A DNA stretch of 64,000 bases from Silvibacterium bohemicum (lineage in GTDB: Bacteria; Acidobacteriota; Terriglobia; Terriglobales; Acidobacteriaceae): contig NZ_LBHJ01000001.1 in NCBI RefSeq assembly GCF_001006305.1, positions 62,001 to 126,000 of the forward strand, written 5' to 3'. The notes below the pieces were generated by a model. It saw nothing but the letters and a program-made list of their open reading frames with translations, did no database searches and was not told where the DNA came from. Positions 1 through 64,000 of the stretch are shown here, in pieces. Every line of letters begins with the position of its first letter. Position 1 is the stretch's first letter. A program made the translations under genes and the position numbers.

Positions 1-78
1 AAGAAGGGCGGAGTCAGCAGCAGCAGCGCGGGGGATGAGCGCCGCTTCGGCCAGTTCGCGTTGAAAGTTAACTTTTAG
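1..78 (+). CDS. C-terminal tail of a probable outer-membrane beta-barrel protein (5' end outside window)
   Basis: An open frame enters from the left edge and stops with TAG at 76-78, giving 25 residues that end in RRFGQFALKVNF. A final alternating hydrophobic strand with a terminal Phe is the usual end of outer-membrane barrels. Acidobacterial TonB-dependent or Oar-like receptors often finish with a similar QFALK-x-x-F string. The identification rests on this tail alone. A strong terminator follows 19 bases later, which supports a real gene end. Confidence 0.45.
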   Translation, partial: KKGGVSSSSAGDERRFGQFALKVNF

Positions 79-97
79 CCGCGGAATTTTGCGAAAC

Positions 98-130
98 AAA
101 GGCACGGCTTCGGCCGTGCCTTTGTTGTTT
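98..130 (+). terminator. Rho-independent terminator
   Basis: An 11-bp perfect stem (98-108 with 113-123) encloses a UUCG tetraloop and is followed by TTTGTTGTTT. It lies just after the partial gene that ends at 78. The A-rich left flank means it could also work for the opposite strand and serve fabG, which ends at 278. Confidence 0.85.
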
Positions 131-210
131 CCAGCGGAGGCTCTAGTCTCTTGAGTCACGAGTGTGTGGGACATGGAAGTCGCTCTGCTGCTGTGCCGGG
201 CTTAAAAAAA

Positions 211-250
211 CTGCAGATCCCACCACTGCGCTACGGTCGGGAAGACAAAT
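211..250. repeat. Dispersed intergenic repeat, family A (degenerate copy)
   Basis: This copy has the pattern CTGCAG-TCC ... GCGCTACGGTCGGGA-GACAA. Better copies occur at 11677, 13863, 15576, 21505, 22561, 49491 and 60325. All lie between genes and contain no reading frame of their own. Confidence 0.6.
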
Positions 251-277
251 TGTGAGAGTAATCGCAGACTCAAGGCT

Positions 278-1024
278 CTAGGCCATGTGCATGCCGCCGT
301 TGACGTCGAGGGTGTGGCCGGTGATGTAGGCGGCTTCCTCGGAGGCCAGGAAGCGGACGGCGTGGGCGACATCCTGCTCGGTGCCGGCGCGGCCGAGCGG
401 AATCTGCGCCAGCATGGCTTCGAGCTGCTTCTCTTCGAGCACTCCGGTCATCGCGGTTTCGATATAGCCGGGCGCCACGGCATTCACGGTGATGCTGCGC
501 GATGCCAGCTCGCGGGCCAGGGCCTTGGTGAAGCCGATGAGCCCAGCCTTGCTGGCGGCGTAATTGGCTTGTCCTGCCTGTCCGGTTTCGCCGACGATGC
601 TGGTCATGTTGATGATCCGACCCCAGCGCGCTTTGAGCATGGAGCTCAGCACGGCCTGGGTCATCAGGAACTGGCCGGTGAGGTTGGTCTGGATGACGCT
701 GTCCCAATCGGCGCGCTTCATGCGCAGCAAGAGCGTGTCCTTGGTGATGCCGGCGTTATTCACCAGGATGTCAATGCTGCCGAAGTGGGCGATGGCGGCC
801 TTGGCTCCGGCCTTGATGGAGTCTTCGCTGGCGATGTCGATGGCGAAGACCTGGGCGGCGCCTCCGGCGGCGGTGATTTCAGCGGCGACGCCGGCCAATT
901 TCGATTCATTGCGTGCGGCGAGAGCGATGCGGGCTCCGGCCTTGGCCAGCTCCAGTGCGCAGGCCCGGCCGATGCCCTGCGAGGCTCCGGTAACGAGTGC
1001 GGTTTTTCCTTCCAGTGATGCCAT
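278..1024 (-). CDS. fabG: 3-oxoacyl-[acyl-carrier-protein] reductase FabG
   Basis: A 248-residue short-chain dehydrogenase that reduces 3-oxoacyl-ACP with NADPH in cytosolic type II fatty-acid elongation. The Rossmann motif TGASQGIG is at residues 12-19, LVNNAG is near 87-92, and the catalytic Ser142, Tyr155 and Lys159 are in place (YAASK). The carboxy end VNGGMHMA is typical of FabG. It stands alone on the minus strand rather than in a fab cluster; fabH is about 49 kb away. Another SDR substrate cannot be fully excluded, but length and motifs fit FabG best. Confidence 0.9.
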   Translation of the reverse strand: MASLEGKTALVTGASQGIGRACALELAKAGARIALAARNESKLAGVAAEITAAGGAAQVFAIDIASEDSIKAGAKAAIAHFGSIDILVNNAGITKDTLLLRMKRADWDSVIQTNLTGQFLMTQAVLSSMLKARWGRIINMTSIVGETGQAGQANYAASKAGLIGFTKALARELASRSITVNAVAPGYIETAMTGVLEEKQLEAMLAQIPLGRAGTEQDVAHAVRFLASEEAAYITGHTLDVNGGMHMA

Positions 1025-1261
1025 GCTTTTGGGGGTTCTCCAATGATTACCTGGGGATAATTATAAAAGAGCGGGGTGTAAGAGCAGGGTGGAAGAGCAG
1101 GGGTTAGGGTGTAGGGGTTAGGGTGGATGTTTCCACATCTCGGAGTCGAGTGGGCACCCAGCCCTTGCTCAATCCAGAATGCTGCTGACCATTGTCGTGC
1201 CTGACGGCTAGCTGCCATCCGGGATAGAATTAATACCAGGTAACACCTTGGAGTACCGCAC

Positions 1262-1546
1262 ATGTCTTCCTCTGCGACTACCAGCATCAAGCTTGACGAG
1301 AAGATGAAAGAACGAGTTCAGCGCCTTGCGGCGTTGCGACGCCGCACTCCCCATTGGATTATGCGGGAGGCAATCGAGCAGTACGTTCTTCATGAGGAGA
1401 AGCGGGAGCAGATCCGACAGGACGCGCTGGCGGCCTGGGCTCATTACCAGGAGACAGGCCTGCACGTTACAGCCGAGGAAGCCGATGCATGGCTGGCGAA
1501 GTTGGAGGCCGGTGAGGATGCGCAGCCGCCTGAATGCCACGCCTGA
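1262..1546 (+). CDS. Ribbon-helix-helix (CopG/RelB-like) antitoxin
   Basis: A 94-residue protein that opens with TSIKLDEKMKERVQRLA, a ribbon-helix-helix strand and first helix, followed by HWIMREAIEQYV as the second helix. The rest is a charged helical tail that would wrap the toxin. It overlaps the RelE-type gene at 1534 by 13 bases, the usual coupled arrangement of type II toxin-antitoxin pairs. Such antitoxins bind their own promoter. The sequence TTGGAGTACCGCAC before the ATG supplies a GGAG ribosome site. The family call is firm; its action as an antitoxin is inferred from the partner. Confidence 0.82.
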   Translation: MSSSATTSIKLDEKMKERVQRLAALRRRTPHWIMREAIEQYVLHEEKREQIRQDALAAWAHYQETGLHVTAEEADAWLAKLEAGEDAQPPECHA

Positions 1547-1824
1547 AGTGGTCGCAGCCCGCGCTGCTGGACGTCGCCCGTCTGCATGATTTTCTTGCTT
1601 CCAAAAGCAAGGAAGCAGCGAAGCGCGCGGTCAGAGCTATCCGTGAAGGAGTGAAGGCGCTCGGTACACATCCGGAGATTGGCCGTCCAGTGGAAGAGTT
1701 GCCCGACGAATTCCGCGAATGGGTCATCGAATTTGGCAAGGGAGCCTATGTGGCTCTTTACCACTATGACGGAAAGCAGGTCGTGATCCTGGCTATCCGG
1801 CATGGGCGCGAATCCGGATACTAG
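1534..1824 (+). CDS. RelE/ParE family toxin
   Basis: A 96-residue basic protein with the RelE/ParE fold pattern: an N-terminal strand and WSQPALLDVARLHDFLASKS helix, the loop HPEIGRPVEELP, and C-terminal strands VALYHYDGKQVVILAIRHGRES. The GR-x-V and VxILAIRHGRE stretches are family hallmarks. Family members either cleave mRNA on the ribosome or poison gyrase; the sequence alone does not decide which. It starts inside the antitoxin gene, so the two are probably translationally coupled. Confidence 0.85.
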   Translation: MPRLKWSQPALLDVARLHDFLASKSKEAAKRAVRAIREGVKALGTHPEIGRPVEELPDEFREWVIEFGKGAYVALYHYDGKQVVILAIRHGRESGY

Positions 1825-1864
1825 GGCCTTTCCCCACCCTGTTTCCTATACCCTATCCCCTGCT

Positions 1865-2770
1865 TTATAGCGGCTTGGCTGCCGGTACGGGCTGTCCGGC
1901 GCGCTGCCTTACCAGGGCGGGCAGCTGCTCCAGCGACCAGATGTAGACCACCAGCTCGCGGCTGTAGTGGAGCAGGGGTTTGGTATCGGGCAGGACGATG
2001 CCGTGGGCAGCGGGCAGCTCGTTGATTTCGAACTCCGCTTCGGCGCGTTCCAGCGGCCAGGGCAGATGATGAATATTGCCTTTGAAGAGCGTTCCGCTGG
2101 GATGGGCGGCGTAGAGCGCGTAGCGTTCGGTCAGAAACTGTTCGAGACCATGCTTGTCGGAGGCCTCGCCCAGGCTGCGATAGCGGGCGCGGAAACGGGC
2201 GGGCGTCCTGGTCAGATGCCGCTCACTGGTATAGCAGAACTCGCGGTTGTCGCAGTGGTCGATGCGCATTTTGGCCCAGTAGTAGGGCAGCCGGTAGAAG
2301 AGGCGGGCGTAGGCGACGGCCAGCGGATTGCCGGCGTCGAGCGAGAAGAAATAGACGCCGCCGAGATTGGAATGCGGCTCGCGTACATAGGTACGCAAAT
2401 TCAGCTCGGGAAAGCGGCTCGCCCCAGGAATCGCGGGCATGCCGCGCCTGCGAATCTGGTCCATCCAGAAGGGAACGATGCCGACCCAGGCCGATCCGTC
2501 GAAGGTGTCGACGGCGAGGCCCTCGGGAAGCAGGGCGGCTATCTGCGCGGCGGGAACCGGCCAGTGAGCGAAGAGCAGGTCGTTCCAGCGCTGGGTCATC
2601 GACCAGTGAGCGGTGGGCAGTGGCCAGGGGCGATGGCCGGTGGTCGACAGAATATCGCGCATGTTGGAAGACGGGCCGGACCGCTTTTCCGGAGCCCGCC
2701 TGCCAAAGTAGAGACGGGATTTCTGCTCATGAAGTTGTGGCATCGATTCGTGGTTCGCGGTGTCGTTCAC
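1865..2770 (-). CDS. DUF2071 (YqjF-like) family protein
   Basis: A 301-residue protein. After a poorly conserved 50-residue N-terminus it shows the DUF2071 pattern: WNDLLFAHWPVPAAQIAALL, then DGSAWVGIVPFWM, FPELNLRTYV and GVYFFSLDAGNPLAVAYAR. The family is often described as acetoacetate-decarboxylase-like in fold, but its substrate is unknown. The start may be internal, for example Met37 near 2662, since the first 36 residues look unlike the family. It has no operon partner. Confidence 0.75.
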   Translation of the reverse strand: MNDTANHESMPQLHEQKSRLYFGRRAPEKRSGPSSNMRDILSTTGHRPWPLPTAHWSMTQRWNDLLFAHWPVPAAQIAALLPEGLAVDTFDGSAWVGIVPFWMDQIRRRGMPAIPGASRFPELNLRTYVREPHSNLGGVYFFSLDAGNPLAVAYARLFYRLPYYWAKMRIDHCDNREFCYTSERHLTRTPARFRARYRSLGEASDKHGLEQFLTERYALYAAHPSGTLFKGNIHHLPWPLERAEAEFEINELPAAHGIVLPDTKPLLHYSRELVVYIWSLEQLPALVRQRAGQPVPAAKPL

Positions 2771-2911
2771 GCTTTTTTAAGAAGCTCGCGCAGATTCCAG
2801 CTGGGGTACCCCAAGGCATCAAAGTGTACGCTATTTTTCCTCAGGAAAAGCGAAAGATAGCCAGTCTTCAACAGGATGTAGCGGCGGGAAGCCATCACGA
2901 TACCGTATCCT

Positions 2912-4510
2912 GTGCCCATGCCTGAAATTGAAGCCGCCTCCTCCGTTGTCGACCCTGTTCCACCTGCCAGCGAGCGGCCGCAAAACCAGACCGAAGTCTT
3001 TGCCGTTCACGGCGCCGATCCGGAGGTGCTGGCCTATGCCATGGCCAAATATTCGCGGTCGTCGCTCTCCATGAAAGACTCGCTTCGCGAGATCAGCAGC
3101 CAGCGTGCAGAACAGTTTCTAAACACATTCTATTTCCAATATGGGCATCGCTCCATCGCCGACCTGGCACATTTGGCCTTTGCCATCGAGCGGCTCTCGC
3201 TGCTGGCGGCGATTGTGCTGGTGGACGAGCAGCGCTGGGATGGGCAGGAGCGGTCGACGCGCTACCAGAATTTCCGCAAAAGCGGCTGGTATATGCCGGA
3301 TTTCGGGGCCGACCAGGCATCGGCAAGCCTGTTCGGGGAAAGCATCGAGTCGCTCTTCGCGACGTATCACGAGGTTGCCGAGGGGGTGGCGGAGTCGCTG
3401 AAGTCGAGCGTGGCCAAGCCGGAGGAGATGAAGCCGGAGACCTACGAGCGGACGCTGAAGGCGCGGGCCTTCGACGTGGCTCGTTACCTGCTGCCGCTGG
3501 CTACCAACACCTCGCTCGGCCAGATCGTGAATGCGCGGACGCTGGAGACGCAGGTTTCTCGGCTGCTTTCGAGCCCGTTCGCCGAGATACGGCAGCTGGG
3601 CGAGAAGCTGCGCGCGGCGGCCAGCGGCGCGGCATGGAACGTCTGCGGAGAAGATTTTGCCCGGCTGCAAACGGAGATTGCGGCGGCCGATGCCGGTCTG
3701 GGCGAGCGCGCTGCCGAACTGCTGACACGCGAGGTGAAAACTGCTCCGACGCTGGTGAAGTACGCCGCGCCCAATGAGTACGAGATGACGACGCGTCGCG
3801 AGCTGCGCCAGGCGGCCGCCGACCTGATGAAACAGGAGCGCATCGATGCTGCGCCGCTGGTCGATCTGATCGATGCCGATCCGAGTCTGGAGGTCGAGCT
3901 GGCGACGACGCTGCTTTATGGCGCGTCCCATTACCCTTACCGGCAGATCCGCAACCATGTTGCGGTTCTGCCCGCGGTGCGGCGCAACGAGATTATTGCG
4001 CTCGGCACGCGCCATCGCGGACGCCACGACGAGCTGCTGCGCGAGTTCTCGGCAGGACAGGTGCTCAAGTTCGACATCCTGATGGATATCGGCGGCTTCC
4101 GCGATATGCACCGGCATCGGCGCTGCGTGCAGGTGCTGCAAGGATTCACCTCCGAGCATGGCTTCGACACGCCGGAGGGGCTGAAGGAGGCCGGGCTTCT
4201 GCCGGTTTACGAAAAGGCCATGAAGGCCGCGCATGCCGCCTATGCGAAGCTGGCCGGTGGAGAGGCTCCCGAAGCGACGCAGTCGGCGCAATATCTTTTG
4301 CCGCTGGGCACGCGCAACCGGGCTCTCTTCAAAATGGATTTCGCCGAGGCGCTCTATATCTCCGAACTGCGATCGGCTCCGCAAGGGCATTTTTCCTATC
4401 GCCGCGTGGCCTGGGAGATGTATCGCGCGGTGCAGGAGCGGCATCCGGTGCTGGCCCAGTATTTCCGAGTGACGGATGTGAATGAGCCGGTGGATTTGCT
4501 GAAGCGCTAG
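2912..4510 (+). CDS. Double-length ThyX-family (FAD-dependent thymidylate synthase-like) protein
   Basis: A 532-residue protein, about twice the length of ordinary ThyX (220-250), with two ThyX-like halves. The first half has GHRSIADLAHLAFAIERLS (79-97) and the end of the ThyX motif, QERSTRY (112-118), but DEQR stands where RHR is expected. The second half carries FRDMHRHRRCVQ, with RHR at 401-403, but lacks the S-x-R-Y end. ThyX methylates dUMP using FAD, NADPH and methylene-tetrahydrofolate, with the active site built from neighbouring subunits, so the fusion could assemble one composite site. Catalytic competence is unproven. The start at 2912 follows a long leader on the same strand. Confidence 0.75.
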   Translation: MPMPEIEAASSVVDPVPPASERPQNQTEVFAVHGADPEVLAYAMAKYSRSSLSMKDSLREISSQRAEQFLNTFYFQYGHRSIADLAHLAFAIERLSLLAAIVLVDEQRWDGQERSTRYQNFRKSGWYMPDFGADQASASLFGESIESLFATYHEVAEGVAESLKSSVAKPEEMKPETYERTLKARAFDVARYLLPLATNTSLGQIVNARTLETQVSRLLSSPFAEIRQLGEKLRAAASGAAWNVCGEDFARLQTEIAAADAGLGERAAELLTREVKTAPTLVKYAAPNEYEMTTRRELRQAAADLMKQERIDAAPLVDLIDADPSLEVELATTLLYGASHYPYRQIRNHVAVLPAVRRNEIIALGTRHRGRHDELLREFSAGQVLKFDILMDIGGFRDMHRHRRCVQVLQGFTSEHGFDTPEGLKEAGLLPVYEKAMKAAHAAYAKLAGGEAPEATQSAQYLLPLGTRNRALFKMDFAEALYISELRSAPQGHFSYRRVAWEMYRAVQERHPVLAQYFRVTDVNEPVDLLKR

Positions 4511-4525
4511 GCATTTGCCATGCGG

Positions 4526-4632
4526 GCGGACGCGCCTTCGGCGGGACTTGCCGTCCAGGCGATTGCGCCTTCGGCGCTTGATGCGTGGAGGCCGGCGATT
4601 GTGGTCTCCCACATCTCAAATCGAGATGTGGG
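4526..4632. repeat. Composite intergenic repeat: family C units plus family B hairpin
   Basis: GCGCCTTCGGCGGGACTTGC and CCAGGCGATTGCGCCTTCGGCG units (4530-4578) are followed by the hairpin CCCACATCTC / GAGATGTGGG (4608-4617 with 4623-4632). The same units recur at 13228-13332 and 18733-18843 in different arrangements. Confidence 0.7.
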
Positions 4633-4651
4633 GCGCCCGGGATTCTTGCGT

Positions 4652-4678
4652 CGTATTTTCTTGTAATACGCCGTATTA
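4652..4678. promoter_or_regulatory. Probable operator of the downstream toxin-antitoxin pair
   Basis: A perfect inverted repeat TAATACG-C-CGTATTA lies at 4664-4678, with a further CGTATT half-site at 4652-4657. It ends 7 bases before the antitoxin ATG at 4686. RHH antitoxins typically bind such short repeated half-sites to repress their own operon. The palindrome is seen directly; the binding is inferred. Confidence 0.6.
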
Positions 4679-4685
4679 TTTAGGA

Positions 4686-4955
4686 ATGGGTGCTCAGAAG
4701 ACCGTCAGTTTTCGCATGGATGCCGGTAAGGTGGAAGCGCTCGACGAGCTTGCGGCGCAGACTCGCCGTGATCGTACTTTCCTGTTGAATGAGGCGGTCG
4801 ATGCGTGGCTCGATCTGCATTCGTATCAGCAGCGGCTGGTGGAAGCGGGCATGAAAGCGGCGGAAGAAGGCCGGTTTGTGGACAATACCGAGATGCGCAA
4901 GCGTCTGGCTGGGCTGAAGAAGGCAGCGTCGAAGAAGAGAAGCCCTAAGGCATGA
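4686..4955 (+). CDS. Ribbon-helix-helix antitoxin
   Basis: An 89-residue protein whose N-terminus KTVSFRMDAGKVEALDELA and following RTFLLNEAVDAWLDLH form a ribbon-helix-helix DNA-binding unit. A lysine-rich tail follows. The ATG at 4686 is chosen over a longer upstream frame because that extension is made of repeat sequence and crosses the palindromic operator. A TAGGA ribosome site sits immediately upstream. The stop overlaps the toxin start at 4952 by four bases (ATGA). Confidence 0.82.
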   Translation: MGAQKTVSFRMDAGKVEALDELAAQTRRDRTFLLNEAVDAWLDLHSYQQRLVEAGMKAAEEGRFVDNTEMRKRLAGLKKAASKKRSPKA

Positions 4956-5251
4956 AGGTCCGCTGGACCGAGCCTGCGGCGGTCAACTGGGAGCAGGCTT
5001 TCGAGTACATTGCGCAGGACAACGTCACGGCTGCCTTGGCCATTGCCGAGAAGATCATCGAAATGACTGAGATGCTGGCGGTGCATCCGCATGCCGGAAG
5101 GCCGGGACGCGTTGCCGGAACTCGCGAGCTGGTGATTTCCGGCTCGCCGTTCCTTCTTGCCTATGGAGTCGATATCGCCGAGGACGTGATCTGGATCTAC
5201 GCGGTCTATCACGGGCGGAGAAGATGGCCGGAGCGATTCCCGAAAAAGTGA
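4952..5251 (+). CDS. RelE/ParE family toxin
   Basis: A 99-residue protein starting MKVRWTEPAAVNWEQAFEYI, with HPHAGRPGRVAGTRELVI in the middle and VIWIYAVYHGRRRWPERF at the end. These are the classic ParE/RelE landmarks: a GR-P-G-R loop and a terminal strand with basic residues. It is translationally coupled to the preceding antitoxin by an ATGA overlap. The type of toxicity, gyrase or mRNA, cannot be told from sequence. Confidence 0.85.
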   Translation: MKVRWTEPAAVNWEQAFEYIAQDNVTAALAIAEKIIEMTEMLAVHPHAGRPGRVAGTRELVISGSPFLLAYGVDIAEDVIWIYAVYHGRRRWPERFPKK

Positions 5252-5485
5252 TCGGTATGGGCCTGAGATGTGTGGAAATTGTCTGTCGGCGAGGGCAATG
5301 GCATTGTTTTTTGAGCTGAAGGGTCAATCCCAGGAGCGCTTCCACACTGCCAGATGTTACTATAGTTTTTGTATTTTCTTCGCCCCTTGATTTTCAATGC
5401 TACTATGCACTCAACCCGCACTGTCCCAATTAGAAACATGGTTTCATTTTGGTTTTGACGTGCGTCCCTAGACTGGAGAAACAAC

Positions 5486-6568
5486 GTGGCTGACGACCGT
5501 TCCCGCGCTATAGACCTGGCGCTTTCGCAGATCGAAAAACAATTTGGCAAGGGCTCCATCATGCGGCTGGGCAGCAAAGAGGTGGTGCCGATTGCGACCA
5601 TCTCCACCGGATCGATCTCTTTCGATGCGGCGCTGGGCGTGGGCGGAGTGCCGCGCGGCCGGGTGATCGAGATCTTCGGTCCTGAGTCGTCGGGCAAAAC
5701 CACCCTTACGCTGCAGATCATCGCTGAGGCGCAGAAGGCCGGCGGCATGGCGGCGTTTGTGGATGCGGAACATGCGCTGGACCCCATCTATGCCAAGAAG
5801 CTGGGCGTCGACGTGGACAACCTGCTGGTGTCGCAGCCGGATTACGGCGAGCAGGCGCTGGAGATCACCGAGGCGCTGGTGCGCTCGGGAGCCATCGACG
5901 TGCTGGTGGTGGACTCGGTAGCGGCGCTGGTGCCGAAGGCGGAACTGGACGGCGAGATGGGCGATTCGCACATGGGACTGCAGGCGCGGCTGATGTCGCA
6001 GGCGCTGCGGAAGCTGACCGGAACGGTGTCGAAATCGCGGACTTCGCTCATTTTTATTAACCAGATCCGGGAAAAGATCGGCGTGATGTTCGGTAATCCT
6101 GAGACGACGACGGGCGGGCGCGCACTCAAGTTCTACTCCTCGGTTCGTATCGATATCCGGCGTATCGCAGCGGTGAAGGAAGGCGACGTGGTCGTCGGCT
6201 CGCGGACCAAGGTCAAGATCGTGAAGAACAAGGTGGCCGCACCGTTCCGCGAGGCGGAGTTCGACATTCTCTACGGCGAGGGCATCTCGCGCGAGGGCGA
6301 TGTTCTGGATCTGGCGGTGAACAACAACATCGTCGAGAAGTCCGGCGCGTGGTACAGCTACAGCGGCGAGCGTATCGGCCAGGGGCGCGAGAATGTTCGC
6401 ACCTTCCTCAAGGAGAACAAGGATACCTTTGCCCGGATCGATGCACAGCTTCGCCAGAAATTGGGTATCGCGAGCCCGAATGCCGCTCCGGCGGAGATTC
6501 CGGTGGTGCCGGTCAACGGCGCAGCCATCGCGCAAGAGGCGGTAAGGCCGGCGGCGCGGCGGCAGTAG
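5486..6568 (+). CDS. recA: Recombinase RecA
   Basis: A 360-residue RecA, the ATP-dependent strand-exchange protein of homologous recombination that also triggers LexA self-cleavage. Walker A GPESSGKT is at 65-72, followed by the conserved DAEHALDP, Walker [10 protein letters not shown] and [20 protein letters not shown]. The start is GTG at 5486 with GGAG nine bases upstream. The 234-base upstream region contains no SOS box that I can name. A terminator follows directly. The alanine- and proline-rich C-terminal tail differs from the acidic tail of the E. coli protein. Confidence 0.98.
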
Positions 6569-6589
6569 GGTTTCAAAATGGAATTTCGA

Positions 6590-6618
6590 AAGGGAGTTGG
6601 TTCGCCAGCTCCTTTTTT
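6590..6618 (+). terminator. Rho-independent terminator of recA
   Basis: The stem GGAGTTGG (6593-6600) pairs with CCAGCTCC (6605-6612), with one G-U pair, around a UUCG loop. Six T residues follow (6613-6618). It lies 25 bases after the recA stop. Confidence 0.88.
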
Positions 6619-6667
6619 ACTTCTCGCTCTATGTATGTATGCTTATGTATGTAAGGAGGGTTTCGGC

Positions 6668-7111
6668 ATGAGCAAAGCGGATGAGGTGATTCGATATGTT
6701 CGCAGGACGTATGTCGAGCCAGCCTTAGAGGGTGGTCATCGCATCATTAAGATCCGGGCTGGAGACGTTCATAAGGCGCTGCAGTTAAACAATCGCGTGC
6801 CGTCCGTCTGCCAGGCGCTTCTGTCGCAGCGTTTTCTCGACCAAAACAGCCTGGAGTTGGTGGAAAAACATGGTCCTCCCTCGGGGTCCAGCACGACCAT
6901 GGTCTTCACATATCGCTTGCATCGCGATGCTAAATCCTCGACTAGCCGGAATGGGCACAGTGGGTCCGACAGCCAGCCAAGTCTTCTGCTATCTCTTCGA
7001 GGCGCCGGGAAAGAGCTGTTCGCCAAATTGGGAGGAGGGGAGACACTCCTGCAAGAGGAGCGGCGGAGATGGAACACTGACACGGCGCCGCTTTCCCGGA
7101 GAAAGGCGTGA
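6668..7111 (+). CDS. Putative antitoxin partner of a PIN-domain toxin
   Basis: A 147-residue protein of no family I can name. The first 100 residues look folded (ADEVIRYVRRTYVEPALEGG, then IKIRAGDVHKALQLNNRVPS, resembling a small winged-helix DNA-binding unit). The last 45 are basic and probably flexible. The ATG at 6668 is preferred to an earlier in-frame ATG at 6578 because AAGGAGGG lies eight bases upstream and the earlier stretch overlaps the recA terminator. The GTGA overlap with the PIN gene at 7108 suggests a toxin-antitoxin operon in which this is the antitoxin. It resembles neither VapB, Phd nor MazE at first sight. Confidence 0.6.
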   Translation: MSKADEVIRYVRRTYVEPALEGGHRIIKIRAGDVHKALQLNNRVPSVCQALLSQRFLDQNSLELVEKHGPPSGSSTTMVFTYRLHRDAKSSTSRNGHSGSDSQPSLLLSLRGAGKELFAKLGGGETLLQEERRRWNTDTAPLSRRKA

Positions 7112-7533
7112 GCCGCATTTATTGGGACGCGATGGTCTTTATCTATCTCATCGAAGATCATCCTGTTTTCGCTCCTAAAGTCGAACACATCTATAAGCGG
7201 ATGCTTGAACGGCAGGACACTCTTTGCACCAGTGCTTTCACCGTTGGCGAGGCGTTGATTGGACCGATGAAGGGCAAAGATACTGAATTGATCGCCAAGA
7301 TGAGAGCTTTGTTTCAAAGCTCTGAAGTGACATTGCTGTCATTTGATCCAGGCATCGCCGAGATGTATGCGGACTTACGGGCCAACTGTGCGGTGAAGGC
7401 TCCCGATGCCATCCATCTGGCAACGGCGGCTCATGCGCGGGTAGATCTTTTCCTGACCAACGATAAGCATTTGCAGCGGCTGACCATCCCGGGGATCGCC
7501 TTCATCGCGGGCTTGGACGGATCGGTCTTCTAG
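7108..7533 (+). CDS. PIN-domain ribonuclease (VapC-type toxin)
   Basis: A 141-residue PIN domain. The acidic metal-binding set is visible: Asp6 in IYWDAMVFIYLIED, Glu near 48 in FTVGEALIG, and Asp residues in KAPDAIHLATAAHARVDLFLTNDKHL. VapC toxins cleave tRNA or rRNA with Mg2+. The start is GTG at 7108, inside the stop of the upstream gene, so the pair is translationally coupled. The upstream partner is unlike the common VapB families. Confidence 0.85.
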   Translation: MSRIYWDAMVFIYLIEDHPVFAPKVEHIYKRMLERQDTLCTSAFTVGEALIGPMKGKDTELIAKMRALFQSSEVTLLSFDPGIAEMYADLRANCAVKAPDAIHLATAAHARVDLFLTNDKHLQRLTIPGIAFIAGLDGSVF

Positions 7534-7580
7534 CCTTCCCGAATTTTTACGCTGCTCTTACCTGATAAACTCCCTATGGC

Positions 7581-8075
7581 GTGAACACTGTAAAGGCCAT
7601 TTATCCCGGCAGCTTCGATCCGGTCACCAACGGGCATCTCGATCTCATTGCCCGCGGTGCGAAAATTTTCGATCACCTGGTTGTTGCCATCCTGCGCAAC
7701 TCTCACAAGAACCCGCTTTTCACGGTCGAAGAGCGAGTCGAGATGTTGACCGAGGGCATGGCCGGCTTCGGGAATGTCTCCATTGCGACATTCGATGGTC
7801 TTCTGGTCGATTTTGCTCAGGAGCAGAATGCGCAGGCGGTGATGCGCGGTATTCGTGCCATCAGCGATTACGAATACGAGCTGCAGATGGCGCTGATGAA
7901 TCGCAGGCTGGCTCCTGAGCTCGAGACCATCTTTCTGATGCCGGACGCCAAGTACTCCTTCGTCAGCTCGCGCCTGGTCAAAGAGGTCTTCGAGCTGGGC
8001 GGTTCGGTGAAGGGCCTGGTGCCCGAGTTCGTGATCGAACGCTTGAAGCAGCACGTCCCCAAAAGCGGAATTTAG
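7581..8075 (+). CDS. coaD: Phosphopantetheine adenylyltransferase CoaD
   Basis: A 164-residue nucleotidyltransferase that transfers AMP from ATP to 4'-phosphopantetheine, the penultimate step of coenzyme A synthesis. [14 protein letters not shown] (8-21) contains the T-x-GH motif. [20 protein letters not shown] and the C-terminal SSRLVKEV match the ISSTxxR region, here as VSSRLVKEV. The start is GTG at 7581; the overlapping ATG at 7577 is in another frame and stops at once. It is a single gene between the PIN module and a secreted VWFA protein. Confidence 0.96.
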
Positions 8076-8167
8076 GCATATCCAAAATCGCGGGAAATTG
8101 ATTTTGCACGATTCGATCTTTCGGGCGATTATGAATTTACCCCCAAGTTCAACATAGGCGGTTTCTC

Positions 8168-10042
8168 GTGACTCGCTCTCCCGCTGCTGTTTTATTCACC
8201 TGCCTGTTTGCGGCATCGGCACTTGCTGCGCAAACAGCTGCACCTGCCACTTCCGGCGACACTCCATCGCAAAACCAGACGGCGGCCGCACCGCCGGTCG
8301 CTTTTCGCGCCCAGGTCAATCTGGTACTGGTAGATGCGGTGGTCACCAACAACGGCGCGGTTGTCTCCGGCCTGGATAAAGACAAGTTCAAGCTGTATCA
8401 AGATGGCAAGCTGCAGCAGATCCGTATCTTCGAGGAGCATAAGCCGGAAGAGACTACGCTGAGCAGCGTGGGAGTCCAGCTTCCTCCGAACACGTACAGC
8501 AATTTTCCGCAGTACAACATTGCCGGCGCCGCGAACGTGCTGCTGCTCGATGCGTTGAACACTCCGCTTTCCGACCAGGTGTATGTTCGCCAGCAGATGC
8601 TGAAGTATCTCAAGAACATTCCTCCGGGGACGCGCATCGCCGTCTTCACTCTGGCTTCGCGGCTGCGCATCGTCGAGGGTTTCACGACGGATTCCGACGT
8701 GATCGCGAAGGCATTGTCGGGCAAGGGCGGCCCGCAGCAATCCTCGATACTCGATCCGGACTCGGATCAGCAGCTCTCCAACCAGATCAGCGATATGTCG
8801 GGGCTGGGCGGATCGCAGGATGTGATCAGCTCCATGCAGCAGTTCGAGGCGGACATGACTTCGTTTCAGACCGATGTCCGCGTTGAGACTACGCTGGACG
8901 CGATGAAGCAGCTGGCCCGTTATCTCAGCGTGATTCCGGGGCGCAAGAATCTGATCTGGTTTTCCGGTTCGTTCCCGCTGGCCATCGATCCGGATTCGAC
9001 GCTGCAGGATGAATTTTCCGGGATGCGCAATTATTCCGACGAGGTGCGCCAGACCGACGATATGCTTTCGGCAGCTCGCGTCGCGGTGTATCCGGTGGAC
9101 GCGCGTGGACTGCTGACGCTGCCCAGCGTGAGTGCCGCGAACAGCTACACCACGACGCCGGCCGGCGTATCCGCGGAGACCAGCGGGATGGGGGGGCGCG
9201 GTGGTAAAAGCGGCGTCCGCGGCTCGCACACAATAGGCGGTGGAGGCGGATCGAGCCAGCCGGCGGCGGCCGCAGCCGACCGGAAGTTCATGGCCCAGAC
9301 GATCCAGGAACATGACAGCATGCGTCAGATTGCGGAGGATACCGGCGGCGAGGCGTTCATGGACACCAACGGCTTGAAAGATGCTGTGGCAAAGGCCATC
9401 GGCAACGGCTCCCACTACTACACCATCGGCTACGTGCCCACGCTGCAGAAATACGACGGCGCATTTCATCGCATTCGCCTGAACGTGGATGGCGGCGCTG
9501 TGGCGGAATACCGACGCGGCTACTATGCCGACGATCCGAGCAAAGCCGCGGTCGATCCTCAAGCTTCGTTGAATGCGATGAACGGCGCTGTTGCTCGGGG
9601 CGCGCCGCCGTTGGCGGATATTCTCTTCAAGGTTCGCGTGCTGCCGGCTGATGATCCCTCGGCGAAGGATGTGAAGCTCATGCCGGGTCTGGCGGGAGAG
9701 CAAAAAGATTTGAAATCGCCTGTAAAGCGCTTCCTCATCGACTATGCCGTCGATCCTCATCCTTTCGCCTTCACTGTCGCTCAGGATGGGAGCCGGGAGG
9801 CTCACGTGGAGTTTGCAGTTATCGGCTACGACGCGGACGGGAAGCGGCTGAACTATACGGACAAGGGGATGTCTTTCCATCTGACCCAGGCGATGTACGA
9901 CCGCATCATGCAGTCGGGGGTTCCGATGCACCAGGAGATCGATCTTCCGGCTGGCTCGATCCATCTGCGCATCGTGGTGCACGATCTGAACAGCGGGCGG
10001 GTGGGATCGACGGAGCTCCCGCTTACCGTGGCGAAGAAGTAG
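8168..10042 (+). CDS. Secreted VWFA-related protein of the acidobacterial type
   Basis: A 624-residue protein with a signal peptide (residues 1-20, ending ALAAQ). FRAQVNLVLVDAVVTNNGAV and DKDKFKLYQDGKLQQIRIFEE follow, the usual opening of the duplicated VWFA-related family expanded in Acidobacteria. The domain (about 105-440) has degenerate MIDAS features (LLLDALNTPLS) and is interrupted by a glycine-rich linker near 340-370. The last 180 residues form a beta-rich region. The function is unknown; an envelope adhesion or sensing role is only a guess. The start is GTG at 8168 with no strong ribosome site. Confidence 0.85.
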   Translation: MTRSPAAVLFTCLFAASALAAQTAAPATSGDTPSQNQTAAAPPVAFRAQVNLVLVDAVVTNNGAVVSGLDKDKFKLYQDGKLQQIRIFEEHKPEETTLSSVGVQLPPNTYSNFPQYNIAGAANVLLLDALNTPLSDQVYVRQQMLKYLKNIPPGTRIAVFTLASRLRIVEGFTTDSDVIAKALSGKGGPQQSSILDPDSDQQLSNQISDMSGLGGSQDVISSMQQFEADMTSFQTDVRVETTLDAMKQLARYLSVIPGRKNLIWFSGSFPLAIDPDSTLQDEFSGMRNYSDEVRQTDDMLSAARVAVYPVDARGLLTLPSVSAANSYTTTPAGVSAETSGMGGRGGKSGVRGSHTIGGGGGSSQPAAAAADRKFMAQTIQEHDSMRQIAEDTGGEAFMDTNGLKDAVAKAIGNGSHYYTIGYVPTLQKYDGAFHRIRLNVDGGAVAEYRRGYYADDPSKAAVDPQASLNAMNGAVARGAPPLADILFKVRVLPADDPSAKDVKLMPGLAGEQKDLKSPVKRFLIDYAVDPHPFAFTVAQDGSREAHVEFAVIGYDADGKRLNYTDKGMSFHLTQAMYDRIMQSGVPMHQEIDLPAGSIHLRIVVHDLNSGRVGSTELPLTVAKK

Positions 10043-10288
10043 ATACTTCTTCGCCGGTTCTCGTCCTATCCGCTTTATCTTCCGTGCGGAAGTTCGTGCC
10101 CGGCATTCTAGTTGTTGATGGGCGTGTAAATGATCCATTCATAATGAAATATTCTCCAGAACCCCGTGTTTCTACACCAGCTAATCATTGAGTTAGCGCT
10201 CATGAAGAGATTGATGTGTGTTTTTGAATTCTTGCTGAAGGCACACTGCAAGGCTCATGCGAAAGCTCGATGAAGCACGAGGAGAAAT

Positions 10289-11488
10289 ATGAAATCACTA
10301 GTACGTTTGGCCGTGGGCTCGCTCACGGTTCTTTCCATGGGCGCTCTGTCGCAGGCGCAAGAGTATGTTCAAACCAATCTCGTTTCCGCCACGTCGGGTG
10401 TAGCTCCGGTAACGGATCCGAGCCTGAAAGATCCCTGGGGACTCAGCCGCACCTCCGGCTCCGACTGGTGGTCGTCCAACGATGACTCCGGCACAGCCAC
10501 GCTTTACAACGGCGCCGGCATTAAGAATCCTCTCGTCGTCACCATTCCCTCCACCAATCCGTCAGTGAACCCGCAGGGTAAGCCGACCGGCGTTATCGCC
10601 AACGGCAGCACGACGGATTTCCAGATCACGCCCGGTAAGCCGGCCGCATTCATCTTCGCGACTCTCGATGGTGGAATCGTCGCGTGGAACCCCAACGTCC
10701 TGATCACCAAGGGTCAGTCGGCTCCGTCAACCAACGCCGTCCTGATGGACCGTGGCGCCGTGGGCTCCGTATACACCGGCATCACCAGCAACTTCATCAA
10801 TGGCCAGCGCTTCCTGTATGTGGCGAACTTCTCACGGAGCCGCATCGACGTCTACAACAACGCGTTTCAGCATGTGAACCTGAGCGAAATCACCACCAAC
10901 GAGGTCGCGTTTAATCAGGATCGCAGTGCCACCACTCCGGCCCTGCCCTTTACCGACAACGAAATTCCTGCAAACTTCTCCCCCTTCAACGTGGCGTCGA
11001 TCGGTCCCGACGTAGTTGTCACCTACGGCCAGCTGGTAGAAGGTGTGCCGGTGGGTCAGGGTGGCGAGGGCCTTGGCTATGTCGACGTGTATAGCTCGTC
11101 GGGTCAGCTTCTGACCAGGCTGGAACATGTCAATCAGCTCAATGCTCCCTGGGGTGTTGCGCTGGCTCCGCTGGATTTCGGAGCCTTCAGCCATGACCTG
11201 TTGATCGGCCAGTTCGGCGGCGGCGGCACCACGCCCTTCGCCGGCACCATTGCCGCTTTTGATCTCGCCACCGGCAAGTTCGAAGGCACGCTCGAGGATG
11301 CATCCGGCCAGCCGATTACCATCCCCGGCCTCTGGTCGCTCAGCCCCGGCAACGTAGCTCCGGCGAACGTCGATCCTTCGAAATCGCCCGCTGCTGAGGT
11401 TTACTTCACGGCGAACGATGCAGGCAAGGGCCTGTTCGGCTATTTCTCGGCCGTCGCGACCCAGCTCACCGAAGGCAGCAACCAGTAA
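10289..11488 (+). CDS. TIGR03118-like secreted beta-propeller protein
   Basis: A 399-residue exported protein with a signal peptide (1-24, ending LSQAQ). The mature start EYVQTNLVSATSGVAPVTDP, then LKDPWGLSRTSGSDWWSSND and later LYVANFSRSRIDVYNN and HVNQLNAPWGVALAPLDFG, match the TIGR03118 family of unknown function. The repeated WG-x-A-like blades indicate a beta-propeller. Unlike some members, no C-terminal PEP-CTERM sorting signal is visible. GAGGAG lies eight bases before the ATG, and a strong terminator follows. Confidence 0.8.
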   Translation: MKSLVRLAVGSLTVLSMGALSQAQEYVQTNLVSATSGVAPVTDPSLKDPWGLSRTSGSDWWSSNDDSGTATLYNGAGIKNPLVVTIPSTNPSVNPQGKPTGVIANGSTTDFQITPGKPAAFIFATLDGGIVAWNPNVLITKGQSAPSTNAVLMDRGAVGSVYTGITSNFINGQRFLYVANFSRSRIDVYNNAFQHVNLSEITTNEVAFNQDRSATTPALPFTDNEIPANFSPFNVASIGPDVVVTYGQLVEGVPVGQGGEGLGYVDVYSSSGQLLTRLEHVNQLNAPWGVALAPLDFGAFSHDLLIGQFGGGGTTPFAGTIAAFDLATGKFEGTLEDASGQPITIPGLWSLSPGNVAPANVDPSKSPAAEVYFTANDAGKGLFGYFSAVATQLTEGSNQ

Positions 11489-11516
11489 ATTCTTTCTGCT
11501 GCACTCGGAACACTGT

Positions 11517-11560
11517 ATGCACGCTGCAACTCTTGGAGCTGCAGCGTGCATTTTTCTTTT
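11517..11560 (+). terminator. Rho-independent terminator
   Basis: A perfect 12-bp stem (ATGCACGCTGCA at 11517-11528 with its complement at 11540-11551) is followed by TTTTCTTTT. It closes the TIGR03118-like gene. Confidence 0.9.
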
Positions 11561-11676
11561 TACGAAGCATTGTGGACGATTCGATTCGCTTCAATATCGT
11601 GTGAGGAAACGGCAATCTTGAGTAAGAAGTGTCCTGCATATTTCCATCGGGCTGTTATTGCGGCGACAGTAGGGGA

Positions 11677-11721
11677 CTACAGGTCCCTCAACTGCGCTTC
11701 GCTGCGGTCGGGATGACAATT
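11677..11721. repeat. Dispersed intergenic repeat, family A
   Basis: This copy carries CTACAGGTCCCTCAACTGCG, CTTCGCTGCGGTCGGGATGA and CAATT. It is the only recognisable element in the 400-base gap 11489-11894 besides the terminator. No promoter for the downstream aminotransferase could be identified with confidence. Confidence 0.7.
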
Positions 11722-11894
11722 CATATGCGGAGTGACAGGGAATGTTGCGGGCTAACTCACGTCACCGTCTCTGGACCTTAGTTCAGGTGAGATCGCTCTC
11801 TGCGCGTGGAGGAATCGTCAAACGTGCCGTTTCTGGGATGTGATCGACATTTCTTTCTCCGCGCGCGGTGAAAATCTGAAAAAATAGTTTCATC

Positions 11895-13091
11895 ATGTCT
11901 GGAACCACTTCTGCCACCAAGCTCTTTGCCGATCGCATCGGACGTATCGAAGTTTCTGCCACCATGGCCGTCACCGCGGAAGCCGCCAAGCTGCGTGCTT
12001 CGGGCGTAAATCTTGTCGATTTCGGCGCGGGCGAGCCGCACTTTCCTACGCCCCGCCACATCAAGGACGCCGCGATTGAGGCCATCAACGGCAACTTCAC
12101 GCGTTACACCGTGGTCTCGGGCATTCCCGACGTGCGCAAGGCCATCGTGCAGCGGCACGCCTCCGATTTTGGCTCCGACTACACGCCGGAAGAGGCGGTC
12201 TTCACCACCGGCGGCAAGCTGGCCATCTTCAACCTGGTGCAGGTGCTGATCGACCATGGCGATGAGGTGATTCTGCCGGTGCCGTATTGGGTGTCTTACA
12301 AGGACATCATTCAGTACGCGGGCGGCCAGGTGGTCTATCTCGAGACGGAGGAGGCGGAGAATTTTCGCATCTCGGCCGAGGCGGTGGAGAAGGCGATCAC
12401 GCCGCGCACCAAGGCCATCTTCCTGAACTCGCCGTCGAACCCGGCGGGATCGGTGATTGCGCCTGCTGACCTGGAGCGCATCGTCAAGCTGGCGCATGAG
12501 CGCGGCATCTACCTGTTCCTCGACGAGTGCTATGTCTATCTGCAATACACGGGTGCATTGGTGAGCGGCGGCTCGTTCACCGAAGCGAAAGAGCATGTGA
12601 TCGTGCTGGGTTCGCTCTCGAAGACCTATGCCATGACCGGATGGCGCGCCGGCTACGCGCTGGGGCCGAAGCCGATCATTGCGGCGATGAGCAAGCTGCA
12701 GAGCCAGTCGACCTCATCGACCGCGCACTTCGTGCAGAAGGCGGCTATCGCTGCGCTGAGCGGCTCGCAGGAATGCGTTGCGGAGATGCGCGCGGATTAT
12801 CTGACGCTGCGTGATCAAGTCCTCACACGCATGGCAGAGATTCCTGGCATTACCTGCACCAAGCCGGAGGGCGCGTTCTATGTGTACCCGAATGTGTCGG
12901 CGTATCTCGGCAAGCCCGGAGCGCAGACTACGCTGGAATTGGCGGCCCGGCTGCTGCATGAAGGCCATGTGGTGACGGTGCCGGGTGAGGCCTTCGGGAC
13001 CAAGGAGCACATCCGGCTGTCGTATGCTGTCTCGCACAAGGATGTGGATGAGGGCCTGGATCGCATGAAGGCTTTCTTCGCCAAGCTCTAG
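11895..13091 (+). CDS. Class I PLP-dependent aminotransferase, aspartate aminotransferase-like
   Basis: A 398-residue fold-type I aminotransferase of the AAT Ib subgroup. Conserved stretches are VDFGAGEPHFPTP (41-53), NSPSNPAG (178-185) with the family Asn, LDECYVY, and Lys243 in LGSLSKTYAMTGWRAGY, which forms the Schiff base. The C-terminal Arg in HIRLSYAV binds the substrate carboxylate. It probably interconverts aspartate and oxaloacetate; prephenate or aromatic amino acids are alternatives within this subgroup. There is no clear ribosome site before the ATG. It is a monocistronic unit flanked by repeats. Confidence 0.88.
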   Translation: MSGTTSATKLFADRIGRIEVSATMAVTAEAAKLRASGVNLVDFGAGEPHFPTPRHIKDAAIEAINGNFTRYTVVSGIPDVRKAIVQRHASDFGSDYTPEEAVFTTGGKLAIFNLVQVLIDHGDEVILPVPYWVSYKDIIQYAGGQVVYLETEEAENFRISAEAVEKAITPRTKAIFLNSPSNPAGSVIAPADLERIVKLAHERGIYLFLDECYVYLQYTGALVSGGSFTEAKEHVIVLGSLSKTYAMTGWRAGYALGPKPIIAAMSKLQSQSTSSTAHFVQKAAIAALSGSQECVAEMRADYLTLRDQVLTRMAEIPGITCTKPEGAFYVYPNVSAYLGKPGAQTTLELAARLLHEGHVVTVPGEAFGTKEHIRLSYAVSHKDVDEGLDRMKAFFAKL

Positions 13092-13168
13092 GACCGGTCT
13101 CATCAATGATTTGTGGCTGCCCATCGCTGGACGTGCTCAGGGGCTGAAGCCCAGTCCTTACAGGGTTC

Positions 13169-13332
13169 GAAGCGGCACGACTGAAGTCGTGCCCTGATAC
13201 GAATCCTTGATGAGGCGGTTCCGGTATCCCACATCTCAGAAGCGAGATGTGGGGCAGGACTGGCCGTCCGGCGCTTGATCTGTGGCCGTAATGACGTTCG
13301 TGGTATCCCACATCTCAGAAGCGAGATGTGGG
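13169..13332. repeat. Cluster of intergenic repeats (families D, C and two copies of B)
   Basis: A D-type hairpin (GCGGCACGACTGAAGTCGTG) is at 13172-13191. Then come the B hairpin CCCACATCTC / GAGATGTGGG at 13228-13253, a C fragment GGACTGGCCGTCC at 13257-13269, and a second B copy at 13307-13332. The two B copies are 79 bases apart and nearly identical. They fill most of the 300-base gap 13092-13390. Confidence 0.75.
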
Positions 13333-13390
13333 GCACCCGGTTATCTTTTCGGAGTTTTCTGCTTCAGCGTTTCTGTTTTAGAGCTTTCGC

Positions 13391-13819
13391 GTGGACATCG
13401 AACCTACGCTCACCATCCAAACCGAGCTCGATCAGGATGGCATCCTGCAGCTGCGCTCGCGCCTGGTCGAGTACAACCGCAGGTTCGTGCCGGAGATGAA
13501 CTATCTCCCGCTGTTGCTCTCACTGAAAAATGCGGAGCAGCAGCTAGTGGGCGGCCTCTTCGGGCAGATGTATCACTCCTGGTTATTCATCGATCTACTG
13601 TGGGTTGCGGACGATGTCCGGGGGCGCGGCTATGGACGGCGGCTGATCGGCGAGGCCGAGGTCCAGGCTGGTAAGCATGGCTGCCACTCCATCTGGCTCG
13701 ATACCTTCAGCTTCCAGGCGCGGGGATTTTACGAGAAGCAGGGTTATGCGGTTTTTGCAGAACTGCCGAATTATCCTGGCGAGCACACCCGTTATTTTCT
13801 CTCGAAAAAATTGAGCTAA
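13391..13819 (+). CDS. GNAT family N-acetyltransferase
   Basis: A 142-residue GNAT enzyme with the acetyl-CoA loop VRGRGYGRRLIGEAE (78-92), preceded by the strand WLFIDLLWV and followed by SIWLDTFSFQARGFYEKQGYAVF. It resembles small bacterial members that acetylate amines or polyamines. The substrate cannot be predicted. The start is GTG at 13391. It has no co-directional partner close enough for an operon. Confidence 0.82.
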   Translation: MDIEPTLTIQTELDQDGILQLRSRLVEYNRRFVPEMNYLPLLLSLKNAEQQLVGGLFGQMYHSWLFIDLLWVADDVRGRGYGRRLIGEAEVQAGKHGCHSIWLDTFSFQARGFYEKQGYAVFAELPNYPGEHTRYFLSKKLS

Positions 13820-13862
13820 AAGAAACCGAGCTAATGTTCTGCGTTCGCATCCGCAGTAGGAA

Positions 13863-13907
13863 CTGCAGGTCCCTCCACTTCGCTTCGCTACGGTCGGGAT
13901 GACAATT
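13863..13907. repeat. Dispersed intergenic repeat, family A
   Basis: A near-consensus copy: CTGCAGGTCCCTCCACTTCG, then CTTCGCTACGGTCGGGATGA and CAATT. It sits between the GNAT gene and the HAD gene. Confidence 0.75.
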
Positions 13908-14021
13908 GATGTAGGAATCAATGGCTCAGGAGACTAGGGACTGCGTCCAGTCTTCTACGCGCAGGCGGTCGGCACGGTCCTCTTATCCAAATTGTTGCGG
14001 GCCGACTGGTAGTCTGGAGCT

Positions 14022-14699
14022 ATGAAAGTTACCGTTCGCGGCATTCTCTTCGATATGGACGGCGTTCTGGTCAGCTCCCTGGGCTCCGTCGAACGCAGCT
14101 GGACTACGTGGGCCGAAAAGCATGGGATGAACATTGCTGAGGCTATCCAGACGGCGCATGGCCGCCGGGCGATCGAGACGGTGCGCTTCCTCCGCCCGGA
14201 TCTGAACGCGGACGAGGAGCTAAAGTACATTGAAGACCTGGAAGTGGAAGATAACGACGGGTTGGCTATTCTGGGCGGGGTGAAGCCTCTGCTGGAAACT
14301 CTGCCGGAGAAATACTGGACCGTGGTGACTTCCGCTACCGAACGGCTGGCGCGGAGCCGGATGAAGGCTGGGGGCATCCGGGTGCCGTCGCGAATGATTA
14401 CCGCGGATATGGTCACGAAAGGCAAGCCCGATCCCGAGCCCTACGAGCGCGGTGCGGCGTTGCTCGGCCTCAAGCCGGAGGAATGCCTGGTGATCGAGGA
14501 TTCAGCCTCGGGCGCGAAGGCCGGGCAGGCCGCCGGCTGCAAGGTTCTGGCCACGCTCTTTTCGCATTCCGTGGAAAGCCTCGTTGCTGCCGACTGGATC
14601 GTGCGCTCTCTCGAGGATGTGCGGTTCACTCTTGTGGATGAGTCGATCGAGCTTGAGTTCGAGCCCGTGGGCCGCGTTGTTTCTTCGCTTCGCAGCTAA
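14022..14699 (+). CDS. HAD-superfamily phosphatase, sugar-phosphatase-like
   Basis: A 225-residue HAD enzyme. Motif I is FDMDGVLVSS (residues 9-18, nucleophile Asp10), motif II is the TSAT stretch near 105, motif III is Lys in TKGKPDPEPY, and motif IV is VIEDSASG. The helical cap between motifs I and II is subclass I (beta-phosphoglucomutase or YfbT-like). The likely role is dephosphorylation of sugar phosphates; the true substrate is unknown. Confidence 0.85.
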   Translation: MKVTVRGILFDMDGVLVSSLGSVERSWTTWAEKHGMNIAEAIQTAHGRRAIETVRFLRPDLNADEELKYIEDLEVEDNDGLAILGGVKPLLETLPEKYWTVVTSATERLARSRMKAGGIRVPSRMITADMVTKGKPDPEPYERGAALLGLKPEECLVIEDSASGAKAGQAAGCKVLATLFSHSVESLVAADWIVRSLEDVRFTLVDESIELEFEPVGRVVSSLRS

Positions 14700-14703
14700 G
14701 ATG

Positions 14704-14780
14704 TTTTCACCACAGAGTTCACGGAGAGCGCAGAGGGATTTGGAGTGGGACGGAAATCCTCTGCGGTCTTCGCAGGGAAA
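14704..14780. repeat. Intergenic repeat, family E (long imperfect hairpin)
   Basis: TTTCACCACAGAGTTCACGG and AGAGCGCAGAG face CCTCTGCGGTCTTCGCAGGG as an imperfect inverted repeat. A second copy at 51026-51110 interrupts a gene fragment. Confidence 0.6.
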
Positions 14781-14835
14781 TGACATTTGCATTTTCGGCG
14801 ATCATTTATGATCGCGTCAGTATCCGGAGGGGAAG

Positions 14836-15387
14836 ATGCGCAAGTTTGCCGCTGTTCTGATGTTGTGCCTGGGAGTGGGCTCTGCGATGGCCGTTGCACG
14901 GAGCGTTTACGACTTCACGCTGAAATCGATTGATGGCAAGCCGACCAGCCTGCACGCGTACCACGGCAAGGTGCTGCTGCTGGTGAACGTGGCGAGCAAG
15001 TGCGGCTATACGCCGCAGTATTCGGCTCTCGAATCGGTCTACGAGAAGTACAAGGGCCAGGGGCTGGTCATTGTGGGCATCCCAGCGAATAACTTTGCCA
15101 GCCAGGAGCCGGGCACCAATGCCGAGATCAAGAGCTTCTGCAGCCGGAAATACAATGTCACCTTTCCGATGATGGAGAAGGTTTCCGTGAAGGGCGATGA
15201 TCAGACTCCGCTCTACCAGTTTCTGACCGATAAGGCGACCAATCCGCAAATTGGCGGCGACATTCAGTGGAACTTCACCAAGTTTCTCTTCGATCGCAAC
15301 GGCAAGCCGGTAGCTCGCTTCGAGCCCGCTGTTACTCCGGATTCGCCGCAGGTGACGGCGGCGATCGAGGCGGCGCTGAAGAACTAA
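14836..15387 (+). CDS. Exported glutathione peroxidase-family thiol peroxidase
   Basis: A 183-residue protein with a signal peptide (1-21, ending SAMAVA), so it probably acts in the periplasm. The peroxidatic Cys56 is in NVASKCGYTP, encoded by TGC, so this is the non-selenium form. The Gln of the NFASQEPG motif follows, then a resolving Cys102 in IKSFCSRKYNV, and Trp/Asn in IQWNFTKFLFDRNG. The second Cys suggests regeneration by thioredoxin rather than glutathione. The GGAGGGGAAG ribosome site lies six bases before the ATG. Confidence 0.92.
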   Translation: MRKFAAVLMLCLGVGSAMAVARSVYDFTLKSIDGKPTSLHAYHGKVLLLVNVASKCGYTPQYSALESVYEKYKGQGLVIVGIPANNFASQEPGTNAEIKSFCSRKYNVTFPMMEKVSVKGDDQTPLYQFLTDKATNPQIGGDIQWNFTKFLFDRNGKPVARFEPAVTPDSPQVTAAIEAALKN

Positions 15388-15430
15388 GTATTCTCAGAGG
15401 CTATAGCCGTATCGTTCGAGGGTTGGGAGT

Positions 15431-15619
15431 GGCATGGTTGAAGCCATGCCCTGATACGAATCATTTTCAGGGACCGATACGAATCATTTTTTAGCCACCC
15501 TGGCTCTGTAGACTTGCTTCTTCCTGAATTCGGATTCTGGGCTGCGAATACAAAGATGGTGGCAGTGCGAGCAAACTGCAGGTCCTTCGACTCGCTTTGC
15601 TCGCTCAGGATGACAATTT
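15431..15619. repeat. Intergenic repeats of families D and A in a 416-base gap
   Basis: A D-type hairpin GGCATGGTTGAAGCCATGCC (15431-15450) is followed by two copies of CCGATACGAATCATTTT-like sequence (15450-15492), and a family A copy at 15576-15619. The rest of the gap 15388-15803 holds nothing I recognise except short CGGTCAGCCGAATGAC-type sequence near 15755. Confidence 0.65.
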
Positions 15620-15803
15620 CCGAGAGGGGCCTGGGGTTGCAACAAGGGCAGGCAGCTCTCGGTAGTTGGTTGCTCAGGGGATGAAACCCCGTCCTCTGCA
15701 AGATCATTGTGTTTGACTCGCTCGTTGGGTCGTCCTAGGTTCTTTCTCCCTTCGGTCAGCCGAATGACGTCCGCAGGGAATTTCAATTGCGCTGAATAGG
15801 TTC

Positions 15804-16517
15804 ATGGCTTACACCGTCAAAGCTGAAATTTTCGATGAGCGCAAGATGCGCACCCGCAACAAGCCCTGGTACCGGGTGGCGCACTGGCCTATCTGGATCT
15901 GGGTATTTTTTCTTGCGCCGGGCCCGCTGACCTTCGATCTCTTTGCGAAGGGCGGCAGCGTCGGCAACCTGATCTGGCTAGGCGTGGTGTTGCTGGCTAC
16001 GGGAACCGCGGCGTTCTACGGCCAACTTCCGGGAGCTGAGCCTGCGCCCTACATCCTGCGCTTCAATGAGGAGCGGCCGAATCCGCTCTACCGGAAGATC
16101 TGCTACAGCTTTGCCTGGAATGCGCTGATCAACTTCACGCTGCTGAACCTGATCGGACTGGCTGTCGCTGTTGCTACGGGCAAGTGGTATCTCAAGCAGA
16201 TTTACGCGCATGGATACACGCCGATCTGCGTCGTTGTCCTGGCGCTGGGAGCCTTGGGACTGCTGCCGCGCGTGGGGCGGTCGACCAAAGGCGAAGGAGT
16301 GGAGCGCCGCTACTTTTATGGCGCGGTGTGGGCGGTGACGGCGGCACAGGTGGTTCTGCTGCTGCTGTGGAAGGCGATGCCACGCACGCATGCGACCGAC
16401 ATCGTGAAGCTGGCTGTCTACTCCGCTGTGCTGATTGCCATGGGCATTGCCGCCGCCTTCGGGAAGCTGCCGCGCACGCGGCCGATTCTTCCCGGCGAGC
16501 TAATGGTCGCCGACTGA
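15804..16517 (+). CDS. Integral membrane protein of unknown function
   Basis: A 237-residue protein with about six hydrophobic segments (approximately 28-45, 52-70, 100-122, 134-152, 170-190 and 200-220), separated by short charged loops. The N-terminus MAYTVKAEIFDERKMRTRNK is cytosolic and basic. I recognise no enzymatic motif. It stands alone between repeat-rich gaps. Confidence 0.6.
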   Translation: MAYTVKAEIFDERKMRTRNKPWYRVAHWPIWIWVFFLAPGPLTFDLFAKGGSVGNLIWLGVVLLATGTAAFYGQLPGAEPAPYILRFNEERPNPLYRKICYSFAWNALINFTLLNLIGLAVAVATGKWYLKQIYAHGYTPICVVVLALGALGLLPRVGRSTKGEGVERRYFYGAVWAVTAAQVVLLLLWKAMPRTHATDIVKLAVYSAVLIAMGIAAAFGKLPRTRPILPGELMVAD

Positions 16518-16584
16518 TCGCGTTGGCGGCGCACCCTCAGGCGCAGCCATGCTTGTGCTTCATCGCTGGACCAGCATGGCTTTT

Positions 16585-16701
16585 TAGAGCATTTTTTCTA
16601 TTACCGTATCCTTTTGGAAATTTGCTAAGTGCACCTTTTCTTAACGGAAAAGCGGTGTAAAGTACCTCTCCTCGGTCTATATCTATAGAAAAAATGCTCT
16701 A
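16585..16701. repeat. MITE-like element with 17-bp perfect terminal inverted repeats
   Basis: TAGAGCATTTTTTCTAT at 16585-16601 is exactly complementary to ATAGAAAAAATGCTCTA at 16685-16701. The 83-base interior is AT-rich and contains a second imperfect hairpin, CACCTTTTC / GGAAAAGCGGTG (about 16632-16656). No coding frame is present. The layout resembles palindromic mobile repeats of other bacteria. Confidence 0.7.
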
Positions 16702-16727
16702 GCCTGGGCGAAACTTGTCGCGTGTAA

Positions 16728-17249
16728 CTATTCAGGTTTGGAAGCTGTAGCGGCAGCCGCTGCCTTTGCTTTGGTGGGCACATTCTTGCCGTGCTCGGGG
16801 TCGTAGTCGCGCTTTTTCATCCAGTCTTTGAAGTCTGCCGGCGACTCCGAGGACAGGCTACCGTTATGGGAAACGTAAGCGTAGTCCTTGACCTGGGTCT
16901 TGAAATCGCAGGTGAAGTAGGCGTTGGGCTTTCCGAAGACGGGCATTAAAACTACCAACTCCTGATTCGGCTTCTTCCACTTCGCGGGATAGGTCTCATA
17001 GCCGAAAGAGGCCTTCAACTTCTCTGAGCACTCGTAGCTGAAGTCGATGCCGCGGACGTCATTGTTGGCGAAGAGATTGGCGCGGCCTTCTCCCTTCGTC
17101 TCCTCTTCGACCCGATTGTGATAGAAGTCCGTTTCGCTGCGGTTGAAGATGTGCAGGCGGAAAGGGTAGTCGGCGGGATTTTTGCTTTCGGCGCTGAGAA
17201 GGCTGGCGGAGAGCAGGATGCTGGAGCAAATAAGGCGGGAAAGACGCAT
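16728..17249 (-). CDS. Exported protein of unknown function
   Basis: A 173-residue protein with a signal peptide (MRLSRLICSSILLSASLLSA). The mature part (PFRLHIFNRSETDFYHNR ... KASFGYETYPAKWKKPNQEL) looks like a small soluble beta-rich domain with one Cys pair (FSYECSEK and YFTCDFK). It ends in a Lys/Ala-rich tail. The ATG at 17249 is chosen because AGGAGG lies seven bases upstream; an earlier ATG at 17315 lacks a ribosome site. I do not recognise the family. Confidence 0.65.
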   Translation of the reverse strand: MRLSRLICSSILLSASLLSAESKNPADYPFRLHIFNRSETDFYHNRVEEETKGEGRANLFANNDVRGIDFSYECSEKLKASFGYETYPAKWKKPNQELVVLMPVFGKPNAYFTCDFKTQVKDYAYVSHNGSLSSESPADFKDWMKKRDYDPEHGKNVPTKAKAAAAATASKPE

Positions 17250-17349
17250 GAGGAAGCCTCCTATTACCAGCATGTTAGTGGATTTCGAACTGCGGGAAAA
17301 AGCCAGGTCTGTCAATTTTCGGTTAGGGAAATCTGAGACTGAGGCGGCA

Positions 17350-17390
17350 AAAGGAAAGCGAGCCGATCTGTAAAGACCGGCTCGCCTTTG
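17350..17390 (-). terminator. Rho-independent terminator of hppD
   Basis: On the minus strand GCGAGCCG (17385-17378) pairs with CGGCTCGC (17365-17358) around a 12-base loop and is followed by TTTCCTTTT. It begins 20 bases after the hppD stop. Confidence 0.8.
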
Positions 17391-17404
17391 CGCTTCAGAC
17401 TTGC

Positions 17405-18529
17405 TTATAGGTTTCCGCGTGCCGCCTGCTCGCGCTCGATGGCTTCGAAGAGCGCCTTGAAGTTGCCCTTGCCGAAGCTGCGGCTGCCCTTGCGCTGGAT
17501 GATCTCGTAGAAGAGCGTGGGGCGATCTTCTACCGGACGCGTGAAGATCTGCAGCATGTAGCCTTCGTCGTCGCGGTCGACCAGGATGCCGAGTTCCTCC
17601 AGATCCTGGATGGGCTCATCGATCTTGCCTACGCGGCCTTCGAGCTCGGAGTAATAGGAGTGCGGGACCTTAAGAAATCCCACGCCCTGTTCCTGCAACT
17701 TGGCCACGGTTCCGAGGATGTCGTTCGTCGCCAGGGCGATGTGCTGCACTCCGGGGCCGTGGTAGAACTCGAGATACTCTTCGATCTGCGACTTTCTGCG
17801 GCCTTCAGCCGGCTCGTTGATGGGGAACTTCACGCGGCCGTTGCCGTTAGCCATCACCTTCGACATGAGAGCCGAATACTCGGTCGAGATGTCCTTGTCG
17901 TCGAAGTGCTGGTAGAGCGAGAAGCCCATGACATCGCCGTAGAAATCGACCCAGCGATTCATCTCGTTCCAGCCGACGTTGCCGACCATGTGGTCGACAT
18001 GAAGCAGACCGGTTGGACGGGCGATGGTGTCGGCAGGCTCGGGACGGTAGCCGGGCAGAAAGGGACCGTTATAGTTGTCGCGCTCGACGAAGGTGTGGAT
18101 GGTGTCTCCGTACGCGGCAATCGAAGCCAGCTTTACGCTTCCGTATTCATCTTTGAGCTCGTAGGGCTCCTGGATGCTACGGGCGCCGCGCTTGGTGGTC
18201 TCCTTCCAGGCCTGCTTGGCGTTGTCGACCCACAGGGCCACGTCGCGCACGCCGTCTCCGTGGACATGGACGTGGTGGGCGATCTCTCCGTCGGGGCGGA
18301 GGGCGGTGGTCAGCACGAAGCGGATCTTGCCCTGTTGCAGGACATAGGAAGCGCGGTCGCGGAGACCGGTCTCAGGGCCTGCATAAGCCACCAGGCTCAT
18401 GCCGAAGGCGACGCGATAGAAGTAGGCTGCCTGCCGCGCATTGCCTACGTAAAACTCAACGTAATCCGTGCCATTGAGAGGTAGAAAATCTTTCCGGACA
18501 GCGACTTCCGGGTGAAGCAAGGTCGACAT
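17405..18529 (-). CDS. hppD: 4-hydroxyphenylpyruvate dioxygenase
   Basis: A 374-residue Fe(II) dioxygenase that converts 4-hydroxyphenylpyruvate to homogentisate in tyrosine catabolism. Two vicinal-oxygen-chelate halves are visible: YVEFYVGNARQAAYFYRVAFG at the N-terminus and LLHVDHMVGNV in the second half. The iron ligands are His in HVDHMV, His in GPGVQHIALAT, and Glu in the C-terminal FYEIIQRKG stretch. The ATG at 18529 (MSTLLHPEV) has GGAG nine bases upstream and is preferred to a start five codons earlier. No other homogentisate-pathway gene is adjacent. Confidence 0.96.
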   Translation of the reverse strand: MSTLLHPEVAVRKDFLPLNGTDYVEFYVGNARQAAYFYRVAFGMSLVAYAGPETGLRDRASYVLQQGKIRFVLTTALRPDGEIAHHVHVHGDGVRDVALWVDNAKQAWKETTKRGARSIQEPYELKDEYGSVKLASIAAYGDTIHTFVERDNYNGPFLPGYRPEPADTIARPTGLLHVDHMVGNVGWNEMNRWVDFYGDVMGFSLYQHFDDKDISTEYSALMSKVMANGNGRVKFPINEPAEGRRKSQIEEYLEFYHGPGVQHIALATNDILGTVAKLQEQGVGFLKVPHSYYSELEGRVGKIDEPIQDLEELGILVDRDDEGYMLQIFTRPVEDRPTLFYEIIQRKGSRSFGKGNFKALFEAIEREQAARGNL

Positions 18530-18732
18530 AATTCGATACTCCAATTCATTGGATGCTGATCGCCAAGGACCGGTCCCGAGGCTCCGGACGCAGGGCGACC
18601 ACCTACCATATACCGACGTGCGGACCGTTGCATAGTCGCAGCGGGGAGGTTACCTGTTGATGAATCGTGGTCCATACCTTGATTCTTTATCGGCAGTTTC
18701 CGGGGGAATTCATGGATTGTGGATCAATTTGG

Positions 18733-18928
18733 GAGGGACTGGCCGTCCAGGCGGCTGCGCCTTCGGCGGGACTTGCCGTCCAGGCGATTGCGCCTTCGGC
18801 GTCTTGGGCCGTGGATTCCCACATCTCAAAATCGAGATGTGGGGCACCCGGGCTGGAGGAGAAGATCGTCCCTCAGCGGCTGAAGCCGCGCGAAGTCGCG
18901 TTTTGATGTACGGCCTGAAGGCCGTACC
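18733..18928. repeat. Cluster of intergenic repeats (C, C, B and D types)
   Basis: Two head-to-tail C units (GGCCGTCCAGGCGGCTGCGC at 18740 and GCCGTCCAGGCGATTGCGCC at 18775) lead into the B hairpin at 18818-18843 and a D-type hairpin TACGGCCTGAAGGCCGTA at 18907-18924. The gap 18530-19024 contains nothing else that I recognise; frames crossing it are only repeat translation. Confidence 0.7.
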
Positions 18929-19024
18929 CTTCAAGTTCTTGCTATCAATACTTTGCTATGCAATTTGCCATAGCCACAGATCCCGTTGACGAACTGGTAC
19001 GGGGTGTTTCGAGCGGTCGAGATG

Positions 19025-19870
19025 CTAGCGAAGCAGGTCTTCGAGCGCGAGGCTCAGCTCCGTTTTCTCGTCGCGGTATTTGACGATGACCGGGGTGTAG
19101 ACGCTGAGGCCCCATTCCTGGCCTTTGCCTTTGTTCACCGCGCGCGCACCCGGTACGACGACTGCGCCTTCGGGGATGATGAGCGGCTTATCTCCTTCAG
19201 CGCGCAGCACCTCGCCGCGAACCACGTCGTAGACCGGGGTGCCGCGGGTGAGCACCGTTCCTGCCGCCAGCACGGCGCGCTTGCGGACGATGGTGCCTTC
19301 ATAGACGCCGCAGTTGCCGCCTACCAGCACGTCATCTTCGAGGATGACGGGGCTGGCGTTGACCGGCTCGAGTACGCCTCCGACCTGCGCTGCGGCGCTG
19401 AGGTGCACGCGTTTGCCGATCTGCGCGCAGCTTCCCACCAAGGCGTGAGAGTCGACCAGGGTGCCCTCGTCGACATAGGCTCCGGTATTGATGTACATCG
19501 GCGGGACGCAGATGACTCCCTTGGCCAGGAAGGCTCCGGCGCGAACCGATGAGCCTCCGGTCACGATGCGGATGCCATCTTCGGGCTCGAATCTGCGGAT
19601 GGGGAAGGTGTGCTTGTCGATGCAGGGCAGCTCGGTGCCCGAAGTCTCCAGATGACCTAGCCGGAAGCCCAGCAGGATGCCCTGCTTAACCCAGGCGTTC
19701 ACGCGCCAGCCGGTGGGAGCGTCAGGATCGGGCTCCGCAGAGCGGAGAGCGCCGGTTTCGAGGGCGTTGCGCAGTTGTTCGAAGGCGGCCATAGCCGCGG
19801 GATCGCCCGCGATGGAAGATCCTGCGGCGAAGAAGTGTTCTATCTGTGATTGAAGATTTAAGTCGTGCAT
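19025..19870 (-). CDS. dapD: 2,3,4,5-tetrahydropyridine-2,6-dicarboxylate N-succinyltransferase
   Basis: A 281-residue DapD that transfers succinyl from CoA to tetrahydrodipicolinate on the way to meso-diaminopimelate and lysine. An N-terminal helical domain ends near residue 100, followed by a left-handed beta-helix of hexapeptide repeats (VRAGAFLAKGVICVPPMYIN, GAYVDEGTLVDSHALVG, GKRVHLSAAAQVGGVLEP). It shows that this organism uses the succinylase branch. It is separated from dapA/dapB by a vapBC pair and a methyltransferase. Confidence 0.95.
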   Translation of the reverse strand: MHDLNLQSQIEHFFAAGSSIAGDPAAMAAFEQLRNALETGALRSAEPDPDAPTGWRVNAWVKQGILLGFRLGHLETSGTELPCIDKHTFPIRRFEPEDGIRIVTGGSSVRAGAFLAKGVICVPPMYINTGAYVDEGTLVDSHALVGSCAQIGKRVHLSAAAQVGGVLEPVNASPVILEDDVLVGGNCGVYEGTIVRKRAVLAAGTVLTRGTPVYDVVRGEVLRAEGDKPLIIPEGAVVVPGARAVNKGKGQEWGLSVYTPVIVKYRDEKTELSLALEDLLR

Positions 19871-19907
19871 TCCTGCTTGAGTTTATCAATGAGGCAGGGA
19901 GTAGGGG

Positions 19908-20339
19908 TCAGGGGATGAGGTGGAGGAAGCGTGCTCCGTTGTGGGTGGCATCGGTGATCAGGTGACGGTCGAAGGTTGCCAGCTGGCCTCCGTGGGCTCG
20001 CGCCAGTCCCAGGAGGTAGGTGTCGACAGTCTGAGCGGAGGCGAGCAGCCGCGATGTCTGAAATTTTCCGGGGTCCAGCAGGCTGACGTCGTCCGGCCAG
20101 AAGACGTGTCCGGGCAGCGCGCAAAAATTCGTCATCAATGTTGCGACGGCGGAGGGCGTGCCGGGGGAGTTCGAATAGGCGGGATTGCCGACGATGCGGA
20201 GAACGCCATTCTCGGTCGTGGGGCAGGTCGCCCAGGATTCATGTGCCTGCACCGCGAACCAGTCGTGGGCGGGATCGTGATGAATGTGCATGGGGTCGAT
20301 CAACGCGATCAATACATTGATGTCGGGCAGAAAGGTCAT
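19908..20339 (-). CDS. PIN-domain ribonuclease, VapC-type toxin
   Basis: A 143-residue PIN protein that opens FLPDINVLIALIDPMHIHHD, giving the first two acidic residues. CPTTENGVLRIVGN supplies the conserved Glu, and LLGLARAHGGQLATFDRHL supplies the Asp near the C-terminus. It is the HHD-P-A-H-x-W subfamily of VapC. It overlaps the RHH antitoxin (20336-20569) by four bases. The pair sits between dapD and a divergent methyltransferase, splitting the dap genes. Confidence 0.88.
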   Translation of the reverse strand: MTFLPDINVLIALIDPMHIHHDPAHDWFAVQAHESWATCPTTENGVLRIVGNPAYSNSPGTPSAVATLMTNFCALPGHVFWPDDVSLLDPGKFQTSRLLASAQTVDTYLLGLARAHGGQLATFDRHLITDATHNGARFLHLIP

Positions 20340-20569
20340 GCGGGTTGCTCATCGCGAAGCTGGTTTACGAGCTCCAGCGAGCCGGGTGTCGCGTGCGGCT
20401 GTACAGGCAGCAAGGGGACGCCGTTGCGCTGCTTGCCGCCCGATAGGTTCGCCCGCAATCCCTGACGGGCGAGAGCGGAGACCACTTCTCCAATCGACCT
20501 GTTCTGGCGCGCAGCCAGATCTTTTGCAGCCATCAGGACATCGTCATCGAGGGTTAAGCTTGTCCGCAT
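20336..20569 (-). CDS. Ribbon-helix-helix antitoxin (VapB-like)
   Basis: A 77-residue protein beginning MRTSLTLDDDVLMAAKDLAA, a typical RHH strand-helix, followed by NRSIGEVVSALARQGL as the second helix. The C-terminal 30 residues are proline-rich and probably thread into the toxin. It is translationally coupled to the PIN gene. Self-repression at the short divergent promoter region 20570-20636 is likely, but no clear palindrome is visible there. Confidence 0.85.
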   Translation of the reverse strand: MRTSLTLDDDVLMAAKDLAARQNRSIGEVVSALARQGLRANLSGGKQRNGVPLLPVQPHATPGSLELVNQLRDEQPA

Positions 20570-20636
20570 TTCGTTCCATCAAGAATCAATTGAGTTACAT
20601 CTAATTCGTGTTTGTATATCGGCATATGGAGAAGAA

Positions 20637-21452
20637 ATGACTACGGGCACGGACATAGAAAAACTCAAAGCCTCGATGCGTAAGACGTGGACGTCGGGCG
20701 ACTTCGGCAAGGTCGCGCCGCAGATGGCTTCAGAGGCTGAAACGTTCGTCGGCCGGCTGGGTATTACTCCGGAAATGCGGGTGCTCGATGTGGCTTGCGG
20801 CACGGGAAATCTGGCGATTCCAGCAGCGCGAAGGGGCGCCACAGTGACGGGCCTCGATATCGCGCCGAATCTGCTGGAGCAGGCGCGGCAGCGGGCTGCA
20901 GAGGAAAAGCTGGCGGCGGTTTTTGTCGAGGGAGACGCCGAGCAGTTGCCTTTTCCCGATGAGCACTTCGATGTGGTGATGTCCATGTTCGGGGCGATGT
21001 TCGCTCCTCGTCCGGAGCTGGTGGCGAAGGAGCTGGCGCGCGTCTGCAAGCCCGGCGGCAAGGTCGCGATGGCCAACTGGACATTCACCGGGGCGGGGGC
21101 CAAAATGTCTGCGGTAACCGCCAAATACCTGCCGCCGCCCGCGGATATTCCGTCCCCCGGGCTGTGGGGCGATCAGGCAATCGTGCGCGAGAGGCTGGCC
21201 GCGCATGGCCTGCAGGTAGAGACGACTCTTCGCGCGGTGCTCTTCCAATTTCCGTTTCCACCCAAGGATGTGGTGCAGTTTTTTCGCGAGTACTTCGGGC
21301 CAGTCAAGATGGCATTCGAACGCATGGACGCGGCCACACAGCAGAGCTATGCAGCGGACCTCGAAAAGGCATGGACCGATCACAACGAAGGTGGTCCAGG
21401 CCGGACAGCGCTTCAGAACGAATATCTGGAAGTGATCGGGATCAAAGGTTGA
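20637..21452 (+). CDS. Class I SAM-dependent methyltransferase
   Basis: A 271-residue Rossmann-fold methyltransferase. Motif I is MRVLDVACGTGNLAIPAARR (about 47-66), then TGLDIAPNLLEQA, and EGDAEQLPFPDEHFDVVMS as motifs II-III, with RVCKPGGKVAMANWTF after. It resembles the UbiE/arsenite or small-molecule group. The substrate is unknown. It is divergent from the vapBC pair, with the ATG at 20637 preceded by GGAGAAG. Confidence 0.85.
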   Translation: MTTGTDIEKLKASMRKTWTSGDFGKVAPQMASEAETFVGRLGITPEMRVLDVACGTGNLAIPAARRGATVTGLDIAPNLLEQARQRAAEEKLAAVFVEGDAEQLPFPDEHFDVVMSMFGAMFAPRPELVAKELARVCKPGGKVAMANWTFTGAGAKMSAVTAKYLPPPADIPSPGLWGDQAIVRERLAAHGLQVETTLRAVLFQFPFPPKDVVQFFREYFGPVKMAFERMDAATQQSYAADLEKAWTDHNEGGPGRTALQNEYLEVIGIKG

Positions 21453-21504
21453 CCTGGGGTTTGCGCCGAAGGCGCGTGTCGCTGGACGCCAGACATAAAG
21501 AAAA

Positions 21505-21540
21505 CTGCAGGTCCCTCCGCTCCGGTCGGGATGACAAATT
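21505..21540. repeat. Dispersed intergenic repeat, family A (short form)
   Basis: CTGCAGGTCCCTCCGCTCCG followed by GTCGGGATGACAA, with the central CTTCGCTA unit missing. It lies between the methyltransferase and dapA ends. Confidence 0.7.
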
Positions 21541-21566
21541 TATTGAGTGATCGCTAATTCGTAAGG

Positions 21567-22499
21567 TTAAAACATGCGCAGGTCGCCTTCGACCTGTGGA
21601 CTGTGCACCAGCAGACCTAGCTCGCCGGCTAGTCGTTCGAGGCGGGCGCGGGTGGCCGCGGTTACGGGGACCATGGGCAGCCGGTAATTTTCGCCGAGCT
21701 TGCCCATCATGGCCATCACGGCTTTGACCGGTCCCGGGCTCGATTCCCAGAAGTTGGCCAGCAGGAGGCGGTAATTTTTGCGATTGATCCGTCGCGCGGT
21801 GGCCCAATCGTTTTCCAGTGCAGCGCGAATCATCTCAGCCATATCGTTGGGGATCTCGTTGGAGGCTACTGAGACCAATCCCGCGCCGCCTGCTCCAATT
21901 ACGCCAAGCGCCATGCTGTCGTCACCCGCGTAGACGCGGAAATCGCGTGGGGCAAGGGTGATGAGCTCGGTGATCTGAGCGAGGTTGCCGCTCGATTCCT
22001 TCACTCCGCGAATGTTGGGCGCGGCTTCGATGAGCTTGAGCACGGTAGCGGCTTCGAGATTCGCGCCGGTGCGCGAGGGAATGTTGTAGAGCACGACGGG
22101 CAGGTTTACAGAACGGGCGACGGCCTGGAAGTGCTCAAACTGGCCTTCCTGTGTGGGCTTGTTGTAATAGGGGTTGGCGGAGAGGATCGCCGTGATGCCG
22201 GGAATACGCGACGCGAGCCGGGCCTTCTCGACCGCATGCCTGGTTGCATTGTGGGTGCAGCCCGCCCAGACGGGGATGCGTCCGGCGGCCGCCTCGGTGA
22301 TGATGCGCAGCACCTGCAGCCACTCGCCGTCGTCCAATGTGGGCGTTTCGGCCGTGGTCCCGCAGGCAACGATCCAATCGATGCCGCTCTCTACCTGCCA
22401 TTGCGCCAGAGAATAAAGCGCCTGCTCATCGAGACTTCCATCCTGGCGGAAGGGAGTCACCAGCGCTGTGCCACAGCCAATCGGGACGTCCATAACCAT
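21567..22499 (-). CDS. dapA: 4-hydroxy-tetrahydrodipicolinate synthase
   Basis: A 310-residue TIM-barrel lyase that condenses aspartate semialdehyde with pyruvate. GCGTALVTPFRQDGSLD opens the barrel, LPVVLYNIPSRTG contains the active-site Tyr, GVKESSGNLAQI contains the Schiff-base Lys, and VYAGDDSMALG follows. It is the last gene of the minus-strand asd-lysC-dapB-dapA block, separated from dapB by 141 bases that contain a family A repeat. Confidence 0.96.
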   Translation of the reverse strand: MVMDVPIGCGTALVTPFRQDGSLDEQALYSLAQWQVESGIDWIVACGTTAETPTLDDGEWLQVLRIITEAAAGRIPVWAGCTHNATRHAVEKARLASRIPGITAILSANPYYNKPTQEGQFEHFQAVARSVNLPVVLYNIPSRTGANLEAATVLKLIEAAPNIRGVKESSGNLAQITELITLAPRDFRVYAGDDSMALGVIGAGGAGLVSVASNEIPNDMAEMIRAALENDWATARRINRKNYRLLLANFWESSPGPVKAVMAMMGKLGENYRLPMVPVTAATRARLERLAGELGLLVHSPQVEGDLRMF

Positions 22500-22560
22500 T
22501 CGAGTTTACAGGCTGAGAGGCTGTGGTTCCAATCGGGCAGTTGCGAGTAAGCGAGAAGAA

Positions 22561-22593
22561 CTGCAGGTCCCTCGGCTTCGCTCGGGATGACAA
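22561..22593. repeat. Dispersed intergenic repeat, family A (short form)
   Basis: CTGCAGGTCCCTCGGCTTCG followed by CTCGGGATGACAA. It lies in the 141-base gap between dapB and dapA. Confidence 0.7.
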
Positions 22594-22640
22594 GCGTGGT
22601 GGGTTGTCTAGTGTGTGGGGAACTGGAACGCCAGCGGCTT

Positions 22641-23321
22641 TTATAGCTCGCTGGCGATGGTACTGAATTCCCAGACGCCGGTCTTGCCGACGATCCACTC
22701 CGCGGCGCGCACGGCTCCATCGGCGAAGCCACGACGTGAGAAGGCTTCCAGCTTCAATTCGATGCGATCGTTCTCCGACACCGCCTCGATCACATGGAGA
22801 CCGGCCACGTCGCCCTCACGCTTGGAGACGATCTCGACTTGCAGTGATGGGTTGGCGGCCTGAAGCGCCTGACGGAGCGAGAGAGCGGTTCCCGAAGGAG
22901 CATCTTTCTTATCTGTGTGATGGGTCTCGGTGATAGTGAAGCGATAGTGGGGAGCGGCTTTGGCCAACTCCTTAGCCACGCGCAGAGTGGCCTGCACGCC
23001 GATGGAAAATCCGGTGCCGTAGAGGAAGCCGGCGCCGCGGCGCGCCGCCAGCGAGCGCATATCGTCGAGATGCTGATACCAGCCGGTGGTGCCGACGACC
23101 ATGTGGGCACCGTTGGCAAGACAGGCGCGCATGTTGGAGACGACGGACTCGGGAGTGGTGAAGTCGATCACGGCATCGAAGCCGGCGAGAAACGGCCCAG
23201 TCAGGGCCGCGGCGTTGCGGTTCTCTTCTTCGCCCACGACGCGCACGCCATGGCCGCGCTCGTGCGCCACGTCAGCAACCAGACTGCCGGTCTTTCCACG
23301 GCCCAGCACCAGAAACAGCAT
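22641..23321 (-). CDS. dapB: 4-hydroxy-tetrahydrodipicolinate reductase
   Basis: A 226-residue reductase, shorter than the E. coli enzyme (273). The nucleotide loop GRGKTGSLV is at residues 8-16, DFTTPESV and VVGTTGWY follow, and ETHHTDKKDAPSGTA holds the catalytic His-His and Lys with the SGTA substrate loop. It reduces the DapA product with NAD(P)H. The N-terminal loop differs from the usual GAxGRMG. It lies six bases downstream of lysC. Confidence 0.93.
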   Translation of the reverse strand: MLFLVLGRGKTGSLVADVAHERGHGVRVVGEEENRNAAALTGPFLAGFDAVIDFTTPESVVSNMRACLANGAHMVVGTTGWYQHLDDMRSLAARRGAGFLYGTGFSIGVQATLRVAKELAKAAPHYRFTITETHHTDKKDAPSGTALSLRQALQAANPSLQVEIVSKREGDVAGLHVIEAVSENDRIELKLEAFSRRGFADGAVRAAEWIVGKTGVWEFSTIASEL

Positions 23322-23327
23322 TTCGTC

Positions 23328-24791
23328 TTACCTCGCTGCCGTTTTCACGGCGTCTATATTTCCGGCCGCTTGAACGGCATCGTCAGCCGCGATGGCAGCG
23401 GCTACATCGAAGATCTCGGGGTCGGGATCCTTGAAGAACTCGGCGTGAAGCGAACGGATGGCCTCATCCGCATCATCCTCCTCGATCATGAAGCTCATGT
23501 TGATCTCGGAGGCGCCTTGCGAAATCATGCGCACGTTTACATGGCGAATCGCCTGGAAGACGCGTGCGGCAATGCCTTGCTGGCCGCGAATGTTCTCGCC
23601 GACCATGCAGATGAGCGCCTTGCGTCCTTCGTACTTCACGTCGGCGAGCTGGCTGAGGTCGGCGGCGATGTCGGGCAGCTTCTCGTTGGAGTCAACGGTG
23701 AGCGAGACCGAAACCTCGGATGTCGAGACCATGTCGACCGGACACTTGTGCTTGTCGAAGACGTCGAAGATGGCCTTGAGATAGCCGTGGGACATCAGCA
23801 TGCGGCTGGCGACTACGTCGATGATGGTGAGCTTGCGCTTCGCGGCGATGGACTTGAACGGGCTGTTGCAGTGCGGAGCCAGCGAGATGATGCGCGTGCC
23901 TTCGTTCTCGGGATTGCGCGAGTTCAGCACGAGGACGGGAATGTTTTTCTTGACCGCGGGCAGGATGGTCGCGGGATGCAGCACCTTGGCGCCGAAGTAG
24001 GCCAGCTCGGCCGCTTCTTCGAAGCTGATGGTCTTCACCCGCAGAGCTCCGGGAACGATGCGCGGATCGGTGGTCATGATCCCATTCACATCGGTCCAGA
24101 TCTCGATGGCTCCGGCGTCGATGCCGCCTCCTACCAGTGCGGCCGTGAAGTCGGAGCCGCCGCGGCCGAGTGTGGTGGTCACGCCTTTTTCGGTCGATCC
24201 GATGAAGCCGCCCATCACGCAGACGCGTCCGGCAAGCGCGTGCGGCAGAACATGCTCCTTGAGGCGAGCTTCGATCAGGGCATCCTGCGGAACGGCCTTG
24301 CCGTGCTGGTTGTCGGTGACGATGCACTGGCGGGCATCGACGTGCACGGCATCGAGACCGCGCTGCGCGAAGCCCACGGCGATCATGCGGCTCGACAGGC
24401 GTTCGCCCATGGAGACGATCATGTCGCTGATGCGCGGCGTGAGCTCGCCGACGGCAGCGAGGCCGCGCAAAATTTCATCGAGCGAGCAGAATTCGGCGTC
24501 GATCCACTTCGTCAACTCGCCGATGGCCGATTGATCGACCAGCGCATTCGCGGTTTCGAGATGCCGGTTGCGCAGGCGGGCGATGATGGCCAGCGGCCCG
24601 GTGCGGTCGCCGCGTCCTGCAGCATGGGCCGCGGCCAGCAGCTGATCGGTGACCTTGGCCATGGCGCTGACCACGACGATCGGAGTGAGCCCCTTGTCGC
24701 GGCGGCCGCGCACGATGCCGGCGGTGCGGTTGATGGCTACGGCATCTTCGACGGATGTTCCGCCGAACTTCATCACCACTAGCTTGTTCAT
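23328..24791 (-). CDS. lysC: Aspartate kinase
   Basis: A 487-residue kinase that phosphorylates aspartate, the first step of the lysine, threonine and methionine pathways. VVMKFGGTSVEDA marks the N-terminal kinase domain, and GRGGSDFTAALVG with IWTDVNGIMTTDPR the substrate loops. Two ACT-type regulatory domains occupy about residues 320-470 (VSTSEVSVSLTVDS, NVRMISQGASEINMSFMI), so allosteric lysine or threonine control is likely. The start ATG overlaps the asd stop (ATGA). Confidence 0.96.
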   Translation of the reverse strand: MNKLVVMKFGGTSVEDAVAINRTAGIVRGRRDKGLTPIVVVSAMAKVTDQLLAAAHAAGRGDRTGPLAIIARLRNRHLETANALVDQSAIGELTKWIDAEFCSLDEILRGLAAVGELTPRISDMIVSMGERLSSRMIAVGFAQRGLDAVHVDARQCIVTDNQHGKAVPQDALIEARLKEHVLPHALAGRVCVMGGFIGSTEKGVTTTLGRGGSDFTAALVGGGIDAGAIEIWTDVNGIMTTDPRIVPGALRVKTISFEEAAELAYFGAKVLHPATILPAVKKNIPVLVLNSRNPENEGTRIISLAPHCNSPFKSIAAKRKLTIIDVVASRMLMSHGYLKAIFDVFDKHKCPVDMVSTSEVSVSLTVDSNEKLPDIAADLSQLADVKYEGRKALICMVGENIRGQQGIAARVFQAIRHVNVRMISQGASEINMSFMIEEDDADEAIRSLHAEFFKDPDPEIFDVAAAIAADDAVQAAGNIDAVKTAAR

Positions 24792-25876
24792 ACGGAGACG
24801 GCCACGCGATCCAGCTTTGCCGGCTCAAGCTTGCCCAGTGAAACCAGCAGCTCGGCGTTCAACAACGCAGCGCCGGCTGCGCCACGGATGGTGTTATGCG
24901 AGAGCACGGTGAACTTCCAGTCGAGCAGCCCGCAGGGACGCAGGCGTCCGACCGTCGATGCCATGCCCGCGCCACGCATCTTGTCCAAACGCGGCTGGGG
25001 ACGGTCTTCCAGGCTCACGAATTCAATTGGCTGAGCGGGGGCGGTGGGCAGATCACGTCCGGCGAGCGGAGTGAACTCACGCCAGGCTGCGAGGATCTCT
25101 TCACGCGTGGGCTTGCGCGAGAACTTCACGCTCACGCTCTCGGTGTGGCCATCTTCGACAGCGACGCGATTGCAGTGGGCTGTCATGCGCGCGGGGAGAG
25201 GCTTCACGATCTTGCCGTCACGCGAGCCCAGCAGACGGAGCGTCTCGGCTTCCATCTTCTCTTCTTCGTTCTTGATGTAAGGAACGACGTTGCCGAGGAT
25301 GTCCATCGAGGCTACGCCGGGATACCCCGCGCCGCTGACCGCCTGCATGGTGCTCACGAAGATGGATTCGATGCCGAAGCGCTCGACGAGCGGCTTGAGG
25401 ACCAGCACGAGTCCGATGGCGGAGCAGTTGGGATTGGTGACGATGTAGCCGCCCGACTGCTTGCGCCATGACTGATTCTCGAGGAGCGGAAGATGATCGG
25501 CATTCACCTCGGGGATGACCAGCGGAACATCTTCGTGCATGCGGAAGGCGCTGGAGTTCGAGATCACGGCGCATCCAGCAGCGGCGAAGGCCGGCTCCAT
25601 CTCGCGAGCGATGTCGGCATCGAGCGCGGCAAAGATGATCTTCGGAGCGTTCTCCGGAACGGCCGGCGACACGGTCATGTTGGCGATGCGCTCGGGCAGC
25701 TCGGTGTCCAGCTTCCACTTCACGGCGTCGCCGTACTTTCGGCCACTGGAGCGGTCGCTGGCGGCGAGCCAGGCCACTTCAAACCACGGGTGATTTTCCA
25801 AGAGCTGAATAAAGCGTTGGCCGACCATGCCGGTCGCGCCGAGAATTCCAATCTTCTGCCGCATGTGCTTTGACAA
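24788..25876 (-). CDS. asd: Aspartate-semialdehyde dehydrogenase
   Basis: A 362-residue dehydrogenase that reduces aspartyl phosphate to the semialdehyde. GILGATGMVGQRFIQLLENH is the NADP fold, TNPNCSAIGLVLVLKPL holds the catalytic Cys, and AHCNRVAVEDGHTESVSVK contains the active-site His region. It resembles the fungal/archaeal-type Asd in length and motifs. The start may be four codons later (MRQKIG at 25864). First gene of the coupled asd-lysC-dapB-dapA set. Confidence 0.95.
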   Translation of the reverse strand: MSKHMRQKIGILGATGMVGQRFIQLLENHPWFEVAWLAASDRSSGRKYGDAVKWKLDTELPERIANMTVSPAVPENAPKIIFAALDADIAREMEPAFAAAGCAVISNSSAFRMHEDVPLVIPEVNADHLPLLENQSWRKQSGGYIVTNPNCSAIGLVLVLKPLVERFGIESIFVSTMQAVSGAGYPGVASMDILGNVVPYIKNEEEKMEAETLRLLGSRDGKIVKPLPARMTAHCNRVAVEDGHTESVSVKFSRKPTREEILAAWREFTPLAGRDLPTAPAQPIEFVSLEDRPQPRLDKMRGAGMASTVGRLRPCGLLDWKFTVLSHNTIRGAAGAALLNAELLVSLGKLEPAKLDRVAVSV

Positions 25877-25966
25877 GCCTGCCTTACCGGACCGGGGTCC
25901 ACGTATCCAGCTCCGGGAACGCCGGAAACCGGGAAGTACTGTTTCAGATCAGTGTATCGTTTTCTT

Positions 25967-26887
25967 TCACTTCGATGAATTGTCTTGCGATGTACCCATT
26001 TCGCCGGGTGCAAAAGAAACGGGGGGCAACGAGGCCAGCAGCTCGCCCAGATCGCGTTTGAGATAGGAAATTCTCGCCCGAACGTCTTCCAGCATGGCAG
26101 CCCGGTCTTCGAAGTCGTCGATGCTGAGCTTGAAGGAGTCGGAGGGCTGGCTGGTGATGTGCGCGATCTTGACCGCGTCTCCCATGGAGTTGATGCGCTG
26201 CACCTGGACCCAGGTTCGCAGGAGCTCCTGCTTGCGGGTGACGTCGTGCGGGCCGATGGGCGGAACCTCATTGAGAAAGGTCCACACCGTGGTGGGATAC
26301 CGGCAGGTGGGCAGGGCTGGCCGATCGAAGAACTCGGCGAGCATGTTGGAAGGGAATTCGAACGGGTTGGTGTCGCCGCGTTGCGCGTGAATGCCGGCGA
26401 GGGCCAGCCCGGCGGAAAACGAACCGGCGCCGATGCCGACTGCGGCGGCGGGCTTATCCAGGCTGGAGGATAGCTGCAGACCGGAGCTGGTGGCTCCGAT
26501 GGCGCCTCCGAAGATGACGCTGAGCAGGTTGTCGCGACTGACCTTGCGGTCGCGGCGGTCGGAGAGCAGACCGCGCAACTCGTTGGCGCGTGCGATCTCA
26601 TTGTCGATCTGGGCGATGGTGGCATCCACCTGCAGCGAAGCGGCTGTCACCTGCTCGTAGATGTGCTGATGCAGCCAGAGAATCTGCCAGCGGTCAGCGG
26701 ACGCGGGAGAGAGGGAAAGGTTTTGTAGTTCCCGGACCTCAGCAGCGACGCCAATGAGCTGAGCGGTGCTTTTCGGCGTCGATATCGCCGCTGCCTGCGG
26801 AGCAACCGTCTGCGCGGCACCGGTCAGCGTAAGGGTCGCGCATGCAAGGACTGCCAGGCTGCGGAGAGAAATCATTGAAATTATCAT
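25967..26887 (-). CDS. Exported protein of unknown function
   Basis: A 306-residue protein with a signal peptide (ending near LTGAAQT). A mostly helical region follows (residues 35-115, probable coiled coil with QVDATIAQIDNEIARANELR). A short glycine/alanine-rich hydrophobic stretch IFGGAIGATSSGLQLSSSLD ... AAAVGIGAGSFSAGLALAG resembles a glycine-zipper membrane hairpin. GGAGGT seven bases before the ATG at 26887 fixes the start. I do not recognise the family. Confidence 0.65.
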   Translation of the reverse strand: MIISMISLRSLAVLACATLTLTGAAQTVAPQAAAISTPKSTAQLIGVAAEVRELQNLSLSPASADRWQILWLHQHIYEQVTAASLQVDATIAQIDNEIARANELRGLLSDRRDRKVSRDNLLSVIFGGAIGATSSGLQLSSSLDKPAAAVGIGAGSFSAGLALAGIHAQRGDTNPFEFPSNMLAEFFDRPALPTCRYPTTVWTFLNEVPPIGPHDVTRKQELLRTWVQVQRINSMGDAVKIAHITSQPSDSFKLSIDDFEDRAAMLEDVRARISYLKRDLGELLASLPPVSFAPGEMGTSQDNSSK

Positions 26888-27121
26888 GGCACGCACCTCC
26901 GAAGGCACAGGCGATCGCTTGCCATGTTCTTCTGAACTCCCGGAGGTCTCAATTTCCGGGGAGATCCATGAGAAAAGGTGGAATAGCTCGCCATCCGCCG
27001 GGTTCTTCTTTCCAAGGGCGCTCGCGTGGTCGGGGCTGGATTCATGGGAGGGCGTAAGGGCTGCTCCCGGAAAATGCGTTCCTCTCCCAGGCGACTGCGT
27101 TTTAAAGCGAGAAGGAAAGCC

Positions 27122-27943
27122 ATGCCGGTTGACAATAATTCTCCTATCCAATTCGGATCCATACCGATTGAAGATCAGCTTCCCATTTCTCCCGATGTCA
27201 AATTGCCTCCACGAACCGACTCTCAGCCGGAGGCCATGACTTCCCAGGCCCCTGACGAGAACGACGCCAACACCCAGGCACTCGCGGGCCTAAGCCATGA
27301 CTTTGAACATGGCGGTCCTCATGCAGCCGCAGGCCAGTCGCAACAGAGTACCGCAACCCCGGCGGCTCCGGCTCATACAACTAACCCGGCGATCATGAAT
27401 ATTCCCCGTCGCGTCACGCGAAACGATGACAACTTCAGTGCGCAGCGCAACGACCGCGGAGTGAAAAAGTCTCATCGGGATGGCAATGGCAATCTAATGC
27501 CGGCAGGCAACGGTAGTTATAACGGACAACCGGTCACCCGTCTCGACCATGAGGTGGTTCAGAAGACGCGTGAAGGCCGCGCAAAAAAGGGAAACAGTCC
27601 GTTCACCTCCTTCACGAATCCAAAAGCAGCCACGCACCCTCAAAATTATGGGGGAGAGCAGGCAACGCTGAAAGCTCGCAAGCTTGCTAACGCAAAGCTC
27701 AAAGGGAAACCGGATGTAGAGGATACGTCCTTCAAAGGTACAAAGGGTCTTTTGAAGGAGTTTGCCGGAAATCGGCAGGCGAGTTCATACGTTAAGAAAG
27801 ATGGAGAGTTCCATACCGAGGGAACGGTTCCAAGCCGGTTTCTCTCCTATTCCGACCGCCCCAAATCAAGCGGTTATGACTCCGATTCTGTCTCCGAGGC
27901 CGAGACCGATTATGACGATTCAGATCACTTTTCCAATCTTTAA
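27122..27943 (+). CDS. Hydrophilic, largely disordered protein with acidic Ser/Asp/Tyr tail
   Basis: A 273-residue protein with no signal peptide, no membrane segment and no motif I recognise. Residues 1-110 are rich in Pro, Gln, Asn and Ala; 120-200 are basic (KTREGRAKKGNSPF, KARKLANAKLKGKP); and the end is strongly acidic (YDSDSVSEAETDYDDSD). The start is ATG at 27122 with GAAGGAAAG upstream. The base composition is visibly lower in GC than the neighbours, which hints at transfer. It might be a secreted effector or a phage/mobile remnant; neither is supported by a homologous domain that I can see. Confidence 0.6.
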   Translation: MPVDNNSPIQFGSIPIEDQLPISPDVKLPPRTDSQPEAMTSQAPDENDANTQALAGLSHDFEHGGPHAAAGQSQQSTATPAAPAHTTNPAIMNIPRRVTRNDDNFSAQRNDRGVKKSHRDGNGNLMPAGNGSYNGQPVTRLDHEVVQKTREGRAKKGNSPFTSFTNPKAATHPQNYGGEQATLKARKLANAKLKGKPDVEDTSFKGTKGLLKEFAGNRQASSYVKKDGEFHTEGTVPSRFLSYSDRPKSSGYDSDSVSEAETDYDDSDHFSNL

Positions 27944-28076
27944 CGGATCGTCTTTCTGAATTCGGAAGAGGCCTGTCGACACACTTCGCCCCGTCGGCAC
28001 TGGGGAGTTGTTTGCGGGACGAAGGCATCTGAGCGCCGGTAACAGGGACTCTGAAGTTATCCATACGTGAACGATC

Positions 28077-28607
28077 CTAATGAGGATGACCCATCACAGT
28101 GCCGAATACGATCTCGCCTATTACGAAAAGCAGCACTAACCCGCGGGCGAACCAATGGCGCTTCTGTGCGGGACTAGACTCGGTGGGCTGACTAGTCCAG
28201 AGTGTCTCGATAAGCGCCTCACGCTGATGCCATAAAAACAGCAACATGCACCCGAGAATGAATGTAGCGGTGCGCTCCGCGCCAAACGTAATTGAATAGA
28301 AGATATTGATGAGCAGAATGTTGATCATCATAGGCACCATCATCAAAGCGGCGAGCAAGGCCGTCTTGCGAAACAACAGCAGAGCCGCACAAATGACCTG
28401 AATAGCGCCAAGGATGTATTTGTAAGTATGCGAGTAGCCAAAGTAGTACCAGGTCAGCGTGTAACCATCGAGCGAGCCGATTGGCTTTTGCGCCACCCAC
28501 GATGGGACAACGAGCTGATGGCCGGTGAGCTTGCTTACTCCGTAAAAGCACAACAAGACGGCACAAATATAGCGAAGCCAGTCGAGATACTTAGGGTAAG
28601 GTTTCAC
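28077..28607 (-). CDS. Small integral membrane protein, DoxX-like
   Basis: A 176-residue protein with four or five hydrophobic helices: WLRYICAVLLCFYGVSKLTG (10-29), YILGAIQVICAALLLF (65-80), ALLAALMMVPMMINILLINI (84-103), TFILGCMLLFLW (115-126) and a C-terminal FARGLVLLFVIGEIVFG. The FYGVSKLTGHQLVVP stretch and helix spacing recall the DoxX/DoxD-like superfamily. GC content is lower than around it. The function is unknown. Confidence 0.6.
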   Translation of the reverse strand: MKPYPKYLDWLRYICAVLLCFYGVSKLTGHQLVVPSWVAQKPIGSLDGYTLTWYYFGYSHTYKYILGAIQVICAALLLFRKTALLAALMMVPMMINILLINIFYSITFGAERTATFILGCMLLFLWHQREALIETLWTSQPTESSPAQKRHWFARGLVLLFVIGEIVFGTVMGHPH

Positions 28608-28848
28608 GCCAACAACCTAACACTTTTCGACACTTTGGTTTTGCTGGGTTTCCGGCGAAGTCTGCTTACAAATGGCGGATTCGTCCTGTTCATCGCGCCT
28701 TTGCTTGCCAGTATGCCGGTGCGCAAACTGCGCCGAGATTCTTCCTCGCCTAGTCGTCATAATGACGGTGCTCTGTAAAGTTTCGGTATCGCTCTCAAGC
28801 AAACGGCCCACCCTAAGGTGAGCCGCGTGGCGAGAACGTGATGCGACT

Positions 28849-29619
28849 CTATTTTGCGGCGCTGCTGCTAGCGTAGGTGAAGTCCTGGCTTGCCGTCTGC
28901 TTTGCGGTCACCGTTACGGTGGCGGTCTGCGTTCCCAAGGTTTCATGTACAGCCACAACCGTGTAGGTTCCGGGCGGCAGGCCGGTGATGGTGAAGTGGC
29001 CATTCGTGTCCGAGACCGCGTAGAAGGGATTGGCTACGACGTTGAGGAAGGCCTGCATCCACGGGTGATTGTTGCAGCGCACCGGAATCATCAGCTCGGG
29101 CGTGGTGAGGGTGCGCGCTTCGCCTGCGGCATCGTTCGGCGGTTCGGAGATGTCGACGGCCTGGTTGGTGCTGAGGGTCGGCGTCATGTGGATGTTGTGC
29201 ATGGTGCCGTCGCTGTTGGTGAACTTCACGGGCTGACCGGCCATTGCGCCGGAGACATGGGGGATATATCTGCAGCCCTTCTGGTCGATCACTACCGGAG
29301 TGGAAGGCGGAGCGTAGGCCTTGTTTCCAAGGCCGTCTTTCACATAGAGGAAGACATTCTGCAGGCCGCCGTCATGCACCACGTATTGCTCGGTGTAATT
29401 GGTGTCGGCGAAGGTGCAGGCCGGGTCCTGCGCCATATCGATCTGGACACGGGCCGGAGCCTGTCCGGTGAAATGGATGGTTCCGCTGATGGTTCCAGCG
29501 GTCGAGGGATCGATGGTGACGTAGTTCTTCATCGCGCCGTCGCCGCCGGTCGCGGCTTTCTTGCAGCCGGCGCCGGCGAGAGCCAGAGTACAGAGCGCTA
29601 TGCCCAGTATTTTTCGCAT
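28849..29619 (-). CDS. Exported lipoprotein with a carboxypeptidase-regulatory/cupredoxin-like fold
   Basis: A 256-residue protein starting MRKILGIALCTLALAGAGCKK, a lipoprotein signal with the lipobox Cys19. The body contains an IHFTGQAPARVQIDMAQDP segment, VVHDGGLQNVFLYVKDG, NSDGTMHNIHMTP and PVRCNNHPWMQAFLNVV, resembling the methylamine-utilisation/plastocyanin-like exported family. FTITGLPPGTYTVVAVHETLG is a carboxypeptidase-regulatory-like repeat. His, Cys and Met residues near 137-200 could bind copper. The ATG at 29619 is preceded by GAGGGATATCG. Confidence 0.75.
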   Translation of the reverse strand: MRKILGIALCTLALAGAGCKKAATGGDGAMKNYVTIDPSTAGTISGTIHFTGQAPARVQIDMAQDPACTFADTNYTEQYVVHDGGLQNVFLYVKDGLGNKAYAPPSTPVVIDQKGCRYIPHVSGAMAGQPVKFTNSDGTMHNIHMTPTLSTNQAVDISEPPNDAAGEARTLTTPELMIPVRCNNHPWMQAFLNVVANPFYAVSDTNGHFTITGLPPGTYTVVAVHETLGTQTATVTVTAKQTASQDFTYASSSAAK

Positions 29620-29658
29620 CGATATCCCTCTACGTGCTGTGGAGTGGAGAAGCATCGG

Positions 29659-30684
29659 TTATGCCGTTACGGCCATGGCTGCGATCACCGCGTCGGCAAA
29701 GGCGCTGGTGCCGGCTGTGCCGTGAACATCGCGCGTCAGGGTCTTCTTCTCGGTGTAGACGCGCTCAAGAGCAGTCTGGAGGCGATCCGCCGCTGCAGCC
29801 TCGTCGATATGGTGCAGCATCAGAATTGCCGACTGCAGCAGCGCGGTCGGGTTCGCAATGTCTTTGCCTGCGATGTCCGGAGCCGAGCCGTGAACGGCTT
29901 CGAAGATCGCCGCATCGGTGCCCAGGTTCGCGCCGGGGACGAGTCCCAGACCGCCGACGAAGGCCGCGCAGAGGTCGCTCACGATATCGCCGTAGAGATT
30001 GGGGAGCAGCAGCGTGTCGTACTGATAGGGATTGGTGACCAGCTGCATGCAGGTGTTATCGATGATGTGCTCGCCGTAGGTGATCTCGGGAAAGCCCTTC
30101 GCGATGTTGCGCGCGCACTTGAGAAACAGGCCGTCCGACAGCTTCATGATGTTGGCCTTGTGGATGGCGTGAACCTTCTTGCGCTTGTGCTTGCGCGCAT
30201 AGTCGAAGGCCCACTGCGCGATGCGGGTCGAGCCCTTCTCGGTGATGACCTTGAGCGAGGTCATTACACCGGGCACCACTTCGTGCTCCAGGCCGACGTA
30301 TTCGCCTTCGGTGTTCTCGCGGACGATGATCAGGTCGACGCCGGGATAGCGGGTCTCAAGGCCGGGAAGGTTTTTGATGGGGCGGAAATTGACGTACAGC
30401 TCGAACTTTTTGCGCAGGGCCACGTTGATCGACGTGAAGCCGCCGCCTACGGGAGTGGTGACCGGTCCTTTGAGGGCCAGCTTGTTGCGCTCGATGGATT
30501 CGTACAGCTCCTTGGGAACGTATTCGCCGTGCTTCTCGAATGCTTCGGCTCCGGCGGCATAGCTCTCCCAGTCGAACTTCACGCCGGTGGCTTCGAGGAT
30601 GCGAACAACTGCGTTGGTAACTTCGGGGCCGATTCCGTCGCCGGGGATCAGCGTAACTTTGTGCGTTTTCTTCGTCGTCGTCAT
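29659..30684 (-). CDS. NAD-type isocitrate dehydrogenase (isocitrate/isopropylmalate dehydrogenase family)
   Basis: A 341-residue beta-decarboxylating dehydrogenase with VTLIPGDGIGPEV at the N-terminus, FRPIKNLPG, IVRENTEGEYVGLEHE, and the metal-binding LLLPNLYGDIVSDLCAAF. HGSAPDIAGKDIANPTA lies near the cofactor site. The ENTEGEY loop and overall similarity to mitochondrial IDH3 favour isocitrate over isopropylmalate or homoisocitrate, with NAD as cofactor. It lies 40 bases downstream of nothing else on its strand; the nrdR gene upstream is separated by a repeat-rich gap. Confidence 0.85.
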   Translation of the reverse strand: MTTTKKTHKVTLIPGDGIGPEVTNAVVRILEATGVKFDWESYAAGAEAFEKHGEYVPKELYESIERNKLALKGPVTTPVGGGFTSINVALRKKFELYVNFRPIKNLPGLETRYPGVDLIIVRENTEGEYVGLEHEVVPGVMTSLKVITEKGSTRIAQWAFDYARKHKRKKVHAIHKANIMKLSDGLFLKCARNIAKGFPEITYGEHIIDNTCMQLVTNPYQYDTLLLPNLYGDIVSDLCAAFVGGLGLVPGANLGTDAAIFEAVHGSAPDIAGKDIANPTALLQSAILMLHHIDEAAAADRLQTALERVYTEKKTLTRDVHGTAGTSAFADAVIAAMAVTA

Positions 30685-30702
30685 AAGCTCTGTCTTTCGC
30701 TG

Positions 30703-30915
30703 GAAAGCGGTTAGCTGAAGGCCGGGTTGCTAAGAAGCGGTTGGCGGGTTTTGTTGTGCATGCTTCGCTTCCTTTGCTTGATCCGGCGGTGTTGGTGATG
30801 GCTTTAGCCTTTCGGCCGACATTTTCAAAACAAGTCTCTCTCGCTCACCGAGCCTGCTAACCGTTTCTTAGCGAACCGCTTTTCAGCGGCCCGCACTCTT
30901 AGCCACCCGCTTTTC
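30703..30915. repeat. Intergenic family F repeats in inverted array
   Basis: Units of the type AAGCGGTTAGCTGAAGG and AAGAAGCGGTTGGCGGG (30704-30755) face complementary units GCTAACCGTTTCTTAGCGA and ACCGCTTTTCAGC (30857-30890) across about 100 bases. The array runs into the nrdR stop codon, whose last codons fit the unit (AGCGGGTGGCTAAGA reading the minus strand). The same unit family is present at 32584-32755. Confidence 0.6.
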
Positions 30916-31375
30916 TAGCTTCCTTCGCTGTCAACAGCTGCTCCAGCTCTTCCTTGAACTCGCGGACATCTTTGAAATCCCTATAGACGCTGGCGAAGCG
31001 GATGTAGGCTACGGTGTCCAGCGTTTTGAGGCGGCTCATCAGCAGCTCGCCGATCTCGGTGGTGGTGCGCTCGCGTTCAGGCGATTCGGTGAGGAAAGAT
31101 TCGGTCTCGTCGACCAGCGATTCGAGCTTGCCGGCTGATACGGGGCGTTTTTCACAGGCGTGGAGCAGGCCGGAAAGCACCTTCTGGCGCTCGAATTTCT
31201 CCCGGCGGCCATCCTTTTTAACGACCATGTAGGGGATTTCGTCGATGCGCTCGTAGGTGGTGAAACGCTTGTTGCAGCGCTCGCATTCGCGCCGCCTGCG
31301 TATCGAATCGGCTTCTTTGCTCTCGCGCGAGTCAACCACCCGATCTTGCGCAAACCCGCAGTAAGGACACTTCAT
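30899..31375 (-). CDS. nrdR: Transcriptional repressor NrdR
   Basis: A 158-residue regulator of ribonucleotide reductase genes. The N-terminal zinc ribbon has CPYC near residue 3 and CERCNKRFTTYE near 31, and the ATP-cone domain follows (MVVKKDGRREKFERQKVLSG). NrdR binds NrdR boxes as an oligomer controlled by ATP and dATP. No ribonucleotide reductase gene or NrdR box is visible in this window. Confidence 0.95.
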   Translation of the reverse strand: MKCPYCGFAQDRVVDSRESKEADSIRRRRECERCNKRFTTYERIDEIPYMVVKKDGRREKFERQKVLSGLLHACEKRPVSAGKLESLVDETESFLTESPERERTTTEIGELLMSRLKTLDTVAYIRFASVYRDFKDVREFKEELEQLLTAKEARKAGG

Positions 31376-31413
31376 TTCGTATAGCTAGATTCTAGCAGCC
31401 GGGCACGGGCAGC

Positions 31414-31713
31414 TCATTCGGGCTTGAGCAGCGACCCGAGGTCGCGTTTGCTATGCAGGATGTGGAGGATTTCGACGCGGTCATCATCGGAGCGATAAAA
31501 GATCACATATTGGCCCACGGGAAAGCTGCGGTATCCAGGTTGCAGGTCGTCCCGGCTGCGACCGATCCCAGGAGAGTGCACGATGGCCAGGAAGCGATCC
31601 GTAATCGAATCGACGACGCGGTCAGCGATCTCGAAACTTCCACTCTGCTCCGCGATGTAGTGCCAGATTTCGTCAAGCTCGCGGACCGTAGAAACCGACA
31701 AGGCGTAGTTCAT
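31414..31713 (-). CDS. ParE/RelE family toxin
   Basis: A 99-residue protein with STVRELDEIWHYIAEQSGSF at the N-terminus, HSPGIGRSRDDLQPGYRSFPV in the middle and FYRSDDDRVEILHILHSKRDL at the end, the standard ParE arrangement (G-x-GR-x-DL and the R-V-E-I-L-x-I-L-H strand). ParE toxins target gyrase in known cases. It overlaps the upstream antitoxin gene by four bases. Confidence 0.88.
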   Translation of the reverse strand: MNYALSVSTVRELDEIWHYIAEQSGSFEIADRVVDSITDRFLAIVHSPGIGRSRDDLQPGYRSFPVGQYVIFYRSDDDRVEILHILHSKRDLGSLLKPE

Positions 31714-31994
31714 CGGGCGGCGACGATCTGTTCCTTTGCCTTCAGTGCGCGGCCACGCTGCTTCACATCTTCGGCGAGCTGCTTCATCGACTCATCGGTG
31801 ACTTCGATGTATCTGCCAGCCTTGATATCGAGCTCCGCGGCTTCGAGTGCGGCCAGAATTTCCAGCCGGGTTCGCTCGCGCTCTTCCCAGAGCCGCATTG
31901 CCTGCTCGACTGCCTCTTCGGGGCGCTGCACGCGTCCGTGGGCGATTGCTTCGCGGATAAACGCTTCCTGGTCGGGAGTGAGATGGATTTCCAT
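31710..31994 (-). CDS. ParD-like antitoxin
   Basis: A 94-residue protein beginning MEIHLTPDQEAFIREAIAHG, then RVQRPEEAVEQAMRLWEERE, a ribbon-helix-helix of the ParD type. The rest is helical, binding the toxin. The gene is coupled to the ParE-type gene by ATGA. The operator region lies in 31995-32060, where I could not define a clear palindrome. Confidence 0.85.
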   Translation of the reverse strand: MEIHLTPDQEAFIREAIAHGRVQRPEEAVEQAMRLWEERERTRLEILAALEAAELDIKAGRYIEVTDESMKQLAEDVKQRGRALKAKEQIVAAR

Positions 31995-32121
31995 GCTCCG
32001 AGCCTAACTCCGGGGCAGAGTGCATGCAAGATAACCGTTGGGCCGGCGCTCATGGCGTCATTCCGTTTTCCTGGCAGGACTTTCGCCGAGCGCTGCGACG
32101 CTGGCCGGCATCTCATTCAGC

Positions 32122-32583
32122 ATGACCACACGTGAACGCTCCATCCTGAAAGGCGCATTGGCCGGCATGATCGGCGGACTGGCCGGCGCCGGCGCCAAGG
32201 TGCTCGCCGAGAAGCTCTTTCCGCCGCGCGTTGCAGGGCAGACACCTCCGCCGGTAGTTCTTGTCGAGCAGTTTGCGGGACATGCTCTTCCCCCTACCCA
32301 GCAACAGGCGGCGATGCACGGCATTCACTGGGGATTCGGAGCGGCTGCCGGAGGCATCTACGGCGCGCTGGTCGAGATGGAGCCTTCCGTCGGCGCTTGG
32401 AAGGGCGCGGCTTTCGGGCTCACGCTCAACAGGCTCACGCACGAGTCGATTCTGCCCCGGATGGGGCTGGCCGCTCCGAAAGAGGAGCAGCCGACGCAAG
32501 AGCGGATCAGCGAGTGGGTGACGCATGCGGTTTATGGGATCTTCACGGATGCGGTTCGCCGGGCGGTGAGGAAGTCGCTGTGA
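32122..32583 (+). CDS. YagU-like (DUF1440) family membrane protein
   Basis: A 153-residue protein starting MTTRERSILKGALAGMIGGLAG, a glycine-rich hydrophobic helix, followed by HGIHWGFGAAAGGIYGALVE and GAWKGAAFGLTLNRLTHESILPRMGL. This matches the DUF1440/YagU inner-membrane family, whose E. coli member is linked to acid resistance. The ATG at 32122 is selected over an earlier in-frame ATG at 32038 because the hydrophobic helix begins right after it. The function is uncertain. Confidence 0.65.
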   Translation: MTTRERSILKGALAGMIGGLAGAGAKVLAEKLFPPRVAGQTPPPVVLVEQFAGHALPPTQQQAAMHGIHWGFGAAAGGIYGALVEMEPSVGAWKGAAFGLTLNRLTHESILPRMGLAAPKEEQPTQERISEWVTHAVYGIFTDAVRRAVRKSL

Positions 32584-32755
32584 AGCGGGTGGCTGGTAAA
32601 ACGGGTTGCTAAGAAGCGGGCGGCTATGAAGCGGTTAGCGGTACACCGGCCAGCCATGAAACGGCCAGCGAAACAGTCGTAGCTACTCGCCTTTAGCTAA
32701 CCGTTTCTTTAGCGACCCGCTTCATCGGCAAACCTGATTTTAGCTGACCGCTTCC
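32584..32755. repeat. Intergenic family F repeat array between convergent genes
   Basis: Degenerate 15-16-base units such as AAGCGGGTGGCTGGT, AAAACGGGTTGCTAAG and AAGCGGGCGGCTATG run through 32582-32680. The complementary orientation (TTTAGCTAACCGTTTCTTTA, GCGACCCGCTTC) follows at 32692-32755. Together they can form a large imperfect hairpin between two convergent gene ends, and they extend into the last codons of the flippase-like gene. A termination role is possible but unproven. Confidence 0.6.
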
Positions 32756-33801
32756 TCGCTGGCTGGCTCTTGCCCAGCCGCATGCCCGCTCTCTTCGGAA
32801 ACCTTCTTGAACGACACATGCTCGATGCGTGCCCAGATCAGGCCGAGCGGAATGATGCCTAAGAACGTTACCAGCAGGAGCGTTGCGGCACAGGCCGTTG
32901 CCGACTCCTGTGTCACGTTGAATAGCTTTCCAAGCGTTGCCGCTACTGCGTAAATCTGAGTGAACCAGCCCAGGATCGGAAGCTGAATCGCGCTGGCAGC
33001 GCCGCTGGATACCATCAGCACCATGCCCTGCGCCAGCGTCAGCGAGGCGAGTTGCGGGCTGGCCACAAAGGCCCTGGCGGTCTCAACGTAAGCGGTGGTG
33101 ATAAGACCCCACATGGCCAGCGATACGCCCAGGGCGATCAAGAAATCGACTGGCGAGCGCAGTGTATCCAGGCCGGTCCGGAAACTGCGAACCTTCTCGC
33201 CGATGGAGCGTCCCAATCCTTTCGAGATCAGACCGAAAGTGCGTTCCATCAGACTGGCCACTACCTCTCCCGCTATGCGTATCGCGACCAGGAAGAGCGC
33301 ACCGCCGACGGCTCCGGCCAACAGCCAGTAGCCGAACTTGCGGAAGACTTCGGGATGAGGCAGCGCTCCGGGGGGCGCGAGCAAAATGACGGAAGAAAAG
33401 ATCAACGCCATCGATCCGGCGTCGAAGAGGCGCTCGACGATGTAGACAGCGAACTGCGAGCTGATGGGCAGGCCGGTCTTTTTCGAGACCAGATAAGGGC
33501 GAACCAGATCCGCGACCCTACCCGTTAGGGCTACGGCGGTAAATCCGATAACCTGCGTTCCCAGCAGGGAGAGGAGCGGAACCTTCTTGCTATGGCGAAG
33601 CAGGAGAGCCCAGCGGACCGACCGGAAGATATAGGCCGCATAAATGCAGCCCAGGCCAAAGGCAATCTGACGCCAGTCGGCGAGCTTGAATTGTTGCCCG
33701 AAGGCGTGGAAATCGAATGGGTGCCGGTGCTGTGCATAGACGGCCAGGCCCACCAGGACCGCGAAGAGGAGCAGTCCCAGGATTAGTTGATTTTTCTTCA
33801 A
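32740..33801 (-). CDS. Lysylphosphatidylglycerol synthase TM-region/flippase-like membrane protein
   Basis: A 353-residue polytopic protein with about seven to eight hydrophobic helices, beginning LILGLLLFAVLVGLAVYA. FGLGCIYAAYIFRSVRWALLL, GFTAVALTGRVADLVRPYLV and YIVERLFDAGSMALIF match the UPF0104/LPG synthase TM family, with the conserved E-R-x-x-D. The proposed start is TTG at 33801, with GGAG six bases upstream; the longer frame upstream has no ribosome site. These proteins usually act in lipid or glycolipid export; the substrate is unknown. Confidence 0.78.
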   Translation of the reverse strand: MKKNQLILGLLLFAVLVGLAVYAQHRHPFDFHAFGQQFKLADWRQIAFGLGCIYAAYIFRSVRWALLLRHSKKVPLLSLLGTQVIGFTAVALTGRVADLVRPYLVSKKTGLPISSQFAVYIVERLFDAGSMALIFSSVILLAPPGALPHPEVFRKFGYWLLAGAVGGALFLVAIRIAGEVVASLMERTFGLISKGLGRSIGEKVRSFRTGLDTLRSPVDFLIALGVSLAMWGLITTAYVETARAFVASPQLASLTLAQGMVLMVSSGAASAIQLPILGWFTQIYAVAATLGKLFNVTQESATACAATLLLVTFLGIIPLGLIWARIEHVSFKKVSEESGHAAGQEPASEEAVS

Positions 33802-33815
33802 GCGTTCTCCATGCT

Positions 33816-34568
33816 CTAGCGGTTTGGCGTCACAGCCGACGCCAAGTTGACCGCCGAGGTCTTTCCGCGCGCCGCGATGCGCCGGTTGAATTCGTGGATA
33901 ACCCGCGCTACGTAGGCGCGCGTTTCGCGATAGGGAGGGATGCCATGCCACCTGTCGACTGCGCCCGGTCCGGCGTTATAGGCCGCGAGCGCCAGCGCGA
34001 GGTTGTCGTGGTAGCGCTTTAACAGCGAATCCAGATAGGCGGTGCCGCCGCTGACGTTTTGTCCGGGCGCGAAGGCATCGTTGACTCCGAGACCCGCGGC
34101 AGTTCCGGGCATCAGCTGCATCAGGCCCTGAGCTCCGGTGCGGCTGATGGCGCGCACCTGGCCGCCGCTTTCCTGCTTCACCACGCTGGCCAGCAGGTCG
34201 ACATCGAGATTGTGGGCCGCGCTGGGCTTGGCCAGCAGTTCGTGCAGCTCGGCGTCGCTCAGCTTGCTCTCCTGCATCGGTTGAGGGGCGGCGGAACCCG
34301 GAACAGCGGAGGCGATAGCAGGCAGATCGAAGTGCTCGCTCTCGGTGATTTCGGCGGCGTCGACTTCGACAAAGTTCGAGTCATCCATATAGAGCCGGAC
34401 GCGGCTGCCATCGGCTACGCGATGGTCGCAGATGAGGTCGAAGCCATTGGCCAGGGTGATGTGCTCCGCGGCCCGGGCGCAGGGGATGGCCAGCGACGCC
34501 AGCGCAATCACTGGAAATACGCGGCGAAGCAGTCTTGTTTTTCGGCCGAATCCCACCATCAGGCTCAC
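33816..34568 (-). CDS. Exported lytic transglycosylase, SLT domain
   Basis: A 250-residue protein with a signal peptide ending near IPCARA, a DUF4124-like N-terminal beta region, and a C-terminal SLT domain (about 125-245). The domain contains the catalytic Glu in VVKQESGG, then GAQGLMQLMPGTAAGLGV, NVSGGTAYL and LALAAYNAGPGAVDRW. It cleaves peptidoglycan glycan strands to anhydro-muropeptides. The start could be GTG at 34568 or ATG at 34559. Confidence 0.9.
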   Translation of the reverse strand: MSLMVGFGRKTRLLRRVFPVIALASLAIPCARAAEHITLANGFDLICDHRVADGSRVRLYMDDSNFVEVDAAEITESEHFDLPAIASAVPGSAAPQPMQESKLSDAELHELLAKPSAAHNLDVDLLASVVKQESGGQVRAISRTGAQGLMQLMPGTAAGLGVNDAFAPGQNVSGGTAYLDSLLKRYHDNLALALAAYNAGPGAVDRWHGIPPYRETRAYVARVIHEFNRRIAARGKTSAVNLASAVTPNR

Positions 34569-34601
34569 TCTACCATGCTCCAGTTACCCGCTCTCTGCGC
34601 C

Positions 34602-35516
34602 TTACAGGGCATTTCTCTCACCAGACTGGACGCCCATGGACTCCAGCACGCTCTCCAAAACCTGGGCCACGCCGTCCTGATCGTTGGGCGGGGCGATGCG
34701 CCATTCCTGCTGCTCGGCCATGGCGAGCAGGTCGGGCGCGCCATTGGCCATCACCACGGGCTGTCCGGCGAAGCGCAACATCTCCAGATCATTGAAGTTA
34801 TCGCCAATAGCCATGATGGATTTGCGGTCGATGCCGCGCTGTCGCGCCAAGCGGTCGAGAGAGACGCCCTTGGAGCAGCCGGGCGGCAAAATATCGAGGA
34901 TGGTCAGATCGCGGCCCGGATATTCGGTGCGATGGACTTCGATCCTGCGGGAGATTTCGCTGGCGGCGAGCCACAGTTCGGCGCGCTGCATCTCGGCGAC
35001 GGTGCCGCAGACCATGCTTTGGATCGGGGCTTCGCCGGAATCGAAGGCCCGTTCCAGCGGAACAACCTCCTCGATCCATCGCCGGTTGGCGTCGACCCAC
35101 AGGGAGATGCGCGCATGCAGCTGTGCGATGGATTCCAATACCAGCTCGCCCGGACCCTCGCGGTCGAAGGTGAAGACGGTTGTCGCTCCGAACTGGCGGA
35201 GGATGGGGCAGAGCTCGCGCGCGGTTTCGACGGGGAGGGTAAAGCAGTCGAGGTGCTCGCCGCCCAGCGTACGGGTGACGGTTCCGTTGGAGGTGATCAG
35301 GACTGTGGCAGGCTTCAAGCCTGCGGGCTGGATCAGCGGGGCCGCGTAGGCCTGCCGCCGGCCGGTGGCGATGACGATCTCGATGCCGGCCGCTTCGGTT
35401 TCCTGCAGCGCCCGCCGGGTCCGAGAGCTGATCTCGGTCCCGGCAGAGGGCAGCAGTGTTCCGTCGATGTCGATCGCCACCAGCTTGACCGGAGAAATCC
35501 TTACCGGAGATGCCAT
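34602..35516 (-). CDS. HAD-superfamily Cof-like phosphatase
   Basis: A 304-residue HAD subclass IIB enzyme. LVAIDIDGTLLPSAG holds the nucleophile Asp, VIATGRRQA is motif II, and GVSLDRLARQRGIDR with IMAIGDNFNDLEMLRFAG motifs III and IV. Cof-type enzymes hydrolyse sugar phosphates or flavin/pyridoxal phosphates; the substrate here is undetermined. The last residues differ from family members because the frame ends just before the transglycosylase start. Confidence 0.85.
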   Translation of the reverse strand: MASPVRISPVKLVAIDIDGTLLPSAGTEISSRTRRALQETEAAGIEIVIATGRRQAYAAPLIQPAGLKPATVLITSNGTVTRTLGGEHLDCFTLPVETARELCPILRQFGATTVFTFDREGPGELVLESIAQLHARISLWVDANRRWIEEVVPLERAFDSGEAPIQSMVCGTVAEMQRAELWLAASEISRRIEVHRTEYPGRDLTILDILPPGCSKGVSLDRLARQRGIDRKSIMAIGDNFNDLEMLRFAGQPVVMANGAPDLLAMAEQQEWRIAPPNDQDGVAQVLESVLESMGVQSGERNAL

Positions 35517-35550
35517 GGCTTCCAGTCTACGGGAGGTTGCGATGCCGAAT

Positions 35551-36786
35551 TTAAACCGGAGTAATGATTCCGCCCACCGGGCTGCGTTCGGGATATTTCT
35601 TTTCCTCGGGGCTCTCGTTCTCCGCAGGCCGCTTCAAACCCATGGCTTCCGCGATCATGTCGACGTATTTGAGGCCGGAGCCGGTGTTGAAGAGCACGAC
35701 CCGGTCGGAAGGCTTGAGGAAGCCGGTCTTGATCAGGTGATCGTAGGCTGCGGTGGCAGCCGCGCCCTCGGGGCAGAGCAGCAACCCTTCGTTGCGCGCC
35801 CAGTCGAGGAGGGAATCGAGGATAGCCTCGTCGCTGAGATCGATGACCGTTCCGCCCGACTCCTTGACCACGTCGAGGATGATGTAGTCGCCGTAGGGCT
35901 TGGGTACGCGGAGTCCGGCGGCGAAGGTCGACGCGTTTTCGAACATCTTCGAGACGGCAGCGCCTTCGCGGTAAGCACGGGCTACCGGGGCGCATCCGGA
36001 TGCCTGGACGGCGATCATCTTGGGGCGCTTGCCGGGTTTGACCCACCCCAGGGCTTCCATCTCTTCGAAGGCCTTCCACATGCCTATGAGGCCTACGCCG
36101 CCGCCGGTGGGATAGAAGACGGCGTCGGGATACTCCCAGCCTAACTGCTCGACCAGTTCATAGCCCATGGTCTTCTTGCCCTCTACGCGAAAGGGCTCCT
36201 TGAGCGTGGAGATATCGAACCAGCCTTCGGCGTCTTTGCGCTCGGCGACCATGCGGCCGCAATCGGAGATGAGCCCGTCGACCAGCGTTACGTGCGCACC
36301 GTAGGCTACGCCTTCGAGGTAATTGGCAAAGGGAACATCTCGCGGCATGAACAGATGGGCTTCGATCCCTGCAGCGGCGGCGTATGCGGCGAGCGCGCCG
36401 GCGGCGTTTCCTGCCGAAGGCGCAGCGAGCTTCTTGAGGCCATAGTGCCTGGCCATGGAGACAGCGGCCGACATGCCCCGCGCCTTGAATGCCCCGGTGG
36501 GATTGGTGGCTTCCTCTTTTACATACAGCTGCGGATAGCGCTGGCTGCGCAGCATCGGGGTCCATCCCTCGCCGAGCGTAACCGGCTCTACGTCGGGAAG
36601 AACGGCGGAGTAGCGCCACATGTTCTGCAATCCGCCGGGCGTGGGCCGGGTGGAATTTTTCTTGACCTCGTCGAGGTCATAGCGGACGTATAACGAACCG
36701 GCACAATGAGGGCAAACTGTCTGAGGAAGATCTGCGGAAACATGCTGGTGACAGCGGGAGCATTCGAGGGAAGCAATTGCAGGCAT
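35551..36786 (-). CDS. thrC: Threonine synthase
   Basis: A 411-residue PLP enzyme that converts O-phosphohomoserine to threonine. An N-terminal zinc-ribbon-like segment (ECSRCHQHV ... TVCPHC) precedes the tryptophan-synthase-beta fold. VKEEATNPTGAFKARGMSAA contains the PLP Lys, APSAGNAAGALAAYAA and PTGGGVGLIGMWKAF are the cofactor loops, and LFNTGSGLKYVDM ends the fold. It is a single gene; a hairpin at 36841-36871 lies upstream of its start. Confidence 0.92.
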   Translation of the reverse strand: MPAIASLECSRCHQHVSADLPQTVCPHCAGSLYVRYDLDEVKKNSTRPTPGGLQNMWRYSAVLPDVEPVTLGEGWTPMLRSQRYPQLYVKEEATNPTGAFKARGMSAAVSMARHYGLKKLAAPSAGNAAGALAAYAAAAGIEAHLFMPRDVPFANYLEGVAYGAHVTLVDGLISDCGRMVAERKDAEGWFDISTLKEPFRVEGKKTMGYELVEQLGWEYPDAVFYPTGGGVGLIGMWKAFEEMEALGWVKPGKRPKMIAVQASGCAPVARAYREGAAVSKMFENASTFAAGLRVPKPYGDYIILDVVKESGGTVIDLSDEAILDSLLDWARNEGLLLCPEGAAATAAYDHLIKTGFLKPSDRVVLFNTGSGLKYVDMIAEAMGLKRPAENESPEEKKYPERSPVGGIITPV

Positions 36787-36832
36787 CTCTTTAGCCTACT
36801 AAATTTGCGAAGGACACCGGCGATACCAAGCT

Positions 36833-36872
36833 GCAAAAGCAAAGACCTCGGTTAGTCATGCCGAGGTCTTTT
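36833..36872 (-). terminator. Rho-independent terminator, probably for the upstream tRNA-like transcript
   Basis: On the minus strand an 11-bp perfect stem (36871-36861 with 36851-36841), with a 9-base loop, is followed by GCTTTTGC. It lies 102 bases downstream of the tRNA-like gene and 55 bases upstream of thrC, so it can separate the two units. The T-tract is short, so efficiency is uncertain. Confidence 0.65.
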
Positions 36873-36973
36873 GCTATGAAGCACCGCCAGTAAGTAGCTT
36901 GCCGTCTGAGAATAGCACCAGTATATGCCTTGACCTTATTGCGGTACATTAAAATTCTTTGGCTGCAGTGCTG

Positions 36974-37063
36974 CGGAGGGCAGGAGAGTCGAACTCCCAG
37001 AGCTGACTAAGACCCTGCAACCGTTTCTCAGACGGCGTCCAGTACCTACTGAAGATGCCCTCC
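36974..37063 (-). tRNA. Allo-tRNA-like gene, 8/4 acceptor branch, anticodon GAG
   Basis: Read on the minus strand, the 90-base RNA folds as follows. The acceptor is GGAGGGCA with TGCCCTCC (8 bp, 37063-37056 with 36982-36975). The D stem is TTCAGT/ACTGGA (6 bp, one G-U) with a 4-base AGGT loop. The anticodon arm is GCCGT-CTGAGAA-ACGGT, with U33 and anticodon GAG (37029-37027). A 5-bp long variable arm is CAGGG/CTCTG, the T stem GGAG/CTCC (4 bp) with loop TTCGACT, and the discriminator is G. No CCA is encoded. The 8+4 acceptor branch and Sec-like D arm separate it from ordinary tRNA-Leu. G73 and the long arm suggest serine charging. A 7/5 reading with one G-U pair is possible but weaker. Confidence 0.72.
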
Positions 37064-37259
37064 AAACGAGCCGCCTGATTCACGCAATCTACTCGTCTCC
37101 CTGCGACACTCCCACGACAATCGGTCTGTCGAGGTGACGAAAGTCTTTTCATTCGTTTCATTTTGGGAAAAGTACGGAAGACTAAACAGGGTTTTGCCTG
37201 CTCTATCATGGAGCGGGCTTTCCTTCGACCCGAAAACTAATTTCAAAATACTGAGAGCG

Positions 37260-38474
37260 ATGATGAATTCAAGAATGCGATTTGGGTGTGCGGTGCTGCT
37301 TGGTCTTGTCTGGTGCGCGGTCGCGAATGCAGCAGATAAAGCTGCTCCCCAGTGGGTGGGGACATGGGCGGCTTCGCCGATGGCGGTGAATATCGATCAG
37401 CTGGTGGCGAACTCCACGTATCGCAACATCGTTCACATCAGCCTGGGCGGAGATTCGCTTCGCGTGCAGCTTACCAATGAATTCGGCACGGCATCGCTCA
37501 ATGTCGGTGCGGCGCATCTTGCACTCAGCGGCGGGGAGGGCAAGGTTCAGGAGGGAAGCGATCGCGCGCTGACCTTCAATGGCCGTGCGACGGTGATGAT
37601 CCCCGCCGGCGGCATGGTGGTGAGCGATCCAGTTGCTCTGCCGGCGGCAGCTTTCGCCGATCTGGCGATCAGTGTGTATCTGCCCGAGCAGCCGATTGCG
37701 ACTCCTACGTGCCACGACCTGGGGACATCGACCAACTACATTGCTGCAGGAGATGCGACGCCAGCGGCCTCGTTGGAGAATCCACGAACGCTGAAATCAT
37801 GGTGCTTCGTCAAAGGGGTCGATGTGCGCACGACAGATAAAAATGCTGCGGCTATCGTGACTTTCGGCGATTCCATTACCGACGGATATGGTTCCACCGT
37901 CGATGGCAACCATCGGTGGCCGGATCTTCTTGCTCAACGATTGCATGCGGATGCGAAGACCGCGGGCCTCTCCATTCTGAACGAGGGCATCAGCGGCAAC
38001 CGCCTGCTTTACGATCGCGCCGGGCCCAATGCAGTCGCACGCTTCGATCGCGATGTGCTGGCGCAGAGCGGAGTCAAGTACCTGGTCATTCTCGAGGGCA
38101 TCAACGATATCGGGCGCATTCCCAAGACCGGCGATCCGGAAAGCACGTTGACGGCTCCGGACATCCTCTTTGCGCTGACGCAGCTTGTCACTCGCGCCCA
38201 CCAGCACGGCATCAAGGTCTTTGGTGCGACGCTCACGCCTTACATGGGAGCCGGGTATTCGTCCCAAGCCGGCGAGGTCGTTCGGCAGGCGGTGAATCAA
38301 TGGATCAGGACCGGCGGAGTTTTCGATAGCGTGATCGATTTCGACAAGGCTACGCAGGATCCGCAGAACCCGGCCATGTTCCTGCCGGCGAACGATCATG
38401 GAGACCACCTGCATCCCAGCGATGCGGGCTACAAGGCGATGTCGGACTCGATCGATTTGAAGTTGTTCCGCTAG
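37260..38474 (+). CDS. Exported SGNH/GDSL-type esterase
   Basis: A 404-residue protein with a signal peptide (MMNSRMRFGCAVLLGLVWCAVANA). Block I is VTFGDSITDGYGST with the nucleophile Ser, block II is NEGISGNRLL, block III is LEGINDIG, and block V is DHLHPSDAGY with the catalytic Asp and His. The 150-residue N-terminal beta domain resembles those of carbohydrate esterases. It probably deacetylates or hydrolyses polysaccharide esters outside the cytoplasm. The start is one of two adjacent ATG codons at 37260 and 37263; the ribosome site is weak. Confidence 0.88.
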   Translation: MMNSRMRFGCAVLLGLVWCAVANAADKAAPQWVGTWAASPMAVNIDQLVANSTYRNIVHISLGGDSLRVQLTNEFGTASLNVGAAHLALSGGEGKVQEGSDRALTFNGRATVMIPAGGMVVSDPVALPAAAFADLAISVYLPEQPIATPTCHDLGTSTNYIAAGDATPAASLENPRTLKSWCFVKGVDVRTTDKNAAAIVTFGDSITDGYGSTVDGNHRWPDLLAQRLHADAKTAGLSILNEGISGNRLLYDRAGPNAVARFDRDVLAQSGVKYLVILEGINDIGRIPKTGDPESTLTAPDILFALTQLVTRAHQHGIKVFGATLTPYMGAGYSSQAGEVVRQAVNQWIRTGGVFDSVIDFDKATQDPQNPAMFLPANDHGDHLHPSDAGYKAMSDSIDLKLFR

Positions 38475-38578
38475 CGCCGGAGGTCGCCAGCCTGTGGGGA
38501 CCGGCACGAGATTTCGCATGATCGTGAAGACGATACGCACTGAGCTTCTGGAAATTGCATTCGATGAAGGTAGCCCGT

Positions 38579-38592
38579 CGAACGATCGTTCG
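38579..38592. other. 14-bp perfect palindrome in a gene gap
   Basis: CGAACGATCGTTCG is its own complement and is followed by a further GTTCG half. It lies between the esterase and the NTF2-like gene. It could be a regulatory binding site; no evidence beyond symmetry. Confidence 0.3.
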
Positions 38593-38664
38593 TTCGTGAA
38601 ATAAGTTACGCCTCACGTTGTTATATCTAGGAAATTATTCTGCTTTCCTGGGGAGATCTGTCCG

Positions 38665-39111
38665 TTGCACTTGAAAATGAAATTCGTATCCGTAGCTTTC
38701 ACAATCCTGTCTTTCGTGGGACCCTTACATGCAGAGGATGTAAAGAAAGTTATCCTCGCCAATGAAACCGCGTCATGGCAGGCCTGGGTGGGAACCCGGA
38801 TCGACATTCCCGCTGCTCAGAAGCTATTGGCCCCGGGCTACGTCGATATCGATGCGTCGGGAGTAGCGTGGTCCGCAGATGAAATGTTTGCCCAAATGAA
38901 AAACTGCGGAATTTCTTACTTTAAATTCAAAGACCCTCAGGTCCATTTACTAACTCCGAACTCGGCCGCTATTGTTTACGGCGTTGATGCCACTGCAATG
39001 TGCGGCGATCAGAAGATATCTGCGGATCTTCTGGCCTCCTCTGTATGGGTCAAACGCAATGGTAAATGGCTAACTGAAATTCATACGGAAACACCGGCGA
39101 AGCAGAAGTAA
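38665..39111 (+). CDS. Exported SnoaL/NTF2-like (DUF4440-type) protein
   Basis: A 148-residue protein with a signal peptide (residues 1-23, ending GPLHAE). The mature part, NETASWQAWVGTRIDIPAA, KLLAPGYVDIDASGVAWSAD and SVWVKRNGKWLTEIHTETP, has the cone-shaped alpha+beta pattern of SnoaL-like or DUF4440 domains. The start is TTG at 38665, with GGGGAG eight bases upstream, or ATG at 38677. The function is unknown; GC is lower than the neighbours. Confidence 0.65.
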   Translation: MHLKMKFVSVAFTILSFVGPLHAEDVKKVILANETASWQAWVGTRIDIPAAQKLLAPGYVDIDASGVAWSADEMFAQMKNCGISYFKFKDPQVHLLTPNSAAIVYGVDATAMCGDQKISADLLASSVWVKRNGKWLTEIHTETPAKQK

Positions 39112-39200
39112 CAGCTCGATGTACCGGCCTGCCGGCATGATCTGTGCATGTGAATAAGAGAGATGCGGGGCTCGACTCATGGGGATATTTGTATCGGTAA

Positions 39201-40352
39201 TTACCGCGAATGATCGAAGCCCTGCATCGCTAAATGGCCATCGTTCTCGGCCGGTGTCTTTTCGGTCAGGCGCGATATCGCGCTGAAGCGTGTGCGCGGG
39301 AAGGCGTCGGGATAGTTCTTCTGGATGAAGGCAATCATCTTTTCGCGGACGATGCAGCGTAGATCGAACTGCCGGCTGGAATCGGCTGCGCTTAACAGGC
39401 AGCGGATTTCCATAGTGTGCTCAGAGAGATTGGTCACCTGCAGCGCGTTTACCCGCTTGTCCCAGAGCGGCGACTCTTCGAGCACGCGGGTAAATTCCTG
39501 GCGCAGAGCTTCTACCGGCACCGAGTAATCCACGTAGAGGAACGATGTGCCCAGCAGATCGGAAGTATTGCGCGTCCAGTTCTCGAAGGGCGTCTCGATG
39601 AAGTAGGTGAGCGGCACCACCAGCCGGCGCTGGTCCCAGATGGCGACGATGACGTAGGTGGTGGTGATCTCTTCGATCCTGCCCCACTGGCCTTCGACAA
39701 TGACCACGTCGTCCAGCCGGATGGGCTCGGTAATGGCGATTTGCAGGCCGGCGAGAAAGTTGGAGGCCGAGGTTTTGGCAGCGGTCGCGAGCACCAGGCT
39801 GGCCAATCCCGCGGAAGCCAGCAGACCGGCGCCGTAATGCCACATCTGAGAATCCCGGAAGACGGAGAGGATGAGGCCGGCGTCGACCATGATCAGCAGG
39901 GTGATCACCATGCGGCGCATCAGCTGCATCTGCGTCCGCGCCCGGCGCGCGCGGAGGTTGTTGGATACGCTGATGTCGTAGCGCATCATCAGAAAATCTT
40001 CGGCGCAGTAGACGAGCGCGACGAGCAGCCATCCCAGAGACAGGAACCAGAGGACAGCGAGAGCTTTCTGCAGAATCTCCAGGTAGTGCGGAGGGACGTC
40101 GCCGAGCAGGGGCAGGATAATGCCCACGCCGGTGAGGATGACCAGAGCCTGCGCAGGCCGGCGAATGCGGGCAACAATTTTGAAGGAATGGCCGCCGCTG
40201 TCGCCTTCGCGATTCGGCCGAAGCCTCTTCAGGCTTCCGAGCAGGATGCGCTGAGCATTCGCGCTTACGGTTACGGCAATAACCAGGATGATGACGCCAA
40301 TCGTCCAGTCGCGCTGGTGCGAACGCAGTAGGGCAAGGATCCAGGAGATCAT
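39201..40352 (-). CDS. MscS-family mechanosensitive channel
   Basis: A 383-residue membrane protein with four or five N-terminal helices (residues 15-180), a pore-lining Gly/Ala helix LASAGLASLVLATAAKTSASNF (about 185-206), and the MscS beta domain IAITEPIRLDDVVIVEGQWG with ITTTYVIVAIWDQRRLVVPL. A C-terminal alpha/beta domain follows. It probably opens under membrane tension during osmotic downshock. Sequence features fit the larger YnaI/YbdG-like group rather than MscS proper. Confidence 0.85.
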   Translation of the reverse strand: MISWILALLRSHQRDWTIGVIILVIAVTVSANAQRILLGSLKRLRPNREGDSGGHSFKIVARIRRPAQALVILTGVGIILPLLGDVPPHYLEILQKALAVLWFLSLGWLLVALVYCAEDFLMMRYDISVSNNLRARRARTQMQLMRRMVITLLIMVDAGLILSVFRDSQMWHYGAGLLASAGLASLVLATAAKTSASNFLAGLQIAITEPIRLDDVVIVEGQWGRIEEITTTYVIVAIWDQRRLVVPLTYFIETPFENWTRNTSDLLGTSFLYVDYSVPVEALRQEFTRVLEESPLWDKRVNALQVTNLSEHTMEIRCLLSAADSSRQFDLRCIVREKMIAFIQKNYPDAFPRTRFSAISRLTEKTPAENDGHLAMQGFDHSR

Positions 40353-40377
40353 GCCTCAACGGATGCGTATCGCGGCG

Positions 40378-40845
40378 TCAGGTTTGTATCCGTTCCGTGG
40401 CTGGCCGGCGGTTCCATTTGCTCTGCTCGATCGACGTCGGCGCAAAGATCGCCCATCCCAGGCAAAAGGCGATCAAGATTTCGGCGATCACCGGCCCGAT
40501 GAAAAAGTATCGGTTGGAATTGACGGCGAGTGCGGCGTATTCGATGGCGAAGAGGAGATACAGCGGCCGCAGCCGGCCGGAATCGGTCTTGGCCATCGAG
40601 CCGAGCTGCCAGAAAATCAGGGCGTCGATGGTGAGGGAGATGCTCACGCCGAAACCGAGACCCATGTAGAAATCCCAGAAGCTTCGCAGGTTTCCCAGGA
40701 CGAGAAAACGGTTGACCTTCATCGCCGCCACCGCGATTTGTTGGGGGCCGGGCGCAGGCTTGCCCAGCATGCCGCCTACGGTGTGGAGCAGCGCGTGGAT
40801 GAAGGTCAGCACGGATGCAATGCGCAAGGAGAGGCTAGCCTTCAT
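40378..40845 (-). CDS. Membrane protein of unknown function in the ArsR-SRPBCC cluster
   Basis: A 155-residue protein with four hydrophobic segments (roughly 7-27, 50-75, 95-115 and 120-138). The pattern IASVLTFIHALLHTVGGMLG, FYMGLGFGVSISLTIDALIF and ALAVNSNRYFFIGPVIAEIL is shared with small acidobacterial membrane proteins of unknown role. It overlaps the SRPBCC gene by four bases (ATGA), suggesting one operon ArsR-SRPBCC-this gene. Confidence 0.6.
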   Translation of the reverse strand: MKASLSLRIASVLTFIHALLHTVGGMLGKPAPGPQQIAVAAMKVNRFLVLGNLRSFWDFYMGLGFGVSISLTIDALIFWQLGSMAKTDSGRLRPLYLLFAIEYAALAVNSNRYFFIGPVIAEILIAFCLGWAIFAPTSIEQSKWNRRPATERIQT

Positions 40846-41378
40846 TCCCGAGCCTCTTTCTCCGCGGCCTTGGCAAAGAGCTCAAGGATGGTGATCCAAG
40901 CTCCTGGACCGTCGAAGATGGCGCGCAACTGCTCGTAACCTTCGCCGTGGCGCTCCAGCTTGCTGTGTTCCAGCTCGATCAGAGTGGTTCCCGGTCCCTC
41001 GGCGGTAAATCGAATCTCGACTTCGCTGGCCTTGGCGATATCCGGGTCGCAGACCCAATCCGGTTGGTCGTGTCCGGGGCCGACGTGCCAGGACAAGGCG
41101 ACCCGATGCGGGGGCTCCCAGGCCAATACCGTTCCCCACTCACATTGCTGCCCGTCGGCATTTCTCTCGTACCAGCGGCCGCCGACGCGAGGTTCGACGA
41201 AGATGGCTGCGAAGGGAGTTTTTCCGATATGGTGGGTCGCCGGCCACCACGTCTCCATCTGTTCCACGAAGACGCGGAAGGCATGTTCGATCGGCGCCTG
41301 CACGCGCACGCTCTTGCGGACAGCGGCAGCTTCCCCGCCGGCTTCCTGTACGGGCCTACTCATGGTTTGGGTCATCAT
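40842..41378 (-). CDS. SRPBCC (AHSA1-like) domain protein
   Basis: A 178-residue START-like domain. SVRVQAPIEHAFRVFVEQMETWWP is the first strand and helix, RWYERNADGQQCEWGTVLAWEPPHRVALSW the middle sheet, and VEIRFTAEGPGTTLIELEHSKLE with the long C-terminal helix ends it. These proteins bind hydrophobic ligands. It overlaps the ArsR-type gene at its start and the membrane protein at its end, which is the usual genome context of this family. Confidence 0.85.
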   Translation of the reverse strand: MMTQTMSRPVQEAGGEAAAVRKSVRVQAPIEHAFRVFVEQMETWWPATHHIGKTPFAAIFVEPRVGGRWYERNADGQQCEWGTVLAWEPPHRVALSWHVGPGHDQPDWVCDPDIAKASEVEIRFTAEGPGTTLIELEHSKLERHGEGYEQLRAIFDGPGAWITILELFAKAAEKEARE

Positions 41379-41706
41379 TTTCTCCGGTCCGGCTTTCGGG
41401 CCGGGTTGTTTCCACGGTTTTCTGGAACGCGCTCATGGCCTGTCCCCACATCTGGTCGAAGTGCGCACGCAGGCGGGCGATGCCTTCGGGATTCAACTGG
41501 TAGACGCGGCGGGTCCCGTTCTTGCTGCCGGTGATCAATCCAGCCTCTTTGAGCACGCGCAGGTGCTGGGAGACGGCAGGACGGCTGACCGGCAACGTTC
41601 CGGCAAGTTCATGAACGGCTAAGGGGCCGGCGGTAAGTTTCTGGAAGATGGCCATGCGGGTTCCGTCTCCGAGAGCCTCGAGCGCGGTTTGAACGTAAGT
41701 ATCCAC
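41356..41706 (-). CDS. ArsR-family transcriptional regulator
   Basis: A 116-residue winged-helix protein. MAIFQKLTAGPLAVHELAGTL and SRPAVSQHLRVLKEAGLI form the helix-turn-helix, and GTRRVYQLNPEGI the wing. No ArsR-type Cys metal site (CVC) is present, so it is probably not metal-responsive. It leads a small operon with the SRPBCC gene and a membrane protein. AGTATT/TACTT-type inverted sequences around 41706-41725 (CTTACGGTAAGTATTGGCTTAC) could be its operator. Confidence 0.88.
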   Translation of the reverse strand: MDTYVQTALEALGDGTRMAIFQKLTAGPLAVHELAGTLPVSRPAVSQHLRVLKEAGLITGSKNGTRRVYQLNPEGIARLRAHFDQMWGQAMSAFQKTVETTRPESRTGENDDPNHE

Positions 41707-41726
41707 TTACGGTAAGTATTGGCTTA
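41704..41726. promoter_or_regulatory. Possible operator of the ArsR-type regulator
   Basis: Three TTAC/GTAA half-sites (CTTACGGTAAG and GGCTTAC) overlap and precede the ArsR-family start codon on the minus strand. Autoregulation is common in this family. The assignment is by position and symmetry only. Confidence 0.4.
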
Positions 41727-41952
41727 CAGATTTGGGCGTGTCAAGCGGAGATTTGAATCAAGGCGTGAAAATTGTGGTGGGGACGGAAGCGGTGTTTCCG
41801 CGGGAATGATTTAACGGGTGAGGGCGGGGTCAAGGGCTCGGGGAGAGGGGGCGCGCGCAAGAAATTCAGCACATAAAATATATGCCTGGCTCCGAATGAG
41901 GAGATAAATTTGGGATGAGAAAGCAACGCGCCGGGAGCTCGGGCGCGCTCGG

Positions 41953-42237
41953 CTATTTCTCGATTTCGACACCGCGCCAGAAGGCCATGTGCCCTTTGAT
42001 ATTGCGGGCGGCGGGCTTGGGATCGGGGTAATACCAGGCGGCGTCCTGATTCTCCTGGCCGTCGACCATTAGAGAAAAATAACGAGCCTGGCCCTTCCAG
42101 GGGCAGGTCGACGTGGTGGAGCTGGGACGCAGGTAGTCCCGGTTCACGGAAGTCTCCGGGAAGTAAATATTGCCTTCAACTGTCTGAGTCGCTTCGCTTT
42201 CCGCGACAACTTTGCCGTTCCAAATTGCCTTTGCCAT
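41953..42237 (-). CDS. DUF427 domain protein
   Basis: A 94-residue single-domain protein: MAKAIWNGKVVAESEATQTV, GNIYFPETSVNRDYLRPSST, CPWKGQARYFSLMVDGQ and AAWYYPDPKPAARNIKGHMAFW. These are the conserved blocks of DUF427, a small beta fold with conserved Cys, Trp and Lys. The reaction is unknown. It is a monocistronic gene with a 250-base upstream gap that holds nothing I recognise. Confidence 0.88.
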   Translation of the reverse strand: MAKAIWNGKVVAESEATQTVEGNIYFPETSVNRDYLRPSSTTSTCPWKGQARYFSLMVDGQENQDAAWYYPDPKPAARNIKGHMAFWRGVEIEK

Positions 42238-42410
42238 TTCCCGCGAAACCTTTTTCCTTGAAAATCTGACACTTCACCTTAGCAGATGCGGCGGACGGCG
42301 TGCAGATGCAAAGGGCGCGGGGAGGGTCCTGTGGAATCCGAACTGCCAACCCAGAGTGCGGATATTCGGCTGGCCACCGAGCAGCAGGCGTTGGGCGGCA
42401 GCCTGCGGGC

Positions 42411-42878
42411 TTACCGATACGGGCTGCTGTCCTTTTCCGCCTGGGCTGCCGCCTTGCGCGAAGGCATGCCTTGCGTCATGAGGTCTACTTGCGCCTGGGC
42501 TGCAGGATACTCCGCTATGATCTGCTCGACTTTGACGAAGAAACGCGGCGACTTTTTGCGGATTTCGGGCAAGAGCGGTTGAAACTTGGCATAGAGAAAG
42601 AACGGCTCGGTATTGCAATCGAGGAAGAGCTCGGCATTCAGGGCGCCGTGCAGGACGAAGGCCGCCGCCATATCCCAGTAGGAGCAGACCTGCCGCAGCC
42701 AGGCGGATTCGGTTGTCGAGATGTTCGACTGCAGGGCGGTTACCTGTTCGGGGGTGTCGGGAAAGAATTCACAAACCACCCACTTGCGGGCCTCCCGCAT
42801 GGTCGATTCAGTGCGGAGCTTATAGAGCTTCAGGATCAGCTCGGCGTCCTGAGCGGTGGCGAGGGTCGATTCGAACAT
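42411..42878 (-). CDS. Conserved hypothetical protein
   Basis: A 155-residue, mostly helical soluble protein (MFESTLATAQDAELILKLYK, LRTESTMREARKWVVCEFFP, SYWDMAAAFVLHGALNAELF, FVKVEQIIAEYPAAQAQ). The WDMAA...HGAL-x-x-ELF pattern is characteristic of a family common in Acidobacteria, but I cannot name it. The ATG at 42878 has GGAG six bases upstream; the earlier in-frame ATG at 42950 lacks one. Confidence 0.65.
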   Translation of the reverse strand: MFESTLATAQDAELILKLYKLRTESTMREARKWVVCEFFPDTPEQVTALQSNISTTESAWLRQVCSYWDMAAAFVLHGALNAELFLDCNTEPFFLYAKFQPLLPEIRKKSPRFFVKVEQIIAEYPAAQAQVDLMTQGMPSRKAAAQAEKDSSPYR

Positions 42879-42990
42879 ACGGGGCTCCGCGGACGAGTCT
42901 ACAAGGAATGAGCGGTGAGGGAAAGGAAGAGAAGAACCAGTTGCAATCACAGCGAGTTTGGTGACGGCAAATACGGCCAGCGCTGGTTGC

Positions 42991-43470
42991 TCACGCGTTC
43001 GGCTTTATCCACAAAAGGATCAAGGTTGCTGCGGTGGCGATATGTAGCAGGATATGCGCGGTGTTTGGCACAAGCCCATTGTGTGGCGGCAGGAAGGTGT
43101 GAGTGTTGCCGAACATGCGCCGATAGCGAGCAGCCCGCTCCGGCTCCGGTCGCAGAAGGTAGGGCACCCACCAGGCCCGTAGCTGGCCTGCAAAGAGCAG
43201 CCCATAGCTTATCCAGAGCCAGAGATCGAGCCAATGCGGGTAGCGCTTCCCGAAGGACAGCGCGCTGAAGACAAAACCAATGGTGTAGGGCACGCTCTGG
43301 ATCAGAGTAACGATCACCAGGCGCCGGCGAGTGTCCTGACTGCGCACCGCGGAGACATCGTTGAGACGGCCAAGCGGAACCCAGTCGTGTATCCAGAGAA
43401 AGACGATCTGGAACGCTTGCAAGGCGAGGAGCGGAAGCTCCAGCGAATTGACGACCTCGTACCGCATCAT
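42991..43470 (-). CDS. Integral membrane protein of unknown function
   Basis: A 159-residue protein with about four hydrophobic helices (SLELPLLALQAFQIVFLWIH, LVIVTLIQSVPYTIGFVFSA, WLDLWLWISYGLLFAGQL, LLHIATAATLILLWI). The central YRRMFGNTHTFLPPHNGLVPNTAH stretch is hydrophilic and conserved-looking. No motif is recognised. Confidence 0.65.
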   Translation of the reverse strand: MMRYEVVNSLELPLLALQAFQIVFLWIHDWVPLGRLNDVSAVRSQDTRRRLVIVTLIQSVPYTIGFVFSALSFGKRYPHWLDLWLWISYGLLFAGQLRAWWVPYLLRPEPERAARYRRMFGNTHTFLPPHNGLVPNTAHILLHIATAATLILLWIKPNA

Positions 43471-43577
43471 GCTGGGTTCGAGAATACAGACTTATAAGAA
43501 AACTGCTTGAGAATTCCTTCAGAGAGGAGCGATCAAGCGTGGACGGGAGAATTATTTCCCTCGTCCACACTTGAGCA

Positions 43578-46202
<2,625 letters not shown>

Positions 46203-46366
46203 TCTTTTCCTTTGCAATCGGATCGCATCCTAACAGACGCGGCTCCGGCACATATATCACTGTCAATTTGTGGAAGCTACCACGCATTGCCACTTCGAAT
46301 CTACCGGCGCTGTGGCGAAAGATGCTTGATCGGGCTCCTTGGAAGCAAGTTCCCGTAGGGAAAACA

Positions 46367-47542
46367 TCAAAAACACTTGACGAAATTTTTTCCCGGAAGT
46401 TGCCGCACGCGACCGGCGAGTTCCAGTTCGAAGAGCGCGGTAAAAATCTCCGACGAACTCAGTTCGTCCTCCAACTCTTCCATGATCTCGTCCATCTGCC
46501 GCGCCTCGTCGGGCTGCAGAAGAGCAAGCAGGCGAGTTTCGTGAGGTGAAAGTCCCTCTTCCTTAAATAACGATGCAGCAGGGGTCGCATTCGATGCAAG
46601 CCCCTCCCGCTTCTCCAGCTGCAGGCGGATCTGCGAAGGAAGGTCTTCCCACAGATCCTCCCATGTCGCGGTGAGCTTTGCGCCCTGCTTAATCAGCGTG
46701 TTAGGTCCCCATGCGTTTTTGGTTGTTACGTTGCCGGGCACGGCGTAAACGTCCCGATTCTGCTCGATGGCGCAGCGCGCGGTTACCCGCGTTCCACTGT
46801 ACTCTGCCGCCTCGACGACCAGCACGCCGACGCTCATGCCGCTGAGAATGCGATTGCGTTTGGGAAAATTTTGCGGAGCGGGGAAGGTTCCGAGCGGAAG
46901 TTCGGAGACGATCGTTCCTCCTCCAGCGACGATCTGTTCGGCGAGAGATTTATTTTCCTTGGGATAAATTACGTCGATGCCCGTGCCCCACACGGCGATG
47001 GTGGGGCGGCTGGCGGCGATCGCTCCTTTGTGCGCCGAGGTGTCGATGCCGCGTGCCATGCCGCTGACGACGATGAGGCCGCGATGCGCGAGATCGCGCG
47101 ACAGCATCTCCGCCATTCCGGAGCCGTAAGGCGTGGGATGGCGGGTGCCCACTACTGCGATCGATGGCTCGGAGAGAAGCTGCGCATGGCCGCGCAGCCA
47201 CAGCAGAGGAGGCGGCTCGAAGATCTCGCGCAGGCGCTCGGGGTAAGCCTGATCGGAGTAGGTCAAGAAAGATCCGCCGGTCTTGATGAGCTCCTCCATC
47301 TGCTGGTCGGCTGCGGCTCGCGCCTGGCCGCCGGCGATGAACTGCACGCTCTCGGCGGGGAACTGCAGGCCTTCGAGCTCGGTGAGGCGCATCTCGAGAA
47401 TCTTCGCAGCGGTTCCGGCGTGTTCGATGGCGCGCAGGATGCGGCGGGGGCCGAGCTTCGGCGTCATGGCCAGAGCCATCCACGCCATGCGCTCGTCATT
47501 CAACGCAGGGACGGATGGCGCACCAGCAAGTGCGGTCGTCAT
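46367..47542 (-). CDS. dprA: DNA-processing protein DprA
   Basis: A 391-residue protein that loads RecA on incoming single-stranded DNA during natural transformation. A helical N-terminal domain precedes the Rossmann core SIAVVGTRHPTPYGSGMAEM, GLIVVSGMARGIDTSAH, TIAVWGTGIDVIYPKENKSL and FPKRNRILSGMSVGVLVVEA. A C-terminal winged-helix domain begins near 320 (LSPHETRLLALLQPDEARQM). It suggests that this organism may be able to take up DNA; recA and cinA in the same window fit, though none is adjacent. Confidence 0.94.
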   Translation of the reverse strand: MTTALAGAPSVPALNDERMAWMALAMTPKLGPRRILRAIEHAGTAAKILEMRLTELEGLQFPAESVQFIAGGQARAAADQQMEELIKTGGSFLTYSDQAYPERLREIFEPPPLLWLRGHAQLLSEPSIAVVGTRHPTPYGSGMAEMLSRDLAHRGLIVVSGMARGIDTSAHKGAIAASRPTIAVWGTGIDVIYPKENKSLAEQIVAGGGTIVSELPLGTFPAPQNFPKRNRILSGMSVGVLVVEAAEYSGTRVTARCAIEQNRDVYAVPGNVTTKNAWGPNTLIKQGAKLTATWEDLWEDLPSQIRLQLEKREGLASNATPAASLFKEEGLSPHETRLLALLQPDEARQMDEIMEELEDELSSSEIFTALFELELAGRVRQLPGKNFVKCF

Positions 47543-47685
47543 GCAAAGGCCTCGGAAGAGGGAATCGCAACCCGTCTATAAATGCAGGTCCCGTCTATGA
47601 ATGCAGGTCCCTCTAGGAATTTGGTTCAGGATTTGCTCGGAGGTTAAGCGCGGTCCGAGGGGAAGTCAAGGAGAAGCCGGACAGA

Positions 47686-48609
47686 ATGATCCGTTCGGCC
47701 GTTACGGAAGAGTGGCGAGCCGGATTGTTACACTGGTTGGTGAACACGGCCTCCCGCAAGCTAGTTATCGCTGCCATTGATTTCGTCAACCCTGCACCGC
47801 TGATGTGGGACTTCGAGCACGAACCGCGCAAGAGCGAGCTGGCGCAGCGGTATACGATTCTCTCTTCGACACCGGCCGAATGTGCGCGGCGCCTGCAGTC
47901 GGGAGCTGCCGATATCGGATTGGTTCCGGTCGCAGCGTATGCGCTGGCGTCCGGGCAGCGCATCATTCCAGGCTGCACGGTCGCTTCGCTCGATATCATC
48001 CGCTCGATTCTGCTGGTGGTGCGCGCTGGTGATGGAGTCACTGGAGTGAAGAGCGTCGCGCTCGACACCGCATCGCTGACTTCGGCGACCTACACGCGCA
48101 TTCTCTTTGATAAACGGTGGAAGATTTTTCCAGAGTTTCTGCCGCATGCTGCAGACCTTGACGCGATGCTTGCAAAAGCCGATGCCGCGTTGCTGATCGG
48201 CGACCCCGCTCTGCTGGCTCTCGAAGACCGCGAGAAGCGCGAGGCGCGAACCGGCGAACGGCTGGAGTATCTCGATTTGTCGCATGAATGGCGCAGCTGG
48301 ACGGGCACGCCCTGGATCTCGGCTTTCTGGTCGGTGCGCGATGAAGCTTTCTCGCCGGAGACGGTCACTGCGGCGCAGGTGGTCGAGGACTTTCAGCATT
48401 CGCGCGACAATGGGCTGGTGCACACCGAGGATCTGGTGTCGGAGTGGTCGGCACGCATCGCCGTTCCTGCAGCCACTCTGCGGACCTACCTTACTCGCAA
48501 CGTTCATTACGTTCTGGACGATGCCTGCCTCGACGGCTTGAACCTTTTTTACCGATACGCAGCAGAATGCGGCGCGCTTCCAGCGGTGCAAACACTCAAA
48601 TTTCTCTGA
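47686..48609 (+). CDS. mqnA: Chorismate dehydratase MqnA (futalosine menaquinone pathway)
   Basis: A 307-residue periplasmic-binding-like enzyme that converts chorismate to 3-[(1-carboxyvinyl)oxy]benzoate. VIAAIDFVNPAPLMWDFEHE opens the domain, SGAADIGLVPVAAYAL is the ligand-loop region, and SVALDTASLTSATYTRIL contains the D-x-x-S-x-T-S motif. DAALLIGDPAL and WISAFWSVRDEA follow. The 18 residues before the GTG at 47740 may not belong to the protein, since family members begin near there. It indicates menaquinone synthesis by the futalosine route. Confidence 0.9.
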   Translation: MIRSAVTEEWRAGLLHWLVNTASRKLVIAAIDFVNPAPLMWDFEHEPRKSELAQRYTILSSTPAECARRLQSGAADIGLVPVAAYALASGQRIIPGCTVASLDIIRSILLVVRAGDGVTGVKSVALDTASLTSATYTRILFDKRWKIFPEFLPHAADLDAMLAKADAALLIGDPALLALEDREKREARTGERLEYLDLSHEWRSWTGTPWISAFWSVRDEAFSPETVTAAQVVEDFQHSRDNGLVHTEDLVSEWSARIAVPAATLRTYLTRNVHYVLDDACLDGLNLFYRYAAECGALPAVQTLKFL

Positions 48610-48651
48610 TATTTCGAGAGCTGGCGACCTGAGAGCCGTGCATCGCGTCCA

Positions 48652-49317
48652 ATGAGCGTGCTCCTAGCCCAAAAACACGCTGCTCCCAAGCGGTTGGTGC
48701 CTCACTGGCTCATTCATCTGGGGCTTCTCGGCGTGTTTGCGGTTGCGATTCTCGATGCCTCGCCGATTCCTCTTCCCTTGCCGGGCAGCACGGACCTGTT
48801 GATTCTGGTTCTCGCCGCGCATCGCGGCAATCCCTGGCTTCTTGCTATTGCCGGAATCGCGGGCAGCTTGATCGGTGCTTATACCACCTGGGAGGCGGCA
48901 AAAAAAGGCGGCATGGCCATGGTGCAGCGCTATGTGCCGGAGCGATTCCTGAAGCGAATCGAGCCATGGGTCAAGCGCAATGGCATGTTGAGTGTGATGG
49001 TGGCCTGCGTTCTGCCGCCGCCGATTCCGCTGCTGCCGTTTCTGCTCTGTGCCGGGGCGCTGGGCGTGGAGCGGCGGCCGTTTCTAACGGCGGTCGCGAT
49101 TGCGCGCACGGCTCGTTATGGACTGGTGGCGTGGCTGGGCGCGGTCTATGGCCGCCGCGTGATTCGTCTCTGGTCAGGCTACGCGGCCGGATGGTCGGAC
49201 GTTATTTTGTGGAGCTTTATTGGGCTGGTAATCGCGGCAATTCTGTTTGGGCTGTGGAAGTATAAGCACGACAAGCGGCGGCTGGGTTCGGCAGAGCCGG
49301 TCGGCGCTGCGGGTTGA
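48652..49317 (+). CDS. DedA/SNARE-associated family membrane protein
   Basis: A 221-residue membrane protein with a VTT/DedA domain: LLGVFAVAILDASPIPLPLPGSTDLLILVLAAH contains the amphipathic reentrant segment, then GIAGSLIGAYTTWEAAKKGG, and VACVLPPPIPLLPFLLCAGALGV as the conserved pro-rich loop. Such proteins act in lipid scrambling or transport across the membrane. It begins 42 bases after mqnA, so co-transcription is possible. Confidence 0.82.
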   Translation: MSVLLAQKHAAPKRLVPHWLIHLGLLGVFAVAILDASPIPLPLPGSTDLLILVLAAHRGNPWLLAIAGIAGSLIGAYTTWEAAKKGGMAMVQRYVPERFLKRIEPWVKRNGMLSVMVACVLPPPIPLLPFLLCAGALGVERRPFLTAVAIARTARYGLVAWLGAVYGRRVIRLWSGYAAGWSDVILWSFIGLVIAAILFGLWKYKHDKRRLGSAEPVGAAG

Positions 49318-49400
49318 ATGCGTTCGTTCCTTCTCTGAGGAATTTATTTTCGGCGAAGGAATGGTGATGGGATGCGATGATGCTTTCTCACTTGCATCGT

Positions 49401-49535
49401 CGAGATTCTTCGCTGCGCTCAGAATGACGAACTTACAACTGTTCCTGTGATGGCCCGTTGCCGAAGCAAAATCTGTGGCGGCACCTGCAACTACAGGTCC
49501 CTCCACTTCGCTTTGCTACGGTCGGGATGACAATT
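49401..49535. repeat. Two family A repeats near the fabH end
   Basis: A degenerate CGAGATTCTTCGCTGCGCTC copy at 49401-49433 is followed by a consensus copy at 49491-49535 (CTACAGGTCCCTCCACTTCG, CTTTGCTACGGTCGGGATGA, CAATT). They occupy the gap between the DedA-type gene and fabH. Confidence 0.7.
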
Positions 49536-49578
49536 CTAAGCAAGTGACCAATGACTCAGGGGACTGGCGTGAGGAATT

Positions 49579-50595
49579 TTAAAATTCCCAGCGCAGCAGC
49601 GTTGCGCCGACCGTGAAACCTGCGCCTACGCTGGCGATCAGCACCAGGTCGCCCTTGTGCAGGCGCTTTTCCTCGACGCCGGTGTTCATGGCCAGAGGGA
49701 TGGTGCCGGCCGTGGTGTTTCCGTAGCGGTCGATGTTGATGATGACCTTTTCGAGCGGCAGTCCGAGGCGCTCCGCGCTGGAGGCGATGATGCGCTGGTT
49801 GGCCTGGTGGGGAATGAAACATGCCAGTTCGTTGACGGAGATGTTGTTGCGGGAGAGCACCTTTTCCGATGTCTCGACCATCTTGCGTACTGCGAACTTA
49901 TAGACCGCCTGGCCGTCCTGATGCACGTAGTGCATCTTTTGCGCGATGGTCTCGGCGGTTGCAGGATGAGCGCTTCCGCCCCCCGGCATTTTCAAGGCTG
50001 CAGCTCCCGAGCCATCGATCTCGTGCGCGAAGTCGATCATGCCGATTTCGCCCTCTTCAGTCGGCTCGATGAGGACCGCGCCTGCTCCGTCGCCGAAGAG
50101 CACGCAGGTGGTGCGGTCGGTGTAATCGATGATGGAAGACATGGTGTCGGCGCCGATGACCAGCACCTTGGAATGCGCGCCGCTCTCCACCAGCTTGGTG
50201 CCCATCTGCAGGGCGTAGACGAAGCCGGAGCAGGCCGCGGAGAGATCGAATCCCCAGGCGCCCTTGGCTCCCAGCTTGTCCTGAACCAGGCAGGCGGTCG
50301 CGGGAAAGAGCATGTCCGGCGTGACAGTGGCGATGATGATGGCCTCGACTTCACTGGGATCGATGCCGCGGTTCTTGAGGCAGACGCGGGCTGCTTCGAC
50401 TGCCATATCGCTGGTGGCCATCCCCGGCTCGACGAGGTGCCGTTCGCGAATTCCTACCCGGGAGTAGATCCACTCGTCCGAGGTCTCGACCATCTTCTCG
50501 AGATCTTTATTGGTCAGCAGGCGGGGCGGAACGTAGGCTCCAATAGCACTGATTTTGGCGCGCCGGGCAACAGCTGGACGGACAGCGAGAGTCAA
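49579..50595 (-). CDS. fabH: 3-oxoacyl-[acyl-carrier-protein] synthase III
   Basis: A 338-residue KAS III that starts fatty-acid synthesis by condensing an acyl-CoA with malonyl-ACP. The Cys nucleophile is in DLSAACSGFVYALQMG, the His in CFIPHQANQRII, and the Asn in INIDRYGNTTAGT. The proposed start is TTG at 50595, with GGAG eight bases upstream; a longer frame from 50736 runs through the SRP RNA gene region and is not used. Confidence 0.95.
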   Translation of the reverse strand: MTLAVRPAVARRAKISAIGAYVPPRLLTNKDLEKMVETSDEWIYSRVGIRERHLVEPGMATSDMAVEAARVCLKNRGIDPSEVEAIIIATVTPDMLFPATACLVQDKLGAKGAWGFDLSAACSGFVYALQMGTKLVESGAHSKVLVIGADTMSSIIDYTDRTTCVLFGDGAGAVLIEPTEEGEIGMIDFAHEIDGSGAAALKMPGGGSAHPATAETIAQKMHYVHQDGQAVYKFAVRKMVETSEKVLSRNNISVNELACFIPHQANQRIIASSAERLGLPLEKVIINIDRYGNTTAGTIPLAMNTGVEEKRLHKGDLVLIASVGAGFTVGATLLRWEF

Positions 50596-50713
50596 TGAAC
50601 ATTCTCCAGAACAAATGATTTCAAAAACCTTATTGTCGCCGAGGCCGGAGAGGGCTGTCCATTGCGGTGCAGGGAGACGCGGAATAGAAGGAGCGAGGAG
50701 GGAAAATCTACAT

Positions 50714-50810
50714 GTACCGGGAGACCTGCTGCGCACGCACTAGCCCGTTACCGTTGCTTCCTTCCGGACCTGGCGGGATTGGCGGGATTGCGCCGCGCAG
50801 GGCCCGGCAC
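50714..50810 (-). ncRNA. ffs: Signal recognition particle RNA (4.5S-type, small form)
   Basis: The minus strand contains the SRP domain IV core CAGGTCCGGAAGGAAGCAAC, with GGTAACGGGC after it. The 5' GTGCCGGGCC and the 3' CCCGGTAC ends can pair. The 97-base length is typical of the bacterial short form, which binds Ffh for cotranslational targeting. Exact ends are inferred from pairing. It lies upstream of fabH; ftsY, the receptor gene, is at the other end of the window. Confidence 0.9.
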
Positions 50811-50880
50811 ACGTTCGATTCTACCACCTCGGCGGAGGGTGATCTAGCCGCGGTGTAGACTTCCTCCGGAGGTACGGAAG

Positions 50881-51015
50881 ATGGCAGCCACCGCCGCTCA
50901 CACCTCAGTTCCCGTCGAAGTTTATCTGCGTTCTTCCTATGAGCCGGATGCCGAATATGTTGATGGCGAGATCGAGGAGCGGCCCATGGGCGAATACGAA
51001 CACTCGTCGTGGCAA
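50881..51015 (+). pseudogene. Truncated Uma2-family endonuclease-like gene
   Basis: The first 45 residues (MAATAAHTSVPVEVYLRSSY, EPDAEYVDGEIEERPMGEYE, HSSWQ) match the N-terminus of the Uma2/DUF820 restriction-endonuclease-like family. The frame then changes into a family E repeat at 51026, losing the catalytic core. It is preceded by GGAGG near 50870, so the start looks genuine. Classed as a broken remnant. Confidence 0.7.
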
Positions 51016-51025
51016 GGGGACGGAT

Positions 51026-51110
51026 TTTCACCGCGGAGACGCCAAGGACGCAAAGAGATCGCTTCCGGGTCGGTGGTCCTCCGTGTTCTCTGCGACCTCT
51101 GTGGTGAATG
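51026..51110. repeat. Intergenic repeat, family E, at the break of the Uma2 fragment
   Basis: TTTCACCGCGGAGACGCC and TCTGCGACCTCTGTGGTGAA form an imperfect inverted repeat, like the copy at 14704-14780. It sits directly after the last conserved residue of the gene remnant. Confidence 0.6.
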
Positions 51111-51145
51111 CGCTCAAGCATCCGTAATCCGGTAAAATAAAGGGT

Positions 51146-52696
51146 GTGACCCACTCTCTCCTCGACGAGCCTGCAATCGGTCTCGCCGATTCCTCAAAAT
51201 CCGTTCCCTCCCGCCCCCGCGTGGGATTCGTCTCGCTCGGCTGTCCCAAGAACCTGGTGGACAGCGAAGTGATGATGGGTCTGCTCGATCGCGCCGGCGC
51301 CGAGATGACCTCCGACGTCAACGCCGCGGAGATTCTTGTCGTCAATACCTGCTCGTTCATCGATGCCGCCAAGCAGGAGTCGGTCGACGCCATCCTGGAG
51401 ATGGCGCAGCACAAGACCGCCGGCACGGCGCGCAAGCTTATCGTGGCGGGATGCCTGGTCGAGCGCTATCGGGACGAGATCCGCAAGAATATCCCTGAAG
51501 TCGACGCCGTGGTCGGCACCGGCGAACTGGAGCAGATTCTGGCCGCCGCGGGGCTTTCATCTCCCGCGCCGCAGATTACTGAGCCCTCGCCGTTTACCAT
51601 TCTGACCGGCGCACAAGCTGCCGCGTCCACCGGAGCCAGGCCGGAAGGCGATCTCCGCGAGCAACAGGGCCGCTTCTCCCGCAACGAGTGGGACGGAGCC
51701 GAAGCCCAGCTCCCGCAGTATCTTTACGACCACACCACGCCGCGTTTGCTGGCGACCAAGAAGGCTTCTGCGTACATCAAGATTGCCGAGGGCTGCGACC
51801 ACCCCTGCAGCTTCTGCGTTATTCCCAATCTGCGCGGCAAGTTCCGCTCCCGGCGTTTCGAGTCGGTAATCACCGAAGCCGAGAGCCTGGTGGCGCAGGG
51901 CGTTCGGGAAATTACGCTGATCGGCCAGGACACGACCTGCTACGGCGAAGACATGGGGCTCAAGGACGGGCTGGCGCAGCTTCTGGATCGTCTGGCGGTC
52001 ATTCCCGGCCTGGTCTGGCTGCGTTTTCTCTACGCTTATCCGAATAAGATCACCGGCAAGCTGCTCGAAACCATCGCGAAGCACGAGAATATTGCCAAGT
52101 ATCTCGACGTGCCGTTGCAGCACGCCTCCGGGCCGGTGCTCAAGAGCATGAAGCGTGGGGCGAATGCCGAGATTTTCCTGAAGACGGTGGCGAAGGTTCG
52201 CGAGACGGTTCCCGGAATTGCGCTGCGTACGTCGTTCATTGTCGGCTTTCCGGGTGAGACGGAGCAGGATTTCGAAACGCTGTGCAATTTTGTCCGTGAA
52301 GCGAAGTTCGACTGGCTGGGAGTCTTCGGCTATTCGGATGAAGATGGATCGAAGGCGTTCTCGCTCGGGGAGAAAGTTCCGCAGCGGGTTATCGAAAGCC
52401 GCAAGCGCAAGCTGATGACGATTCAGAAGAGCATCAGCAAGAAGGCGAAGGCGGCCTGGGTTGGCCGCGCGCTGGATGTACTGGTCGAAGGCGAATCGGA
52501 AGAGACGCCGCTGCTGTGGGAGGGCCGGACGCAGTTCCATGCACCGGAGATCGACGGAACGGTCTATATTAACGACTTCGGTCCGTTCGACGAGCTGGTT
52601 GCCGGTCGTTTTTACCGCTGCGAGATTACCGAGGCGCACGATTATGACGTGGTGGCCCGCGTCATTTCCGAGAGTTCAGCATCCATATCTGGATAG
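51146..52696 (+). CDS. rimO: Ribosomal protein S12 methylthiotransferase RimO
   Basis: A 516-residue radical-SAM enzyme that methylthiolates Asp88 of ribosomal protein S12. The N-terminal UPF0004 domain carries Cys in FVSLGCPKNLVDSEVMMG, VVNTCSFIDAA and VAGCLVERY. The radical-SAM cluster is in IAEGCDHPCSFCVIPNLRG, and a TRAM domain ends the protein. It is about 70 residues longer than E. coli RimO; the extra length lies near residues 135-190 (a Pro/Ala/Ser-rich insert before LPQYLYDHTTP). The start is GTG at 51146. Confidence 0.95.
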   Translation: MTHSLLDEPAIGLADSSKSVPSRPRVGFVSLGCPKNLVDSEVMMGLLDRAGAEMTSDVNAAEILVVNTCSFIDAAKQESVDAILEMAQHKTAGTARKLIVAGCLVERYRDEIRKNIPEVDAVVGTGELEQILAAAGLSSPAPQITEPSPFTILTGAQAAASTGARPEGDLREQQGRFSRNEWDGAEAQLPQYLYDHTTPRLLATKKASAYIKIAEGCDHPCSFCVIPNLRGKFRSRRFESVITEAESLVAQGVREITLIGQDTTCYGEDMGLKDGLAQLLDRLAVIPGLVWLRFLYAYPNKITGKLLETIAKHENIAKYLDVPLQHASGPVLKSMKRGANAEIFLKTVAKVRETVPGIALRTSFIVGFPGETEQDFETLCNFVREAKFDWLGVFGYSDEDGSKAFSLGEKVPQRVIESRKRKLMTIQKSISKKAKAAWVGRALDVLVEGESEETPLLWEGRTQFHAPEIDGTVYINDFGPFDELVAGRFYRCEITEAHDYDVVARVISESSASISG

Positions 52697-52725
52697 AACG
52701 ATTATCTGAACCGAACAAGTTAAAG

Positions 52726-52956
52726 ATGAGCACTCCTCCGAATCGCGCATTACGTTGTCCGACCTGCCGCACGCTGGTTACTGCCGGAGAAGGAAATTTT
52801 CCCTTCTGCAGCGACCGCTGCCGGCTCATCGACCTGGGCAAGTGGGCCAGCGGGGCCTACCGCATCTCGTCGCCAATTCTCGATCCCGATGTCCTGGAAG
52901 GACTGGAAAATACTCCGCGACGCCAGGAAGACGACGATGACCGCGGCGACCGCTAA
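52726..52956 (+). CDS. yacG: DNA gyrase inhibitor YacG-type zinc protein
   Basis: A 76-residue zinc-binding protein with four Cys ligands in LRCPTCRTLV (8-17) and FPFCSDRCRLIDLGKWASGA, the classic YacG arrangement. E. coli YacG inhibits gyrase by binding GyrB. It follows rimO by 30 bases and overlaps pgpA by 20 bases, so the three are probably one operon. The tail is acidic. Confidence 0.9.
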   Translation: MSTPPNRALRCPTCRTLVTAGEGNFPFCSDRCRLIDLGKWASGAYRISSPILDPDVLEGLENTPRRQEDDDDRGDR

Positions 52957-53473
52957 ACCTCCAGCTTCCACGTCTCCTGTTTCCACTGCGAAGGTCCGGT
53001 GGGGGCGCACGACGTGGGCATGGCTGGCTGGAACCTTCTTCGGGATAGGCTTGCTTCCCGCCGGTCCTGGAACCTGGGCCTCGCTGGCGGCGACGGCTCT
53101 CTGGTTTTTCGCGGCTCGGGCGACCCATCCTAGTACATCAGTTCTGGTGGCCGCTACGCTCACGGCGGGCGTGCTCGCGACCCTTATCGGCATCCCCGCG
53201 GCATCGATCGTCGAGCGGGAGAGCGGGCGGGAAGATCCGGGGCATGTGGTCATCGACGAAGTGGCGGGACAGTGGATCGCGCTGGCGGCTTCGCCGGTCG
53301 AAATTCGTCATGCGCTGCTGGCATTCGCTTTTTTTCGTCTTTTCGATATCACAAAACCTGCGCCGGCTCGCCAGCTGGAGCGGCTGCACGGCGGTCTCGG
53401 TATCATGATGGATGATGTTGCCGCCGGGATTTACGCTCTACTCGCGTGCCTGATCGTGCATCATTGGTGGTAA
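52937..53473 (+). CDS. pgpA: Phosphatidylglycerophosphatase A
   Basis: A 178-residue membrane enzyme that dephosphorylates phosphatidylglycerophosphate. GTFFGIGLLPAGPGTWASL, EDPGHVVIDEVAGQWIAL and FFRLFDITKPAPARQLE are the conserved blocks; Asp and Glu in the second bind metal. Four membrane helices follow from hydrophobicity. The ATG at 52937 lies inside yacG, so the start is chosen there to match the family N-terminus. Confidence 0.9.
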   Translation: MTAATAKPPASTSPVSTAKVRWGRTTWAWLAGTFFGIGLLPAGPGTWASLAATALWFFAARATHPSTSVLVAATLTAGVLATLIGIPAASIVERESGREDPGHVVIDEVAGQWIALAASPVEIRHALLAFAFFRLFDITKPAPARQLERLHGGLGIMMDDVAAGIYALLACLIVHHWW

Positions 53474-53490
53474 GAGCTTTTTAGGAAAAA

Positions 53491-54531
53491 ATGACGCCAC
53501 TTATCAAATCCGATTCGGGCAACGCGCCGCGCATCGAGTCCGTTCAGCCGGATGTAACCCTCCCCGGCGGAGAGATCGAGATTCTCGGGGCCAATCTGGG
53601 CGCCATTTCCTACCGGCGTCCGGTGGCGATGGTTGGCGAGCTGGCTGCGCGGGTCCTGATGAGCCGCAACAAGCGCATTGTACTGCGCATTCCCGAAGAA
53701 GCCGAGAGCGGACGCCTGCGCATTTTGCAGAACGGCGCGCAGAGCAATTCCGTCGATCTGTCTGTCGCATCTCTGCTGGCTAGTGGAGTCCACGCGGTTT
53801 CGAGCCCTGCCGTGGATCGCGATGGAAATGTTTACGTTACTTTCTCCGGGTCGCGCGGGCAGGAGACACCGGTTTCTGTCTTCCGCATCGAGAAGGATGG
53901 CGACATGCGGCCCTTTCTCAGCGGCATCATGAACGCGACGGGCCTGGCTGTGGGAGAAGATGGCAACCTTTATGTTTCCTCGCGACAAGAAGGCACAGTT
54001 TACCGGGTGACCCCGGCCGGAGCGGCGTCGGTTTACGCCGAGGGCATGGGGATTGCCACCGGGATGGCCTTCGATGGCGAAGGAAACCTGTACGTCGGCG
54101 ACCGCAGCGGCACCATCTTCAAGATTGCTCCCGACCGCCAGATCTTTGTCTTTGCGACTCTGGAGCCGAGCGTTGCGGCTTACCACCTGGCATTCGGTAT
54201 CGATGGCACGCTGTATGTGACAGGCCCGACGCCGTCCAGCTATGACAATCTTTACGCCATCGACCGGGATGGGGCGATTACGGTTTTCTATCGGGGATTG
54301 GGGCGACCGCAGGGTGTCGCGGTCGATGTCTCCGGCGCAGTCTATGTTGCCGCTTCCTTCGAGGGGCGTCGCGGCGTGGTCCGCGTTACGCAGCCGGATG
54401 AGGCCGAGCTGGTCATTGCCGGATCGGGCATCGTGGGATTTACCTTCGTTCCCGGCGGAAGCGCGCTCGTGGCCACCAACAGCTCCGTTTATCATGTACC
54501 GTTGGGCGTTGAGGGATGGCAACTCTACTAA
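53491..54531 (+). CDS. IPT/TIG plus NHL-type beta-propeller protein
   Basis: A 346-residue protein with an N-terminal IPT/TIG-like domain (IESVQPDVTLPGGEIEILGANLG, residues 15-95). A propeller follows, made of repeats such as VSSPAVDRDGNVYVTFSG, ATGLAVGEDGNLYVSS, ATGMAFDGEGNLYVGDR and AFGIDGTLYVTG. No signal peptide is obvious. The function is unknown. It follows pgpA by 17 bases and precedes cinA by 48, so it may belong to the rimO-yacG-pgpA operon. Confidence 0.8.
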   Translation: MTPLIKSDSGNAPRIESVQPDVTLPGGEIEILGANLGAISYRRPVAMVGELAARVLMSRNKRIVLRIPEEAESGRLRILQNGAQSNSVDLSVASLLASGVHAVSSPAVDRDGNVYVTFSGSRGQETPVSVFRIEKDGDMRPFLSGIMNATGLAVGEDGNLYVSSRQEGTVYRVTPAGAASVYAEGMGIATGMAFDGEGNLYVGDRSGTIFKIAPDRQIFVFATLEPSVAAYHLAFGIDGTLYVTGPTPSSYDNLYAIDRDGAITVFYRGLGRPQGVAVDVSGAVYVAASFEGRRGVVRVTQPDEAELVIAGSGIVGFTFVPGGSALVATNSSVYHVPLGVEGWQLY

Positions 54532-54579
54532 AGTGAGTGGGCAAGAATTCAATCCTGAATCCAGACTGGCCGGCGCTCG

Positions 54580-55824
54580 ATGAACGCGGAGATCGTTGCC
54601 ATTGGTTCTGAGCTGCTGACGCCGTGGCGCCAGGACACCAATTCTCTTTATGTGACCGAGCGGCTGAATCAGCTGGGCGTCGCGGTCATCTTCAAGACCA
54701 TCGTTGGCGACCGGCAAAAACATCTGGTCGAGGCCATTCGCAATGCGCTGGGCCGGGCCGACATCGTCGTGATTATGGGCGGGCTGGGGCCGACCGAGGA
54801 CGACCTGACGCGGGAAGCAGTTGCCGAGGCGCTCAAGATCGGCCTGAAGCGCAATCCCGAACTCATTGCGGAGCTGTATACGCGCTTCGCGGCGCGGCGG
54901 ATGCAGATCACGCGGAACAACGAGAAGCAGGCCGATACCCTGGAGGGTGCGACCATCCTCGAGAATGCGCGGGGCACGGCTCCCGGCCAGATGCTGGATA
55001 CCATCTATGGCGAGCATCGCAAGCTGGTGATGCTGCTGCCCGGGCCGCCCTCCGAGCTGAAGCCGATGTTCGATGAGCAGTGCATGCCGCGGCTTCGCGA
55101 GCTGCTGCCGCAGCGGCATATCGCCACGCGGGTTCTGAAGGCAGCGATGATCGGCGAATCCGCGGCCGATGCGCGCATTGCGCCCATCTATCAGCAGTTC
55201 AAGGATGTGGAGACGACGATCCTCGCGCATCTGGGAGATATTCAGCTGAACCTGGTGTGCAGCAAATCCATACAGGAAGCGGCGCAGGGGCGGGTGGATG
55301 AGCTGGCCGGCCGGATCGAAGAAGAGCTCGAAGATCTCATCTACTCTTCGCAGGGCGAGACGCTGGAGCAGATCGTTCTGTTCTATCTGGAGCTGCGCGC
55401 GGCTACGCTGTCGGTAGCTGAGAGCTGCACCGGAGGTCTGATCGCCGAGCGGCTCACTAACATCAGCGGAGCGTCGCGATCCTTTGCCGGGGGCGCCGTG
55501 GTTTATTCGAATGAATTGAAGACCGAATTCGCGGGCGTATCTCCGGCGCTTATCGAGCAGCATGGAGCAGTTAGCCGCGAAGTGGCAGCCGCTCTTGCCG
55601 AGGGCATTCGAGAACGCTGCAAAACGACGTTTGGCTTAGGTGTAACCGGCATTGCAGGGCCGGGCGGCGGCAGCGAAGAGAAGCCGGTTGGCTTGGTTTA
55701 TATCGGCGTGAGCGATGGCGAAAGCACCGAAGTGGTTGAGAAGAAATTCACCGGGGACCGTAATCGTATCCGCCAATATGCCAGTCAGCAAGCGTTAGAT
55801 TTAGTTCGCCGTCGACTTATGTGA
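54580..55824 (+). CDS. cinA: CinA family protein (competence/nicotinamide-nucleotide metabolism)
   Basis: A 414-residue protein with the N-terminal COG1058/MoCF-like domain (AEIVAIGSELLTPWRQDTNS, IVVIMGGLGPTEDDLTREA) and a C-terminal CinA amidase domain (TLSVAESCTGGLIAERLTN, FGLGVTGIAGPGGGSEEKPVG). Known members are NMN deamidases or ADP-ribose pyrophosphatases, often co-regulated with recA in competent bacteria. The same window contains recA and dprA, though not adjacent. Confidence 0.92.
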   Translation: MNAEIVAIGSELLTPWRQDTNSLYVTERLNQLGVAVIFKTIVGDRQKHLVEAIRNALGRADIVVIMGGLGPTEDDLTREAVAEALKIGLKRNPELIAELYTRFAARRMQITRNNEKQADTLEGATILENARGTAPGQMLDTIYGEHRKLVMLLPGPPSELKPMFDEQCMPRLRELLPQRHIATRVLKAAMIGESAADARIAPIYQQFKDVETTILAHLGDIQLNLVCSKSIQEAAQGRVDELAGRIEEELEDLIYSSQGETLEQIVLFYLELRAATLSVAESCTGGLIAERLTNISGASRSFAGGAVVYSNELKTEFAGVSPALIEQHGAVSREVAAALAEGIRERCKTTFGLGVTGIAGPGGGSEEKPVGLVYIGVSDGESTEVVEKKFTGDRNRIRQYASQQALDLVRRRLM

Positions 55825-56005
55825 AAGTAGTTGTTTTCTCTCCATGAAAGTACCTGGCAGTAAAATTCGTGATAACTAGCTAACCAAATTCTGTCCTTCC
55901 GAAATGACAATTCCCTGACATCGATGTGACACGCATCGTACTTTGCTGCGTCTAGTTTCGTTCTGCGAGTCGACTCCCCTCGGCCCGCGCTCTGAATGGA
56001 GACTT

Positions 56006-57115
56006 ATGGCAAATGCAACAAATCTTAATAAAGATTCGGTGGGTCGCCGCAAGTTTTTGAAAAGCGGCATGCTCGCCGGTGGTGCAGCTCTTGGCGCTGG
56101 ATTACTCGCTGGAGGTAAGTCCGCCACCGCCCAGAACGGCGGCGGTGGACTTACCAAAGGCGACGTCGCAATTTTGCGTTTTTTGGCCGCAGCGGAACTT
56201 ATCGAGTCCGATTTGTGGGTGCAGTATGCAGAACTGGGAGGCCTTACTTCCGGCATGCCCATTGAAGTCGATCCGAACCAGCAATTGAACAGTTATCAGG
56301 CGGCTCTATCGAATCTCGATCCCGACGGCCCGCAGTACATCACAAGCAACACCCTGGATGAGATCAGTCACGCCAATTTTCTCAATGGTTATCTGGAATC
56401 AAAAAACGAGGATCCGGTCAACTTCGACGAGTTCCGCACTCTGCAGGGGAGCCAAGCCTCGGGGGCTCAGGATATCGGGCGCCTCACCAACCTCATGCAC
56501 CTGAATGTGGACACCAGCTGGTATATCCGTTATCGCAGCGCCACAAACCCAGATTTCGGCGCCACGTTCCCTCAAGCTATCAAGATCAACAACCGTACTG
56601 CCATCCCCATCACTAATGCCGATTTTGACGGAAGCGATCATATCCAGGTCATTGCAAATACAGCAGCCTTCCACTTCGGCTATATCGAGCAGGGTGGCTC
56701 CAGTCTGTATGCGGCGCTCAGCCAAAAAGCAAGCAGCCTGGAGGTCCTGAAGATCACTCTCGGGATCGGCGGAGATGAGATCATGCATTTTCTGGAGTGG
56801 GTGGACTTTGCCGGTAATGGAGTGCAAGCTCCTGTTGCACCCCGGTCGGCCAATGGCCTGACCTTTCCAAATTTCTTCCAGCCACTCAATCCGCTCGTTC
56901 AACCCAGCCTGATCTTCCCGGTTCCTTGCGAATTCATTAGTCCCAATCTGCCTCATTGCTCTGTCATCCGGCCGCTCGATGACAAGTTCGCGGGAGCCGT
57001 TGCCACAATCGCCAGCTTTACGGCGGACGGCCTTTTTGTCGGCCAATCCAAAAAGTTCCTCAGCACGCTGCAGACATTGGCAGAGGAAGCGGACGCAGCA
57101 AAGCGCGAGCTGTAG
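56006..57115 (+). CDS. Tat-exported ferritin-like domain protein
   Basis: A 369-residue protein with a twin-arginine signal (VGRRKFLKSGMLAGGAALG, residues 12-30). Helices carrying AILRFLAAAELIESDLWVQY, TLDEISHANFLNGYLES and ALSQKASSLEVLKITLGIGG follow, with E-x-x-H pairs typical of ferritin-like four-helix bundles (DUF4439-type group). It probably binds a di-metal centre outside the cytoplasm. The ATG at 56006 has GGAG six bases upstream; an earlier ATG at 55943 has none. Confidence 0.8.
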   Translation: MANATNLNKDSVGRRKFLKSGMLAGGAALGAGLLAGGKSATAQNGGGGLTKGDVAILRFLAAAELIESDLWVQYAELGGLTSGMPIEVDPNQQLNSYQAALSNLDPDGPQYITSNTLDEISHANFLNGYLESKNEDPVNFDEFRTLQGSQASGAQDIGRLTNLMHLNVDTSWYIRYRSATNPDFGATFPQAIKINNRTAIPITNADFDGSDHIQVIANTAAFHFGYIEQGGSSLYAALSQKASSLEVLKITLGIGGDEIMHFLEWVDFAGNGVQAPVAPRSANGLTFPNFFQPLNPLVQPSLIFPVPCEFISPNLPHCSVIRPLDDKFAGAVATIASFTADGLFVGQSKKFLSTLQTLAEEADAAKREL

Positions 57116-57162
57116 ACGCCATCTTGCAATCCTTGCAACACGGATGGAATTTGTTCACACCA

Positions 57163-57196
57163 GGGCCAGAGCCGCGCGACTCTGGCCCGTTTTTTT
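57163..57196 (+). terminator. Rho-independent terminator
   Basis: A 9-bp stem GGGCCAGAG / CTCTGGCCC (57163-57171 with 57180-57188) is followed by GTTTTTTT. It is 47 bases after the ferritin-like gene. Confidence 0.9.
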
Positions 57197-57248
57197 AAGC
57201 GAGCGTAGCCTACGATTGAAAGATCAGGCGAGTTTTGGCACGAGGGCT

Positions 57249-59465
57249 TCAACCGGGAGGCAGATGGCCCAGGTTCGCCCGCGCCTGCGGGTGGTCGGGA
57301 GCGAGCTGCAGCGCGTGGAGAAAGTCGGAGCGGGCTGCGGTGTTCTTGCCGGCTCGCGCTTCGAGCACTCCGAGATTGTTCCATCCGTCGGCGTCGTCAC
57401 TGGAGAGGCGCAGCGCAGTCTTCTGCTCTGCGATGGCTGCTTCCAGATCTCCTGTACCCTCGAGTGCCTGCGACAGCAGGGAATGAAGCGCGGCATTGTC
57501 CGGTAAGAGATGAATGGCCTCGTATAGTTGAGCTGCGGCATCGCCGAGCCGCTCGGACTGTGCGTATGCACCGGCCAGATGTTCGTGCACATCGACATCT
57601 CCGGGTTTCTGTTTGACTGCGGCTTCGAGCAGAGCGATGCCTTGCGTAAGCTGGTTGGCTTGCAGCGCGAGATCGCCGAGGTCGTAGAGCGCGACGAAAT
57701 CATGCGGGTCGATGGTTAGCGCGCGCTGGAATTCAGCTTGAGCGGCGTCGCTCTGTCCTTGAGCAAGCTGCGCGGAGCCCAATCCGCTATGCGCTCCTGC
57801 ATCGTCGGGGCAATGCTCCAGCATGGCGCGAAACTGCTGCTCCGCATCGGCGGGTTGATCGTGCTTGAGATCGAGGCTGGCCAGATTGAATCGGCTATCG
57901 CAGGATTCGGGATGAGCAGTGACGGATTCCGTGAAAGTCTTCTGCGCCTGCTGCCAATCTCCGGAGTTATCGAAGGATGCCCCGAGACCGTTGAGCGCGC
58001 GCTCGTCCTCGGGATGTACGGCCAGCAGTTGCTGGAAGGCGGCGATTGCGTCCGTGTACTTGTGCTGGCCTGCGAGAGAGGAGGCGAGGTTGTAGAGCGC
58101 GATGACGTCATGCGGATCTTTGCTCAGCTTGTTTTGCATCCACGCGTCTTCCAAAAGCAGCCGTGCATCAGGCCCGTCTTTCGCTGTATTCACCGGCAGC
58201 ACCTGCAGCCACAGATGCGCCATCTCGTCCTCGGAACGATTGCCGGCCTTCACGCGCACCGGCGGATTGTGAGGGTTGTGCATGTTATCCGCGGAGTTGT
58301 CGTAGATGTAATGCATGTGGATGATCGAGCCTTTCGGCAACAGGAGGGGCTTGCGATAGCGATAGACGGACTGGCGATCGATATCCCAATCAGGAATGCG
58401 GATCAGCCATTTCTTTTGTGCATCCGGGAGCGCGGCCCATGCCTCGAGCACCTTGCCGAGATAATGCGCGTGAGGATAGATACCCAGCACTTCGACATCG
58501 ATGGGCAGCTTGAGCTCGTCGTCGACGACAAAGTTCGACCGGCCGGCGGGGATATCGAGCGCGCTGTCGTGCTCGAGCTGCAGAAGCATGGGCTGCTTCG
58601 AGGGAGGCTGGTCGGTGAAGTAGAGGCCAATCTCCGCGGAGATGGTTTCGGCCTTGCCGGACGGCTTGAGGTGCATGTTGAGGATGAGGTCATTGCCGGG
58701 ATCGAGGCGCCAGGGCATGCCCTCGGGCTCGACCAGCACGGCGGTATCCGGCTTCCAGAAAAGGAAATGGCTGTCGGGGTCGAAGTCGTTGCCGGCATCG
58801 ACTTCGAGCTCCATGCCGGGAACACCCTGCTGCCATTGATCGGGATGTGCTCGGCGAAACGATGCCGAGCGATCGATGAGCAAGTTGGCGTGATGGACGA
58901 TCTGCGGCGCTCCGGGACGAATCTCCATGGCGCGGATGTAGCGAGTCTCCTTTAGTGGATAGGGCAAAACGAAGTTGCGAAAGACATCTGTTCCCGACGC
59001 GGCGAGATGAAATGGTTGCGCGATGGAAAGGATTAAATCGGGTTTGCCATGCTGCCAGGTCTCGCTATATTTCGGCGCGGCGGGAGCCGCCGCTGCGTTG
59101 CCTTCCGGCATACCCTGCTTCACCCATTGGGCGAGCTCGGCAATGTCCACGCTGCTCAAGCGACGTTCGTCGGCAAAGTCACCGAAGCCGTGCTCGGGCA
59201 GCCAGGGCGGCATGTAATGCGACTGCGTGACGGAGACCATTTGCGCGCCCCATCGCTTCGCATCCTCATAGGTCAGGAGACTAAACGGGCCGCCGCCTCC
59301 GGGATGATGGCAGGTGGTGCAGTTCGCGTAGACGATGGGTGCAATGCGGCTCGACCATGTGATCGGGTTTTCTGTTTGCGGTGCGGCATGAACCTGCAAT
59401 TTTGTAATCGTGCAAGTTACATAAAGAATCGCGGGGATCGCGAGCCAGCTCCATCGTCTTTTCAT
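57249..59465 (-). CDS. Exported cytochrome c / copper-monooxygenase-like / TPR fusion protein
   Basis: A 738-residue protein with an N-terminal signal or anchor (10-28) and a heme c site CTTCH (49-53). A region like the two-domain type II copper monooxygenases (PHM family) follows. Candidate copper ligands are His191-His192 (IVHHANLL), His265 (NMHLKPSG), His332 and His334 (YPHAHYLG) and a Met near 395 (DNMHNPH), in the order known from PHM. From about 420 to 738 there are TPR units (ALYNLASSLAGQHKYTDAIA, DAGAHSGLGSAQLAQGQSDA). It probably acts in the periplasm as an electron-linked oxygenase; the substrate is unknown. It overlaps the redoxin-like gene upstream by four bases. Confidence 0.82.
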   Translation of the reverse strand: MKRRWSWLAIPAILYVTCTITKLQVHAAPQTENPITWSSRIAPIVYANCTTCHHPGGGGPFSLLTYEDAKRWGAQMVSVTQSHYMPPWLPEHGFGDFADERRLSSVDIAELAQWVKQGMPEGNAAAAPAAPKYSETWQHGKPDLILSIAQPFHLAASGTDVFRNFVLPYPLKETRYIRAMEIRPGAPQIVHHANLLIDRSASFRRAHPDQWQQGVPGMELEVDAGNDFDPDSHFLFWKPDTAVLVEPEGMPWRLDPGNDLILNMHLKPSGKAETISAEIGLYFTDQPPSKQPMLLQLEHDSALDIPAGRSNFVVDDELKLPIDVEVLGIYPHAHYLGKVLEAWAALPDAQKKWLIRIPDWDIDRQSVYRYRKPLLLPKGSIIHMHYIYDNSADNMHNPHNPPVRVKAGNRSEDEMAHLWLQVLPVNTAKDGPDARLLLEDAWMQNKLSKDPHDVIALYNLASSLAGQHKYTDAIAAFQQLLAVHPEDERALNGLGASFDNSGDWQQAQKTFTESVTAHPESCDSRFNLASLDLKHDQPADAEQQFRAMLEHCPDDAGAHSGLGSAQLAQGQSDAAQAEFQRALTIDPHDFVALYDLGDLALQANQLTQGIALLEAAVKQKPGDVDVHEHLAGAYAQSERLGDAAAQLYEAIHLLPDNAALHSLLSQALEGTGDLEAAIAEQKTALRLSSDDADGWNNLGVLEARAGKNTAARSDFLHALQLAPDHPQARANLGHLPPG

Positions 59466-60037
59466 GGGTGGAGGGTCACAATCGAGCAGCCGACGGGTGG
59501 TCCGCCCGGCTGCGGGATGGAACGATGGGCGAGCGCAGCGCGGATGGCATCTTCGAGATCATGATGTGTGGCCTGGGGGCGTTCCCGGCCGAAGGCGATG
59601 TAGCGGTCGTCGATACGTCCGCGATAGACCTCATGCAGATTGTTTCCTTCCGGGATGAAGATTGCAGCCTCGGGGGTGACGGTGGCATGCGCCATTTGTG
59701 CCAGTGCCTGTGACGTATCGAGCGCTGTCGGCGTGTCGATGGAGTATTCCGCGTTGTGCGCGCGGACTACCTTCGCGCTGTCTCCGGGGTTGGGATAGAC
59801 GAACCACACATGCACGGCGTCCGATTTGAATTCCCTGGCCAGGCGTTGAATCTCGGGAACGTACCGGTTCGAGATGGGGCAATCGGAGGCGGCAAAGAAT
59901 AGCACGATTGCATGGGCTTCTGGAGGAGCCAGCCGAGCAAGAGTATGGCCGTCGAGGTCGGTCGCCAGCCGGGCTGTGCTGCTCGCCGATAGGGCCAAGG
60001 TGAGCGAGAGAGCGCGGATGGCGAGGCCGGTTAGCAA
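59462..60037 (-). CDS. Exported redoxin-like (thioredoxin-fold) protein
   Basis: A 191-residue protein with a signal peptide from a TTG start at 60037 (MLTGLAIRALSLTLALSASS). GGAG lies eight bases upstream, which supports that start over an ATG at 60079. The thioredoxin fold shows HAIVLFFAASDCPISNRYVP, with one Cys instead of CxxC, and VTPEAAIFIPEGNNLHEVYR, DDRYIAFGRERPQATHHDLE and GPPVGCSIVT at the end. The DCPISNRY motif is common in redoxins paired with cytochrome c/copper proteins. It is coupled to the large fusion gene, so they probably work together. Confidence 0.78.
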   Translation of the reverse strand: MLTGLAIRALSLTLALSASSTARLATDLDGHTLARLAPPEAHAIVLFFAASDCPISNRYVPEIQRLAREFKSDAVHVWFVYPNPGDSAKVVRAHNAEYSIDTPTALDTSQALAQMAHATVTPEAAIFIPEGNNLHEVYRGRIDDRYIAFGRERPQATHHDLEDAIRAALAHRSIPQPGGPPVGCSIVTLHP

Positions 60038-60200
60038 ATCTGTTTCTCCTGCTTTTGGTGTTTGCTGAAGCACACCCATTCTGAATTGGCCGGGATAGTT
60101 TGCGCTAGTCTGTGGATTGGAACTGGACTCACGGATGGTTTGTGGCTGTCATGGCCGGATGTATTTCAGAGGCTAAAGCCCCATTAAAACCATGTGCGAA

Positions 60201-60365
60201 GCGGCACGACTGAAGTCGTGCCCTGATACAGACCCTCTATGGGACAGTGAGACTCTTTGACATGCTTTCTTCTTGAATTCAGAATGTAGGCTCTGACCAT
60301 AAGATTCGTGATTGCACAGGCAAACTGCAGGTCCTTCGACTCGCTTCGCTCAGGATGACAACTTT
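60201..60365. repeat. Family D and family A repeats in a 465-base gap
   Basis: A D-type hairpin GCGGCACGACTGAAGTCGTG (60201-60220) is the same as at 13172. A family A copy (CTGCAGGTCCTTCGACTCGC, CAGGATGACA) follows at 60325-60365. The rest of 60038-60502 holds no gene or RNA that I recognise. Confidence 0.7.
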
Positions 60366-60502
60366 TGAGAGGGAGCCGGGAAACATCAACAACGCCAGGC
60401 GGCTTATGGAGAGCGAAGAGCTTCCGGTGAGGCGCTGATTGGGTTGTCGATCGATGCGGCGGCCAACGCGATGCCTGGCAAACCGGATAAACTCATAAGT
60501 CG

Positions 60503-61159
60503 ATGCACGCATTTCCTTATTTGCTGGTCAGTCTCGCTGCTTATCTGCTGGGTTCTATTCCCTTCGGCTACATCCTGGTGCGCCTTTTTCTTAAAGAGGA
60601 CATCCGCTCGAAGGGCAGCGGCAACATTGGCGCTACGAATGTGATCCGGTCGGGGTCGAAGGGGCTGGGGGCGCTGACCTTTCTTCTCGATGCCTGCAAG
60701 GGCTATGTGGCCGTGATGCTGGCCGGCCGCATTGCTTCGATGGCTGGACTGGCGCCGGTGAATTATCAGAACGCCGCAGCACTGGCTGCTCTCTTTGCCA
60801 TCCTGGGACATATCTACACGGTGTGGCTGCGCTTCAAAGGCGGCAAGGGCGTTGCTACGGCTCTGGGAGTTTTTCTGGCGCTCGCCGTATGGCCTGCGCT
60901 TGCTGGACTGGGTGTCTTCATCGTCGTTGTCGTTCTTACCCGCTATGTTTCACTGGGTTCTATTCTGGCGGCGGTCGTCTTTCCGATCTTCGCCTTGATT
61001 CTGCCTCATGCTCCGCGAACGGCGTTACTGACGGCGGTCATCTTTCTCGTGCCGGCGATCGTGATCGCCAAGCATCACCAGAACATTGCGCGGCTGCTGC
61101 AGGGGAAAGAGAATCGCTTCGGTAAATCGGCGAGCAAGTCAGGAGCTACCGCAGCATGA
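60503..61159 (+). CDS. plsY: Glycerol-3-phosphate acyltransferase PlsY
   Basis: A 218-residue membrane enzyme that acylates glycerol-3-phosphate with acyl-phosphate. The three family motifs are present: GSIPFGYILVRLFLKEDIRS with KGSGNIGATNV, RFKGGKGVATALGV, and LTRYVSLGSI. Five to six membrane helices. The stop overlaps the gpsA start (ATGA), forming an operon that makes lysophosphatidic acid from dihydroxyacetone phosphate. Confidence 0.95.
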   Translation: MHAFPYLLVSLAAYLLGSIPFGYILVRLFLKEDIRSKGSGNIGATNVIRSGSKGLGALTFLLDACKGYVAVMLAGRIASMAGLAPVNYQNAAALAALFAILGHIYTVWLRFKGGKGVATALGVFLALAVWPALAGLGVFIVVVVLTRYVSLGSILAAVVFPIFALILPHAPRTALLTAVIFLVPAIVIAKHHQNIARLLQGKENRFGKSASKSGATAA

Positions 61160-62160
61160 GCCGCATCACCGTACTGGGTGGCGGAGCCTGGGGCACCGCC
61201 ATTGCGCTCAGCCTCGCGCGCCGCGGCGGACACGAGCTGACTCTCTGGACGCGGTCGGAGGAAGTGGCCGCGGCTATTCATGCCGCTCGCGAGAATACGG
61301 GATTTCTGCCGGGGTTCGCTATCCCCGAGAGCGTTGCGGTTACAACCGATCCCGAACTAGCCATCGTTCCCGCAGAGATCGTCGTGAGCGTGATGCCGTC
61401 GCACCATGTTCGAGCCTCGTATCAGGGCTTTGCGCCCTACCTGCGTGCGGAACAGGTTCTGGTGAGCGCAACCAAGGGTATCGAAGACGGCAGCTATCTC
61501 CGCGTGAGCCAGATTATTGGCGAAGTGCTGGCGCAGCACAAACTCGATCTGCCTGTCGCCGTGCTTAGCGGACCTTCCTTTGCTCAGGAGGTAGCGGCTG
61601 GTTCGCCTACGGCGGTGGCAATTGCCTGCGCCGATCAGGCGGTTGCGACGCGCATCCAGCGTGAGTTTTCGAGCGGCACCCTGCGCCTCTATACCAACGA
61701 CGACGTCATCGGCGTAGAGCTGGGTGGGGCATTGAAGAATGTGATCGCGATTGCTGCCGGGGTAGTCTCCGGTTTAGGACTGGGCCATAACAGCATGGCG
61801 GCGCTGGTGACCCGCGGCATCGCCGAAGTGACGCGGCTGGCGACGGCCTGCGGCGGCCGGCGGGAGACGCTATCCGGACTGTCCGGACTAGGCGATCTGG
61901 TGCTGACCTGTACCGGCGCGCTTTCGCGCAATCGCTGGGTGGGCGTGGAACTGGGCCAGGGGAAATCGCTGCCGGCTATCCTTGAGGCTTTGCAGGGCAA
62001 GGTAGCGGAGGGGGTTCGAACCACGACGGCAGCGCTGGGATTGGCTCAGAAGCATGGGGTAGAGTTGCCCATCGCCGATCAGGTGGCTGCGATCCTCCAG
62101 GGAAAGAGCCCGGTAGAGGCGATGCAGCAGCTTATGGTGCGTCCCGGCCGCGACGAATAA
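61156..62160 (+). CDS. gpsA: Glycerol-3-phosphate dehydrogenase (NAD(P)+)
   Basis: A 334-residue dehydrogenase that reduces dihydroxyacetone phosphate. ITVLGGGAWGTAIALSLARR is the NAD fold, VLSGPSFAQEVAAGSPTAVA and GVELGGALKNVIAIAAG hold the catalytic Lys, and LSGLGDLVLTCTGALSRNRW the substrate loop. It directly follows plsY. Confidence 0.96.
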   Translation: MSRITVLGGGAWGTAIALSLARRGGHELTLWTRSEEVAAAIHAARENTGFLPGFAIPESVAVTTDPELAIVPAEIVVSVMPSHHVRASYQGFAPYLRAEQVLVSATKGIEDGSYLRVSQIIGEVLAQHKLDLPVAVLSGPSFAQEVAAGSPTAVAIACADQAVATRIQREFSSGTLRLYTNDDVIGVELGGALKNVIAIAAGVVSGLGLGHNSMAALVTRGIAEVTRLATACGGRRETLSGLSGLGDLVLTCTGALSRNRWVGVELGQGKSLPAILEALQGKVAEGVRTTTAALGLAQKHGVELPIADQVAAILQGKSPVEAMQQLMVRPGRDE

Positions 62161-62342
62161 ACCCTCGAAAACAGGCCTTCGCCGGAGATAAGCGGCACAT
62201 TTAAAAACAAATGACACGAAAATGGACACTCAGAGCCATCGACGGTTCCTCTTTTGTTCTGCCACTTTTGGGGTAGCATCTTTCGTCTGAAAACGAAGTA
62301 CACTGAGCCCTACGGATATCCCCTGCCGTTCATCTCCATCGG

Positions 62343-63335
62343 ATGACAGCTTCGCACCCATTTCGCTGGCGTGTTCTCGGATCGTCCTTTCTGGTCCTGG
62401 GCAGCGTCTGTTTTGGCGTTCTCCTGCTGGATCACGTGGCCGCTCGCTTGGAGTGGAACCACTGGCTCCCGATTGCCCTGGGGCTGATTCTCTCCGCTAT
62501 CGTCAGCATGGTTGTCACCATGCGCATTACCTGGCAGAGCCGGGAGCTGGCCACCTCGATTGCGCAGCTTTCGCTGCACCATGCCGAGCGCCAGGCCGAG
62601 GCGTTGCGCGGCACGACCTATGCCGAAACGGCGCTGGAATGGAACAAGGCCCTGCGTACCCTTCAGGATTCCTTTCTCGACCGGCAAACCGAAGCTCGCA
62701 AAAACTATTCGGCGCTGGTGGAGTTGATGAGCATGGTGGCCAAGGCCATCGATGAACGCGCGACCTATCTTCGCGGCCACTCCGAGCGGGTTGCAACCTA
62801 TGCGGCGGAGATTGCACGCGAGATGCAGCTGGAGTCTCCGGATGTCGAGAGGATCCGGCTGGCGGCGCTGGTTCACGATATCGGGAACCTGGGCGTGGAA
62901 GACTCGATCTTCATTAAGAATCTGCCGTTGACGACCGAAGAGTTCGAGATTGTCAAGGCGCACACCGTCAAGGGCGCTTCGATTCTCCGTCCCATCGAAG
63001 CGCTTCACGATCTGATCCCGGGCATCGAGCTGCACCACGAGTCGCTCGACGGCAGCGGCTATCCCTACGGGCTGCGCGGCGAGGAGATTCCGGTGATGGC
63101 GCGCATCATCGCCGTGGCCGACAGCTTCGACGCCATGACCTCGGCTCGTCCCTATCAATCGGCCATGGATCCCAGCTACGTTCTTGAAGTTCTGGAGCGG
63201 CTGGCCGGCACGCGTTACGACGCGGTTGCCGTGCAGGCGCTAGCTACGCTGGTCAAGCGCGGAACCATCGTCGTCAAGAATCTGCGGGCGCCTGTCTCTT
63301 TCCAGCGCCGGCGTCTTGCCTCTGAACTGGTCTGA
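62343..63335 (+). CDS. Membrane-anchored HD-GYP domain protein
   Basis: A 330-residue protein with two N-terminal membrane helices (about 10-32 and 38-60), a coiled-coil linker, and an HD-GYP domain (150-310). LAALVHDIGNLGVEDSIFIK is the HD motif and HHESLDGSGYPYGLRGEEIP the GYP motif, with ARIIAVADSFDAMTSARPYQ after. HD-GYP domains usually hydrolyse cyclic di-GMP. HDIGN replaces the more common HDIGK, so activity is likely but unproven. The 182-base gap upstream shows nothing else. Confidence 0.88.
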   Translation: MTASHPFRWRVLGSSFLVLGSVCFGVLLLDHVAARLEWNHWLPIALGLILSAIVSMVVTMRITWQSRELATSIAQLSLHHAERQAEALRGTTYAETALEWNKALRTLQDSFLDRQTEARKNYSALVELMSMVAKAIDERATYLRGHSERVATYAAEIAREMQLESPDVERIRLAALVHDIGNLGVEDSIFIKNLPLTTEEFEIVKAHTVKGASILRPIEALHDLIPGIELHHESLDGSGYPYGLRGEEIPVMARIIAVADSFDAMTSARPYQSAMDPSYVLEVLERLAGTRYDAVAVQALATLVKRGTIVVKNLRAPVSFQRRRLASELV

Positions 63336-63397
63336 ACCTTTTCCCTACTGCCTGCGGTAGTAAACTCGAGTAAGACAACCAGAGGAACTCGCAGGCA

Positions 63398-64000
63398 ATG
63401 ATTCAGACCCTGTTCGGCAGCCTGAAAGACGAAGAAGAACCGCCGAAAAAAAGCTTTCTTGATCGTATGAAGCAGGCGGTCTCGCGCACCCGCGAGAGCC
63501 TGGAAGACCGCATTGAAGGGGTGCTGTCGCTGACCCGCACGGTCGACGAATCGGCTCTCGAAGATCTGGAGATGTCGCTTATTGCCTCCGATATCGGAGT
63601 GACGACGGCGACGGAAATCCTGGAGGCCTTGCGGGATCGGGCGAAACGCCAGCAGATCAAAGACGGGGCCGAGTTGAAGCAGCTTCTCAAGGAGCAGCTC
63701 AAGGCTATTCTTGACGAACAAAATCGTCCAGCGCGTACGGTGGCGAAGCCTCCCGAGGTGATCCTCATGGTGGGGGTGAACGGTACCGGGAAGACCACCA
63801 CCAGCGGGAAGCTGGCCGCGTATTATCGCGCCCAGGGAAGAAGCGTTCTGCTTTGCGCCGCGGATACATTTCGGGCCGCTGCGATCGAGCAGCTCGAAGT
63901 CTGGAGCGAGCGCAGCGGCGTGGAGCTGATCAAGTCGCGCCAGGGCGGAGATCCCTCGGCCGTTCTCTACGATGCGTTGCAGGCAGCGACGGCGAGATCC
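63398..64000 (+). CDS. ftsY: Signal recognition particle receptor FtsY (3' end outside window)
   Basis: At least 201 residues of FtsY, the SRP receptor GTPase that docks ribosome-nascent chains at the membrane. The N domain (LDRMKQAVSRTRESLEDRIE, LEDLEMSLIASDIGVTTATE) leads to the G domain with P-loop MVGVNGTGKTTTSGKLA and ADTFRAAAIEQLEVW. The charged A domain is short. The frame is open to the window edge and lacks its GTPase G4 motif here. The start ATG is at 63398, with GAGGAACT upstream. Confidence 0.95.
   Translation, partial: MIQTLFGSLKDEEEPPKKSFLDRMKQAVSRTRESLEDRIEGVLSLTRTVDESALEDLEMSLIASDIGVTTATEILEALRDRAKRQQIKDGAELKQLLKEQLKAILDEQNRPARTVAKPPEVILMVGVNGTGKTTTSGKLAAYYRAQGRSVLLCAADTFRAAAIEQLEVWSERSGVELIKSRQGGDPSAVLYDALQAATARS

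Follow-up and report, generated by a model that had tools for sequence, protein, structure and literature searches.

Introduction

Several described systems resemble parts of the locus reported here. Selenocysteine tRNA (tRNA-Sec) usually carries the anticodon UCA and in bacteria has an 8/5 branch, and canonical tRNA-Leu has a 7/5 branch and A73. The allo-tRNA class reportedly goes back to a 2017 paper by Mukai et al. Among systems in which one RNA acts on another, type I toxin-antitoxin pairs (hok/sok) use a pair-specific antisense RNA as the antitoxin, with the mRNA for a toxic peptide as its target; type VIII systems (for example SdsR/RyeA) have an RNA that controls a toxic RNA; and in 3'ETS-leuZ the spacer of a tRNA transcript sponges small RNAs (sRNAs). 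In CreTA, CreT attacks the tRNA pool and CreA directs Cascade to the creT promoter, according to PMC8501985. For Silvibacterium bohemicum, the review PMC7609411 reports that an 8/4 and a 9/3 allo-tRNA put serine at leucine codons (CUC, UUA) in E. coli, and it calls the role of allo-tRNAs speculative.

This study describes an allo-tRNA gene and a predicted antisense sRNA gene in the window (the whole 64-kb stretch of DNA that was analysed), together with their relatives in other genomes. The class of the allo-tRNA is already published, and the part that appears to be new is the putative anticodon-matched sRNA gene. An antisense partner of any allo-tRNA is not described in the titles and abstracts listed by literature searches; the text of the 2017 source paper lay outside their scope and may hold more.

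Materials and Methods

A covariance model was built from seven sequences and searched at E ≤ 1e-6 against 398 genomes of the window's family, giving 102 places in 70 genomes (UAU types included). Further matches were found in 25 of 399 of a class sample, 15 of 80 of one genus and 6 of 95 of another order, and at E ≤ 1e-7 in 5 of 347 of a phylum sample; the family, class, genus, order and phylum samples overlap, and some of the matches are UAU-type or Ser-like tRNAs. In the phylum sample, two matches were new, and both look like true tRNA-Sec.

The alignment held 95 of the 102 family places and one weak row (L152), making 96 matches from 93 sources; six family places were left out (G385:C83, G221:C488, G252:C151, G151:C151, G294:C522 and G409:C243), and G205 was added later as L170. 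Before counting, 11 of the 96 family rows were dropped, comprising nine of UAU type (L136, L138-L140, L148-L151 and L153) and two Ser-like (L152), as were 9 of 16 class rows, comprising the UAU-like L159, L160, L166 and L169 and, as Ser-like, three rows of L165 together with L167 and L168. Seven class-sample genes were added (L170, which belongs to the window's own family, and six from outside it), giving 92 modules from 64 genomes; among them, 90 bodies and 75 anticodon arms are distinct. The anticodons of L170, L128, L133 and L163 were corrected by hand before the tally.

Results

The gene at 36974-37063 on the minus strand is an allo-tRNA, a member of the published class. It has an acceptor stem of 8 bp, a D stem of 6 bp with a 4-nt loop, an anticodon stem of 5 bp, a T stem of 4 bp and a long variable arm, and the lowest-energy RNAfold structure of the mature RNA is the 8/4 cloverleaf (-36.7 kcal/mol). 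This fold agrees with the stems, D loop, G73 and GAG anticodon given in a preliminary description of the locus; the variable arm is long, as that description had it, although the fold contains six pairs rather than five (five without the last U-G). The Rfam tRNA-Sec model (RF01852) gives the gene 50.0 bits against a cut-off of 47, the site is absent from the 47 genome matches of the generic tRNA model RF00005 (150 of 152 candidates scored), ARAGORN finds zero tRNAs in the whole window, and the custom 8/4 model finds the relatives counted above. Over the seven sequences, 95.2% of the cells of the 8/4 structure are paired and 10 pairs have changed on both sides, compared with a mean of 3.5 in shuffles (0 of 500 equal it) and at most 2 in slid versions, so that the 8/4 fold is conserved and covarying at homologous loci. 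The covariation, the long arm and G73 (the latter two presumably serine identity features) bear out the earlier proposal of an allo-tRNA with serine-type features and a leucine anticodon.

An ordinary tRNA-Leu(GAG) was considered for this gene and rejected, in line with the preliminary description, on its 8/4 branch, its G73 and its absence from the RF00005 matches; tRNA-Sec was rejected on the anticodon GAG in place of UCA and the 8/4 branch. In the 6.46-Mb genome of the window (G000), ARAGORN identified 48 distinct ordinary tRNA sequences on the fetched stretches, including tRNA-Leu genes with anticodons UAA, CAA, UAG, CAG and GAG, and the genome's own UCA tRNA-Sec is a separate gene on G000:C13. 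With an ordinary tRNA-Leu(GAG) and a tRNA-Sec elsewhere in the genome, the window allo-tRNA is therefore an extra. The CCA end is encoded in 48 of 48 ordinary tRNAs of G000 and follows the discriminator in 4 of 92 allo-tRNAs. Separately, a gene at G000:C9:62726-62797 (L055) has the ARAGORN anticodon ACT (Ser AGU), no long arm and 43.4 bits with the tRNA model, and is possibly an odd or decaying tRNA. The window also contains a bacterial small SRP RNA gene (50712-50809, minus strand, 66.5 bits) and a match to an acidobacterial VWA-domain model.

Table 1. Features of the module and its surroundings, in window coordinates.
Feature	Position	Strand	Remarks
Threonine synthase gene	35551..36786	(-)	flanking, outside the module
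Stretch absent from the same junction in G001	36799..37163		approximate ends; spans the sRNA and allo-tRNA genes plus the region upstream of the latter
Predicted antisense sRNA gene, ~80 nt	36831..36914	(-)	ends inferred from promoter-like site and terminator
Terminator-like hairpin of the sRNA	36841..36871	(-)	followed by GCTTTT
Antisense block 3	36879..36885	(-)	pairs allo-tRNA nt 4-10, predicted duplex
Antisense block 2	36887..36899	(-)	pairs allo-tRNA nt 12-23 (D arm), predicted duplex
Antisense block 1, TTCTCAGACGGC	36901..36912	(-)	exact complement of allo-tRNA nt 28-39
-10-like TATACT of the sRNA	36920..36925	(-)	consensus scan only
-35-like TGTACC of the sRNA, weak	36943-36948	(-)	17-nt spacer; 8/12 consensus bases together with the -10
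3' trailer stretch	36961..36968	(-)	complementary to allo-tRNA nt 42-49
Allo-tRNA gene	36974..37063	(-)	8/4 branch, anticodon GAG, G73, CCA not encoded
5' leader stretch	37070..37078	(-)	complementary to the 5' side of the anticodon arm

The predicted sRNA gene lies about 60 nt downstream of the window allo-tRNA on the same strand (Table 1), and the target of its first antisense block is the 5' strand of the anticodon stem together with the loop. Co-folding gives a duplex of 31 pairs over tRNA nt 4-39 with a net energy of -17.7 kcal/mol, compared with a best of -5.3 kcal/mol for the same sRNA against the 48 ordinary tRNAs and 0.0 for tRNA-Leu(GAG). The window module is below average for its kind, with 12 exact pairs in block 1 and a weak -35; its terminator is clear. 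Taken together, the three blocks are probably an inverted copy, since diverged, of the tRNA's 5' half.

The same arrangement is conserved across the relatives. With a score threshold of 11.5, set after looking at the scores, and a search range widened from 21-130 to 21-200 nt downstream after L100, L109 and L118 had been seen, an antisense element was found in 83 of the 92 non-UAU modules and 59 of 64 genomes; controls used the wider range, and Markov-shuffled downstream DNA (20 rounds) gave a mean of 1.4 of 92 (maximum 4). Permuted partners reached the threshold in 27.3 of 92 (maximum 36) because the D arm is shared; therefore, the anticodon-specific tests carry the weight. All three anticodon bases are Watson-Crick matched in 74 of 92 modules, compared with 15.7 (maximum 23) for permuted partners and 7.1 (maximum 12) for partners with a different anticodon. 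Nine modules scored below the threshold, among them L092, which has just 193 nt downstream. The antisense copies start 55-66 nt after the tRNA in 53 of 83 modules (range 38-167), and the predicted duplex has a median length of 32 bp (range 18-38, n=83).

Beyond this set, 0 of 34 ordinary tRNAs of G000 with enough flank had the element, and among genes examined after the rule was set it was present in 5 of 5 allo-tRNAs and 0 of 2 tRNA-Sec-like genes. Of 13 loci examined from other families in the class, six have the arrangement with differing sequence and terminators, the remaining seven being UAU-like or Ser-like. UAU-type allo-tRNAs had no consistent antisense, with 2 of 9 family rows reaching 12.5-13.0 in a longer search range; the UAU rows were set aside after they were seen to lack the element, and keeping the nine family and four class UAU-like rows gives 83 of 105. 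A frame near the UAU-like L160 looks, by its motif, like a REP-associated transposase, and similar frames are found near L069, L074 and L076. At two loci, L074 (1190-1278 and 1501-1589) and L078 (968-1055 and 1501-1588), a pair of allo-tRNA modules lies in tandem, and every one of these modules has an antisense element to itself.

Signals typical of a gene surround the antisense copies. The -35/-10-like match before the antisense averages 9.25 of 12 over the 83 modules, compared with 6.68 in shuffles; sites with at least 10 of 12 sigma-70-like consensus bases occur in 43% (0.7% of shuffles), an exact TTGACA in 43 of 83 and a spacer of 16-17 nt in 64 of 83, and the weakest matches (7/12) are found in five. 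In 69 of 83 modules a gap of 3-6 nt separates the end of the -10 box from the antisense, and transcription of the RNA would therefore begin near it. A terminator-like hairpin follows the antisense in 83 of 83, compared with 29% of shuffles.

The pairing potential covaries with the anticodon. Over the 83 modules the anticodon columns are 95% Watson-Crick (50% when permuted), with three to five pair types each, and net binding averages -17.8 kcal/mol for cognate pairs (n=83) and -3.4 kcal/mol for non-cognate pairs of another anticodon (n=209). In the 18 genomes with at least two modules, the cognate duplex averages -37.8 kcal/mol (n=46) and the non-cognate -23.3 kcal/mol (n=84); a non-cognate antisense binds equally well or better in 4 of 46 within-genome cases (L063, L059, L106 and L092, one pair having the same anticodon), and therefore pairs are not strictly private. 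Across modules the anticodon arm is hypervariable, with the antisense changing in step, even at one genomic site. Such anticodon switches with a matching antisense give pairing its strongest evolutionary support. Having to keep pairs separate within one genome could drive the hypervariability of the arm.

The flanks of the tRNA are also complementary to it. The 5' leader scores a mean of 9.07 against the anticodon arm (6.92 permuted, n=85), and the 3' trailer 9.42 against the 3' side of the anticodon arm and the variable arm (7.18 permuted, n=92). Among five folded precursors, L090 and L143 prefer a leader/trailer alternative, the cloverleaf arms persist in the window precursor and in L064, and in L158 the inner arms persist with the acceptor re-paired to the trailer. 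When the five mature RNAs were folded with RNAfold, L090 again formed no cloverleaf, and the anticodon stem of L064 differed. The leader and trailer pairing may act as another lock or be a trace of the module's origin.

The anticodons of the 92 allo-tRNAs are GCG (25), GUC (21), GCC (13), GAG (10), UUC (8), AUC (7), GAU (3), GAC (2), and GUA, CUC and CAG (1 each), and the discriminator is G in 71, U in 19 and A in 2. The 19 cases of U73 for G73 may reflect charging by a different synthetase or less charging with serine. C33 replaces the near-universal U33, which may weaken decoding, in 27 of 92 loops, a count that precedes the re-reading of four of them. As in working tRNAs, the GG of the D loop, the T loop, the long arm and the branch of 12 bp are conserved.

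In the window, the module is flanked by genes for threonine synthase and a GDSL lipase; in the same-genus genome G001 these two genes adjoin without the stretch of about 365 bp, and both a gain in the window's lineage and a loss in G001 are possible. Among eight same-genus genomes (72-99% complete), seven had no match and one (G005) had another type. Elsewhere, modules recur at orthologous sites, the neighbour gene names being a reading of the sequences rather than the result of a family search: beside an alcohol dehydrogenase-like gene (15 loci; GUC, GCC and GCG), beside a sigma-factor gene (9 loci; GUC, GCG and GCC), beside cytochrome c biogenesis-like genes (GAG, GAU and GAC) and with heme-synthesis-like genes (GAG in 5 of 5). 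A phage or plasmid origin was considered and rejected. Viral contigs gave 0 matches to a pattern that suits one clade and does not cover the gene in the window, which is weak evidence against a phage origin; there was no match in plasmids for 1001 bases and none in phages for 241 bases. A protein partner was considered and rejected: when ORFs of at least 80 aa from the fetched flanks were clustered, most of the recurrent clusters proved to be genes that adjoin orthologous sites. A frame of 160-212 aa lies upstream of five modules in four genomes (L064, L075, L089, L141 and L146) and looks like a multicopy element.

Discussion

Combined, the results suggest a two-RNA module in which a mis-charging tRNA that reads heavily used codons would be kept silent by its own antisense RNA, an account that is probable but leaves considerable room for others. 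Host SerRS would charge the allo-tRNA with serine, and the charged tRNA would put serine at a heavily used codon, here CUC/CUU. A short antisense RNA, made from its own promoter just downstream and starting near the antisense stretch, would pair with the 5' half of the allo-tRNA, open the D and anticodon arms and cover the anticodon; with the anticodon masked and the arms unfolded, the allo-tRNA would stay silent for as long as antisense RNA is supplied. In the precursor, the 5' leader and 3' trailer could pair with both strands of the anticodon arm as a possible second lock. A failure of the antisense supply, through a stop in transcription, stress, phage infection or loss of the locus, would free the missense tRNA, giving a toxin-antitoxin-like logic from RNA alone. 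Serine charging of the window allo-tRNA may be expected by analogy from its long arm, G73 and the S. bohemicum report (PMC7609411); serine incorporation by those allo-tRNAs therefore supports the serine idea through a close case, not through this gene. Of the "conditional mistranslation" proposed in the preliminary description, the serine part is thus supported, and the control element that would supply the condition, the adjoining antisense RNA gene, went unmentioned there.

Codon choice points to harm by a free allo-tRNA. The 11 codons read by the allo-tRNAs average 29.2 per 1000, compared with 16.4 for random sets (printed p 0.0000, 20000 draws), and differ from random NNC/NNG sets at p=0.001; CUC ranks 9th in usage in 41 window ORFs picked by codon-position GC. 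G35 occurs in none of the 92 anticodons in the tally, from which seven Ser-like rows had been set aside beforehand, which leaves out the boxes of Ala, Thr, Pro and UCN Ser, in which a serine would be mild or silent. With common codons read and the mild boxes absent, a free allo-tRNA should therefore hurt, and an antisense RNA able to unfold it would be a natural restraint.

The same parts could instead form a regulated missense tRNA that benefits the host, the antisense RNA metering a low, condition-dependent Ser-for-X substitution with no poison to guard. Recurrence at fixed sites between housekeeping genes, as at the alcohol dehydrogenase-like and sigma-factor loci, is what such a function would yield, and relatives do function in E. 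coli translation according to PMC7609411; indeed, the long stay at fixed chromosomal sites would fit a host function as well as addiction. However, anticodons change at one site, a poor fit to benefit from a single substitution, and presence is patchy even with UAU types counted (70 of 398 family genomes), and a host benefit is considered unlikely. Translation might also be beside the point, with the duplex of the two RNAs serving as a guide, sponge or processing substrate and the tRNA fold lending stability and defined ends. The C33 loops, the rarity of an encoded CCA beside its presence in every ordinary tRNA and the length of the duplex would suit such a use, whereas the tRNA features that are conserved (the GG of the D loop, the T loop, the long arm and the branch of 12 bp), the common codons read and the lack of a common protein partner among ORFs in the fetched flanks speak against it, making it more doubtful still than host benefit.

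A third account would dispense with function for the downstream copy altogether, treating it as an inverted repeat kept matched by template-switch mutation. The leader, trailer and downstream copies do all match the arm, as repeat correction would yield, but a promoter-like site and a terminator frame the downstream copy, in other families too and there with different terminators, and the account is highly improbable. Returning to the silenced mis-charging tRNA, a toxin-antitoxin role of the module is plausible. The fuller version is put forward tentatively, with the odds somewhat against it: a new RNA-only toxin-antitoxin class in which a tRNA toxin recodes common codons to serine, an unfolding antisense RNA is the antitoxin, the arm diversifies so that pairs are largely private, and the purpose is perhaps a trigger against phages that shut off host transcription.

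A matched antisense beside most non-UAU allo-tRNAs offers these tRNAs a role, that of being kept silent and released on demand. If the toxin reading is true, a tRNA acting as toxin would represent a novel type of effector, and natural tRNA/anti-tRNA pairs, told apart by a few bases, would provide recoded translation with switches ready for use.

Overall, the module shares single features with several known systems. Like tRNA-Sec (RF01852), the window allo-tRNA has a 6-bp D stem, a 4-nt D loop, an 8-bp acceptor stem and a long arm, but its anticodon is GAG and its T stem has 4 bp. As in 3'ETS-leuZ, a spacer of the tRNA transcript could pair with other RNA, whereas here a separate predicted sRNA would cover the tRNA body itself. 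Pair-specific antisense would be common to the module and to type I systems such as hok/sok, the difference being that the target in the window folds as a tRNA and is not an mRNA for a toxic peptide. The module would resemble type VIII systems and CreTA in having one RNA that controls another, for which the DNA offers complementarity and gene-like signals; the would-be toxin, however, is a tRNA that its partner would pair with directly, while CreA acts via Cascade. With the described allo-tRNAs the window gene shares the 8/4 branch, the serine features and a non-Ser anticodon, the reported S. bohemicum case reading CUC; an antisense partner is absent from the accessible part of that account (PMC7609411), whereas the window module carries a putative anticodon-matched sRNA gene.
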